A program made the position numbers and the translations under genes. The notes below the pieces were generated by a model that worked only from the letters and a program-made list of their open reading frames with translations, was not told the DNA's origin and ran no database searches. From Cinnamomum chago (taxonomy: Eukaryota; Streptophyta; Magnoliopsida; Laurales; Lauraceae), in the NCBI GenBank assembly GCA_038049695.1, contig CP142453.1, forward strand, positions 114,344,001 through 114,408,000: a DNA stretch of 64,000 nt. Reading direction: 5' to 3'. Position 1 is the stretch's first letter. Each line of letters starts with the position of its first letter. Below, one piece after another: positions 1 through 64,000 of this stretch.

Positions 1-413
1 TTGGTACAACCGATGAGCAATTGCTAAGCTCAACCATCCACACATCATAAGTCCTTCAATTCAGGGACATTAGGTAGGTATAAGGGTCCCAAACCAGGTC
101 TAAGGTTACAGTTAGCCGAGGTCCTATTACGGCTAGCCGTGAGTGTGCTGTTGTTCCCTTACGGTTAACCGTGGGTAGCTCTACGGTTAGCCATGATGTA
201 ACTGTAGAACAAAACCCTGAACGGTTACTTTTCACGGTTACTTTTCTAGGAGCCTACGCTACCCTACGACAATCAAGTGAATTGCCCCTCAATTCCAGTC
301 AAACATTAAAGATACATCATTTACCACATTTTACACCATTCCATCACATCAAAACTCTTAGATTTAAGGCCATCCATCAACAAAGGGTCCCAAGTTGCAT
401 GCCAAGGGTTCCA

Positions 414-549
414 AACCATTTGAAAGAGCTTATGAGGGGGAAAACTAGATTAAACATCAAATCAAATCTTAATTAATTTAGAACCATTTAAAAGAGCTTA
501 TAAGGGGGAAAACTAGATTAAACATCAAATCAAATCGTAATTTAATTTA
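414..549. repeat. Tandem duplication, 68-bp period
   Basis: AACCATTTGAAAGAGCTTAT at 414 recurs almost unchanged at 482; the two units differ at a few bases. It lies inside the putative Gypsy LTR. Confidence 0.8.
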
Positions 550-792
550 GGAATCATAAATAACACACATGCATGCTATGTAATTCATATATTTTACTTG
601 CCTCAAGGTAGAATTGTGGAAAAACTCTCCAAAAGCCAAAAGCCAAGCCAAGAAACCCCAAAATCCACACCAGCTCCTCAAAATCTAGAGATCTTAAACC
701 CAATCCAAGGGAGAAATAGGGATTAGGGCTGGATTCTAACATGAATTCATCAAAAGAAGCTAGAATTGGAATTAGGGTTTGAAACTCACTTT

Positions 793-952
793 GATTGAAA
801 GAGAAGAAAGAGATCTAATGAGAGATGAGGAGAAAGAAGCTTTGAATCTTGTCTTTGATGATGATCTTCTATGATTGAAAGGGAAGAAAGAGATCTAATG
901 AGAGATGAGGAGAAAGACGCTTTGAATCTTGTCTTTGATGATGATCTTCTAT
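793..952. repeat. Tandem duplication, 80-bp period
   Basis: Two units starting GATTGAAAG (793 and 873) and ending GATGATCTTCTAT differ at only two or three bases. The unit lies in the 3' part of the putative Gypsy LTR (minus sense). Confidence 0.85.
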
Positions 953-1012
953 GGAATTTGCCAAGAGATTGATGGATCTTGCCCTAGAAGCTTAGAGAGA
1001 GAGAGAGAGAGA

Positions 1013-4000
1013 TATCATTTAGAGAGATGACAATAAAACTCAAAAAGTATGCTGAATGCAATCCCCATCTTGGCCGACTGTTCTGTCCTTATAAAGGGGC
1101 TGAATGCCCTGATTACATGTAAGTATTCACTTATCAGATCCTAAAAATCTGTTTTACAAACTAAGTATCTTTGACTAAGTAAGATATGAAGTTTGGGCCA
1201 AAAATGGGCCTGGGCTTGGATTGACAGCCCCCCTCAAATTGATGCTGGGGAGTCATAAAGCAGCAATTTGGAAACAAAAAATTGATGTCGAGGCCGAGGA
1301 AGTCCCTTGGTGAAGATATCTGCAAACTGAAACTCTGTAGGGACATGAGGTAGACTAATGACATCCCGCTTATATTCATCCCGAATAAAGTGACACTCAA
1401 CTTCGATATGTTTAGTACGTTCATGGAAGACGGGATTTTCAGTGATTCGGATGGCTCCAGTATTATCGGCATGCAATGAAGTAGGAGAGGTTTGAGTGAA
1501 CCCAAGTTTCGAAAGAAGGCCCCGAAGCCATAAGACTTCAGGACAAGCAGAAGACATCGCCCTATATTCAGCTTCCGTGGAAGATCTGGACACACGTTCT
1601 TATTTCTTGCATTTCCAAGAAATGAGCGAATTTCCAAGGTACATGCACCAGCCAGTAGTAGAACGACGCGTGTCTGGACAGCCTGCCCAGTCAGCATCCG
1701 CATAAGCAGTCAGATGAAGATGATTATCCTTTGGATAATATAAGCCACGAGAGACAGTTCTGAGTAGATAGCGGATAATGCGCTTCACAACTGTCAAATG
1801 AAGGTGTCGAGGAGCGGTCATGAACTGGCTCACAAGATTAACAGCATAGGATATGTCAGGTCTAGTGATGGTGAGATAGACAAGACTTCCCACCAGGCGC
1901 CGGTATGTATGAAGATCAGGAAGAAGATCGCCATCATCTTTACTCAGCTTGAGATTTACCTCAACAGGTGTATCAACAGGCGAAGAATCATGGAGGTCAG
2001 CTAACTCGATAAGATCTGATGTGTATTTGTGTTGATTAACAAAGAGACCTTTGGGAGATTGATGCACCTCTAAGCCCAAGAAATAATGCAAAGGACCCAA
2101 ATCCTTCATATGAAAGTAAGTCCGGAGGGAATCTTGGAGAGATTTGATCATACTAGCATCCGTGCCGGTGATAATAATATCGTCAACATACACTAGAAGC
2201 ATAGTAACCCCTGTAGATGTGTGGCATAGAAAGAGAGATGGATCATAAGGGCTCTGAGTGAAGCCACTTTCGCATAAGCGACCCCTGAAGGTTTCGAACC
2301 ACACCTGAGGAGCTTACTTTAGACCATAAAGCGATTTTCGCAGCCGACAGACGGACCTCTTGGAGGGAGAGGGGACGCCTTGTGGTATGCGCATATAGAC
2401 TTCTTCTTGCAAATCCCCATGGAGAAATGCATTTTTTACATCCATCTGGTATAATGGCCAAGACTGAGATGCAGTAATGGCGAGAAGTAACCTAACAGAT
2501 GTCATCTTTGCCACAGGTGCAAACGTCTTCTCGTAGTCAATGCCATCCTCTTGTCTGTTTCCAAGTGCCACAAGCCTAGCTTTGTGTCTATCCAAGGACC
2601 CATCAGATTTAAGTTTGATCGAGTAGATCCATTTGCAACCAATGGGCTTAACTGCTGAAGGACACTCCACAATATTCCATGTGTGATTCAGATCCAATGC
2701 ATCTAATTCCTCCTTCATGGCCTGGTTCCAGCAATCTTGTTGGACAGCCTGCAAATAAGAACTTCGGATAGAGATAGAAAATAGAGTGGTCTTCAAAGAA
2801 GTATGGGTAAATCCATACCGCTCAGGCGGTCTAGAAGTTCTGGAGGAGCAACATAAGGCAGGAGTAGGTGTGGAACCATTTGTCGATGGAGGATCGGGGG
2901 AGGGCCATCTGCAGTGGGAGGTTTCTCCCGTCGGTGGTATACAAAAGTAGGATTAAACCTAGTAACAGAGGTTTGATCCGAAAAACCTGGTAAGAGAGCT
3001 GGTGAAGAGGGATGAGGATAGTCCATGTGAGTTTGGAAGAAATATTGATTTTCAAAGAAACTAACATTTCGAGAAACCCTGATACGACGACCAATGGGAT
3101 CATAGCAAACAAAACCTTTTTGATTAGTGGCATAACCCAAAAATGCACACCTACGAGATTGTGCTGTTAGTTTCGTTCTTTCTGTGGGAGGTATATGAAC
3201 GAAGCAAACACAGCCAAAGGATGATGACCAAACAATTTAAAATGAGGCGTTAAATGAGCAATGGTTGGTGATGGAAGGCGGTTAATGAGATAGACAGCTG
3301 TGGTGAGAGCTTCAGTCCAAAACCGAGGGGGAACGGATGATTCAATCAAAAAGGTTCTAATTACATCAAGAAGATGTCTGTTTTTCCGTTTCGCAACTCC
3401 ATTTTGTTCTGGAGTATACGGATAGGTAGGTTGAGAAATGATTCCTTTATTGTTTAAAAAGGATTGAAAATCCTTGGAAACATACTCCCCCCCCTGAGTC
3501 TGAGCGCAAAGTTTTGATGCATTTAGAGAATTGGTTTTCAACATAGTTAACAAAAAATTTAAATGCATGAAGAACATCAGACTTCGAATGTAATAAATAA
3601 ATCCAAGTAAATCTGCTGTAGTCATCAATGAAGGTGACAAAGTACTTGAAATGACTGTGAAAGGGTTGGAGCAATGCCCCAAACATCACTGTGAATTAAG
3701 TCAAAACAGGCAGTGCTCTGTGTGTTAGAGTTTGGAAAGGGTAAAGTTTTACTCTTTCCTAATTTAGGTTCAGATCCATCAATATATGCCCAGAGTTACT
3801 TTCCTTCTAAGTAAATTTGAAATTGGAAGGCCCATTCGGTATAATTTTTTCCATAAAACCTAACCATTTTAATTTCAGATTTTTCCATGATGAGCAGACA
3901 AAGAGAAAAAAAACTTCAGACCGGAGTAAGTCGGAACTATAACCAGGAGCAGCACCCAGAACAAGCAAGCAACCCAGACAGCAAGAACTAAGGCAAACCA

Positions 4001-5510
4001 AATCAACAACAGTAATTTGATGAAGATGAACTAGAGTAACATCAGGAATTTGATGATGATGGAACACAGTTAAACAGGAAGAACACTTGTATCCAGAAGA
4101 AAACCACAATTTGTCTCCAGGCAGCAAGAGACCAAAAAAAGCACAACCAGTGTAGAAATCAAACAGTAATAGTACTGTAGCACAAACCAGCCAGAAACCA
4201 AAAAATGCACAAACAGAGTGCAGAAACGTCCCTGGCGTTCAGTGGATGGATTCCCACGTGGGCCCCAGCAAATGATCAATGGCCAGATCAAAGGGTGGGG
4301 ATGGAAGGGTGGACTATTTTCGCACCTAGTGGAAGTGGTCCCACGCAGAACCAATCGTTATCTAAAATTCTGGACGGCTGAGATGAAAACAAGTTGATAA
4401 AATTGAATTTCCACAAAAATTAGTAGAAGGCCTACCTCAGATGATCCATAAATCTTGAAAAATTCTTCATAAATAAGAAGAAAGCCAGGCGACCAAAATG
4501 GGCTGCTCCCACTGATATGGTGATGATGATCGCAGGTGGGCCACGTCTGATTTGAGATGATCACAGACGATCAGGTGGCAGAAAATGGCTTCCAGTGAAG
4601 AATATGTGTTGGATAATGAAGAAGATGCACAAATAGGGACTATGCAATCGAAATAGTGGATAGAACTGCACTAAAAATGACTAACGACCATCTCGTTAGC
4701 ATGATTCCATAAACGTGGGCCCCACCAGATCATCATAGGACATATTAGAGGTCGGGGATGAAGGCACAACATATATTCCCAAGTGAGGGAAGAAGATTCA
4801 GCCAAAAATAACCAAGATCCTTGATTTTGGACGGCCAGGATGAAATTAGATGGAGAAAACTGAAGTACCACAAATGGTGATGGAAAACCTACGTCGGATA
4901 GGAAAACAATTCCTGAAAAATCACCATAAATACCAGCAATTCCAATCGACCAACATGGTCTGGTTCCGCAGAGTTGTTGAAGAAGATCTCAGGTGGGCCA
5001 CATCTCATCTGATCTGATCTGGGATGATTGGAGAGCTTCCAGATGTGGAAGATGACTTGGATGATCTAGAGATCAAGGCTCTGATACCATGTCAGAAACC
5101 ATATACCAACCCAAAAGCTTAAGCTGATAGGTGGAAGGCCCATACAGGTATATTAAGATATGTCAAGCCTATTACTTAGGCGATGTGGGATGTGGGACTT
5201 CCCAACACTCCCCCTCACGTGCAGGCCCAACAGATTTCATGGACGGGCCGGTCATGTGGGCTACACAAGAACACCGGGATCGAAACCCGCTTTTATACCA
5301 TATCATTTAGAGAGATGAAAAGAAAACTCAAAAAGTATGCTGAATGCAGTCCCCATCTTGGTCGATTGTTCTGTCCTTATAAAGGGGCTGAATGCCCTGA
5401 TTACATGTAAGTATTCACTTATCAGATCCTAAAAATCTATTTTACAAAATAAGTGTCTTTGACTAAGTAAGATATGAAGTCTGGGCCCAAAATGGGCCTG
5501 GGCTTGGATT

Positions 5511-5514
<4 letters not shown>
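1013..5514 (-). mobile_element. Ty1/Copia element, old, broken, nested in a (GA)n tract
   Basis: LTR copies are at 1013-1226 (3') and 5301-5514 (5') and differ at about 11 of 213 sites (about 5%), so the insertion is several to tens of million years old depending on the rate used. A purine tract (AATTTGAGGGGGG on the minus strand) abuts the 3' LTR at 1227. Parts on the minus strand: RNase H about 1234-1600, reverse transcriptase about 1600-2800 ([21 protein letters not shown]), integrase about 3100-3690 (TFIDDYSRFTWIY), and a short gag start about 3740-3892. Much of gag is absent and many breaks are present. The flanks on both sides are GA repeats, so a target duplication cannot be told apart. 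The 5' leader contains a second LTR-like unit (listed separately). Confidence 0.85.
5079..5300 (-). mobile_element. TRIM-like unit inside the Copia 5' leader
   Basis: On the minus strand a 116-bp unit (5092-5207) starts TGTTGGGAAG and ends TTTCTGACA. It is preceded by a purine tract (GAGGGGGAG) and followed by TGGTATCAGAGCC, the usual initiator-Met tRNA primer site. Upstream of it, 5208-5300 starts TGGTATAAAAGC, a diverged primer site next to the 5' LTR, followed by a GGTTTCGATCCC stretch. One short segment thus shows primer site, spacer, purine tract, LTR and primer site in order, the plan of a TRIM element fused to or inserted in the Copia leader. Confidence 0.55.

Positions 5515-5554
<40 letters not shown>
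5515..5554. repeat. (GA)n microsatellite at the Copia junction
   Basis: About 20 GA dinucleotides follow the right LTR directly; a shorter GA run lies left of the other LTR at about 993-1012. The Copia element inserted within this tract. Confidence 0.85.
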
Positions 5555-5556
<2 letters not shown>

Positions 5557-5942
5557 TGGAAATGATTCTATGTATGTGGAAATGTTGTTGGTTTTGTTAC
5601 TAAATGGGGAAAGTCAGTTGACTAAAATACCCCTATTACTAAAGGGTCTCGAAGAAGCATGTGCAAGGGTATTTTTTGAAACTCAATGGAATTATTCCTT
5701 TTCTCCCAAGGACCCTACAGCTAACACAACCACAACCAAGGGCCCTACATCCTGAACTCTCTAAAATTACAAATACCCCTGCAATCTCTCCAAAACCTCA
5801 AATTTCTCCCTAAACTACCCAACTAGGTCCAAAACTCACTAAAACACCTACAACTAGTGAACTAACCCACTAAACACCCTCCAAACACTACAAAACTCAA
5901 TTAAATAATATAATAATAACTACAAAAGGCTGGGACCTTACA

Positions 5943-7219
5943 CTTATCCAAATGGTTATCTGATGTGAGGGCTCCATTTGTTGTACTATTTAAAAATGGG
6001 GTCATGTTGGAAGGAGCCTTTGATAGTAGCATAGGAGCGTGTGTTGTGCAGGCTAGCCAGTTCTCTGTAGAATTACTATTAGGCTTGTAGCACGATCTGT
6101 GTGATGAAATGTTAAGGCACCAACTGGTGATGCAATTGAAGTGAGGGCTCAGCTACTTTGAGTTCATGTGACTGCCTGTCAAATCATTGGCAAATTATAT
6201 TGAAAGTGACTGCCTGTCAAATCATTGACGAATTATATTCGAAGTCCTACATAAAGTTCAGGTCTGGTCATTGTAGTATTTTTAAGTGAAGAACATTTGT
6301 ATGTATTAATATATGCCCATACAAATCACAAGTAGTGAGTCCGATTTTATTTCCTATTTCTTGCATTCCATTTCTCTTTCATATTTAGGTTATGGAGACC
6401 ATTTTTTTTTTTATTGTCTAAAATTATGATTTACATTACTCTTTTTTTTTTCTTTTTTTCTCTGTTCACGCATGGCCAAACAGGTAGACTAGATGTTATG
6501 AATCATCAGATTGGGACGTTTATTTTTTAGATACTTTCTCATCATTGAGAAATGAAGGTCTGCCCGGTTTTCTTTCAGAAGTCCATTTAGGAATTTACTC
6601 TTAAACTGTTTAGATTGTCAAAGGAATTTCAAAAATTAAATTATCTATTCCATTACGTTTTAGCCCCAAATTTTTTAATATCAGCAACAAATTTCATGGA
6701 GGAAAGGAGAGAAATTACAAAGCTAATTAACTCAAATGAAGGGCAGCTTGCCTGATAGGTAAAGTGGTTCTAGCAATGCCTTAATTTACAAAAGCTGTCA
6801 AATTGTTGATCTTGTAAGGATAGAGAAGAAAATGAAATATCTATAACATGTTGAGGTCCCAACTTTCATCAAGATTTGTCGGACACTAAAGAGATACAGT
6901 CCTCTTTACCTGCTAAATTTACAAGCGGATCAGTTTCCAAGTAGTAAGAAACTATTGCGACAATCAGCTATGAAATGTAGTCTATTTTACTGTCTGCTAA
7001 AATTTCTTGCAATCAGCAACATGGCTTTCCATGCAAACGTTGTTTTGTGGAAGTTCATTGTGCCCCTCTTTCATTTCTATTTTGGCTTCTTTTTACACTT
7101 TAGACTTCTTCCATACATGTAGTTTGTCATTGCTGTTAGTTTTTAATTGACGGACTATGCCTCTACTGTTGTAGAGCTTGTAGCATATAAGTATATAACA
7201 GAAGTTGCTATGTTTACAG
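5943..7219 (+). other. Intronic sequence between the Gypsy LTR and exon 1
   Basis: Host-type AT-rich intron before the 7220 exon. A 49-codon open stretch at 5941-6090 reads like protein (listed separately). The rest shows two close copies of GACTGCCTGTCAAATCATTG around 6170-6230 and T-rich tracts. No VPS13 exon was found in it; the preceding exons must lie left of the window. Confidence 0.5.
5944..6090 (+). pseudogene. Unidentified protein-like exon fragment
   Basis: In frame from 5944 to the TAG at 6088 the sequence reads about 48 residues with natural-looking composition, including DVRAPFVVLFKNGVMLEG, FDSSIGACVV and FSVELLLGL. It begins exactly where the putative Gypsy LTR ends, so its 5' part may have been displaced. 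It has no good start codon and does not match any VPS13 segment I remember. It could be an exon remnant, a gene fragment carried by an element, or chance. I do not recognise the family. Confidence 0.3.
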
Positions 7220-10200
7220 CTTGATTTCAGCTCATTCAGTCCTGATGATGAAGACTATAGAGGTTACGAGTATAGCCTTGTTGGGGAGCTTTCTGAAGTA
7301 CGAATTGTTTATTTGAATCGCTTTGTGCAGGAGGTACCCACTTGAAGACGCATCTTTTCCCTTTTTTCACGCCATTCAAATCGTCACTGCACTGTAATAG
7401 TTCTATTGCAGGTTGTTAGTTACTTTATGGGCCTTGTTCCTAGAAATTCAAACAAAGTTGTAAAACTAAAAGATCAGGCAACCAACTCAGAGAAGTGGTT
7501 TACTGCAAGTGAAATTGAAGGGTCACCTGCTTTAAAGTTGGATCTTTCACTCAAGAAGCCAATAATAGTGATGCCTCAGAAAACGAATAGCCTTGAGTAA
7601 GTGTTTTTTATTACTTTTAAAGTTCTTTAATGAGACCATTGGCTAGAGTCAGTATGCTCTGCATGTAAGGCCAACTTTTTTTTTGTTGATCCCTATTAAT
7701 ATTTTATATGGAAAATTTGCAGTTATTTAGAGCTTGATGTGCTTCACATAACTGTCCAAAATACTTTTCATTGGCTTCATGGTGATAAAAGTGAAATGGG
7801 TGCAGTCCACTTGGAAATATTAACCATCCAGGTATGGTCACTCGATATTTCTCTTATACTGCTATTAAATCATTAAGATTATGTTCTTAATTTTATCATT
7901 TAACCTGTTGCTTACAATACAAGAACAATGAAGGAAAGAGAAGAAGAAAAAAAAATGCAACACGAAAGGAAAAAGATGATAAGACAAAGATAAGAGAAGT
8001 GCTTTGAAAAAGATTTAGGTGGTCATTCATAAGTCTTCTTGATGACCTGACATTTATATTTATATTAATGAAAAAAATATGAATTTACAGATGTTCCTGA
8101 AGTTCTATCAAATTACAAAACAGTCCTTCAGTGAAACCGAAATTACAAATAGGACCTGTATGGACCTCAACACTCTCCTCAAGCAGGAGTATGGATATCT
8201 ACAATCTCCAGCTTAGAGAAAACACTAGATAAATGAGTCTTTGAAAAACTTTTTGGAAAAAAATTGGCTAGACAGCAATTTGATCTTCATGCTGAGATAT
8301 CCTTAATCATTGTTCTGCATATTGAAATCATTTTGGAAATTGTTCGAGGAGATGATTTGATCAGAACTTGTAGGCTTCTTATCTTGAAGAGGTTCCACCG
8401 AAGATGTAAACTAGCGATGATCTCTGTTACCATGATACAACATCAATATTAGAATAACTGAGAAAGGATTGTTGTGGGTTTCCCCATACAATCCTGTGTC
8501 TATTTCTATGTAACTGTATGTGATATATACACATAAAGAGTGTCTGTTGCAACAAGAAGAAAGGATATGAACAAATGAAGATAAGACGCTAAGAGCAAAT
8601 GGCTGTTGCTACCGTTGGGTCTGAGCTGATGTTCATGGGACAATCATATCTGTCTACAATTAGAACCCCGAAAAAGTCTTCCTTCTATGCAAGAACTAAC
8701 AGTGGATGACCCCATTGCTCAACACTGCCTACAACCCCAAAAATAAATCAATTATGCAAACATTGAGAAGCTATAACTTGATCTTATAAGTGAAATTATA
8801 GTTCATCAAACAGTGAAGATTGTTAAGTTCTCGATTCGTCTTTTCCTCCAGTTTCTTCTGACTTCTCAACCTCTTGTTCTTTGTCCAAAAACTCTTTCAC
8901 AGAAGGCTTCATATGGCCAATGCTAGATCAAACAAGACCCCATTTCCAACCAATCCTCATAATTGTTAATGACCAGTAGCACCAAAAGCTCGAGCTACTA
9001 GTGAACGACACAATAATGTATATCAACAAACCCCTTTGAATGGGAAGCCGTTCGAATTCGAAACTTAAAGGACAGACGGAACGAAGTAGACCAAACAGAT
9101 GGAGGTAATTTGCCTCCCAGGGGTTTCGAACTCGTGACGTCTTGCTCTGATACCATGTTAATAACCAAAAACACCATAAGCTCAAGCTGTTAGTGAACAA
9201 CATAACAATGTATATTAACACACCCCTTGAACGGGAGGCCGTTCAAATTCTAAACCCAAGAGATAGACAGACGGAACGGAACTGATCAGATAGAAAAATT
9301 GAGGTAACATGCCTCCTAGGGGTTTCAAACTCATGACCTCTGGCACTGATACCATATCAATAACCAGTAACACCAAAAGATCGAGCTCTTAGTGAATGGC
9401 ACAACAATGTATATCAACACCCCCTTTGAACGGGAAGCTGTTCTAATTCGAAACTGAACAGACGGAACTGAATAGACCAGATAGATGGAGGTAACATACC
9501 TCCCAGTGGTTTCGAACTCGTGACCTCTTTCTCTGATACCATGTTAATGACCAGTAACACCAAAAGCTTGAGCTGTTAGTGAACGTCACAAGAATGTATA
9601 TCAACAGTCATATGATCTCCATTCTATCTTTCTGATTCTTGTCAACATCTGTAGGCTCCAGACCATCTGGCTTTGCACATTCCAGATCTTTGCAATGATA
9701 TTGACCAGTCCTATCCTGATCAAATTGACTAATAATGGCACTAATTGGAGGTGGAAAGTTCAGATGTTGAGTAGCAGCATAACTCTCTAGGTCCTCATCA
9801 ACATGCCCTACAAATTGCACATGTCCAAGACGTTTACACCTTTCAATATAAGGAATCATGGTACTTGAAGAATTACTAATTTACTGTTGTCCCCACCTTA
9901 CCAGTCAGACACGGGTTATATTACCAATTAAAATTTTTTCACCCTTCAGTATTTGCTTATAACTACTGTTTCTTGCATCAAGTCATGAAAAATAATAGCA
10001 TCAAAGCTTGTAACACTATGTGGGAGAGCATCACCCTCCCTGAAAATATCAGTGGCCTATGTGCTCCCTTTATGGACTATTACATAGACATGGGATTCCC
10101 AGACACCAGCAGTTGCAATGGAGTTTGAACAAGGCTCAATGCAATTTGAAAAGTTCTTACCTGCTAAAAGATAATCAGAAGCTGCTAATCTTTTTCTGAC

Positions 10201-11391
10201 CTCACCAATTGGTATGTTGGTGGGCCTTAAAATACTTAACATCCTATTGGGATACCACTACATAACATCTTGTAATCACGAGATTTTCATTGAGTTCAGC
10301 CCATTCAAATTTCAATGGATCAGTTTATGAGATATTGGAGCTGTGGTTTTTTCGGTGACGGTAAAATTATATCAATGGGAAAAGATGTCCATACAAGATA
10401 CACAACGCATAAGTAAAACAAATCACAATGTATTAATAAGAGCATTACAATCAATGCTTTAAAGAAATTGAACAGAAGAAACAACTGGTGTTGTAGTCCT
10501 AGCAACACCCTGCTTAGCTAAGGTATCTGCCATACTGTGAGCGGTCTCACTTGACGAAAAACCAAGGACTTGATCTTGTTGAAATAGAACTGCAATTTCC
10601 AAGGACTTGCAGCACTAGAATTCGCCAATGAGATATTGGATCTTTATTACATGCATAAAAAATGCTCTTCTTGAATTGGACAAGATATTGAGCCTTGCAT
10701 ATGTAAGGACTTATGCACAGTGATTAGTTGGTCACTATCCCATTATGTCATGGGGTACCATGCACATGCATTTGAAATCGCAATTTTATTTATTATCAGT
10801 TTGGTGATGAGAATGCGTACTTGAAAAAGTATCACTTTTTGGGTGCTGCAGGTTGAAGACATTAACTTGACTGTCGGTACTGGAACAAGTTTGGGTGAAA
10901 GTATTATCCAAGATGTCAAGGGACTTTCTGTTGTTATTCGGAGATCGCTTCGGGATTTGTTGCACCAAATTCCAAATATAGAGGCTGGTATCAAGGTACT
11001 ACAGTACAGTTTCCAAAGACATACAGGCCGCCGTAAATAGCTTTCATGATATTTCCATGATACAATGCTGTTTCTGACATATTTATTGCTGAATCTCCAG
11101 ATAAAAGAACTCAAAGCAGCTTTATCCAATAGAGAGTACCAGATAGTAACAGACTGTGCATTATCAAATATCTCTGAGACCCCACATACTGTGCCTTCAC
11201 TGAAATGCAGCCCTGAAATTTCTTCCGATGATGTGTTGGAGCAACCAATGCCCCTGTCTCGGGATGTGGTTAACCTTGAATCCCACAATAAAGAAGAATG
11301 GATTACCATGAAAGTGTCGGTTGCAATGAATCTGGTTGAGTTGTGTCTGCATTCAGGGGAAACAAGAGATGCAGCCTTGGCCACTTTGCAG
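7220..11391 (+). CDS. VPS13M-type gene, exons 1-5 of the window (central groove region)
   Basis: Exons 7220-7333, 7412-7596, 7723-7831, 10852-10995 and 11101-11391. The translation carries landmarks typical of plant VPS13M proteins: SEVRIVYLNRFVQE, then VVSYFMGLVP, then SEKWFTASEIEGSPALKLDL, LDVLHITVQNTF, GESIIQDVKGLSV, RRSLRDLLHQIP and ELKAALSNREYQI. These belong to the repeating beta-groove part of the bridge, not to a catalytic site. The first exon enters in phase 0 after TTTACAG at 7219; an alternative AG exists ten bases further in, but the upstream one keeps residues that match family members. The last exon ends after DAALATLQ and splices over a 12.9 kb intron directly onto ITGAWLLYKS, which restores the usual family sequence, so no exon is missing there. 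Confidence 0.92.
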
Positions 11392-14300
11392 GTATTGAGT
11401 TCTTCCTGTGGTACTATATTATTCTGTGCTTTCATTTTTTTATATGTTTTCTGAATTAAAACAATTGATTGCCTTGGGAATATCTATCCACAGGAATATT
11501 TCCTACATAACTGTGATGGAACTTGTTAATTTTCTGTATGTTTAAGTGACTTGGTAAAATGGAGAGTAGCAACCTCTGTATATTCCTTGAAAGGGGATGG
11601 ACAGAAGAGTTTGGTCACGGTCAGTATCTGTTGTGTTCAAGGTGGAATCATGCTACTAGGACATGAGTTTTAACGTAGGTCCATTTGGACACTGCATGGG
11701 CCCTGGCCCATTGTTAATCACACCTTGGCCCGGACCCACTTACTACATTATTATTCTCCACAAGTGGTCATACATTCAATCATGTACAATTATATATTTC
11801 CTTGTTAGGATATTTGATTACAGTCATTAACTGTAATTGCCGTGTCAAAGGGATTGTAAATTGATAGCACTTACTGTATATAGAAATAGAATACTCTATA
11901 TAAGAAGATGAAATCTCACATTGAGATCATGAATAGTATTCACAGAAATCTTGTGTTCAGCAATTTCCATGGAAATGACAATGAGGTGTGCTTTGGCGAA
12001 TCTTTGGTCAATTTGTGCTCCTTTGAAGACTGGTTGCCTTTAGCTGGATGGCTTTGCTGCCAAATGGCAATGTAGTATGGAATGCTATATTTTCCAGGTT
12101 TGTTGTTATGTGGTGGGTGCCAGGAAACATTGCGAGTCACTTTGAAGCATGTCTACAATAAGGTTGCACTAGCCCAATAACCCGTGCTCAACATGGTATC
12201 TCCACTATAAAATAAATAATCATATATAAAATCAGTTACCTCTTTCCATAGGGCAAGTTGTATAAAACAGAAATAGAGAAATTGGAGCAGAAAGGGAATA
12301 GTTGCATAAAGGAACAACTGAAACATGAGTGGTTTGATTAAAAAAATGAGTGGGTAGAAGCATAACTGTGGGTCAAAATTAAAATTGCCTGTCAAATTAA
12401 ATCCAAAAGCCTTTAGCTTAATATAGTATAATAGCCCAATAACCCGTGCTCAGTACGGTATCTCCATTGTAAAATGAATAATCATATATTAAAAACAGTT
12501 ACCTCTTTCCATAGGGCAAGTTGTATCAAACAGAAATAAAGAAATTGGTGCAGAAAGGGAATAGTTGCACAAAGGAACAACTGAAATATGAGTGGTTTGA
12601 TGAAAAAAATGAGTGGATAGAAGCATAACTGTGGGTCAAAATTAAAACTGCCAGTCAAATTAAATCCAAAAGCCTTTAGCTTAATATAGTATAATTGAAC
12701 GAATGTAGCAGATGTTTTAACAAAAATCGTTGAAATTGTTGGGGTTAGTTAAGTTTGTTTTATTTCATGTGCCCTTTGGGTGCTTATTTGGAGTGAGCTG
12801 ATCGAGGATTGCCTTGTTTGATGAGGCCCAGTAGGACCCCAATGGTGATTTGGCTCAATCCAAGTTTATGGGTTTGAGTGTTAGGCTGAAGCAATGGAAG
12901 GCTGTTAAACTCCTAGCCTAGGAGGCCTTTAGAATGAAGCCCATCAAGCCAGATTTAGCCATATGAGGGTTTGCTTGGCCCATAGGACCTAGTTAGTCTC
13001 ATGCTAGCCTCATCTGAGCCAAGTGGGCCCACACCAACCCTTTCATATCCATCCTAGCCATGCTGGGCCCATTTGGGTCCCTACACAGCTAGGCAAGGCC
13101 TAGTCATGCATAGCGTGACTTTCCAACCCAAGTTGTGCCCAATTGTCCATGTGTGTGGTCATGTGCAGCTAGGGCATGAGTTCTAATACTTTCGAAAGAT
13201 TTTCTCTCTTAAATCTTATTTTATTTGTTATTTCTTAGAGTTTATATTGTTTTTATTTTTATTTTTATTGGAAGTTGAGATTGAGAAATGGTAATGATTA
13301 ATTCTAGGTTTCTTTGTTTTGGAACTCGTATAATATTGGATGAGAAGCCACATGATCATTATTTTTGGTTTTCTGAGATTTACTCTCTTTTTTACTCTTG
13401 GCCCAAGAAGAGTTTGAACTTGAAGTTAGGGAAGAAGTCTCTCAAATGGGATTGTGGTATCATGTTCTTGGCTAGTGTAAGTTCTAGGCTTGTTTCATTA
13501 TTTCCTTGAATCTTGTTTGTTGATATTAGGATTAAGCCTCTTAAGGATTTCTGATCTTGATGAGCTCCCTTTGTATTGTCGTTCCATGGTAGTTTATGTG
13601 GGCCAGACCCATGATCCATGGTTGACCTAGCCCAGTGGGCCTAGCCCATAAGCCCAAAGGGTATAGCCAAATTACTGTGGAAGTTAAGTCAATTAAGAAT
13701 CTTTAATTAGGAGTTTTATATGATTTTGAATTGTTTAGCAATTTCTAATTTTCAGAGAAAATTTAGGTGAGTAGGAAGTGTAGTTGGAAAAATTTGCATT
13801 CCCCTCTTGGGAGCATGGTTCAAAATGACACATAGCGGCCACATTATCGGCCGTAGCAGTTAAGGCCCCTGCACTATTTTGAAAGTAGCGGCGTTACGGT
13901 CTAAAACATAGTAGAGCCAAGTAATTTTAATCTATAACACATTTTTTTCCATTTCTTCTCCCCAATAGCCTTTCCTAAAGTTGTCGCTACTCTTATATGG
14001 TTCGAAATCACTAAAAAATCAAATGATTGGCTGCTACACAATATTCATTTTTTTACCATTTAAAAAAATTCTTGCTGCTATGCCACTATGTATTGCCGCA
14101 ATTGCTATGTATCGCCCGCTACGTAGCGTTTTGGCTATTGGCCACTATGCCAGGCGCACCCGCTATTTTGATCTTTGGTTGGGAGGATTAGCTTTCATTA
14201 TTTAGTAAATCATTGATTAGTTTGCCTTATAGGGTTGTGAGTGTTTTTTCTGGTTTAAGAATGCTCTTGTATTGAATTCCTTGGAATTGGGCCAAAACCC

Positions 14301-16277
14301 TCATGGAATTGGTCCGGCTGCATCAAGCAAGAAGCAACTGGTAATAACAAGGTCTAGTTCTGAACCCGAGTATTAAGCCATGGAACAGGGGACATGTGAA
14401 CTACTGTGCCTGAGGATTTTACTATATGAGTTAGGATTTAGACATAATGGTCCCATGGAATTACATTGTGACAGTAATTCAGCACAACATATAGCAAACA
14501 ATCTTCCATGAGCATATAAAACATGTTGAAGTCGATCGTCATTTTATCAGTGAGAAGGTCGACAATAAAGATAACAAGCTAGAGTATGCACTTACAGATG
14601 ACCAATACCAAGTAGTGAGGAAGAGATGGTCGTTAAATGCATTATCCAAGCTAGGTAGATATCAATTCGCCAACTTAAAGGGGAGTGTTAAAGAATCATT
14701 ATGGACTTATTTGTAACTCATGGGAACATATGTACTGTTTTGTAAATCCAACCTTGAGAAACACCTCTATATATTTCTTTTTATCTAATTCAATCTCCTT
14801 TCTTTTATTTTCTCTGTATTCCTTCGATTAGGTTTTTGACCGTTGTGCATAGAACCCAGGAAATTCTTGACTCCAAAAGTATAACCGGCGCAAGATTGAT
14901 GACTTACAGTCCAGTATTAATGGACTGTTTGGATCATTATAGGTCTAATTTGGATCCCCAACAATTTTAGCACTTCTGCAATTCCCAATTTGAGCCATCT
15001 TGACCTTCCAACTTATAATTTGGGCCTTTTCTCTTAATATATCAGAAGTACTTATGATTGATCAAATGGATCCATATAATTGAGGGCCTGACCAGTCACA
15101 TGATCTCAAATACAGGCCATGTGCTCCTGCATCAGTATCATAGCCTCATTTTTTTTTTTTTTTGCCTAGATCTTTCAAGTGCTTTCTTGACGTCAAACAT
15201 GTGTTGTTGAGGTAGAGGCCAATGAGATGGGTGAGATGAAAAGGTGACAAATCAAGTGGAAGAAAGATTTAAAATCATCGAGAGGCAATCACATACCATC
15301 GCTTACCAACTTCTTTGTAGTGAGATACGAGTTTTTGATCCATGGTTGAATACAATTTTTTTCCTTTTTTATTTAAACAAAATAGTGAATTTCCCATGAT
15401 ACACGAGCAATTCACGATTAATTTCGGTTCAACCTATCGAGTGCACCCAATTTTTGTGTGGATGGGGCAATATTTTACCCAGGAGAGATGTCATCTCTAA
15501 TAAAAACACGAAAATAACTAAGTTAGTACATGTTGTATGTGGACCCTTGTTAAGTGGATATTCCACCACGGCACCCCCCCCCTATTCCTCTATTCCTTCT
15601 TTTCCCTCCCTCTCCCCACCTCCTCCTCCCTCTCTCAATAACCCCCCCGCCCCTCTATTCCTCTATTCCTTCTTTTCCCTCCCTCTCCCCACCTCCTCCT
15701 CCCTCTCTCAATACATTAGGCCAAGCGACTTATTTATCTAGGGAAACTACTAAAATTGAGTGTGCTAATGAAGGTTACAGATTTGGTCAAGAGGAAAATA
15801 TATAATATCTCATAGTTGCTCGTGATTATTTTGGCTGATTACTGATTTGCTTTGATCCAGGAGGAAGCCCAATCAGCCACCTTTTTGGTCGTGGTCAAGT
15901 TAGCCATACTTAGTTCATCAATTTATCCATCCTTACATGTGAGCCAAGCTTCATTTTGACCTATCTATATGCAATTGCATGTGGGTAAGCTGGAGCTCGG
16001 ATAAAGCCCAAGTTGCCTAGGTCAAGCGCAAGCAGAAGCTCGAGTGATATATTTTTTAAAGGGTAAATTTGTATGATAATAGGCCCAGCCCACTTGTACA
16101 TATGAGATCTAGTCAGAACGTGTACAGCAAGATTAAACCGTGTATGCTAGGATGTCTTACCATATTTAGAGATTTAATTAGGTTTTGTTTCGATGATTTG
16201 TAGCCCAAACTTAGGCAATGTAAAGTCTATATAAAGAAGAGAAATCCAAGAAGACAGCAAGTCGAATTGGAGTATTT

Positions 16278-16322
<45 letters not shown>

Positions 16323-19300
16323 CTAGTATTCTTTTGAATATGCCTCTGAATGTCAATATTATCATTGTTCTGAAAATCAAAATTGTATTGCAAATCGTTC
16401 ACAAGGTGGAATCGAACGGAATTGTAAATCGTATCGCGAATCATAGGTTTTTTTAATATGTTGTGTAAAAAGGGTTTAAGATTTAAAAATAAAAAAAGAA
16501 GAAAAAAAACAGCTATTCATAATCATATATTTTTCATCCATAGCAGCACCAATACGATGCACATATGACCTTGGTACAATCATATGTAGAACTTTTTTGA
16601 TGTATATTAATATATCATGAATGATATGAGTGAGTAGTTTAAGAGGTCTAAGATATCAATGTTATTAGGAAAATAAACGAGTTGTACGCAATTGTGATGT
16701 GTCTCCTAAAGTTAAAGTAGTTCATGAAGTACAAAGATAAAAAAGAAAAAAAACCCAAAAATAATAGAATGTAGAACCAAACTAAAGTCACAGTCGAACG
16801 CGTAGACATATGCCTATTCCTTATTCAATCCTCTGCTATAATCTCACAAATTCTTAAAAGGTTTCATTAATCACTAGATGACCTCTTTAAAGTATAATTA
16901 CTAAAAAATAAAAAAGAAAGTAAAAATAATAATAATATTGGCCATTTGAGACAGATCTTTTTCCTTGGCATTTGGTTGAATTGTAGGATTTTAAGTAACA
17001 ACAATCTATATTATAAAGTAAAACACTGGAAATGTATGTTGTATTTATATTATATATACAAATTAAACCTACATACAAAGATATTTAGAGCGAGCAAGAG
17101 AGTCCTTTTGAATAATGTCCTGGTCTGTGAAACCCACCTAGAAAGCGTGGCATTCTTTTATTTTTATTTTATTTATTTATTTATTTATTTATTTATTTTT
17201 GTGTGTGTGGTGGTGGTGGTTGGTCTCCCCATGGCCTATTTTTATGCAAAAAATGGTGTCCATCTTCCAGATAAAGTTGGACAGGTGCTAGATCAATCCA
17301 AGGACCTTTTAAACTTGGATGTGTGCCAAATTTAGGTGAGTACTAATTCAAGAGGGTTAGGGTGTAGTGAGTGTGAGAGGCTTGGATATATCATAGAGTG
17401 GGCATGTGGGTCCTGCAGGCCTTGCCATGCCTGGGGATGACCTCTCCATACCTGAAAATTATGCATGTGTGTTTGTGTGCATGCGTGCTTGTGGCATACT
17501 CGAGGGCCAAGGCCAAAGCCCCAAAGGACCCAGTCCAGATTGGCTTTAAGAGTAGCACCCTTTGTCTGATATGGTAATGGTTTAAATGGCCATTTCCAAA
17601 CAGCTTATATCATCTTTTTTTATAATTGTTGCATCTTGTAAGCTTTACTATGAACCATGCAAGGTGAATTTTTCCAATTTAAAATTGAACGAAGAAGTCC
17701 AAAAACCTTTTCCAAAAAAATAAAGCCAGAAAAGAAAAAGGGATAGTCAAAGAAAGAGAATCCAGCAACACCGTCTTCAATCTGGAATCATAAAGTTTCC
17801 AGTTGGTAGCTTCCCATTTAGTGGATTCCATGCAAATTAGGATTTTACCAATTTGTGTATTATGTTATACAACTACCATTTATGACCAGATACTTAAGTA
17901 TTGGTGATGTGCATGTATTGTATGTCTTGACCCAAAAACCAAGTTCCTCGAATTTCGCGTCGCGAGATCAAACAAATGTGAGATAGGTCAAATGATCCTA
18001 GCGGAATTTTTTCCATGCATCGTCAATCGATAACGGATCAAGTCTAATCTTTCTTGTTTTAAAATTAAATAATCAAATCCAGTGAAATAGATCACACTAA
18101 TTAAAATCCTTATTACATCACCATTAACTATAAAATTGAAAAAACTAGAATAAAGTCTATCTCTCTAAAATGTTAATTAAATACTCAGATGAGACCCATG
18201 TAACTCCACTCTTTTTCATCTTGAGGTTCCTCTTGCGGTCTCTAAAATGTTAATTAAATACTCAGATGAGACTCATGTAACTCCACTCTTTTTCTTCTTG
18301 AGGTTCCTCTTGCGGTGTTCATGGTCTATGAAATCATGATTTACCTCGTCATCTGTAAAAAATGTTCCTGTATTGGGATGAGTGACGTGCTCAGTAAGTA
18401 AAACAAGCTGTGCCAATGAGCGTACAATCTTGCAATAAGGTTAAGGCATCAAATATAGAATTATGAAAGACAATAAGTAGAATGTGATATCACAAGAATA
18501 AGATGAACAATGCCAAGATAGGATTCTTGACTGACATCAAGGTCTAAACAAGATCAACATAAGTTCAGCACTTCAAAACGAATTAATAAAAACAGTTTAA
18601 GAATATGGCACACCAACACAGCCACATCTAGGGCATAATATCTCCACTAGAAAGGCCGCAGCTAGTGAATTATAACCTCACTAGAATGGGTCACACCTGG
18701 TGAATTATAACCCCACTAGAAAGTGCCAAGTAAAATCTAGTACTGGTGGCACTGTCGCACCTAATTGTGCTAAGTAACCAAATCAAATCCCACAAAAATG
18801 AATATCGAGTTCTAACTGCAGTTCTAGAATATACGACACATGTGTAGCTTCTCCATGTCCAAAAGCCTCCATCAGTCTAGTTGTTCCCACTGCGTTTAGC
18901 TTTACTATATGACGGTGCAAACACATCAAGAGTCAAAAGGAAACAAATCTCAAGTCATAAACATGTCATCATAGCACATATGGATACTCAAATTTGGTAC
19001 CAATTAAAACCCCATCAAGACTTCTCAAAACCAAGCCGTACTTGGACAGAATCCCAGACCAATGTCATTGAGTAATCCTTCCATGTCTCCAAGTAAAACA
19101 GATCACAGATGATTTGAGTTATGATTTTTTCAAGCTTCCAGTGGGATTTTGACTACGGACAACCTTCGCCGGCGTAAGAAGATCCTTGTTAACACTTGTC
19201 CCACGTGCTTAGCGGACAAGGAAACAGTTGATTATCTCTTATTGAATTGTAAAATGGCGCAAGGCTTTGGTCTGGAGTTTTGAGTTGGTTTGATTGCAGT

Positions 19301-22300
19301 TGGGCTCATCTTAGGTCTATCTTCAGCTTGTTTGAGGCGTGGCGCTAGCAGGTTGGGTCCGATAAAGGGTAGGTAATGTGTTGGACTGCCTTTCCAGCAA
19401 TTTTATGGATCATTTGTAAGGAGTGGAATTCACAATGTTTTGAGGATTCCATCTCTTCTGCTGAAGATCTTGCTTACAGGCTCAAGTTCACCATTGCCTC
19501 GTGGACGTCGATCCTTACTCAATTCCAAGGGATCCTTATTGACCTGATTTTGAGGAATTGGAAGGAGGTGGCCCTCCCTTTTAAGGGTTAATGGTTGTTT
19601 GCGGGCTGTTTTACCCCCCTCCTCATGTTGTTTCTTTTCTAGGAAGGTCATGTTTCTGAGTGTGTCGCTTTTGCCGGTTTTTGCTTCTTCTTATGTTTGT
19701 GGATTTTAAGTATAGCTCTCTTGTACTGTGAAGGCTTTTCAATGAATTGTTAATATTTAAAATAAATAAAAAATAAAAAATTCAAGCTTCCAACAAATTT
19801 AGGAGAAATAAAGAAAAAATACAGAATTTTTTAATTGAGACGCTGACCTATTTTTCATATTTTTTGTATGACTCGGATGCAAAATTTGAACCGGAGTTAT
19901 AAGACATATGATAAAGGTTCTGACAAAAAATTAGAATTTTTAAACATTGTTTGATATCCAAGAAAATTCAACGAACACAAAAGACAAATCTGGAAATTTC
20001 AGAAAAATACAGAAGATGACTTGCATAGATTGGGCATAACTTTTTGATACAAATTATTTTCAGGCGATTCTAGCTGCGTTGGAAAGATAATTATGCAACA
20101 TATTTTTGAGAATTTTCCAGAATTTTTTCGACCCTAGAGGTAGGTGCTTTTGGATAATTAAATTCAGGTAAAAAATCCTGATTTTCTACAGCAGGGCAGT
20201 TTTGAGTTTGGACCCGTCCATGTTTTGTGCTATAGCTGTTTCGTCCGATATTGGATCAAGGTGATTCAATTTTGCACTGGATAGCTTACTTGAGTATGCA
20301 CGATTTGAGTGCTGTGGGCATTCTAATTCAACTGTTTGCCCGGTGAACGACTGACGCAAACATGGCTGATCCATACAGAAAATTAAGAACTCGCATGAAC
20401 ATTTCGCTAGAGCATGCAATGTATCATTCCAACTCACATGAAACCAAATCCAATAAAAGATCTGGATATTACACAACTTGAACAATGTATCTAGATTCTA
20501 GAGTGGAATCATCAGAAGAAATCAATAAAACATGCGGTAACAAAGTTCGTTATGAAAACCCCAATTCGATTGACATGAAGAAATGAGAAACATGGGTTTT
20601 TCATGAAAAAAAAAGATCCATAAGCCCCTAAAATCAAGGATTAAAGGCTCTAAGTCATTCAAAACTTGTTAACTACATTGAGGAATCACAAAAGTAGGAT
20701 AGATCCAAAGGAAACACTTCAATTTTATGCATCATCATCATCTTCATCAAAGCCTTGTCCCAACTATGTTGGGGTCCGGCTAACTTTAGTTTCATGCATC
20801 AAACCCCCAAATTCAAACCATATTCACGGAATACATGGATCACCCAACCCTATTCACTTTCTACATGATGGATCATAATCAAAACTATGGAATCAAAGGA
20901 AGAGTCATGCAAACATTGAAAGAATGAATTGTTTACTTGTTTTGGTGATTTCTAGTTGAATCTTAAGTTGAATTTGTGCAAAACTTTCCAAGTGAAGCTC
21001 CTACTTGGACGTCCCTTTTTCTTTCTCCCTCACTCTCTTTTCTCTGTGTGTTGATTGCCGGGTGAAGCCCTATTGGACGTTCAAGTGTGTGTGGCTTTGG
21101 TGTTCACTTTCCTTATGGAACTAGGTCTCTTGATCTAAAGTGGAAACCACTTTCTAATTTGAGTTCTAGTACAATTAGCCCTTTCCAACTTGGTTTGATG
21201 GTTTCCTTAAGCTATTAGACCTCCAACATAAATTACCAATGAGGCTAACCTGGGCCCCTAATGGGCGTGCAACACTAGTGGATCCCATATGGCCAGAATA
21301 CCTTGATATAATATGCTTAAATATTAGATTTTGGCCAGAATACCAATCATCGCACCTAATATGAGTTTAGTTATTAATTAATCGTGGTTAATGAACATCA
21401 TTAAGGGTCTCATTGTGGACCGTACCATCCACACAATTATTTTAATTAATTTATATTTATTTCTATTTTATTTGGTTTAATTACCAATGGAACCCAATTA
21501 TTCCAAAATATTCTATATTGCAAGATTGATAAATTGAATTATTCTTTTACATTTGGAACATTATTTACCATGATAATTTAACTATACTAATCCTCTAATA
21601 CAATTAATCAAGCTTAAACAGTAATATGAGTTATTTATATTACACTAGCAATGATTATCATAATACAACAACTGGCGTAATAACTCGTGCTAAGCACGGC
21701 CATGGCCTATGTGGTTAGGGTTCCCTGCTCCATCTTCTTACTGTTTAGATTTTTTTGATAAATAATTACATGTAGGTATTGTGTGGTGTGCTGGTTAGGT
21801 TAGTTTTTATTTAAAAGGCTAGATATTGTGGGTTCAAATCTCTCAACCTTTATATTATTTTAGCCTTTTTACCAAGGCTCAATAAAAAAATTTCAATATT
21901 GAAAGGAGTTTGGTCAAAATTGAATCGAAAGCCCTCTTCTTTAATATATTATAATAGCTATATTATTGCATTTAACAACTACAATAATTTTTATCAAAAA
22001 CAATTTAATGGTAATTCAACAGAAATATTAAGAAAACAATTTATCTGAGATTGGGTCCCTATATTGTATGATAATTTGATGAACACAAAACCTTGAAAGC
22101 AATGGTTTTGAATACAATACTGAGAATGTATTGTCGTGTCTTTCATTGGAGAGCATTCATCACTATATAAAGGTTTTACATGCCTCAATCAAGGCTTAAA
22201 GTTTAGGAAACTAGCTAATTACATCAATTGCTATTCTAAGTTAGGAAACTAGCTAATCAATAAAATATATACAGCAGTATACCCATTGACCCAATCAATC

Positions 22301-25300
22301 CCACGCGAGATATATGTGACAACAGTGAATCTTCTCATGGGCCGTGGGCTTGATTAACACCCCCCCTCAAATTGATGCGGGAGAATCAACAAACATCAAT
22401 TTGCCAACCAAGAACTGATGGCGTGGTCGTGGAAGACTTTTAGAGATGATATGTCCCGACTTTTTACAGTAACTGCGGACTTTCTGTTTGCATTGAGATG
22501 CAAGATGCCCAATTTTTTGACAACTGTAGCATTGTGTTTTGCTCAAGTCTCGAGGCGGAGGCTGAGAAGCCTTATTAGCCGAGAACGCGACTGAATAGGT
22601 CTTAGTCTTTTGTTGAGCTATATGAGCTGATGTCGCAATGCGCTGTTCTTCGCATAGGAGTTCATTCAAGCATACATTCAAAGAAGGTAATGGGGTCCAA
22701 TTCATCAGAGCAGATTGGCCACTTTCATATTCGGTGTGTAGTTTCATCAAAAACCGATCCCTTTGACTAGAGGCCTAAAGATCTTGAATAATTGTCAAAA
22801 CATCGTCAGCCACATCTGCATATTTAATACTATTGTATTCCGACTATAGCGTACGGAATCCTGAATAGTAGTTTTGGATCGACAAGGTCCCTTGTGCATA
22901 TTCAGCAATCGCACATTCAAGATGAAATTGACGTGCTGAGTTATCTTGATGATACACTATATTCAGATACCCCTACATGGCTTTAGAGGTTGGGTAAGGT
23001 TTGAGATTCATTATTAGGTGGGGCTCGACCGATCCCAGTAACCATGATTTGATTTTTGCATCTTTAGTATGCCAAGAGGATATCTTCTTCTCATCTTCTG
23101 TAGGTTTAGGGTCAGCTCCAGAAATATAGCCCCACAATTCCTTAGCTTCCAAGTGTATGTGGAACTGAAAAGACCAAGCAGGGTAGTTCTTTCCCGTGAA
23201 TCGGATCAAGGTAACTTCAGATTTTTCCATCCCAATCGATGTTGGCCAAAAAATACGATTGAATAGCAATAAGAACTTAGCAACAATTAAGAGAAATTGT
23301 ACGAAACCCTTTCCTATGGGTAGAAAACAATTTCCAACCAAACAGGAAGAGAAAACCAAAAAAAAAACACAAAAATTGTGTGCAACAGGCCCTGACGACC
23401 TTGACAGTGGCTCAAGATCCACTATGTGGGCCCCACGACTGGTGTTGGCCAAAGATCAGAGGACAGATCTGAGAAGTCCCTCTGTTCTGTCTTCTACTAG
23501 AACAAGAATGATCTGATTCTACTGAAATTCCAATATTCTTGACTGTCTTGATGAAAACAATATAAAGTTCTTGAAAAACTTTGAGAAGGAGTGAAATACC
23601 AACCTGGCGGTGCCAAAAAATTCTGGGAAAATCACCAAAGGACTTAGAAAAACCAGGCGACCAAAACTATATGGATCTCTGAGATGATTGTGATGATCTG
23701 GGGTGGGCCACTTTGAAGATGAGGATGCCGCAGGGTGTAGAAAGGACTGAGACAGATCCTTGATCTGTTTTCCTTGCACGAGAGAGATGAATCTACTGTG
23801 ATCTTATTGTCTTGATGCTTTGAAAGACCAAAGAACAAATTTTCCTTGAACCATGCTCTGATACCATGACAATTTGATGAACACAGAACCTTGAAAGCAA
23901 TGGTTTTGAATACAATACTGAGAATGTATTGCCGTGTCTTTCATTGGAGAGCATTCATCACTATATAAAGGTTTTACATGCCTCAATCAAGGCTTAGAGT
24001 TTAGGAAACTAGCTAATTACATCAATTGCTATTCTAAGTTAGGAAACTAGCTAATCAATAAAATATGTACAGCAGTATAACCATTGACCCAATCAATCCC
24101 ACGTGAGATATATGTGACAGCAGTGAATCTTCTCATGGGCCGTGGGCCTTGGGCCTGATTAACATTGTGCCCATTCCATACTTAAAGCTTTGAATATGAA
24201 TGCGATATTCTTGTTCTATACATGCGGTATTATAGTACATGAAGGTGAAGAGGCAATTATGAAGATTATTACTTATATTTTGTCGAAGATTCTTGCCTGG
24301 GTATGGCACTGCTATTCTAACTGTCTTTCTATTGCAGATTACTGGTGCTTGGCTTCTCTACAAATCTAATTCATCAGGAGAAGGCTTCCTTTCTGCAACA
24401 CTCAAAGATTTCACTGTTATTGATGATCGTGAAGGAACAGAGCAAAAATTTAGGCTTGCAATAGGAAGACCTGAGGGTATTGGATATGCACCGCTTCATG
24501 CAATTAACGATGGCGATGAGCATATGTTTGATTCTAATGAAAGAAATATCTCAAAAGATTACAATACAACACCATCCGTCACAATGTTAATTCTTGATGC
24601 CAAATTTTGCCAGTCATCAGCTAATGTATCTTTATGTATCCAAAAGCCACAAATGCTCGTTGCACTTGATTTTTTACTGGCAATTGTTGAGTTCTTTGTT
24701 CCGACAATTCGCAGCATGCTGTCAAATGAGGAAGATAATGATCTTTTGAATATTGATCGTGCAATCATTCTTGATCAACCAATTTATTGCCAGCCCTCGG
24801 CCGAATTCTATCTCTCACCTCTGAGTCCTCTTGTTGTTGATGATGAAAGATTTGACAATTTCATTTATGATGGGAAAGGTGGCAATTTATATTTACAGGA
24901 CTGGCAGGGAGTCAATCTCTCTAATCCTAGCCCTGAACCTATAATTTATGTGGGAAGTGGAAAGAGACTTCAATTCAAAAATGTGTTTATAAAGGTATTT
25001 TCTTATCCATAGGTTGTGATTTAACCTGTTAATTATCAGTTAAGACACTTGTTTGAAATATCTGACTTTTCTAAATTGTATCCATGTTCTAATAAAATAT
25101 TTCTTGCTGCAGAATGGAGTGTTTTTAGATTCTTGTATTTTGTTGGGAAGTAATAGTAGCTATTCAGCTTCTGAAAATGATACTGTCTTCTTAGAAGAGG
25201 GGACCAGAGGTCTTCCTCAGGTTTCTTTGGAAGATAGTGAAACGGTACCATCTTCAAATGCTGAGGTCAATAAGCCTACAGAGTTTGTCATTGAGCTGCA

Positions 25301-28300
25301 GGTCCTGTATGTAGTTTCTGCATGAATGTTGTCTAGATATTGAATAATTTATTCAGTTTTTTAATATGGTTCCTTCACTTCTGCATGGATATATGTTATT
25401 TCACAGGCTATTGGTCCTGAGCTTACATTTTACAATAGCTCAAGGGATGTCGGTGATTCAATGGTACTTTCTACCAAGCTTTTGCATGCTCAGTTGGATG
25501 TGTTCTGCAGGTAATATCTGTCATGCTGTGCTCTTTCAAGGATAAGATTCCAATTTACTTGGGTTTTCCCCTCTATTGTACTCTTTGATACAATTTCATA
25601 GTTTGGAGGACACCAGGAGGACCACAACCAAGCCAATCTATATGATATGTTCTCACAATCCCTTTTGGCCTTCTGATTTTGGGCAAGCCTAAAACCCTGT
25701 CATGAGTTATTTTTAATTTTTTACCCAGTTTTTGTGGTATTATCCTATTAGTTAGTTCCTATTCATCATGCTTTCCAATTAGTTAGGTCCAATGTGGAAC
25801 ATTTAATCATGAGTCCTAGTTTTAGTAAGTCAAAATTCCATTATTTCCAGTTGTGTTTTTAATTGTTAAAACCTTCTAAAGTGCTTAACTGTTGCAAGGG
25901 GGGATTGAAACCCTTTTGTTATGAAAATGACACACTATATTAGTGCACATGACTAATATTCAATCGACCCTGATTCGTTATCCACTACTTGTAGAACCAC
26001 CAACATCAAAGAGAATCTAGGAATCAAAGAGAATCAATTGAAATCAAGGTATTCAAGAGATTATATCAAAACCCAAATTCCACACGGTGAAGAATAAGAA
26101 CAAACATGTTTTTCTTGAACCCTCTCGGACGATGAGGTCCAGCACATATATGAGTTGGTTTAAGGGTTCTAAATCATGTCCAAATGTTGGACAATCACAA
26201 AGAGATCATGGAATAATCATAGAATATGAGCTCCAACATGATCCAACATGGGATGTAAAAAACCCAACGAGAACATGGAATGTTTTCATCAAACTACCAT
26301 ATATGATGCACGATCTGGTTTTGATCATCTCTAAGCATGTATAGTGCTTCTAAATACATGGTTGATGATATAGAAAACAAAGGAATCAAGGTAACATGCT
26401 AACGTACAACATATTCAATAATACCCGAGCAGCCCACTCCCAACCAACCTTCACTCACTCAGTCATAAGGCCGCATCTGAACTACAGTGGCTTCAATCCG
26501 AGTCCGGTAACCGGGCTGGCTGGGGATAAAGGGGTTACATATGCCACGAAACTAGGAAGTAAAAGTTTAAAAGGGTGTCCTGCAATTATGGAACTAGGAA
26601 GTGAAAGTTAAAGGCATATTACAACCAAGAATCACATGGGTTTCAAGGCTAAGTGATTAGGCAATAAAACCAATTTCAACATCAAACATATTAAGGGCAT
26701 GTTTCTTTACTGGAATTTAGAGAATTCTTGTCTGGAGAATTTCTAAATTCTCAAACATAGTGGAATTCTTGAATCCTCCTTTGTACTTGAGCATCTAGAA
26801 ACTCCACCAAAAAGCCAAGGGGATGGAATTCTACGCCAAGAATTCCAAAGGTCATTTCAGACCTTATAGGTGACTAGTGTTTTGGATTTTTCTAGTGAAG
26901 AAACATGGCATTTGCAAATGCCAAGGGACAAGCCATGACATCATGTCATGAATTCCCCAACACGCCTAATTCTTGTCAAAAATTCTACTAAAGAAATAGG
27001 CCCAGAGAACCAAGAATAAGCAAGGAAACTAGAAGATCACAAACTCTCAATTCATGTTGAAGATGAGTGCATGGGTTTTGATGTTGAATTAATGGTTATA
27101 GAACAAGAGATAGACAAATGAAATAAGAACTTTAGTATCCAATGCAAAAAGGCAAAGAGGATTGATTCAGAACATGCCCACATGTGGTCTCACCCAAAAT
27201 AGTTTAGGAATACTTTAATTTTTAGTAGTTTTCTAATTTTCCCTCGGAGAGGTGCATCCTCGTATTGAAGTCTCTGCAGAGACGTATTGAGGTGTCTGCA
27301 GACATGTGCTTCGACACTCCACGCAAGCCCTAACCCTAGGGCCTGCATCAATGATGCGAACTTGAAGAAGATAAAGATCGAACCCTTGAAACCCAAATGC
27401 AATGCCAGGGGACAAGCCATGACATCATGTCATGAATTCCCAACACGCCAAATTCTTGTCAGAAATTCTACTAAAGAATGGGCCCTAAGAAACAAGAATA
27501 GGCAAGGAAACAAGAAGATCACGAAATCTCTATTCATGATGAAGAGAGTACATGGATACCCTAGGCTTAACTGTCCCCTTGCTTGTGCTTCAACTTGTTC
27601 TATATATATATATATATATATATGGGAGAGCTCGATAGCGCCCAGGCGTTTTGCCCATAAGGGAACGAATGAGGAAGAGGTGATGTGGAGTCATTATTAA
27701 TGATAATAATGTTTGTTTCCTATTTTTTCTCCTCTTTAAATGACATTAATGACTTTCTATCTTACTCCTTTTCAAATTAACGAGTGACAACTTTTCTTCC
27801 CTATTTTTTCTCCTTTCAACAAGGAAGTCTTTCCGTGTGCAAATAAATTAACACAAGACTATGATGGGGCTCTCTAATAAAATCAAGAGGTGGGGCTAAC
27901 TTTGATTGAAGTAAAATTCGGGTAAATGCTAATTTAGATAAAGACATTGATTTTCAATGGCTTAGATTTTAGGGATTTTTATGAAAAAAATAAGCTTTAA
28001 CCATAATTAAACGATTTTATGAAGAAAAACCATAAAATGACAAGATAATTGTCCGTACATTTTTTTTTTTGGATGAAATCACCCTAGTTGATGATATCGT
28101 CAACTTGATTGCTAATATCGTCAACCTTGTACAACTTTTCTTCTTCTTCTTCTTCAATGGTTTTCGTACCTGATTGTCTTAGGTTTGGTGGAGATGATGC
28201 TGAGATTTCGCGGGAGGTGAATATCGATTTTAAATAAATGAAGGAAAATCAAACGGGGTTGAGGAGTGCATCCAAGAAGAGTTTGATAAGTCTTTCACAA

Positions 28301-29053
28301 ATCACATAATGAAGTGTGTCCAATCTATCCACTATCGAGTCCATTCTTAAAGTTGGTTCAAAGATTTTGGATTAACGAAACAAAAAACACTCTTGGGATT
28401 TAAAACTCCACACAAACAGTACATTACATAAGAGAAAACTTCACATTCACTACTCAAAGATTGCCCAACATGGCTCCCTACATGTTGCTCACATACATCA
28501 TGACCTACGAAATTTTTCTCAAACGGCTTCTAGCTCTAAATGTTCACAAAAGCGTACCCAAATTTATCCCCTCCAACCTCACTCTAAGCAACCGCCAAAT
28601 CGAGATAAAAGCCTCAATTTTGGCATTTCACGAACACCTTGCACTCCAAACTCGAACTCTCAAAACTTATGCGAATGAGGCGACAAATGCGTAGAAACTA
28701 AACATGGGAGACACAAACCTAAGGAAGATTGTTGAGGCCACTTAAGGAAGACAGGACACAAAATGCAATGATTTTCATAACCTTTCCATAACTAGGTAGA
28801 AGATGGAGCAAAATATCGATTTTTGCAATGAATGTTGACTTATCGTTAACTAATTGATGATAACGTCAGCTAGGTTGAAAATATCATCAATTGGGGTGAT
28901 TTTTTCCAAAAAAAAATGTATGAACATTATCTTGTCATTTTATGGTTTTTCTTCATAAAACCGTTTAATTAATGTTAAGCTTAGTTTTTTCGTAAAAATC
29001 CCTAGATTTAATAAGGGGTCCACTATTTTTTTGTAGTGATTAAATGAAAAAAG

Positions 29054-29084
<31 letters not shown>

Positions 29085-30035
29085 GCGAGAATCATGTGTT
29101 TTGTGCATGTTTTTAATTGGACTGAGCCCCACCTGTTATGGAGTAAGTTTTAGCCAAGGATGAGTACATAGGATAGTGACTTTGTATGGTTTGGATTCTT
29201 CAGTTGGAGTTTGGGCCCCACCTTCTTCGTACAGTTTGGCTCTATTGATGTACACATGCATTGAGTTTGGATGTCATGATAAAAGTGTGGCCCACATGCA
29301 GATTTGAATGGGTGGGCCTCATGGGCAGGCCGGATTGTTAGTAGGGGAGATTTTTAAGAGGCCAACCCAATGAATCCATCAGTTGGGTCCACCACTTAGA
29401 CACAACCTGTTTGAAATCATCGTCACTTCTTTTATGAGGGCTGGACTGAATTAAAGTGGGGTCCACCTTAATTGGATCATATGTAAAAGAAAAATATGTG
29501 CTTTGTGCATATTTTTAATTGGACTGGATCCCACCTTAGGGTAGTGACTTTGTACGGTTTGGATTCTTCAATTGGACTTTGGGCCCCACCTTCTTTTGAG
29601 TAAAATTTGGCCTATGATGTACATGGGATAGCAAATTTGAATGGATTGTGGGCTACTTGCTTTGAAGTACAATTGGTTCGAATGTACATGTTATAGAGAC
29701 TTTTGTTGTAAGCTTGATATATATTGTTACACCGTTCTCTATCAGCTTAAGCTTTTAGAGTAAGTGGTCATCAACAACTTTGAGCGTTGGATGAATTCAT
29801 GGGATAGTGATTTTGAATGGTTTGGATTTGAAAGGTGACTTATGGGAATCTACATGGGTTGTTTTGAGTTGTAGTTGACTTCTATTTAAATGTCCTTAAG
29901 ACATGGAGCTAATTTTAAGCTATATTTATCATTGAATTGAATGCACTAAAACAACAATAAATGCAGTTACTTTTCGTTGGATGTTGGATAAGGGGCAGAA
30001 ATGCCCCTTTTTGAGAGGGGCTTTCTGTAGAATTC

Positions 30036-30090
<55 letters not shown>

Positions 30091-33000
30091 GGAGAGATCC
30101 CCCTTGCATGCCCACTCTGATTTAATAATGCATGTTAGAGGCGTCTTAGTTACAATTAGCTTCCTAATCAAACTTGGACTCTTCCTTTCTCACTAATGCC
30201 TAAGTCACATTGGTCCAACCAAAGCAACATGGACGACCTAGGCTTCCTTGGCCGTCCACTACACCCTTTGATCCCTCTCATGGGTCCCACAACTTAATAC
30301 TAATAGACTTGGCCACTCCCCTCATGCATGCATGCCTTTTGTTTTTAGTTTTTGTAAATGGTTGCATTTTTCTCGTTAATGCATGGTAATTGGATGATAA
30401 TTACAAGTAGGGTCTCATCTAGTCCTAGAATTACATATTTTTAACAACTTACAACTAAGTCCAAGAATTTAACCATAATTTAAAGTTGGTCCAATTTTAC
30501 TTGTATGGAATGCACATTACATCAAAATGCATGGAGTGACTTAATTGCTTCAGAATGCACAGAATGGGGCCCGCAAGAACACATACACATGCATGCAATC
30601 ATAATATAATTACTAAATAATATTATCTAGGCAAAACTTGGTTTGGGTCCTTACATAAATATTAAGGTTAACAACTATATGCTGGCTGTTCAACTGGTAA
30701 AAAAGCAAATTATTAATGCTGGCTGTTCATATGGCTAAAAAGCAATCTTTGCCTGAGGCAAGGTTCTTTTTTCAAACACATTTTGACCTGTTTTACAGTT
30801 CAGTTTGGACCTGGTCCATTGCCTAACCTACCTGTGATGGCCTGCCTATGTGCCAATGAGCATGTGCCCGAGAATGACCAGATTATTGATCTTGCCGGAA
30901 GTTTGAGGCCCTTCCCAAACCACAGGCCTTGAATCTTGGCTCTAGCTGAGCACTTAGTGGCTTAGGCCTGAAGGTTGAATGGCTCCCTAGTCCGTACCCT
31001 CTACTTAGATCTCTGCTATTGTTTTCTTTGGATGAGTTTAGGTGGTAATTGTAATTGTTAATGGTGTTCTTTGCCCATTAAATGGTCTTTACTAGTTGAC
31101 TCTTAGTTGTTTTTATTTGAATTTTTATGTTTGTGACGGAAAAAATTTGATGGATTTGACAGTAAATACTAACTTGTTCTTATGTGCCTTGCAGGCTTCT
31201 TCTGAAGGGAGACACTGTTGAGATGAGTGCGAGTGCACTTGGATTAACTATTGAGAGTAATGGTGTCAGGATTTTAGAACCCTTTGATACTTCTATAAAA
31301 TTTTCAAACACCTCAGGGAAAACCAATATCCACTTAGCAGTTACAGATATATTTATGAATTTTTCATTCAGCATACTGAGGCTCTTCTTAGCAGTTGAGG
31401 AAGACATTTTGGCATTTCTAAGGATGACATCCCAGAAAGTGACAGTGCTTTGTTCTCAATTTGACAATGTTGGGACAATTCAAAGTACTTTTGGAGTGAC
31501 TTTTTTTTTCGTTTTATTTTTGGTCATGAAGTGATTAATACTGTTGTTTCTAACTTTTTTTTATTGTTATTGGACCTTTTAGATCATCAAAGCAACCAAA
31601 CATACGCATTTTGGAGACCGCGTGCACCTCCTGGCTTTGCTGTTCTTGGGGATTGCCTGACCCCGCTGTCAGTAGAAATTTGCTATCTGTGACCATATAA
31701 ATTCTATGTTTCTCTGATTGTTTTTAAAATTGATGTCCCTTTCCATTTGTATCATAGGAATGAACCACCTGCGAAAGGAGTAATTGCTGTGAATACCAGC
31801 TTTGCAAGAGTGAAGAGACCTGTGTCTTTCAAGCTTATTTGGCCAACTTCAGAGTCTGTCCCTGAAAGTCCCAGTAGCTGGACTAGTAGATCAATTAAGT
31901 CAGTATCAGATACTCCTGACAGTGGAAAAGATAACTGCTCCATTTGGTTTCCTGTAGCTCCTAAGGGTTATGTTGCTTTGGGATGTGTGGTCTCGGCAGG
32001 AAGAACGCAGCCACCATTATCCTCTGCTTTGTGCCTCTTGGCTTCTTTAGTTTCTCCCTGCTCCCTGAAGGATTGCATTACACTAAATTGTACCGAACAG
32101 TATGTATTAGTTAAAGTAACATTTTTCCAGCTAGGCTAGCTATGGGATTGTGTATTAACAACTCAGGCATTCCTTCTCTTTCTCAATCACAGGCATTCAA
32201 GTGTAGCATTCTGGCGTGTTGACAACTCCTTGGGATCCTTCTTGCCAGCAGATCCTTTTAGTATGAGTTTACTTGGAAAAGCATATGAGCTGCGTCATAT
32301 TACTTTGGGGCACTCAGAAGGATCATCTAAACCATCAAAGAGGTTAAATGTCAAAAAGATTCCAGCAGATCATGATGATGCCCTACAGCAGGAAAGTTCT
32401 CTGGTTGCAACATCTGGCCAACTGTTTGAGGCCATAGCTACTTTTAGATTGGTATGGTGGAATCAAGGCACAAACTCCAGGAAAAGACTCTCTATATGGC
32501 GCCCGATAGTTCCAAATGGGATGATTTATCTTGGTGATATTGCTGTTCAAGGGTAACTAATGTCCTAATTGTGCAGGCTTCTGCAGTTTCACAATTGCAT
32601 TCTGAACTTTAATTGACCTTTGGATTCCATTGTCTTTGTAGGTATGAACCTCCAAATACATCTGTTGTTCTTCATGATGCTGGAGATTCTATTTTAAAAT
32701 TCCCTAAAGATTTTCAGCTTGTTGGGCGAATCAAGAAACAGAAAGGAGTAGAAAATATTTCTTTCTGGTTACCTCAAGCTCCTCCAGGGTTTGTTTCCTT
32801 AGGATGCATTGCATGTAAGGGTTCACCTAAGCAATCAGAATTCAGTTCATTAAGATGCATACGCAGTGACATGGTCACCTTTGATCAGTTTCCTGAAGAA
32901 AGCTTATGGGAAATATCCGATCTCAACCTTACATCAGAACCATTTAGCATATGGACAGTTGGTAGTGAGGTGCGAACCTTTCTTGTTCGCAGTGGAATGA

Positions 33001-36000
33001 GAAAGCCTCCAAAAAGATTTGCTTTAAAGCTTGCAAACCCAAATGCATCCAGCAGGTCAGATGATACTGTCATCGATGCTAAAATTGGAACATTCTCTGC
33101 AGCACTTTTTGATGACTATGGAGGATTGGTGAGGACCCTTGGTCAGTTTTCAGCATTATTTTTTGGATGAAAAAAATGTATATGTATCCCTCTCCAGAGT
33201 GTGAGGAGTCATTTAAATTTCCTATTTTATTTTTATCAATAATGAAAAATGGTCATTTTAATTGTTTCAGTAAATATTTATCTGGAATTTGCAGATGGTT
33301 CCATTGTTCAACGTTTCTTTAAGTGGCATCGGTTTTAATTTACATGGAAGACCTGACTACTTGAATTCAAATGTGAACTTCTCTCTAGCTGCAAGATCAT
33401 ATAATGATAAATATGATGCATGGGAGCCTCTAGTTGAACCAATGGATGGATTCCTAAGGTGATTATTTGTATTATATATTGAAGTTTAGAGCAGTTTATC
33501 TTCTAGTGAGCATAGTCATAGTTATCAGAATCCTACGATTCGTATCCCGAATCTTAAGAAAAACGATTCGTATCTATGCAATGAATTTCATTTTCAGATG
33601 AATCTTACGATTCGATACTCGTTTCGTCAAATCTTATGATTCAAGCCATTCGGCTGAGCGAGAATAGCTACAACCTCTAAATTAATAGAAACAATCTTTT
33701 ACCTTTTTCCTTTCTTTATTCTTTCTTTCCTTTAGCGACTTTTAAAAGTTATTTAGTAGTTAACAAAACCTCTTAAGAATATTCAAGGCTTTTTCTTCAT
33801 GAACACTTTCTTAACTTAAAGAGATATCTTACTGTGCAAGATTGATGGTTTGGATTTTATTTTTTCCTTTATATTTTGATTTAAACATAACAAAAAATAA
33901 ATATATATTGATACCTTAAACTTATTAAACTGTTTGCACATCATTTTATTATGTATTAATATATGTGATGATGTTCTTGATATGATTTTATGAGACTTAT
34001 TTGTCATTGTATTTATATTCCTATTAATGTGAAATTGGATGGTTATGATTAACTACTTTTTTTATTTTTTTAAGTTGTAATTATTGTTCATTTTTATTAG
34101 AAAAAAAATCCTACGATTCGTGATACGATTCCAATTTTCAAAACTGTGAGTATAGCTACAAATGTTTTCTGGTTTTGTACATGCAAGAAATTCTGGTTTC
34201 GACTTATCTTCAGACTGGAAGAATAAGCTGATATATGCTCAAGCCTTATGTAGTCCTTGTAAAATTTCCAGCTATATAAGCTTTTTATAAATTTGATGGG
34301 GGGCATGCATTCTTTTCAGTGGGATAAGGCTAAGATGACTTTGATCACTTATTCTTTGCCCTGAATTATCAAATGCGGCACTCTTTGGCATCTGTACACT
34401 AGTCATCATAGATTGCAGCAACAGTTTCTGTTAAATGCCTCAAAAGAGATTCCATAACTGCTGTGATGGATATCTAAGAAACCAATGTCTTTCACTTCCT
34501 TCTAAGCATTTTCATGTCAACTTGTTGAACTATATTTTGATGACAATTTGTCAACTAGCAGCTCATTTAAAACCATATGCAGGTACCAATATAACCTGAA
34601 TGCTCCAAGTGTTGCTTCTCAGTTGCATCTGACCTCTACAAGGGATCTGAATGTCAATATTTCTGTATCTAATGCAAACATGATTCTTCAAGCCTATGCA
34701 AGCTGGAATAATCTTAGCGATACCCATGATTTCTATAAGAAGAGAATGGTACTGCATCTCTTTTCATTTTCTCATTCAGTATATAACCTTCTTACTTCTC
34801 ACCCTTTAGTATAGGAACCAGTGACTTTCTATCTTTTTTAGTATCTAGTTGGTTCATAATGCTCTCATATCCACTCTTTTCCATTGCATTAAACAGGAGA
34901 CTGCGCCACCAGCTCATGATGGAAGTTCGATCATCGATGCCCATCACAAGAAAAACTATTACATTATTCCAAAAAACATGCTTGGCCGGGATATATTTAT
35001 ACGAGCAACTGAAATCAGGGGTATCTCCAATATTATTAGGATGCCATCAGGAGATATAAAACCTGTTAAGGTTCCTGTTTCAAAGAATATGTTGGATTCT
35101 CATTTGAAAGGCAATCTCTGTAGGACATTTCGGACGATGGTAACAGTCATTATTTTAGATGCTCAGGTTTGTGTTATGTTTCTTTCTTTGTTTAACAGAA
35201 GTTATTTAATTTAACTCAACCAACACCAAAGCCTAGTTTCAAAAAGAAAAGAGTCAAAGATGATACTCCCAAGAAAAAAAATATGGGCGTTCAGGCCCCA
35301 TTTATAGAGCCTAGTTTTTACAATCCAGTGAAAAGTCTAACACAAAGTGATTGCAACTTGTTTATTTGAAACCTGTGTTTTTCTAACCCTACAGTTACCT
35401 AGTGATGAAGGATTAACTGCACACCAGTATATGACGGCAGTTCGCCTTTTTCCTATTCAACAAATCCCTAGTGAATCACTGCAACAACAACAAAGTGCAA
35501 GAACATGTGGTGTCATCTCTGAACATTCCTTACCTTCTGGGCTTGTCTTGGTGAATTGGAGTGAAACATTTTTCTTTAAAGTTGATTCTCCGGTATGTAT
35601 CTAGATAGGCTTAAATTTGCTGTAAGAAATATTCATCAAACTTTCGACTATATTTAAAAAAATTTAGGTCGGATGGGTTTACAGATTAATTACATTCATT
35701 TTTTTTTCCTCGGAAGATGGCAGGAATGTATCAGTAACTTCTTTCACTATTATCAGTAGAAAGAATAGCAAAGTACAATTGATAATAACCTTTGTGCATT
35801 ATTGTCCCCAAGCTGTAGCACAGCTGATAAGGGACGTGCATGAGCTCAAGTCCCAAATGTAGCCCAAAAAAAAAAAAGGACTTGTGCATCACTGTGCAAT
35901 AATATTTTGGATTCAGTATACCCTTTATTTTGAAAACCATATAGGATAAACTTGATCATGATGATGTCTTTCCCTTCCATGTTTCAATTCTATCTTATGC

Positions 36001-39000
36001 ATTATAAGCCATTCTTCCTTTGACGCAGTCCCAATTGATTGAATCAAACTGTCAAGTGCCCAAATAATCCAAACCCAGAAAGCTCCAACGACTAATGTAT
36101 TATGCAGAAAATTAAGTAACCAACCGAAATTACAGAAGATTAAATGGCAAGTAACCAAATCAAATTAACCCAAAACTGACCTTAGAGGGCTTCTAATCCT
36201 CTATAGCATCATGAGGAGGAGGGAGAATTCAATACAGTTGTAGTTCTCTATACAGTGCTCAAATTCACTAACAAACATGAGTCTCTAGCAGTCGATGACT
36301 ATTTCATATATTTAGTCCACCAAAACAACTTAAAAACCTAAATATATTCCTAATTAGATTCCTACTGCATATAGAATTCTTAAGCATATAGTTGTAGTCC
36401 ACCAAAACAACTTAAAACCCTAAATTGATTCCTAATTAGATTCCTCCTGCGTAAAGAAGTCTTAATCATAAAGTTTCCTAATAAAAATCAAATAAATTTG
36501 CTAGCAAACATTGTAAAATTGGCTCCTGAATCCTCATCTGGATTATATTCTATTCGGGTAATATTATCCCTAGTAGCAAACTTCAATTGTCTTTTATACC
36601 AATTGGATGTAAAAAATGTCCTTTTTCATGGGGGGACTTAAAGGAAGAGGTTTATCTGGACCCTCCACCAAGTTTTGTTGCCAAAGGACAGGAAAATAAT
36701 GTATGCCACCTTAAAAAGTCATTCTATGGACTAAAGCAATCTCCCAGAGCCTGGTTTGACAGATTCAGTGAAGTTGTAATTAAATATGGGTTTACGAGGT
36801 GTCATGTTGTGGTGTATGTTGATGGCGTCGTTGTCACAAGAGATGTTTATAGTGACATCTCTAAATTAAAAAGTTTCCTTCGAATGGAGTTCGAGATAAA
36901 GGACCTAGGACTGCTTAAGTATTTCCTAGGAATTGAAGTGGCAAGATCAAGAAGTGGAATTGTCATATCACAGAGAAAATATATCCTTGATCTCTTTAAA
37001 GAAACTGGAAAGTTAGGTGCAAAACCGGTGGACACTCCGATTGAACAAAACCATGGCTTACATATAGAAAGTGGATAGATGCTTGAAGATAAAAGATTGT
37101 ATCAAAGGTTGGTGTGAAAGATGATCGATCTCACCGTTACAAGACCAAACATTTCTTAAGCTGTCAGCCTGGTAAGTCAGTTCATGCATGCTCCTAGAAC
37201 AAATCATCTTACAGTTGTGTATAGGATCCTTATATACTTAAGAGGTTCTCTAGGACAAGGTATTCTATACAAATCCTATGGACATGCAAATGCAGTGGCC
37301 TTTACAAATGCCGATTGGGTTGGATCTCTGACAGATCGAAAATCTACTACAGGTTATTGTACAATGGTAGGAGGAAATCTAGTTTTATGGAAAAGTAAGA
37401 AGCAAGTTGCGACTGCTAAGTCCAATGCATAATCTGAATACAGAGCTGTAGCTCATGGGTGCTATGAATTACTGTGGTTAAATCTTGCTAGAAGAGTTAG
37501 GATTCATGCAAGGTGTTCCAATGCATATCTATTCTGATAGCACATCTGCAATTAAATTGGCTAATAACCCTGTCTATCATGACAAGAGAAAGCATGTAGA
37601 AGTAGATTGTCATTTTATTAGGGAAAAGATTGAGAAGGAAGATGTGTTACTCATACAGGTTTCTACCGAAGATCAGTTAGCAGATTTTCTTACTATAGCA
37701 GTTAATAAGCTAAGTTGCACTTCATTTTGTCCAAGCTAGGCATAGTAAATATCTATGCACGAGCTTAAGGGGCGTGTTGTAAGTCAAGGAGTAGGATGTA
37801 GGACTTATTTGTAATTTATGGTGAACTAAGGATCTTCATGTAAATACCAGAGACTTTAGGGGCTTTTTTGTAATTTCCAGAAAGAAGGAAATAACATTAT
37901 AACAAGGGTCGACTGACCATCTAGGTTAATTGACCCTTGCATAAAACCCTAGATCTAGGTCTCCAACTGCTTGAACCAGCTAGCAACAACAAGTCCCTTA
38001 TGCCAGCAGGAACACACGTTATCCTACACCCAGCAAAACCTATACCTAGGTTCGGCTGGACACTTTTCCCTCCAAAGTTGTGTTTTTCTCCAAATTAAGC
38101 CCCTTGGAATCCTTCGTGCAGCAGTCTTCTAATGCCAGGAAAGCTCTAATACCAAGTTGTGAGTCTTGATTCTCTTGGATCTAGGGTTTTATCTAAGGAT
38201 ATAAAAAATGAGTAAAAAGAGAGAAAAGGAAAAAGGAGAGGAGGAAGAAATGAATCCACAGAAGAATCGTCTGACCCGTTACGGCAGTCAACCCTTGTTA
38301 TTATGTAATTTCATTGTTTTTGGAAATTACAAAAAAGCCCCTCAAGTTTCTTGTATTTACATAAAAGACCCTGCCTTACTACAAATTATAAATAGGTCCT
38401 ATTCTTGGCTTACAACAACATCCACTTGCTCATCTATATCTTGTCAAAGGTCTGAATATCTGAATTTATTCCATGACATTCATGTTCCACAGATTCATAA
38501 AAAATTGGAGGTGAATCTAAAAAATCATCTTTGACACCTCATCACCTATGGCTTCTGTAATTCCGTCTTCTAAAATCTCATTGTCTTACATTATTCGACA
38601 AATAACTTACATCCCAGAACAAGGTAGGTTTCAAAGGAATTTTCTCGCAAGTAGGTCATATAACAACCTTTGCATTATCTTTGTAAAAGGTAAATGTGTT
38701 CTTATAACCATCATGGTCATATTGCCATGGCTTACTCAACAAGACAGGACAAACGTCCATGGGGACAGCATCATACCATACATCATCGTGATAACAACCA
38801 CCAATAGAAATAAAAAAAATAGAAATTAAAGCCCTACAAGTAGCCGGTACCTCATTCCCGCACTTGAACCATGAAGGCTTGTAGGGATTTGGGAGCTTCT
38901 TGGTCAGAACCTAGAGCTTGCTGACAAACTCTTGTGAGACCACATTCTCGCAACGACCTCCATCCATGATCAAGTGGCACTTGCAATCTCTGAGGGTGCA

Positions 39001-42000
39001 CGTGGTATGGAAGATACTAGTGTGAAGCCATTAATCTCCCTCCATCTACATAATATCATCATCACCTGTGGCTTGTGGGCTTTCCTCAAACTGCGGCTCG
39101 TCATTTTCTGCAATCTGACCATCTGACTCATCTTCCTTTTTGGCGATGTGGATCTCTCTCTTTCTATACTCAGATGATATGTGACCAGTCTTGTTGCACT
39201 TGAAACAAGGCGTGGCCTCCTTGCCTTTGGTGACAATCACCGGGACCACTACATATTGACCTATCTGATTTGCTCTAGTTGATGGACCACTATCCTTGTC
39301 TTCTTTCAACCACTGACCATCACTCTTTAATCCACTCTCATCCCTAGCAGTTTGTGAAATTGATGCTCTAAACCCGGGAATCTCAATCTTTTGCGAGACT
39401 TAAATTGCAACCGGTCACTAATGGATATATGTAACTGTGGAAACAGTATGAAAGGGTATTGCATGGCTATAAACCACCCAAATATTGACCCACCAGCCAG
39501 TCCTCATCTTCAATAACATTGTTACAAACCAACAATTACGGAAACTCATTTGTGTAGTCATCAACAGAGTGGTCACCTCGTTGGAGACAATGCAGTCAGC
39601 CAGTCACTGAAAAGAGACTGTCTATACGTGAGAGTTAGAAACAAGGCATAAAAAAGCACTAATTTGTTATGTTTTCTAGAACTGCCAAATAGAGTAGTTG
39701 CTGGATATTTTCCGGTTTCATTGATTTGGGCCCTTTGACAGTCCGATTTACCAAATTGGGACTGAATCATCCTTCAATTATGACAAAGGTCTCCAGAGAA
39801 TGAGTTTGGTTTGTATCAATCAATTGTCTTGAAAGATTCTCTGGCCATTTTTTTATTTTTTTTCTGTTTCGTTAAATACCCTCCAACCACAATGACCATA
39901 AATTTCAGCATGTTTAGTTTCTTGTTATTGGTAATGGTTGTAGATTTTGAGTCATAACTCACCTTGCAATCGTTCTTTTTTTCTTTTTTATTTTTTTATT
40001 AAAGCGCTTACAAATCAATTGTCTTTCCAGGATTACTACATGATGGAATTCCTTGTGACCGACATGGGAAAAGGTATCTGTCTGTTCTTGTGTTATTTTC
40101 TGGTTATAGAGCAGAGTTACTTGACCATGTTTCTACTTCCATCAGACTTGTTTTATGTGGAATATACCACTGGAGATGAATTCAAATAATGTTGGCTTTG
40201 GCAGGTGAGCCTATAGGGTTCTATTCAGCTCCTCTGAAGCAGATAACCAGAGAGCTCCAAGCCAGTTCCCATTCATTTGATTCTAGTCATCTATTTAGTT
40301 GGATTGAGCTCTCAAAACCCATGGTAAATGTCCTTGTTAATGTTGTCATTATTTCACTTCTTATTATGGACCCATTCATGAAGGGAATAATATATGCCTT
40401 TTGTTCTAGAGAAATGAATGCTTTTCAAAGAATCTTTAATTTCCTAGAAGGAAGAAAAAATGTCTAATATTTTTAGTACATAATGCACCAGACTTTGCAA
40501 GGAGATAAACATAAGAAATTGCATGGGAGAATACGGTGTGCTGTTCTACTCTCACCCATGTCAGATGCTGAAAGTGACAAGCATGTCCTTGGTGATGGCA
40601 GAAAATCTGGACACATTCAGATAAGTCCCTCCAAGGAAGGGCCTTGGACTACTGTGAGGTTAAATTATGCTGCGCCTGCTGCTTGCTGGAGGCTTGGCAA
40701 TGATGTTGTTGCCAGTGAAGTAAGAGTGAAGGACGGTAACAGATACGTAATTATACGCTCTCTGGTTTCTGTTACTAACAATACGGATTGTGTTATTGAT
40801 GTGTGCCTCAACTCCAAAGCTCCTAATGAAAATCTAGAGTCATTAGATGATCAAAATATCAGGCCTGAAGGGAGACTAATAAGTGGTGATGGATTTGAAA
40901 CAGATGAATTCTTTGAAACTGAGAAGTACAATCCATCCATTGGTTGGGTTTCTTGCCCATCTGACATGGCATCATCAGATCAATCTAGCTTCAATCAGGT
41001 GAGAAATCGTGTTCTCTTGAAGCAAATACTATCACAGATGCATGTACTTATTTTTATAATCAAGATATATGTAAAAATAAAATTAGCCATCAAGTTTACA
41101 AATTATGATCTCTCTTACAGTTAAGAAAGTGTTCATAAAAAAAATATATATATATATATATAGACAAGCCCCATATGTATAATCGAACACTTCAATTAAA
41201 TGCATGTTCTTTATTCATCTACCAATCTTCCTCGTGTCTATGGTTTCATGCTTTGGAGAACATAATAGAAGTCAAGGGTTTAAGAATTTGTACACCCTCC
41301 TCTTCATGTTCTTTATGTTTAACCAGTAACACCAAAAGGTTGAGTTATTAGTGAATGACATAACAATAATTTATATCAACACCCCCATCGAAAGGGAAGC
41401 CGTTCGAGTTCAAAACACAATAGATAGACGGAACAGACCAGATAGATAGATGGGGGTAACATGCCTCCTAGGGGTTTCGAACTCGTGGCCTCTGGCTGTG
41501 ATACCATGTTATGACTAGAAACACCAAAAACTCAAGCTATTAATGATCGACCCTCGAACAAACAACAGACCAAAGTCGTTCGAATTCAAAACGCAACAAA
41601 CCATTCAAATAGATTAAGGTAACATGCCTCCCAGGTGTTTCGAACAAAACAATGGGAACCTATTCGAATTCTAAACCCAATAGATAAACGGAACACATAG
41701 ACCAGACCGATAGATGGAGGTAACATGCCTCCCAGGGGTTTCGAACTCGTGACCGCTGGCTCTGGTACCATGTTAATGACTAGAAACACCAAAAGCTTAA
41801 GGTATTAGCGAATGACCCTCAAACAAACAGCAGACCAAAGTCATTCGAATTCGAAACCCAACAAACTGACGGAACAAACAACAGACCATTCAAACAGATG
41901 GAGGTAACATGCCTCCCAGGGATTTTGAACTCGTGACCCCTGGCTCTGATACCATGTTAGTAACCAGTAACACCAAAAGCTCAAGCTGTTAGTGAATGAC

Positions 42001-45000
42001 ATAACAATAATGTATATCAACACTTTATTCATCTCGCCATTAAAAAAAAAAAAAAAAAACCTTTATTCATCTCTAAAACCTTCCTAAATCCACAAAACTT
42101 ATTAAGGGCCCATTTGGATGTTTACATAATACAATATTTAAAAATTTAAATAATAACATAATAGAATCTTGCAGAATCTAATAGTACAATATTATAATAT
42201 TGTTGTTTGGCAATTTTTGAAGGATTTGACAGATTTTGAACTAGGATGTTTGGCAGTTTCTAAAGAATATAATTTATGCTGAAACTAAAAGCTTTCAAAG
42301 ATTTAAAATCAAACAACAATGCAAATTTATAATATGGACTCAAAATTTGTAAAATTTTCTCAATTTCTTAAAAAAGGGAATTAAGGAGGGTTAGCCTCAA
42401 ATGTCAGGATTATAAAAGCTACATATAAATATAAGTTATACCTTGGGAATTAAAGGTAAAAGTAAACTGACAAAACCAACCCCAGATAGATGGAATTAGT
42501 CTTTGGTAATGATTTAGTTCTCCATGTAATTTGATCCGTCGCAGTGTAATCATTTGTTCAAAACTAACTTTTATTGAGCTTACAATCGACAAACTTTTCA
42601 GCTTTCACTGTGCCTTAAACTAACTTTATTTGCCAAGAAGTTTTCAATTTCATTGCTTGTTAGTAGTCAGGTGATTAAATATTCACAGTTTAAAGCATCT
42701 CTTTTATTCCTTTTCTTTTTCTTTTTCTTAGAAGTCTGAAATTTTATTTGAGGTTGATTTAGAGAAACCAAACAAGGAATTTTAATTCATCTATCACAGT
42801 GATAAATGATTTTGTGTGATAAATGTTTCACATCTTCCTTGCCATGGCTCATCAACCCATGTAGGGAGCAATGCATATAGCGTTGCATCTGTAATCATCT
42901 CTCTTATAGTAGTATAAAATCTAATTCCCTAATTTTGTATGTATGCCATAGTAGTTAGGATTGTCTTCTGAACTGTGATTGACAAACAAGCTTATTGTAT
43001 AGAAGAAAAACTATTTTTTAATATGTTATTTCTCTATAAGCCTTACATCTTTCTCTCATCAAGAGATGAATCATGTCCCTGCAGAGAGCCATTGAAGAGG
43101 GTGCAGAGTGCAGACTTCATAGAATCTGATAGTATAACTACTAATGGTGCACTCATATGTCATCATGGTGTAACCCATGATGAAACAACTGATATTGCAA
43201 ACCATAAAGAGGCAGGATGGTTTGGCTTGGGATGAAAGGCAAGATCAACTGAGTTTATTCCAGTTTCCTTCCGGTTCCTAAAAAAATGATCCGTGATCGT
43301 TTTGTAAATAATGTTCCAACGAGTCATATTTTGAGATTCGTTTCGCGTGATCAAAAGTGAAAATGGGAAATAACATCCAGTGGGAACGCAGAAACATCCC
43401 AAACAGCGCAATCCCAAATGGCCCCCCTTTATCTCTGACGGATTTGAATAGTTTTCTGTAAAGAGAAAGGAAAAAAATTGAAGATAGAGATAAGAAAAGG
43501 GAAGAAATGACGTACCTTTCTTCCCTGAAAGTGATATCCAGGGAGGTGATGAGAGAAGAATGAGAGGAAGAGAAGACGTGGGAGATGTGAATATTGCATA
43601 TGCCGTAAGTCATGACCCGTGAAATCACATAAGATATTCTTAGAAGATTCTTTCCTAAAGCATAGGGGTGAAGGAAAAAATCTTTCAATATTTTAGAAGG
43701 AAAGGAGATAATATTTTAAATTCTCAAGTTACCCAAACAGCCCAAACTGAAAGGTAAGAAAACTTTCTTAAAAATAAAAAAATCTTGCACTTTCTTGTAC
43801 ATCCAAATAGGCCCTAAGACGTTTCATTAACTACTAAATAACCTTTTAAAAGTGAAAGGGCTAAAAGAAAGAAAGAAGATAAAAGATTATTAGTATAAAC
43901 TGATTGGTTGTAGCTATTCTTGGTCAGCTGAATCGCTTGAGTTGTGAGATTCGATGAAACAAGTATCAAATCGTAAGATTCATACCTGAATCTTAGGTAT
44001 CAAATCGTAAGATTCATAACTAAATCCTAAGATTCATCTATAAATGGGATTCATTGTGTAAATACGATTCGTTTTCCTTAGAATTCGAGATAGGAATCGG
44101 GATTCAGGATACGAATCGTAAGATTCTAATAACAATGTTTATAGGACCGAGTGTGGGTGCCAGGTAGTGGGGCCCACCAATCATGTGGACTGTGGGGGAT
44201 TGGCCACTATCCATGAGCCCTAACTTCATGTAAAGTTTCAGGCCCATCAAAGCATCCTAATCCGTTATGTGGCCATCAAATTTAACGGTTTTATAATCCA
44301 ATGTTCTTTACCACTTCAATCCAACGGTCAGTTTCCATTCAGATCGGTAGAGGGAGGTGGGGGGGGATTGGATGGTTCGTTGTGGGTGATGGGCTTGGAT
44401 GGATTGTGGTGGATCCTATTTGGTGAAAAATGGGTGGTGGGTGAGGGATTTCTATGTTCGTGTGTGTGTGCACACGCTTTATTTGATCGTGGTTACTGGT
44501 TATCTTGTCATTAAACATGATGCTTTCTAATGTCTATTTTGATTGATTTCAGCAATTTTGTGAAATATAGTTCCAAGTTCTGACAGTTATGGTGATCATT
44601 TTCAGTATATGAAGCTAACAAACTTGATTTCTGTCATCTAATCTTAATGCTTTGATATCATCACAGATTTTGTAAATATTTGGAAATGATTTAATATAGA
44701 ATGGTGTCCTTGACTTGGTCCAACTTTCCCTTCATTTATTTTATTTGATAGGATGCTGATTTTTTTCTATGATATTTGTTGTATTAAAGTTCTGACTGCT
44801 TCAAAGAATAGTGTAAGAGAATGTGCATTATTTACTTTTCTCCTTGCTGAATGGATTAGAGTCATTAGAGGTGTAATATTTCTCCATTCTAATATACAGG
44901 GAGTTCCCAGTTCTGAGCTGTCATCTGGCTGGGAATGGGTTGAGGATTGGCATGTTGATAAAACATCAGTTGAATCTGCAGATGGATGGGTTTATGCTTC

Positions 45001-48000
45001 AGACCCTGAACATCTCAAATGGCCTTACTCATTCAATGATAGTGATTTTGTGAATTATGCAAGGTGGAGGAGATGGATAAGGAAAAGAAAAAAAATACTT
45101 GGTGATACAATGCAACATATATCAATTGGATCATTGAATCCAGGAGATACTGCTCCCCTGCCTTTGTTGAGCGTGACACGCCCTGATCTATGTTACATCT
45201 TACAGTTGAGACCAAAGAATGTTAGTGATCCATGTGAATATGCATGGAGTACAGTAGTGGATAGGCATTCTCAATCACCAGTTTCTAGCGAACAAGAAGA
45301 ATGTTCAGAAATTTGTGTATCAACTCTTACCGAGTCTGAGAGACTCCTTTGCTGCACACAAACAACGGGGAACTCTTCAAGAAGTGGTCAGAGATTTTGG
45401 TTCTGTGTAAGCATAAAAGCCACAGAGATTGGAAGAGATATCCATTCGGATCCCATTCAAGATTGGAATATTGTGATTACATCTCCACTGTCTATCACTA
45501 ATTTCCTTCCCATGTCAGCAGAATTTTCAGTTCTTGAGAAGCAATCCAGTGGTCAGTTTTTTGCTTGCTCTCGAGGAATATTTAACCCTGGTGAGACTGT
45601 CAAGGTTTATAATGCTGATATAAGAAATCCTTTGTATTTCTCTCTACTTCCGCAAGGGGGTTGGCAACCGATACATGTATGATTTAAATCTTCATCTAGA
45701 CTTGATTGATTCTGTGCTGTTGCATTTTCATTGCCTCCAGTTTCAGTTACAGCATATTATCATATTCTTTCTCAGGAAGCTGTTCTCATATCACACCCTT
45801 CCAAGATACCATTTAAAACAATTACTTTATGCTCGATTTCTGGAAGGTATGATATTATTTTATATGTCAAACTTCTTGTCTTGCTTAAGATGTTGTCTCT
45901 GCTTTTGACTTTTTTAACATGTAGAAGTGCATTAAGCCCGCTTTCAATTATCTTCAACATGCAGGATTGTGCAAGTTATTCTGGAACAAAATCATGATAA
46001 AGAAAATCTAATCACTAAGATGATTAGAGTTTATGCTCCTTACTGGTTTGCAAGTGCAAGGTGCCCGCCTCTCACATACAGGCTTGTGGATATATCTGGG
46101 AGAAAAAGAAAACACAATTTCTTTCTCCCTTTTCAGTCAAACCTGAGCAATGAAAAAGTCCTAAGGCAGATCACAGAGGAGGAAGTACTTGAAGGGTATA
46201 CAATAGATTCTGCATTAGACTTGAGAGTTCTTGGACTTTCATTATCAATAAGTCAAAATGGAAAGGAACACTTTGGACCTATCGCGGACCTTTCTCCTCT
46301 TGGTGGTATGGTAGGTTCAATTGTGAATCTTGATTCATATTTCCTATTTATTATTTAAAAATAGTTACAGATTCTTATCTTATGTCCCTCTTCTTAGGAT
46401 GGCTCAGTTGACCTGTATGCTTATGATGCCGATGGTAATTGTTTCCGGCTCTGTGTTTCCTCAAAACCATGTCCCTACCAATCTGTTCCTACAAAGGTAA
46501 AATATGAAATTTCGAACTTGACATGGAAGTCTTTAAGCCTTTTTTTCTAATTTGAAACTTATCATCTTCCTTTTAGGTAATCTTGGTCCGTCCTTTCATG
46601 ACATTCACGAACAGACTTGGTCAAGATCTATTCATTAAATTAAGCAGTGGAGATCAGCCAAAGCTTTTACATGCATTTGATTCAAGAGTTTCATTTGTTT
46701 ATAGTAAAGCAGAAGGACCAGAAAAGCTTCAGGTTACTTGCATCCCCCTAATTTTATCATTCATTTTAGTATTCACTTGTGCCATATTACTCTTATTTTA
46801 GAGAATTTGATTTTTATCCTTCATCTTTTGAGCACGGAAGTGTTTCTCTTTCTTTTTCATGGGTAATAGTAGATTGGTATTAAGTCATGCTTAGGTCTAG
46901 TTTGTATATGTATTGTTTACTGATTAAACAAAAATCTAAAATCCAGTGTCTGTGTATGAGACTATTAGTGTTAACTGAAAAGTTGGAGTTATCTGTAATT
47001 CTGGAAAAATATGAACTGTGTTGTAAATATTGGAAAAGTGGGGTTTTATTTTTAATTTTCAGAAGTATGATAAAGTATATTTAGATGTGGTCACCCAGCC
47101 CTAGGAACCATAACCTTATGAGAGTTTTCTCTCAATTCATCCTCCATACCTCTATTCTCTTTTCTTTCTTAGGGCTCTTAACCATGTAGAGAGAAAAAAC
47201 CCCTAGGAATCATCATATTGAAAGTGTTAAAATAAAACTACTGTAATAGAACATTATTCCTCGTCGAGTTTCCTCCTCTTAATTTCTTCTTCAGCTTGAG
47301 AATCCTCCATGCTTCTTGCCTTGCCCCTCTTTTCATATTAATGAATGATGTAGTACTTTGGCTTCTTCCGCAAAAGTTCCCCATGTTTTATCCCAAATTT
47401 GGGAGAACTAGCAGCTTATCATTATCACAAGTTAAGAAGTTCAAAACTCCAATGTTTCTGCATAATCCAATTTCTTCTACATCGTTCAATGATTTATGCT
47501 GATATATCCACTGTCTATTTTATTTATTATTGTTCCATCATCATCATCATCATCATTATTATTATGCCTTATAACGTAAGAGCTACTATTCTACTCAACC
47601 CTTTCTAAAGTCATGCTCTTTGTAAATCCACAATCTAGCACATCTTTCTCCCATTGTTGTCATATTCATTTCCAGCCCCATTTCAGTTTGACGGACCCCA
47701 AACTGAAATGTTTTGGCCAGTTTGGTGCCACAGTATATCAAAAAAATTATGGAACTAGTAAAAAGTGAAAGTGACAGAGTCTGTATTTAATTCATTCTAT
47801 TAAATCAACAATGCAATTTGTTATTTCCACATGCCAAGTTAATTCCAAGGCCATGCATGTATATAACAATGTGAAATGATGTCATCCTGATGCAGACAAA
47901 CCCACATCCACTAACATTGATCAAGAAATTTAAATGATGGATTGAGCATTTTTAAGTATTTGGATGCTTTTGATCAGGCATGTAGGACCTGGGCACGTGT

Positions 48001-51000
48001 CTGAGTGGGCTAAGGTCCGAATGGGCCCCATAACAATCTCCAAATAATTAATAAATTTACTAATTGTTTGATAGAAGAGTCAGAAACACAGGGTTTTCTA
48101 CAATGACAGAAAGTTACAGAATCAAATTCTAGAAAAGAGGTTGTTATTGGGCCTCATTCATGTGGGCCAAAACAATCCCAAACGCATGGAAGCCTGATGC
48201 GGATCGCGCGGAAGGTTGCGGAATTGAACGGGCATTGGCATTTATGGAGGCATATGATTAGGGGTGTAAATTGGGTCCCAGCACGAAAAAAACCCGGGTC
48301 GTGGGCCGGCATGGCACATTGACCGAGTCGGGCCCGGCACGAACCAATGGCTGGGCCGTGGCACAGCACGGCCCACAGGGCCCTGGCCGTGCTACCTGTA
48401 ATAATGGGAGAAGAAGAGAGAGGAAGAAGAAGAGGAACAATGGGAGAAGGTCGTGTCTCAATAGAGCAACGACTGTTCACTTTTATATTGATCTTATGCC
48501 TTAATCAAGGCCCTAATTATGTAAAGAATACAAATTAGAATAACAAAAGAATGGAAAAAATAAATCATATCCTATACATAGAAGGAGAGAAATCAGGGAC
48601 TAAATTCTATCCTATACAGATTTGAGTATATCCTATGTGTGGGCTTTGTACATGGGCTGGGCCTGCTGGCCCGGCCTGTTATCTTCTACACTCCCCCTCA
48701 AATTGATGTGGTAAGTTTGAAAACATCAATTTGCTAGTAAGATCATGATGACGCTGTTTGGGAAGAGCTTTGGTGAAGATGTCCGCCAACTGGTTGAACG
48801 AAGAGACATGAGGCAGAGTTATCTTCTCAGTAACAACATGTTGACGGATGAAGTGACAGTCAATCTCAATGTGCTTTGTTCGTTCATGGAAGACCGGGTT
48901 ATTGGCAATTCTGGTAGCACTGGTATTGTCCCCATGGAGAGGTGTGGGACGACCAACAAGAACACCTAATTCACACAGAAGGCGGCGGAGCCAGATAATT
49001 TCAGCACTGGCGGATGACATCGCCCGATATTCGGCCTCAGCAGAAGACTTCGAGACAGTGGTTTGCTTCTTGCACTTCCATGAAATCAGAGAGTTACTAA
49101 GAAACATACACCAACCAGTGGTAGACCTCCGAGAGTCCGGACAGCCAGCCCAGTCAGCATCCGCATAGGCTGATAATTGCAGATAACTATCAGAAGGGAA
49201 GAAGAGACCATGATGAAGAGTTCCTTTAACATAGCGGAGGATGTGTAACACAACTGCAAGGTGCGGTTTACGGGGATTGCTAACAAACTGGCTAACCGTA
49301 TGAACTGCATGAGAAATATCTAGACGAGTCATAGTTAAGTAGAGCAAACTACCAACTATCCGCCGGAAAACAGATGGATCATCCAGGGGAGTGCCATCAT
49401 CAGAACTGATTTTGCTGTTCAATTCCAGAGGCGTATCAATAGTGTGAGCATCATCAAGCCTGGCTGACGTGATCAAATCTGTCGCATATTTGCGCTGAAA
49501 GACTCGAATGCCTGATTTGTTACGCACAAACTCAAGCCCCAAAAAATAGGTGAGAGGACCAAGATCCTTCATTCTGAAGTGGCGAGTAAGGTGGTGTTTG
49601 AGATCCGTAATGCCGGCAGTATCATTTCCACCGATAATCATATCATCAACATAGATTAAGAGGAAAGTGTAGCCCTTCGATGTCCATCTCAGGAAGAGGG
49701 AACTATCAGAGTGACTCTGACGAAATCCGGCTTGAAGAATTGCTGTCCGGAACTTATCGAACCAAGCCCTGGGAGCTTGTTTAAGCCCATAGAGAGCTTT
49801 CCTCAATTTGCACACATACTTTGGAGGACAAGCATATCCTGGAGGAGGTTTTAAATAAACAGTCTCACTCAAGTCCCCATGTAGAAAGGCATTTTTTACG
49901 TCCATTTGCCATAGAGGCCAGTTACGGGCTGCCGCGACACAAAGAAGAGTATGAACGGTGGTCATTTTTGCCACCGGTGCAAATGTTTCCTCATAGTCAA
50001 TTCCATATTCCTGTTTATATTCCTGTGCAACCAATCGAGCTTTATAGCGATCAAGACTCCGATCAGAGTGTACTTTGATGGAGTATATCCATTTGCTGCC
50101 AATCACAGAGGCTCCCTCAGGGGCCGGTACCAATTCCCATGTTTGGTTTGCTTCAAGAGCAACTAATTCCTCAGTCATAGCATCCTGCCAGTAAGCAATC
50201 TTTGAGGCCTGTGAATATGAAGTGGGGATAGGAGTACTATCTAAGGAAGTAAGAAGAGCAGAAAAGTCATAGCGGTTAGGGGCAACAGAAAGACGACTAG
50301 AGCGTCGCAGAGAGATGGTGCTATCAGAAGGTGTATTATTACCTGAAGATGCAATAGGCAGCGCTGGGAGAGGATCAGGAGAGGGAGTCACCAGAGGAGG
50401 GACCTTGTTCCGCCGGACATAGACTTTAGGAAGAGGTGATGGAGACTCAGACTCCGAGAATTGTGGCAGATAGGATACAGCAATAGGATGATTATCCAAA
50501 TGTAAAGAAAAGAAGGGAATATGTTTCAAGAAAATTACATTACGAGAGATACGCATTCGTTTTTCCAATTGATCATAACACAAAAACCCTTTGTGTTCAT
50601 TACTATAACCCAAAAAGATGCATTTAGCAGCCTGTGGAGATAACTTTGTGCGCTCAGCCGGAGGAAGATGAACAAAACACAAGCAGCCAATAACCCGTAA
50701 GTGAGAGTATGAGGGGGTTTGACCAAAGAGAACTTCGTAAGGAGTAGTCTTTCCTAGAACAGTGCTAGGAAGACGGTTGATAAGATACACAGCAGTTTGC
50801 GCAGCATCACACCAAAATTTGGGAGGGACTAAGGATGCAATTAACAGAGTACGAACAGTTTCAAGAATATGTCTGTTCTTTCTTTCCGCAATCCCATTTT
50901 GCTGAGGAGTATGCGGACAAGATTTTTGGTGAACAATTCCTTTATCAGACAGGAAGGTAGAGAATTCATGAGACATATATTCTCCACCAGAATCTGATCT

Positions 51001-54000
51001 AAGAATTTTGATTGCTTTTTGAAATTGGGTGTGGACCATGTTATAAATTTTTTGAAAAATGGAGAAGACTTCGGATTTCATGTGCATAAAGTAAATCCAA
51101 GTATGACGAGAATGGTCATCAATAAAGGTCACATAGTATTTAAAACCTGTCCTACTCAAGGTAGGAGCAATTCCCCAAATATCTGAATGAATAATGTCAA
51201 ATGATGCCAAAGCACGAGCATTATGAACAGGAAAAGGTAAAATATGACTTTTACTTAAGCAACAAGTTTCGCACTTTGATTGAGAGAAAGAAGACATCAT
51301 TTTATTATCAATAGTAGAATCTAAACAACCAAATTTAAATAATGAAAGCAAATGCGCATTATTCACATGACCAAGACGTTTATGCCAAATAGTCCACAAT
51401 TTATTGAAATTAGAAGAAGAAGCAAAGAAAGAATGATGTCCAATGTCCAGCAAGAATAGGCGCCCATGTTTACTCCCCGTCGCGATCACCTTCCCAGTTT
51501 GTCGCCCCTGTATAACACAACCAGAGGAGGAAAAGTGAACAAGACGGCCATCATCTATAAGTTGTCCTACAGAAAGCAGATTGGCTGATAATTTGGGAAC
51601 AAAGTATACATTGGTAAGGGTGAAAGACTGGCCAGAAACACTAAATAAAGTAATGGTACCAACTCCCGAAATGAGTAGTTGATCCCCATTAGCAGTGGTT
51701 ATTTTCTCTTTTCCAAGGTAACGGTGGGAATCTGTAAAGCTATGTTCTACAGATGTCATGTGATTGGAGGCTCCTGAATCTAAAAACCATGTGGAAGAGG
51801 TAATAGGAGAGGAAAGAGGCAGAAGAATGAAAAGCAGGAGATGCTATATGAGAATGAGTTTGATATCGACCGCCAGAAAAGCCCATTGACGCATATGCAG
51901 AGGTAACCGTGCTCTGGATCAGTTCTTGAATTTGAGCAGGAGTCATGGATACAGCCCCAGATGAAGTGCTTCCTGCATCGGATGACGGTACTTGAGCCTG
52001 GAATGCAGAAGGAAGATTCTGTCTTGGCAGATTGGAGGGGAGCTTTTTAGGCTGCGTCTCATTCCTTCGCTGGAGGCTGCGGCAGTCATCAATAAGATGA
52101 CCAGACCTCTTGCAGTAACAACAAACCAACTTCTTGCGGCAATTCTTGGCAATATGACCAAAGCCTTTGCATTCATAGCATTGAGTGGGCTTCTGATTTG
52201 GGGTTGCTAGAAGAGCAGAGTCAGCCGGAAGAGGTGCAAGGAAGGCCTTTGGTTCTTCAAGAATAGCCCGTTGGGAGGTGAGACGAAGTTCTTCGCGAAG
52301 TACTTCTTGAAAGCAGGTATCAATATTAGCCGACAGTTCTCGGTTCATGAGGGCAGACCGAACTGATTCAAATTCTGGTCGGAGATTCATAAGGAACTGG
52401 CTAATGTGAGTTTCCTCTTGGAGTTTAAGAGCCTCGGAGAGAAAGCCAGGAGAGATTGTCTAAATCAACATTGAATCCCGTTCGGTCCATAAGGTGAGGA
52501 AGTCATTAAAATATTCCTGCACAGATCTATCCCCTTGAGTAAATTTAGCAATTTCACTATCCAAGTGAAATTTCCAGGCTTTGTTGGTTTGATGGTAGAC
52601 CTTCTTGAGGTGAGCCCACATATCTGCTGCTGTATTATATGCTTGAAGAGCCACAGCAAGGGAAGAATCAATGGAGTTCAGAATCCAAGTAATCACCTTG
52701 GCATTTTCCTTGGACCAGGTGGCTACGGCTTTGGAGTCCGTGGTACTAGGAGTGGGAGGCTTAGCAACTGTTCCATCCAGATAACCAAATAGCCCCTGTC
52801 CTTCTACGAAGTTCTTCAAATGGAAGGACCAGGCCATATAATTTTGTCCATTAAACTTAACAGGGATGACATCATATTTATCCATGATTTTTAATACAGC
52901 AGAACGCTCAACAGAGGAAGAAAATTTTGAAAAATAGCAACCACGGGGTTCTGTTCTGCACTAATCCAAGCCGAGAAAGAGATGGAAAGGACTAAACAGC
53001 AATTAGTCAGCAATAACCAGCAAGAGAGGCTGAATGACTGGTTCAGATATGTTACTAGAGCACAAAGATGAACTCCGACACAAAAAATAACCCAACAGTG
53101 AATAAAACAGGGCCAGACGACCACTGTTATGGTGCTGGAGTGGTCACGTGGGGCCCACAATGAGGTCAAACCTCTAATCGGAGAATGTAGTCTTCTGTGT
53201 GAGACTTTTTACTAACTTCCAGATCAAATTTTATGACAAACTGATGAAAATCCGCAAGATTGAACGGATCTGATGAAAACTATCCTGTAAAACTGGGAAA
53301 ACACAAGCAGCAGTAGATGGCCTACCTCAGATGTGCCAAAAATCCTGGAAAAAGTTCCATAAATCTTAGAGAAGATGGGCGACCCTCGTGGTGGTGATTG
53401 GTTTTGATTTCGGAATATTCAGATGATGGCCCACCTTTGATATTCACTTGCAGAATGACAACACGGAGATTCTGCTGAGATAGAGAGAGACTTCAGATCC
53501 TTGAGAAGAGATTGTGTTGATATGAAGAGATCCCACAGTGCTCTGATACCATGTAATAATGGGAGAAGAAGAGAGAGGAAGAAGAAGAGGAACAATGGGA
53601 GAAGGTCGTGTCTCAATAGAGCAACGACTGTTCACTTTTATATTGATCTTATGCCTTAATCAAGGCCCTAATTATGTAAAGAATACAAATTAGAATAACA
53701 AAAGAATGGAAAGAATAAATCATATCCTATACATAGAAGGAGAGAAATCAGGGACTAAATTCTATCCTATACAGATTTGAGTATATCCTATATGTGGGCT
53801 TTGTACATGGGCTTTGTACATGGGCCCAGCCTGCTGGCCCGGCCTGTTATCTTCTACACTACCATGGTGCCTGGGCCGCAACGCAACACGGCCCGGCACA
53901 ATATTTTATATAAAAAAGGGCTGGTTTTTTATATAAATATAATATAAAACTTAAAATAATTAAAATTTTGTTTTTAATTTGTAAATTAGCATCAATATCT

Positions 54001-57000
54001 GTGCATTTATTTTAGTAGTTTCAACTTTATTTCCCTTAAAGCCCATAAAATCTCTTTTAATTTATATAAAAAAATTAAAAAGAAATTAAAAAAACATAGG
54101 AGGGGCATGTGGGCGGCACGGCACGACCTAAGCCGTGTCGTGGGCTGTGCTGCTGGCTGACCCCCAGCCAACCTGGGCACTGCCCGTGAGTTTTCACGGG
54201 CCGGCACAGCTGGGCCAGCCTCAAAGCAGGTCATGCCGAGTTTACACCCCTACATATAATCGAGCACATGGGGTCCGGACCCTTGTGAGATCGGTTTATT
54301 TGAGAGAAGACCCAAATGGCCCAATGAAATGCTGAAAAACACATCAATTAGAGGCTGTTTAGATATTCCAGAACGTAAGTGGGGAATGTTTTGCAATTTA
54401 TGAACTCAATTCAAGAACACAGTCAGGAAAAAGGGACTGCTCGACTATTTGGGCCTTCATTACTGGGATCAAATGGGCCCAAAATCGACTTGACCCAACA
54501 CCACCTGGGTCGCCCATGGGTGTACAGTTTAGGGGGCAAGGCCCACCACCTGATCAGGTGGGCCATGTGGGCCTCATGATTGAAACTTTCCAGAATGATC
54601 TGGAAGCTCCTGTTTCTATAAATTTGGATTTTGTGGACTTTTAGTTTCTTTTATTTTGATTTGATTGATTCAATTGGTATCCACTGATTGAGAAATAATC
54701 ATCTGTAATTAGGAAGTGGGATTTGATTGCCAAATTGCTTGGGTTTTTTGGGTAAATTATACATGTAAAGTCAACTGTATCATTCCCAGACATGGTCTAC
54801 AGAGAACAGTGGCCAGTTTTTTTTTTATTAGTAACAGTAAATTTTATTAAAGAAAGAAAAAGGTACAACTCAACTTAAAAAGGAAAAAAGTCCATTCATA
54901 GTGGAACTGGTGTAAGAGAAATGAACCAGCCACACTACATAATAGATCTATCTACCCCTTGCTTAGCTAAACAGTCCGCCATCCCGTTTGCAGATCTACT
55001 AATGTGTTGAAACGTAACATGCAAGTCAGTAATTAGATGACTGATTTCATTGAAAAGAAATTGCATTTTACATGGCACTCTCAATGATTTCACCCAAGAA
55101 ATAGGGTTAGCCGAATCGCTCTCCACAATAAGATAGTGATGAAATGTGGTACGAAAAATACAAAGAGCTTCTAAGATTGCCAGAACTTTCACTTCATTAA
55201 TCTTTGATCCCCACATGTTTAGAGAACATAAACAAAACTCCCTCCTTATGATTTCTTAGAACAACTCCAATGCCAGCCAAACCCGGTTTTCCTTTTGCCG
55301 CTCCATCAATGTTAAATTTAAGACTCCATGTGGTGGAGAACACCAAGATACTATCCTTTGTTTCTTTAAAGCTCCTGTCTTCAAACAAGCTCGCCAATTT
55401 TGCGTTCTGCTATATTATCCTTTGTTTCTTTAAAGCACCTGTCTTCAAACAAGCTCGCCAATTTTGCATAATGGTATCTATCTTAATTTGTGAAAAATCT
55501 TTTGTAACACAAGCCCATTTTGCGATCCTCAGTAGCACAGCTGAAGTTTTCTTTATTTGCTTTTCTTTTGTTTATTCTAATTTAAGTTAGCGATGGATAG
55601 GTGTCTTATTAGCATTAGGAGGAAGGTACAGGTGTGTGAGAATCTTCTAGAGAGCTCTCTTAATGTTCTAATGCCTTATACAGAATCTTGAATGGTTGAC
55701 AGTGGTATAGTACAGAGACAGTCGACAGTGAGTATTTGCAATAAAGAAGAGTTATTCTCTTGGGTTTACTCCTATTTGATTCCTTTCATTAAATTCCCTT
55801 GTGGGTGTGATGGTGATTATGCATCGAAGATCTAGCCAATTTCAGTGGATTTTCACTTTGCTTATTCAAGTATATAGAGTATTGCAGCAACTGTGCAGCA
55901 GTTCCTTGACAGTCTAAACATGGCTGTGATTTCTCTTTGATTCAGTGACTGCATCAAAGCCCCAACGCCAGCAGCGTCACCCAAGAGTGCTTTATGTTAT
56001 GTGGGGTCCATTTGATGGAAAGGTGGGCCATGTGGGCCCCACAGTACCAAAATCGAAAAAGTTCTGAGTGTCCCAGTAGCATATGAATCTCAATGTTTTG
56101 ATGTAATTAAATTATGTTCAGTTTAGATGTAATTATGAGATCTTTTATTTAGGGAATTAGTTGTAGCAATTGGATGAGTAGTTGCGATTGATTTTAAGGT
56201 TTAACTTGAGTGTTTTTTCTTTTTAAGCATTTATAAATGCATAAGCCAATCAACTGCAATGGTATCTCTAAAAAAAAAAAACCTTTTCAGAATTCAATAA
56301 AATCATTAGTTTTTATCTCTCCTTGAATCGGCTACTTTCTCCACTAGATCGAGGAATTTTCAGATCTAATCTGGCAAATATAATTAGTTGTTGAATGTTT
56401 AATATAGCTCCTTTCATCTTAATTTTTGTAAATATCTGGATATTGGTGTTTGGGACTTGGGAATTTCAAACTGTCCGATTTCCAATCAGGACTGGGTCAC
56501 ATGCATTCTCAATTTTAAACCCCAATTATCGATGTCCTAGTCTAAACTACATCTCCATGTTAGTTCCTTCACTCCTCACTTCTTTAATAATTAACTTCTC
56601 ATTGGTTTTGAACTTGGATCCCATTTACATTTGAATTAGACAAACAGCCCCTATGTGTTCCAAATTCCAAAATCTCAATTCCCAAAAAAAATGTACGATG
56701 GACAGTTCTTTTTCTTTTCTTTTCTTTTTTTTTTCGGCTAAAAAACCCTCTCTTCTGCAAAAGAGGAAAACATCATTGTTTATTTTCCCTAATAGATGGA
56801 ATTTTTTCCAAACACAGGTTAAGTAAATAAATAGAAAAACAAGGAGAAGAAGGAAAAACCTATTCAGCTAAAACTAGCAGCCTATTTCAGCCCATGGTTT
56901 AAAAAATCGGCCGAGTCCGAGTCGACTTAGACTCGGCACATACCGAGTTGGGTCACATGGGACTCGGACTCAAATCATGCAACTTGGCCGAGTCTCATGT

Positions 57001-60000
57001 GACTCGGCCGAGTCCCATGCAACTCGGCGAGTCAACTCGGACTCGGTCATGAACAAGTCAGGTCCCGAGTGGCCGAGTCCGGTTTTTAAACCTTTTTTCA
57101 GCCTATTCCTCATCTAAATTGCACTAGCTCCCTTGTTAAATGATAAATTTTGGCAACAATTTTGTTTTTTAATGAGCATAGGCCAAAGAATAATGAGACA
57201 CACAACTCTCGACCAATGAAGCAAGAGAAAAAACCAGCAGCATTTTCATCCTCCATGGAATATCCTCTACCTTTCAATCACCATATCTTGCATCAACAAA
57301 CGTTTCCAAGCCTTCTTCTCCCGCAATAGCCGCTCTAGCTGAATATGACATTGCTCTTCCCATCAAATAGATTTACTTTGGTACAATTATTAGGGTTTAC
57401 TGTTGTTTAGAAAATTGAAATCACATCATTGATAATTCCACAGGTAGAATTGAATCATATCATGAATTGTAGGGTTTTTATTTTCCTTATAAAAAAAAAG
57501 AAAAAAAGAAAAGGTAGTTATTTGTAACCCATCCATTTTCCATCCATAGAAGCATAAATACAATGAAAAATAATACTAGAATACAATCATATGAAGAACA
57601 ACATTAACATAAATTAATGCTTCAAAGAGTATGGTGTGTGAATTGTCAGGAACAGTAAGCTTCCCATCCTTTACCTCAATTTTGCCCATTGGCAGAAATC
57701 CGAAGTTGAAGGCTTTTGGAATCCAAAGGTTGAGAAATTTGAAAGGAAGTTATTGAAGTGGAAGAGGAATTGTCTCTCTTTGGTTGGTAGGCTTACCCTT
57801 ATTAAAGTGACGCTCTCTAATTTGCTTGTGTGCTATCTATTTAAGATGCCTGTCGCGGTGAGGGAGAGATTGGATTGCATTTGAAAGGGACTTCTTATGG
57901 GATGGGCAGCACTCTAGAATGAAGCTTCATCTTATGAGGTGGTGCGATGTGTGATTAAGCCTATTTTTGTGGGTGGTTTAGGCCTGGCCAGTTTGGAGTT
58001 GAGAATTTGGGCTTGTCTAGCTAAATGGTGGTGGAGATTTGGGGCAAAGAGAGATGCTTTGTGGAGAAAGGTTGTGGTTTCCAAATATGGGGAAGATGGT
58101 GGGGGGTTGGAGTCCTAGTAAAGTTCCTAGGTATTGGGTGTCTAACTTGTCGGGCAGTATTTTGAGGGTGGGGGATAAGTCTCATATATGTGGGGCTTAT
58201 TTCATGGAGGGGTGAGTTTCATAGTTGGAGAGGGAAATAGAGTCCCTTTTTTGGTTGGTGACTGGGTTGGTGTGGGTCGTCTGTCTAGTGTCGTTCCTAG
58301 ATTGTTTCGATTAGCTTTTAACAAGTTGTCTTCTGCTATAAAGACTATTATGTGGGTGAGGGAGGCTTTATTTCTTGGGTAGTGCATTTTAAGAGAGTCC
58401 TTCGTCAGTAAAAGGAGTCCATATTTGAGTCGTTTTCCAGTCTTCTTTCTAATGTTTTTTTCATGTAGGAATGAGGTGGACTCTCGCATCTAGATGCCTT
58501 GTGTCTGGATCTTTCTCATCTAAATCTCTCTATACATCTTTGGAGGAGATGCCGATGTATAGTTTTCCTTTTGTCTTTGGTGTGGTCTAGCCCCTCCGAG
58601 GGTGGAGGTGTTTGGCTTGTTGGCATTTTTTGGCAAGGTTTCTATGGTGGACAACCTTAGGAGGAGAGGACAACCGTAGGAGAGGTTTGAGCTCGGATGT
58701 TTTATTACACTTGTGTCTGTTTTGCAAGGAGGGGGAGACCATAAATCACCTTTGTGTTCATTGAAAATTCTCTTCCTTCATTTGGAATAAAATAATCTTT
58801 AGATGTGGTGTCTTGTGGTGTGTTCCCAAGACTTAGTTTAGCTTGGTGGAGGCATGGAGAATGGTTCCTTTTAATGGGTGTGGGGTTACTCTTTCGAAGC
58901 TAGTTCCCATTGCAATTGTGTGATCTATTTGGATTGAAAGGAATGAAAGTATTTCTCGGGGAGGTGGATCAACTCCCATTGAGGAACTTCTTCCTAGAGT
59001 TTTCTTAAAAAATTACTCAATGGGCATCGCCAAGGAAAGTATTCAAATGTGTTAGGTTTGATGATGTTTTGCACAATTGGGAAGCCGCTCTTTATTGTGC
59101 GCCTCAGGTAGTCAAGAGGTCGGTAGTCAAGAGGTCGATGAGTTGGATTCCTCCCCTTGAGGGGGTTTTGAAGTTTAATGTGGATGGTGCAGCTAAGGGA
59201 TAACTGGGTCTGACCGGAATAAAGGGGGTGGCTTGAAACGATAAAGGGAGGTGATGATGATGTTCTCTCCAAGTCCTTGGGTCTTAATGGTTCTAATGAA
59301 GCAGAGTTGTGGCCTATTTTGGAGTCTTTTCGTATGTTGGTCCGTGTTCATCGATTGAGGCTTATTGTGGAAAGCAACTCATCTAATGCTATCTCTTGGG
59401 TTCCGGCTCCCAATGGGTGTCCTCGGAAGTACCATTTCATTCTTAATTAGACCAAGAGTTTGTCTTTTTTTATTGAATTGGAATTTACTCATATTTTGCA
59501 CTCAACCAATGGTATGGCCAATTCGGTAGCTAAGCGAGGGGTGGATCGCCTTTCTCCTTTCTTTGTTCTCTTTGTGTAATTTTATTGTTTGTGGACGTTA
59601 TAGCTCTTGTTTACAAATCCGGTCTCCTAGGCTTTTGACTTTGTATTTCCTCTTCTATTGAATACATTTTAGTTACCGATAAAATAATAAAAGTAGTATA
59701 TCATAAGTCATATATGTAAATAGTTAAATATGTTTTAGATGTCAATGTTACTATGAAAATTAAACAAGTTGCAATAGTTTTTTCTCTTTAAATCAAAAAA
59801 TGAGAATAAAATCCAAATCATCAATCTTTCATTTTAGGATGTATGAAGTTTATAAATAAAAAAGGATTTCATGCAGAAATTTTTTTTAAAAAATAGAAAA
59901 ATGAACACAGGATAAAACCTCATACATACTATCAAATGCTTGTTCCTTATTCATCTCCAAAGCCTTTCCAAAACTACAAAAATTCTTAAAGTGGTTTTGT

Positions 60001-63000
60001 TAACCACTAAATAACCTTTTAAAAATCAAAATGCTTTAAAAAAAGAAAAGAAATTATTAATATATTAATATTAACCAGTTAGTTGATGTTATTCTCATTC
60101 CCCCGATTGCTTGAATAATAAGATTTATTGAAAAAAGTATCAAATCATAGGATTCACATGAAAATGGGATTAGTTGCATAGATACAAACGTAGGATTCAC
60201 GCTACAAGTCATAGGATTCTGATAACAATGGAGTTTACAACCCTTGAGTTTAGGCCCTTATCACAATGACCATGCCGGAGATAGGATAAGATCCTGTGGG
60301 CGTAACATTGACGAACGAAAAAAACAATGTTCCCAAAATTCTCTTCCAAACGTTGCAACGGATCTAGAGATCTGTTTGTGAATCATTGTATGACCCATTG
60401 TGATCTTAATGTTGTAGATACTAAATTACATATTGATAAACCAAAGGAGAAATGAGATTACAACAGTCTGTTGGAGTACCTTCGCTTTTTGGTGATCACC
60501 AGCCCCACAACATCTCTGGTTCTGTTGCATGTTAGTTTCCAATTGAACCTCTCCTCCTACTAGAACTCTAGTGTTGACTTTCAATATGTCTAAGCCATTC
60601 TACTATACTTAATACTCTTAACAATTTATCAATATGGATGAACACTCATCCGAGAGACAGAACTAGAGATTATGGCGAATACTCATCCATGATCCACAAA
60701 CACAATTAGGGGTGATTTCACCACAATTCCACAAAACTTAGTAAAATCTCAAAACAAGTGCATGCTATCATTTACCCTTATGATCATTGGACCTCAGAAA
60801 ACCATCTCCTTAAACACCTTTCACTGCTTACAATAGGCATTTAGGATAATAATGTCCGCACTAGGGAGCTGATGTCAGCCCCTAGGGTGGATTAATCACC
60901 CAAACTTTCAAGAAAATTCCCCGTCGCTGCTCATTAGTGAGTCTCCTTGAACTATGAAGGTTCTGCTGTCGATGTTTGAATACAAAAATATGACTTTGTT
61001 TATGCAAGATTTCACAAATTATAAGTGAAAATGGAATAGAAGAGGAAAAATAAGAAAAGAATTTAAAGGAGAAAGAATGTTAATTAAAGTCCTAGGGCTG
61101 GGTGACCAGGTTCTCAAATTCTTATTAATTGATTTTTTTCAATTTTCAAAAAAAAAAAGAAGGAAAAGGAAATGAAAAAACCCGAAGTTCCTAAGAACTA
61201 TAGAACAGTCCCTTAAATCTGAAAAACTTCATGAAAATCTCCATATACAACCAGGGATTTAGAAATAGGCCAAGTCCAAGTCGACTCGGCCTTGGTCTTC
61301 CCCGAGCCAGGCCGGGTCGTACTCGGCCAAGTCTCCATGGAAACTTCATTTTCCTCTTCTCCTCCTCCTCAAACCCTTTCTTCTTCTTCTCATCAGCAAT
61401 CCCACCCCCAAGCCCTTCTTCTTCTCAATAAACCCTCTCTCAAACCCTAACCCAAAAGGTCCTCTTTCAAACCCTCTCTCAATCCCCTTATCAAGCCTTA
61501 ACCCAACAAATCGTCCCTCATCAGCAATCTCCCCCCCCCCCAAATCCCCCTCTCTTCTCTCTTCTTCCCTGATTCAGGCATTTTTATCCCTGCGTACAAC
61601 TCAACAACGTCTATGAAAGGTGTGCCTAGACTAGAGTCTAAAGTAAGAAAAATTGGATGGGGATACACTGTCCAGATCAACTAGGTCATTTCTTGCTTCT
61701 AAATATGGATGGCATCTTGTACGTAGAATATTTTACTGTACTTCACAATTCTAGCATTGCTAAAATTAATAGTCATATTGATGCTTTATGCTTCCAGTTG
61801 TCAGAGACTTGAAGAATCTGATAATCATGCTGAACCAATTTGACTAAATGAGCTTGTGTTTTCTCCTCTTTTGTAGGTGCGGTTAGAGGAAACAGAATGG
61901 TGCTTCCCTTTGGAAATTCAAAAGGAAGATACTGTGACTTTGGTATTGAGAAAACAAGATGGTGGTAGAAGATTTTTGAGGATGGAAATTCGTGGCTATG
62001 AGGATGGGTCACGCTTCTTGATTATATTCCGTCTAGGATCAGCAAATGGTCCTATCCGGTATGAAAGATATAGAGTAGAATTCAGTGAATAAAAGTTATA
62101 TGTACTGTACTAGTGTAGTCTACAAACAGTTTCTAAGTTTGTTCTTTTGCCAGAATTGAGAACAGAACAAGAGGTATGATGATAAAGTTTCACCAGTCTG
62201 GCTTGAGTGATGATGCCTGGGTCCAATTGCAACCACTTTCAACAACAAACTTCTCTTGGGATGATCCATGTGGGGAAAAACTTCTTGATGTTAGCCTCTG
62301 CAGTGGAAGTAACATCTCTGTCCAAAAGTTCAGTTTAGAAAGGACTGGGGAATGCTTCCCTGATGAATGGGCACAAAGTGTCCAGCTTGTTGTAGTAGAG
62401 ATGGGTGATATTAAGATTGCTCGGTTCACTGATGACCAAAGAATATTAGAATTGTGTTCACGTGAAAATGTCAATCTCCTCACATGTGTTGGCAACTGGG
62501 GCACAACATCAATGCAGAGCAAAATGCAGAACAATAGTGCACCTTTGGAGATTATAGTTGACTTGGGGGTTGTGGGGATCTCTGTGATAGACCACAGACC
62601 AAGAGAGCTATTATATATGTACTTGGAGAGGGTCTTCATTTCATATTCAACTGGTTATGATGGAGGCACTACAAGCAGGTAGTGGAGGATGTCTCAGTTG
62701 GAGTGTCTTATCTGTCATCCCATTTGACTGCCAATGTCTTGTTTAATATTTGTCTTTAGTCATTCAGATTGAACCGTGTGTGTCTGTATGCTTCCCTGAC
62801 ATGGGAATATATGGAACTTTGCTATGATATCCTGAATTGTTATGTTTGTTTGACAGGTTCAAGCTCATATTGGGCTTTTTTCAGCTTGACAACCAGCTGC
62901 CACTGACTGTGATGCCTGTGCTATTGGCGCCTGAGCATATTATAGATTCCCACCATCCAGTTTTCAAGATGACTATTACAATGAGCAACAAAAATACTGA

Positions 63001-63278
63001 TGAGATTCTGGTGTACCCATGTGTTTATGTCCGGGTAAGATTTCTGGAACATAAGCATGCTCATGATTCCTGTATTCGAGGCAGGCATGGAGTACATTTT
63101 CATGTGTTCATAATCTCATCAAAATTGTTCTCAAATGCTAGGTAACTGAAAAGTGTTGGAGGGTCAACATTCATGAGCCAATTATTTGGGCATTGATGGA
63201 TTTCTACAATAACCTTAGGATAGATCGTATTCCACAGGGCTCAAGTACCACGCAAGTTGATCCAGAGATACGTATAGA
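7220..63278 (+). CDS. VPS13-family lipid-transfer protein, VPS13M-type (partial, 29 exons)
   Basis: This is the only host gene I can support. VPS13 proteins are long hydrophobic-groove bridges that move bulk phospholipid between membranes at contact sites; plant M-type members combine the groove with PH, VPS62-like, C2 and SHR-BD modules. Seen: 29 segments whose spliced frame is continuous and collinear with remembered Arabidopsis AT4G17140-type protein. Exons: 7220-7333, 7412-7596, 7723-7831, 10852-10995, 11101-11391, 24338-24994, 25113-25301, 25407-25510, 31195-31484, 31583-31667, 31758-32099, 32193-32552, 32642-33128, 33295-33458, 34583-34748, 34897-35166, 35395-35592, 40031-40073, 40205-40323, 40492-40998, 44900-45676, 45776-45846, 45965-46310, 46398-46496, 46577-46732, 61877-62058, 62154-62678, 62857-63034, 63142-63278. 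Every intron is GT-AG and every junction keeps phase. The N-terminal chorein and PH regions and the extreme C-terminus lie outside the window. Choosing between the M1 and M2 paralogue is not possible by eye. Confidence 0.93.
8964..9606 (-). mobile_element. Tandem TRIM array 1, four 65-bp LTRs
   Basis: Four LTR-like units of 65 bp at 8964-9028, 9156-9220, 9355-9419 and 9542-9606 alternate with three internal segments of about 122-134 bp (periods 192, 199, 187). On the minus strand each LTR starts TGTT(G/A)ATATACATT and ends near TTAACA, is followed by a TGGTATCAGAGC-type primer site (one copy diverged), and is preceded by a CAAAGGGG-type purine tract. Each internal segment also has CACGAGTTCGAAACC, which resembles a tRNA B box. 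There is no coding capacity. No clear target duplication was found. Confidence 0.8.
9608..10245 (-). pseudogene. Host-gene-like fragment of unknown family
   Basis: Two minus-strand open stretches, 9608-9859 (83 codons, with CKRLGHVQFVGHVDEDLESY and LNFPPPISAIISQFDQD) and 10057-10242 (61 codons, with VRKRLAASDYLLAGKNFSN and AGVWESHVYVIVHKGS), look like natural protein but are not joined in one frame; stops occur between them. The strand is opposite to the host gene and the piece abuts the TRIM array at 9606. It may be a degraded gene or retrocopy. I do not recognise the family, and chance open frames cannot be excluded. Confidence 0.3.
10340..10627 (-). mobile_element. 5'-truncated L1 (LINE) 3' end with 13-bp target duplication
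   Basis: Minus strand reads the C-terminal end of the L1 RNase H domain (MADTLAKQGVARTTTPVV) and then a 3' end of the TTTACCGTCACCGAAAAAA type. ATGAGATATTGGA occurs on both sides, at 10327-10339 and 10628-10640: a perfect 13-bp target duplication. No ORF1 or reverse transcriptase remains. Confidence 0.8.
11804..11943 (+). repeat. Possible small solo LTR
   Basis: A 140-bp segment starts TGTTAGGATATTTG, contains CTATATAAG and ends TATTCACA, the layout of a small Copia LTR. No purine tract, primer site or target duplication is visible, so this is a tentative call. Confidence 0.3.
12169..12698 (-). mobile_element. Tandem dimer of a non-autonomous Helitron
   Basis: Two head-to-tail copies with a period of 262 bp and about 95% identity. 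On the minus strand the outer 5' end reads TCAATTATACTATATTAAGC, and the outer 3' end has a GAGCACGGGTTATTGGG-type stem followed by CTAG and then T, the 3' ending expected of Helitrons (hairpin then CTRR, inserted before T). The inner junction keeps the hairpin and goes straight into the second TATACTATATTAAGC start. No Rep/helicase is encoded. Confidence 0.6.
13808..14185. repeat. Inverted-repeat element with TAGCGG motifs
   Basis: The left end has TTCAAAAT...CATAGCGGCC and the right end CCGCTATTTTGATC, roughly inverted, with several TAGCGGC / GCCGCTA motifs inside. This fits a non-autonomous DNA element with diverged inverted ends. No target duplication was found, so the family is open. Confidence 0.35.
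14290..14905 (+). mobile_element. Copia 3' remnant (RNase H end and part of LTR)
   Basis: Plus strand shows the end of a Copia RNase H (LLYELGFRHNGPMELHCDSN, then HVEVDRHFISEK), a purine tract TTAAAGGGGAG and an LTR start TGTTAAAGAATCATT at about 14687. There is no second LTR and no upstream pol; it is a broken fossil fragment. Confidence 0.7.
15582..15716. repeat. Pyrimidine-rich tandem duplication, 73-bp period
   Basis: CTATTCCTCTATTCCTTC starts at 15582 and again at 15655, each followed by the same C/T-rich run ending TCTCTCAATA. Long open frames here come from composition only. Confidence 0.8.
16283..16320. repeat. (CT)n microsatellite
   Basis: About 18 CT dinucleotides in a row. Confidence 0.9.
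16375..16920 (-). repeat. Dispersed ATTCGTA-type repeat, diverged copy
   Basis: Shares the order of short blocks (AATCGTATCGCGAATC, CATCCATAG, AATCATATG, ATCAATGTTA, then a CACTAGATGACC-like block) with copies near 57405-60235 and 43818-44145. It is diverged and its ends are uncertain. Confidence 0.4.
17159..17200. repeat. (TTTA)n microsatellite
   Basis: About nine TTTA/ATTT repeats followed by a short GT/GGT run. Confidence 0.85.
18164..18317. repeat. Tandem duplication, 77-bp period
   Basis: TCTAAAATGTTAATTAAATA starts at 18164 and 18241; both units end CTCTTGCGGT and differ at two positions. Confidence 0.85.
19141..19780 (+). mobile_element. 5'-truncated L1 (LINE) with 12-bp target duplication
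   Basis: Plus strand reads the zinc-binding tail of an L1 reverse transcriptase (TTDNLRRRKKILVNTCPTCL, then ETVDYLLLNCKMAQGF, then FPAILWIICKEWNSQCFED). It ends in an A-rich tail (AAATAAATAAAAAATAAAAAA). TTCAAGCTTCCA is at both 19129-19140 and 19781-19792, a perfect 12-bp target duplication. The frame carries at least one stop. The insertion begins right at TGGGATTTTGACTACGG. Confidence 0.85.
20731..20802 (-). mobile_element. SINE 3' end, Au type
   Basis: On the minus strand GGACCCCAACATAGTTGGGA leads into CAAGGCTTTGATGAAGATG with GATGATG repeats. That is close to the conserved 3' end of plant Au SINEs (stem around the ACTA/TAGT loop, then AAGGCTTTGTTG repeats). The tRNA-like 5' head is not visible. 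Confidence 0.55.
21672..21958 (-). mobile_element. Helitron-like copy related to the 12169 dimer
   Basis: On the minus strand it begins TATTATAATATATTAAAG and ends with the stem GCCGTGC-TTA-GCACGAG, then TTATTACGCCAG followed by T. The arrangement matches the dimer at 12169-12698, and a GAAAGCC block next to the 5' end is shared. The terminal CTAG is changed to CCAG. Confidence 0.45.
22069..24164 (-). mobile_element. Copia element with both LTRs, gag-bearing, pol mostly absent
   Basis: LTRs are at 22069-22359 (3') and 23867-24164 (5'). They differ at about 8 substitutions plus a short length difference (about 2.7%), roughly 2 to 9 million years depending on rate. On the minus strand the primer site TGGTATCAGAGCA follows the 5' LTR and the purine tract AATTTGAGGGGGG precedes the 3' LTR. 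Flanks TTGTA and TTGTG look like a decayed 5-bp target duplication. Parts: gag (GKNYPAWSFQF, about 22973-23230) and a gag zinc knuckle (CYSCQKIGHLASQC, about 22450-22520). It is broken and non-autonomous. Confidence 0.9.
24338..25510 (+). CDS. VPS13M-type gene, exons 6-8
   Basis: Exons 24338-24994 (219 codons), 25113-25301 (63 codons) and 25407-25510. Landmarks are GEGFLSATLKDFTVIDDREG, KPQMLVALDFLLAIVEFFVP, DNFIYDGKGGNLYLQD, IIYVGSGKRLQFKNVFIK and AIGPELTFYNSS. The ALDFLLAIVEFFVPTI stretch is a hydrophobic strand-helix segment common in VPS13 proteins. The 25113-25301 exon is low-complexity and poorly conserved (Ser and Glu rich, about residues 15-55 of the exon), as expected for a linker. 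The last exon ends two bases into a codon (phase 2) and is completed by the first base of exon 9, 5.7 kb downstream. An overlapping minus-strand ORF near 24559-24768 is a shadow of the large exon. Confidence 0.93.
26695..27485. mobile_element. Tourist/PIF-like repeat with TAA flanks
   Basis: The left end GGGCATGTTTCTTTACTGGAATT and the right end ATTCTACTAAAGAATGGGCCC are approximate inverted repeats, each flanked by TAA (26692-26694 and 27486-27488), the usual PIF/Harbinger target. Inside, a segment of about 165 bp (26918-27080) is repeated at about 27400-27560 and ends in a second GGCCCA terminus at about 27004, so two related copies or an internal duplication are present. Confidence 0.4.
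26918..27560. repeat. Direct repeat pair, about 165 bp, 482 bp apart
   Basis: AATGCCAAGGGACAAGCCAT at about 26917 recurs near 27399 as AATGCCAGGGGACAAGCCAT, and similarity continues through CACGCC, AATTCTTGTCA, ACTAAAGAA and AAGAAGATCAC. Confidence 0.75.
27602..27623. repeat. (TA)n microsatellite
   Basis: About 11 TA repeats. Confidence 0.9.
27961..29015. mobile_element. Non-autonomous DNA element with about 150-bp inverted ends (MULE-like)
   Basis: About 150 bases at the left (27975-28125) are repeated as reverse complement at the right (28860-29005). A long stretch around ACCATAAAATGACAAGATAA is identical on both arms, and the arms extend into imperfect GATGATAT(C)GTCAAC motifs. Long inverted ends of this size suggest Mutator-like elements. 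No transposase is encoded; the middle (28130-28850) has a 77-codon open frame (28461-28694) of unknown nature that could be captured sequence. Target duplications were not found. Confidence 0.6.
29051..29079. repeat. Poly(A) tract
   Basis: About 30 consecutive A, broken by single G residues at its left. Confidence 0.85.
29094..29605. repeat. Direct repeat pair, about 110-135 bp, 400 bp apart
   Basis: GTGCATGTTTTTAATTGGAC near 29103 recurs near 29503, and both continue through GTAGTGACTTTGTA(T/C)GGTT and TTTGGGCCCCACCTTCTT. Confidence 0.7.
29704..29776 (+). mobile_element. Solo TRIM LTR with perfect 5-bp target duplication
   Basis: A 73-bp TG...CA unit starts TGTTGTAAGCTTGATATA and ends GTGGTCATCAACA, with ATCAGCTTAAGCTTTT inside. 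It matches the LTR consensus of the arrays at 8964 and 41316 in the opposite orientation. ACTTT lies directly on both sides (29699-29703 and 29777-29781). No internal region is present, as expected after LTR-LTR recombination. Confidence 0.75.
30038..30092. repeat. (AT)n-(AG)n compound microsatellite
   Basis: About 17 AT repeats pass directly into about 9 AG repeats. Confidence 0.9.
31195..33128 (+). CDS. VPS13M-type gene, exons 9-13 (VPS62-like repeats)
   Basis: Exons 31195-31484, 31583-31667, 31758-32099, 32193-32552 and 32642-33128. The first continues the groove (ESNGVRILEPFDTSIKFSN, then FSILRLFLAVEEDILAFLRM). The others carry five repeats of the plant VPS62 / DUF946 type, each built on W-x-P..APxG(F/Y)..LG: YAFWRPRAPPGFAVLGD, IWFPVAPKGYVALGCVV, FWRVDNSLGSFLPADP, IWRPIVPNGMIYLGDIAVQG and FWLPQAPPGFVSLGCIA. 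In the family this inserted repeat block is thought to be a beta-propeller-like decoration on the bridge; that role is established only loosely. The 85-base exon 10 ends CT|GTCAGT and its phase fixes the join to NEPPAKGV. The ORF seen continuing past 31484 into a T-rich tract is intron. Confidence 0.93.
33295..35592 (+). CDS. VPS13M-type gene, exons 14-17 (post-VPS62 segment and first part of the C2 domain)
   Basis: Exons 33295-33458, 34583-34748, 34897-35166 and 35395-35592. Landmarks are LFNVSLSGIGFNLHGRPDY, SLAARSYNDKYDAWEPLVEP, RDLNVNISVSNANMILQAY, KNYYIIPKNMLGRDIFIRAT and KVPVSKNMLDSHLKG. From VTVIILDAQ onward the sequence reads as a C2 domain (LPSDEG loop, then HQYMTAVRLFP, then LVNWSETFFFKVD), the type that binds phospholipid, sometimes with calcium. 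Only one acidic loop is evident (SDEG), so calcium dependence cannot be claimed. The first intron here (33459-34582) contains a dispersed repeat. Exon 17 stops in the middle of the C2 fold and the domain is completed by exons 18-19 after a 4.4 kb intron. Confidence 0.92.
33459..34582. other. Intron 14 with dispersed ATTCGTA repeat
   Basis: A 1.1 kb intron. About 33515-34140 is a copy of the dispersed repeat, starting ATCAGAATCCTACGATTCGT and ending with a second CCTACGATTCGTGATACGATT block. The rest is plain intron. Confidence 0.65.
33515..34140 (+). repeat. Dispersed ATTCGTA-type repeat
   Basis: Multiple ACGATTCG motifs and the order GATTCGTATC, AACGATTCGTATC, TCTTACGATTCGATAC, GAATAGCTACAACC match 43818-44145 in reverse complement. 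Direct copies of AATCCTACGATTCGT lie at both ends, not inverted ends, so the family is unclear. Confidence 0.6.
36313..36476. repeat. Tandem duplication, 82-bp period
   Basis: TAGTCCACCAAAACAACTTA begins at 36313 and 36395; both units carry TTCCTAATTAGATTCCT. Confidence 0.75.
36555..37970 (+). mobile_element. Copia 3' part: reverse transcriptase, RNase H, purine tract, partial LTR
   Basis: Plus strand shows reverse transcriptase from about 36555 (LKKSFYGLKQSPRAWFDRF, KDLGLLKYFLGIEVARS), RNase H to about 37700 (ADWVGSLTDRKSTTGYCTMV, HVEVDCHFIREK), a purine tract CTTAAGGGG and an LTR start TGTTGTAAGTCAAGG at 37775. The 5' part and gag are absent and several breaks are present. The LTR runs into leader-type sequence at about 37970. 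Confidence 0.8.
37971..38417 (-). mobile_element. Copia 5' part in opposite orientation: LTR, primer site, leader
   Basis: On the minus strand 38417 begins TGTTGTAAGCCAAGAATAGG, the same LTR family as 37775 on the plus strand; similarity runs through AATTACAAAAAAGCCCCT and the AACCCTTGTTAT region. It ends near 38156 and is followed by TGGTATTAGAGC, a primer site with one change, then leader sequence toward 37971. Two pieces of one family thus meet head-on. Broken fossil. Confidence 0.65.
38860..39630 (-). mobile_element. Ty3/Gypsy piece: gag with zinc knuckle, and protease
   Basis: On the minus strand about 39530-39610 reads LHCLQRGDHSVDDYTNEFP, a Gypsy gag motif; about 39210-39240 has the zinc knuckle CFKCNKTGHISSEY; about 38870-39000 reads CKCHLIMDGGRCENVV and PNPYKPSWF, the protease region. 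No reverse transcriptase or LTR is attached. Broken fossil. Confidence 0.7.
40031..40998 (+). CDS. VPS13M-type gene, exons 18-20 (end of C2, start of SHR-BD/VAB)
   Basis: Exons 40031-40073, 40205-40323 and 40492-40998. The 43-base exon 18 encodes DYYMMEFLVTDMGKG, a late C2 strand; exon 19 adds EPIGFYSAPLKQI and SHLFSWIELSKPM. Exon 20 begins TLQGDKHKKLHGRIRCAVLL and carries GPWTTVRLNYAAPAACWRLG and GNRYVIIRSLVSVTNNTDCV, the clear start of the SHR-BD (VPS13 adaptor-binding, Pfam SHR-BD) domain. In yeast VPS13 this region recruits organelle adaptors; the plant partner is not known from sequence. The acceptor for exon 20 was placed at CACCAG (40491) because it alone keeps phase 0 with exon 19. 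The exon ends SSFNQ and joins phase 0 to exon 21 over 3.9 kb of repeats. Confidence 0.9.
41140..41162. repeat. (AT)n microsatellite
   Basis: An A-run followed by about 8 AT repeats. Confidence 0.85.
41316..42022 (-). mobile_element. Tandem TRIM array 2, four LTRs, one perfect target duplication
   Basis: LTR-like units start at 41316, 41507, 41771 and 41955. The outer two are complete (41316-41381, 41955-42022); the inner two keep the start but have diverged 3' halves. Primer sites of the TGGTATCAGAGC type lie next to the second to fourth, and each internal segment carries GAGTTCGAAACC-like and GGAGGCATGTTACC blocks shared with the 8964 array. CTTTA is present on both outer sides (41311-41315 and 42023-42027). 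Nothing is encoded. Confidence 0.85.
42106..43814. mobile_element. Possible Tourist/PIF-type element with TAA flanks
   Basis: GGGCCCATTTGGATGTTTAC at 42106 and the reverse complement of GTACATCCAAATAGGCCC at 43797-43814 match over about 14 of 16 bases; TAA lies directly outside both ends. At 1.7 kb it may instead be two smaller elements whose inner ends have decayed (a similar GGCCCC end lies near 43415). No transposase is visible. Confidence 0.4.
43818..44145 (-). repeat. Dispersed ATTCGTA-type repeat
   Basis: Reverse-complement relative of 33515-34140, with AATCGTAAGATTCAT repeated about five times and the same GGTTGTAGCTATTC block. It ends ATACGAATCGTAAGATTCTA. Confidence 0.65.
44900..46732 (+). 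CDS. VPS13M-type gene, exons 21-25 (SHR-BD/VAB repeats)
   Basis: Exons 44900-45676 (259 codons), 45776-45846, 45965-46310, 46398-46496 and 46577-46732. Landmarks are SSGWEWVEDWHVDKTSVESA, DGWVYASDPEHLKWP, PLSITNFLPMSAEFSVLE, ADIRNPLYFSLLPQGGWQPI, VRQ-like IVQVILEQNHDKEN, RVYAPYWFASARCPPLTYRL, DLYAYDADGNCFRL and RPFMTFTNRLGQDLFIKL. The repeated pattern of an Asn-containing strand followed by a hydrophobic strand is the VAB repeat, which holds a conserved Asn used for adaptor binding in yeast. The reading frame extends upstream of 44900 as an open frame, but AATATACAG at 44899 is the acceptor that meets exon 20 in phase. Exon 25 ends EKLQ and resumes at VRLEETEW 15.1 kb downstream. Confidence 0.93.
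48259..54252. mobile_element. hAT-type non-autonomous element, split by a Copia element
   Basis: TAGGGGTGTAAA at 48259-48270 is perfectly inverted as TTTACACCCCTA at 54241-54252. The 8-bp flanks are CATATGAT and CATATAAT (7 of 8 equal), as expected for hAT. Without the Copia insert it is about 527 bp, rich in GGCCCGGCACGG-type motifs near both ends with an AT-rich centre. No transposase is encoded. Confidence 0.75.
48397..53858 (-). mobile_element. Young, nearly whole Ty1/Copia element inside a hAT-type element
   Basis: LTRs at 48397-48690 (3') and 53552-53858 (5') differ at about 4 sites plus a short tandem length difference (about 1-1.5%), so the element is recent (about 1-5 million years). 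CTACC flanks both ends (48392-48396, 53859-53863). On the minus strand: primer site TGGTATCAGAGC after the 5' LTR; gag about 51740-52885 with zinc knuckle CYECKGFGHIAKNC; protease motif DSGASNH about 51770; integrase about 50600-51400 (HKRLGHVN, TFIDDHSRHTWIY); reverse transcriptase about 49500-50220 ([20 protein letters not shown]); RNase H to 48700. Pol is one long open frame of about 1,026 codons. It looks nearly whole, with perhaps one to three breaks, chiefly in gag. Confidence 0.95.
54817..55560 (-). mobile_element. L1 (LINE) 3' end with RNase H domain
   Basis: Minus strand reads an L1 RNase H: LKFNIDGAAKGKPGLAGIGV, VVLRNHKEGVLFMF, NEVKVLAILEALCIF, IVESDSANPISWVK and ANGMADCLAKQGVDR. 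The T-rich start at 54817 on the plus strand is its A-tail side. The 5' part is missing and the frame shifts once near 55200-55215. A 64-bp tandem duplication lies in its upstream part (55352 and 55416). Confidence 0.8.
55352..55479. repeat. Tandem duplication, 64-bp period
   Basis: TATCCTTTGTTTCTTTAAAG begins at 55352 and 55416; both units contain CAAACAAGCTCGCCAATTTT. Confidence 0.8.
56703..56736. repeat. T-rich tract
   Basis: (TTTTC)n passing into poly(T). Confidence 0.7.
56896..57092. mobile_element. Small inverted-repeat element rich in ACTCGG
   Basis: GGTTTAAAAAATCGGCCGAG at the left is roughly inverted by CGAGTCCGGTTTTTAAACC at the right. Between them ACTCGG / CCGAGT occurs about 16 times in about 195 bp, on both strands. 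A degenerate related segment lies at 61254-61345. This suggests a MITE built from short palindromic motifs; no flanking duplication is clear. Confidence 0.5.
57405..60235 (+). repeat. Dispersed ATTCGTA-type repeat, interrupted by an L1
   Basis: The left arm (57405-57645) and the right arm (59695-60235) together follow the block order seen at 16375-16920 (CATCCATAG, AATCATATG, then TAAATAACCTTTTAAAA and AATCATAGGATTC). The right arm ends TCATAGGATTCTGATAACAATG, as at 44110-44130. The L1 at 57650-59690 separates the arms. Confidence 0.5.
57650..59690 (+). mobile_element. 5'-truncated L1 (LINE): RT tail, zinc-binding region, RNase H
   Basis: Plus strand carries the end of an L1 reverse transcriptase (WKRNCLSLVGRLTLIKVTLS), then IWACLAKWWWRFGAKRDALW, VPFLVGDWVGVG, a zinc-binding tail (LHLCLFCKEGETINHLC), an RNase H start (GVLKFNVDGAAKG) and its end (STNGMANSVAKRGVDRLSP). 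It ends GTTACCGATAAAATAATAAAAG, an L1 tail. There are many stops and frame changes, for example around 57880, 58120, 58770 and 59040, so it is long dead. No clear target duplication. Confidence 0.85.
61254..61345. repeat. Partial copy of the ACTCGG-rich element
   Basis: AAGTCGACTCGGCC and TACTCGGCCAAGTC within about 90 bp resemble 56896-57092. A C- and T-rich low-complexity stretch follows (61350-61570). Confidence 0.45.
61877..63278 (+). CDS. VPS13M-type gene, exons 26-29 (end of VAB, APT1-like segment)
   Basis: Exons 61877-62058, 62154-62678, 62857-63034 and 63142-63278. Landmarks are VRLEETEWCFPLEIQKEDTV, EIRGYEDGSRFLIIFRLGS, LSTTNFSWDDPCGEKLLD, EMGDIKIARFTDDQR, VDLGVVGISVIDHRPRELLY, ERVFISYSTGYDGGTTSR, GFFQLDNQLPLTVMPVLLAP and NIHEPIIWALMDFYNNL. 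The IDHRPREL...FQLDNQLPLTVMPV block is the conserved C-terminal APT1-like segment of VPS13, needed for membrane association in other organisms. The last exon ends EIRIE with two bases over (GA|GTAAGA). The family continues with an ISEVRLKVSLE-type segment, which I do not find before 64000, so the next exon lies outside. Confidence 0.93.
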
Positions 63279-64000
63279 GTAAGATCTTGTGTTTCATTTT
63301 CTAAGAGTTTAACCTATGCATGCCATATACTTGAAAGTATGTTGTTTTGTCACTCTTCCATTGCTTTTCTATGGCTGCTTGTAGCCATTGTTACATGCAT
63401 GGTTATTAATTCTTGCATGTCTTATCTATTGAGATGTATGTCCACCACTCTCATCAAGATGTGTCTGCTTATGGTTGATAAAGGACTGCAAAAGTTTCGC
63501 TACTGAAATCTCAACTACTGTCCATTTTTATCGCTTAGAAGTGCTCCATTGAACTATTAGGATTGTCTTATCAATGTGTACTGCACTGTGGGGCAGACTT
63601 GATTCTCAGTCTCTGAACCAATGCCTTTCTTGCACATTCACTGCCCCTTCATTTTGTGGGTTGTATCCATGGGGTGACTCCTTTGTTGCCAGCAGCAGCG
63701 AAGAAATCAGGTGCATGGCAGTTCCAAGATCCAAACATCAGTTAAGAGGTAACCAACTCATGGAAAATATATGTGCTTTGAATTAAAGAGTGGATGGTCA
63801 GATTTGGATCTGAGTAGTAATTGGTGGTCTCGGCCACGCAAGAGCATCAGATAGTTGTGTTATGCAGGCCTATCATCATTGCAATCGGGTCCAACCCAAC
63901 CCTACCTATTAGTTTGAATCTAGAAAACAAGTCTGAATACTATCTAAACTAGAGAGATGATCAGATTCATAAAATCCAAGAGACCGTATCTAAATTCAGA
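63279..64000. other. Start of intron 29, right window edge
   Basis: Begins GTAAGATCTTGTG after exon 29. No further VPS13 exon or recognisable repeat was found to the window end; an open frame at 63574-63786 has no features of a real exon. Confidence 0.6.

Follow-up and report, generated by a model that had tools for sequence, protein, structure and literature searches.

A minus-strand array of four LTRs and three internals, none of it coding, lies at positions 41316-42022 of the 64,000-nucleotide stretch of Cinnamomum chago DNA analysed here (the window), and the whole of it occupies a single target site, marked by one 5-bp duplication. Its outer LTRs are its closest pair and its units are of different types. 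On these comparisons the array, a tandem TRIM of ~258 bp per unit, probably entered the genome once, as a template-switched concatenate. An initial annotation had described a four-LTR array flanked as a whole by CTTTA at these positions, and direct reading together with array-free relatives of the surrounding repeat confirms it.

The array begins and ends with TG...CA, and CTTTA abuts both termini exactly (Table 1). The LTR length of 66-68 bp first proposed holds for the outer two and fails for the inner two, which are truncated: LTR2 and LTR3 align to the 64-position LTR profile from position 19 onward and not before, and so lack about the first 20 bases. Successive LTRs are separated by 125, 206 and 125 bp, the middle spacing being a composite of two joined partial internals. 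By our reading an LTR was lost at the GTTCGA join inside it, and therefore the array probably carried five LTRs at one time; between the outer LTRs the parts run X-B-Y, X-B-Y, one LTR being gone. LTR1 and LTR4 differ at 6/66 sites. Repeat families in four copies were found at the array, which argues against chance, as do the target duplications of copies elsewhere in the genome and the array-free relatives of the surrounding repeat described below.

Table 1. Positions of the parts of the array, its target duplications and a second array of the same TRIM family
Feature	Position	Strand	Length	Remarks
Second four-LTR array, same TRIM family (L006)	8963..9606	-		Outer LTRs closest pair; end duplication 3/5, not exact
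Target duplication, low-coordinate copy	41311..41315	.		CTTTA, direct reading; word single in relatives of surrounding repeat
LTR4, outer 3' LTR (element sense)	41316..41381	-	66 bp	Nearest to LTR1
Internal 3, type Y	41382..41506	-	125 bp	Diverged primer site at start; GATGGGGG at end, adjoining LTR4
LTR3, inner, truncated, type B	41507..41564	-	58 bp	
Partial internal, second copy of type X	41565..41645	-	81 bp	Joined to internal 2 at GTTCGA
Internal 2, first copy of type Y	41646..41770	-	125 bp	
LTR2, inner, truncated, type B	41771..41829	-	59 bp	
Internal 1, type X	41830..41954	-	125 bp	Primer site TGGTATCAGAGCC at start, 41942-41954, directly after LTR1
LTR1, outer 5' LTR (element sense)	41955..42022	-	68 bp	
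Target duplication, high-coordinate copy	42023..42027	.		CTTTA, direct reading

Identification as a TRIM, already made in the initial annotation, is borne out by small size, lack of coding capacity (no stop-to-stop frame of at least 120 aa overlaps the array), at least two direct LTRs with TG...CA ends, a primer site by the 5' LTR, a polypurine tract by the 3' LTR, as we read GATGGGGG before LTR4, and multiple dispersed copies with different target duplications. With at least three LTRs and at least two internals inside one target duplication, it is also a tandemly arrayed TRIM. Neither 5S rRNA nor any other Rfam family matched 41250-42100 up to E 1, and tRNAs were found neither by ARAGORN in the 64-kb window nor by Rfam in 41250-42100. 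An internal carries GAGTTCGAAACC, which we take to be a B-box-like motif; the idea of a Pol III promoter was dropped, there being no tRNA or Rfam match.

The array stands within a dispersed repeat that was found at 40 places, of which five (window included) match up to the edge of the array, most others ending at or near 41220. Four array-free relatives of this repeat align across the insertion site, and in them the target word is single (CTTTA in three, TTTTA in one); a fifth relative, L148, was left out of this count because ~95 bp are missing from it ahead of the site. CTTTA also occurs nearby at 41209 and 42061. Because the same word recurs there, the CTTTA flank alone is weak evidence, and, as judged from the alignments, it is the array-free relatives rather than the flank that carry the weight of the single-insertion evidence at this locus.

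Beyond the window, the TRIM family is dispersed over the numbered contigs C1-C12 with differing flanks, and segmental duplication was accordingly rejected as the origin of all copies. Elements with two LTRs have a median length of 258 bp (range 153-301, n=55), and 45 of the 55 carry a target duplication matching at 4-5/5 positions, 26 of them exactly; the 55 rows contain one duplicate pair (L101/L105), and without one of its rows the count is 44/54. Mispaired flanks used as a control reached 4-5/5 in 2.3% of 2,970 cases. In 52 single elements the distance between the paired LTRs is 0.094, and the target is partly palindromic in 52 sites. The unit of 255-270 bp, first placed at the small end for LTR elements, is indeed small and is no record, a TRIM of 233 bp being documented in PMC4717578. 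Lack of 5-bp flanks elsewhere, or confinement to segmental duplications of this locus, had been named as counting against the original reading; copies elsewhere have such flanks, and the repeats are not so confined. One 5.4-kb element fuses the LTR half of the TRIM family with Copia-like sequence. A stretch inside the end of L128 was first read as a helper leader and then rejected, since L152-L154 show it continuing into other high-copy sequence, by our reading antisense Copia pol.

Many arrays with different flanks, which the initial annotation had named as support for mobilisation as arrays or recurrent growth in place, were found. The flank analysis comprised 16 array rows, of which three repeat L061 and one repeats L007, leaving 12 independent arrays. 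A 4-5/5 duplication surrounds the whole array in nine of the 12 (the array at 41316-42022 reaches this score only once the LTR4 end is set to AAACA), a clear duplication being absent in L006, L007 and L025; at inner LTRs a duplication better than 3/5 was seen in 0/24. L027, L061, L062 and L063 were rejected as independent sister arrays, their common flanks marking one insertion that was duplicated, and L007 and L011, which also have flanks in common, as separate insertions. Nested insertion was discarded because the internals are mostly close to full length and inner duplications are lacking.

The outer LTRs are strictly the closest pair in 11/16 arrays, including the one at 41316-42022 (expected 4.1, P = 2.5e-4), and 6/20,000 label permutations reached the sum; the exceptions are L007, L037, L038, L061 and L149. 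Ten chains were left out of this comparison, six for too little outer overlap (L009, two of L018, L081, two of L134) and four as duplicates (L011, L027, L062, L063). Over the 16 arrays the median outer-pair distance is 0.098, like that of LTR pairs in single elements. Internals lie at a mean distance of 0.189 within arrays and 0.203 between them, the within-array ones being slightly closer (69/5,000 permutations). With most duplications lying around whole arrays, outer LTRs mostly closest and internals nearly as different within arrays as between them, the arrays appear mostly to have been inserted as preformed, mixed units, best explained by template switching during reverse transcription. 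Units in inverted orientation occur within single elements with 4-5/5 flanks (L018, L114, L131), and inverted units inside one element are not a product of unequal crossing-over.

For the array at 41316-42022, the probable course of events would begin with a borrowed reverse transcriptase that switched, at the short repeated R region, from one to another of several TRIM RNAs packaged together, to yield concatenated DNA with different inner units and with both outer LTRs derived from one template. An integrase, presumably of Copia type, would then place this concatenate in a single GTT-NNNNN-AAC-like site. As further steps, one LTR would have been deleted and the X-B-Y block perhaps doubled. 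In a genome search the X-B junction was found twice in this array and at no other locus, which suggests that part of the array was duplicated within this lineage; the sole other match, on C8 with three mismatches, fits neither TRIM profile. Of the two routes first considered, entry as one unit and growth in place, the evidence favours the former, and the repeated X-B-Y block may have arisen by the latter.

Growth of the entire array in place, from a single TRIM at CTTTA whose LTRs and internals underwent unequal recombination or slippage and later a deletion, is unlikely. It would fit both the single flanking duplication and the existence of target-repeat relatives that lack the array, and it gains from the doubled block with its private junction and from a divergence between the two X-B-Y copies (38/260 sites) not significantly different from that of the outer LTRs (6/66; Fisher p = 0.31). 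However, it predicts inner LTRs at least as near to the outer ones as the outer ones are to each other, where the outer pair is closest instead, and near-identical internals, where 18-25% of sites differ between X and Y, and it leaves the inverted parts in relatives unexplained. A history overlapping with the preferred one is possible, if doubtful: a template-switched L3I2 element, A-X-B-Y-A, was inserted once, doubled in place to A-X-B-Y-A-X-B-Y-A and lost its middle LTR. The order of parts, the junction and the closeness of the outer pair agree with this history, but the block divergence, in a small sample, is no lower than that of the outer LTRs. Arrays might also propagate as arrays, a read-through RNA of an older array locus having been copied whole. 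A single flanking duplication and similar outer LTRs would follow from this, and inner LTRs without their first 20 bases probably no longer serve as ends; yet the genome search yielded no sister array sharing this inner junction, and the sole repeated architecture (L027/L061/L062/L063) is the one duplicated insertion, which makes such copying improbable. Ectopic recombination between two or more separate insertions would suit the heterogeneous units, but by the criteria given in PMC1950507 such a fusion leaves neither matching flanks nor matching outer LTRs, and, with both present here, it is very improbable.

A less expected result was a palindromic, head-to-head LTR, found at 22 sites in a palindrome search allowing at most two mismatches, with 4-5/5 flanks in 8/11 of the elements readable at both ends. 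The count is restricted to these 22 sites, all within loci that were read; at up to three mismatches there are 43, of which 21 have exactly three and 12 of those, with TTCAC, resemble ordinary LTRs. Left out of the 11, one end being unclear or not reached, were L009, L017, L081, L110, L116, L132-L136, L139 and L141. A TATA-like word lies at about base 6-7 of the LTR, and ~27 bases further on, where transcription would be expected to start, is the palindrome AGCTCGAGCT. If the TRIM transcript does start at the palindrome, first-strand DNA would end in it; such an end could prime on itself or on another copy to give a head-to-head R-U5 LTR, and integrase would accept the two U5 ends of the resulting element. 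We hold tentatively that one class of replication error could, by way of a self-priming first strand and two U5 ends, yield both the direct arrays and the palindromic-LTR elements.

Tandem LTR-sharing TRIMs had been reported before, as the initial annotation stated, and the present array adds another case to those published with one duplication, seen unusually clearly. The tandemly arrayed TRIMs (TA-TRIM) of Gao et al. 2016 (PMC4717578) include maize Zma-SMART L3I2 and L5I4 arrays and a further one with inverted TRIMs; they share with our array LTRs alternating with internals and one 5-bp duplication around the whole, a likeness of architecture, the single unit being 280 bp there and ~258 bp here. 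The comparison of outer with inner LTRs made here was not found in the accessible part of that paper. SMART/FRetro129 (Gao et al. 2012, PMC3281118) is alike by description, being very small, with TGT...ACA ends, 5-bp duplications, dispersed copies and an internal of 122 bp, but has 85-bp LTRs and is reported there from grasses only. The template-switching complexes of Sabot and Schulman (2007, PMC1950507), as described there, have an inner LTR, one 5-bp duplication and outer LTRs more alike than the inner, all found here too, and the likeness of outer LTRs is the diagnostic we applied; those complexes are, however, a handful of cases among large elements, from Copia and other families, whereas ours is a TRIM family whose members can reach four or more LTRs and include parts in inverted orientation. 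A further mark of such complexes is an inner LTR combining two templates; the truncated inner LTRs here are too short for halves to be assigned. Rice tandem LTR-retrotransposons (PMC11899658) likewise show a common inner LTR, a single 5-bp duplication and an empty allele, but are larger, with retrotransposon proteins encoded by the 28 selected tandems and units 99% alike in one case; for one locus their authors could not say which of two mechanisms had formed the tandem. Cassandra and Wukong also form TRIM arrays with several LTRs (PMC7215508, PMC4528315), explained by recombination in both papers or by template switching in the Cassandra paper. The Cassandra LTR bears 5S sequence and that of Helenus a tRNA-like sequence (PMC10886601), whereas the scans reported above matched neither.

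Published TRIM arrays have been credited to post-insertion recombination or to template switching, with no decision found in the accessible parts of the relevant papers (PMC11899658, PMC7215508, PMC4528315). Where a family has short arrays whose ends can be read, the two can be tested against each other directly, and here the outer-LTR comparison and the array-free relatives of the target favour insertion of a preformed unit. If the proposed replication error is real, TRIM arrays would be direct records of strand transfer within virus-like particles, and palindromic-LTR elements would mark both the end of first-strand synthesis and the action of integrase on two U5 ends.

The four-LTR tandem array L001 was read directly where the initial annotation had placed it, with CTTTA on both sides and termini of TG...CA. 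Its outer LTRs, at 68 (LTR1) and 66 bp (LTR4), have the 66-68 bp proposed for all units, but inner LTR2 and LTR3 are shorter (59 and 58 bp), aligning to the family LTR profile from position 19 of 64 only. The middle internal of 206 bp comprises a 125-bp and an 81-bp piece joined at GTTCGA, a junction that we read as the site of a lost LTR. With outer (A) and inner truncated (B) LTR types and internal types X and Y, the order is A-X-B-Y-(lost)-X-B-Y-A. In a pattern search of the genome, the X-B junction occurred exactly twice, both times within L001, which indicates that the X-B-Y block was doubled within the array's own lineage, either before or after insertion. Divergence between the duplicated parts (X 10/81, B 8/58, Y 20/121; 38/260 overall) was not significantly higher than between the outer LTRs (6/66; Fisher p 0.31). 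A further match to the junction (C8, three mismatches) was rejected as another copy, as it fits neither TRIM profile.

Features in the window (G000:C3:114344001-114408000; plain coordinates) and at other genomic loci
Feature	Coordinates	Strand	Remark
L001 TRIM array, LTR1-internal-LTR2-internal-LTR3-internal-LTR4	41316-42022	minus	read directly
Dispersed repeat holding L001	41042-42150		also L144-L148
Part of that repeat directly before L001	41042-41315		
Segment between right target copy and remaining repeat	42023-42073		
Second four-LTR array (L006)	8963-9606	minus	
VPS13_VAB frame	44714-45679	plus	
Copia element	48397-53813	minus	
L018 array	G000:C3:104074335-104075661		
5.4-kb element (L128, L143, L129)	G000:C2:58559708-58565122		

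Across the genome (1.06 Gb, 14 contigs), which we read from its genes and repeats as that of a plant, a 33-base pattern from the internal start gave 190 matches at up to three mismatches (reversed control 0), some of which belong to another small TRIM-like family (L124, L125, L126) whose pattern is one base different and whose LTR, in our reading, is a different one of ~66 bp. Annotation by LTR and internal profiles yielded 106 non-redundant loci, drawn from similarity and pattern searches of the best candidates only, so that counts are not genome totals. Among 55 two-LTR elements scored at a fixed offset, the target duplication was exact in 26 and 4/5 in 19 (44/54 at 4-5/5 after removing one duplicate row); mispaired flanks gave 0.2% and 2.1%. 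The 52 sites at 4/5 or better, with four duplicate rows removed and the L001 site left out, are preceded by G (34/52), T (34/52) and T (35/52) and followed by A (21/52, barely over the 30% background), A (36/52) and C (27/52). We write the family target as GTT-[RNNNY]-AAC, a partly palindromic site such as an integrase would be expected to use; that of L001, GTT-CTTTA-TTC on the plus strand, agrees with its left half.

Sixteen array rows, representing 12 independent insertions, were scored for flanks. Nine of the 12 have a 4-5/5 duplication surrounding the entire array: TAAAG (L001), TGTTT, AGTAT, GGTAT/GGCAT, ATCTT, AGGAC, TGCAA, CAAAT/TAAAT and AGATA. L001 is counted here only with its LTR4 end set to AAACA; the profile default gives 2/5, with 5/5 at offset -2. 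No clear duplication was seen in L006 (3/5), L007 (2/5) or L025 (0/5), and none of 24 inner LTRs (duplicate rows included) exceeded a 3/5 flank match. Many arrays with different flanks, which the initial annotation had held would support mobilisation as arrays or recurrent growth in place, are thus what the family presents. The second array in the window, ~32 kb from L001 and in the same orientation, has outer LTRs as its closest pair and no exact 5-bp duplication at its ends.

Of the two routes first proposed, growth in place by unequal recombination and entry as one unit, comparison of LTRs within arrays favours the latter. The outer pair was strictly closest in 11/16 arrays (L001, L002-L006, L014, L025, L034, L131, L150), with 4.1 expected at random (P 2.5e-4), and not in L007, L037, L038, L061 or L149. 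Only 6 of 20,000 within-array label permutations reached the summed difference, although exchangeability is approximate given the palindromic half-LTR ends of L131, the L034 chain, which omits an LTR beyond a gap, and truncated LTRs in several arrays. The two LTRs of single elements differ by a median of 0.094 (n=52), and medians between loci are 0.153 for LTRs and 0.18 for internals. Internals differ by a mean of 0.189 within arrays versus 0.203 between them, slightly closer within than chance allows (69 of 5,000 permutations). Outer pairs that are closest, combined with internals nearly as diverse within as between arrays, argue that most arrays examined were already heterogeneous at entry and that their outer LTRs were made together. 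The same outer-versus-inner diagnostic was applied by Sabot and Schulman to template-switching complexes (PMC1950507).

The target of L001 can be viewed in its empty form. Among 40 places listed for the surrounding repeat, five including the window match right up to the array's edge, and most copies match only to about window 41220. The remaining four, the array-free relatives L144-L147, run across the target site, with CTTTA once in three and TTTTA in one; being paralogous repeat copies, they show the target's pre-insertion form and not the history of the site in the L001 lineage. A fifth, L148, was not counted, as it is without ~95 bp before the site; it passes from ~41220 straight into the part after the array, and the two repeat forms differ by this ~95 bp beside the target. 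The segment following the right target copy, CTTTATTCATCT-CGCCATT-A(18)-C and a second CTTTATTCATCT, resembles a retro-insertion, very short and with a poly(A) run, that carries a 12-base duplication; the array may have inserted into the first copy of this duplication. One frame on the plus strand has a hit to the VPS13 adaptor-binding domain (Pfam VPS13_VAB, E 2.2e-9); the same search assigned no family to three further frames on this strand. We infer that L001 is intronic to a VPS13-like gene and antisense to it. The two 262-bp LTRs of the Copia element in the window are 99% alike; its primer site is TGGTATCAGAG, and its RT and integrase domains lie in an unbroken frame of 1,054 aa.

The family also occurs in inverted form. 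A 28-base head-to-head LTR palindrome has 22 genomic sites at up to two mismatches (reversed control 0), and elements with palindromic LTRs carry the U5 terminus at both ends. In the 11 with both ends readable (L114 and L128/L129 by eye), flanks match at 5/5 in four (L089, L114, L131, L137), 4/5 in four (L018; L130; L142, in an A-rich run; L128/L129) and 3/5 or less in three (L138, L140, L097). Of 195 full-length LTRs aligned to the profile, 143 have a TATA-like word that begins at around base 6 (167 have one somewhere in the first 20 bases) and 96 have AGCT[CT][GA]AGCT beginning at base 33 (116 have it at any position). Transcripts start ~30 bases downstream of a TATA word, so the predicted start would fall inside this palindrome, at which first-strand synthesis could then self-prime. 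L018 is a 1.3-kb array of direct and inverted units with three palindromic LTR junctions and flanks GTCCT/GTCCC. The 5.4-kb element (flanks GAAAT/GAAAC) has 149-bp terminal inverted repeats, 97% alike, and both repeats open with a palindromic 56-bp LTR half-pair from the family; its broken internal frames are in our reading Copia-like, and it is possibly a TRIM-Copia template switch. Several copies (L004, L018, L114, L149) have long G or C runs where the polypurine tract meets the LTR.

The initial annotation stated that tandem LTR-sharing TRIMs are known, and PMC4717578 bears this out, describing tandem TRIMs inside a single duplication as well as one inverted TA-TRIM. TRIM arrays in general (PMC4528315, PMC7215508, PMC6934838) and single-insertion tandems of larger elements (PMC11899658) are also described. 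Among the titles listed in literature searches on palindromic, self-priming or head-to-head LTRs in a TRIM context, none was on the subject, and PMC6934838, in the part available, applies such words to other structures. L001 is therefore a further case of a known phenomenon, to which this analysis adds a test of outer against inner LTRs across the family, relatives that show the target without the array, a consensus for the target sites and the variant with palindromic LTRs.
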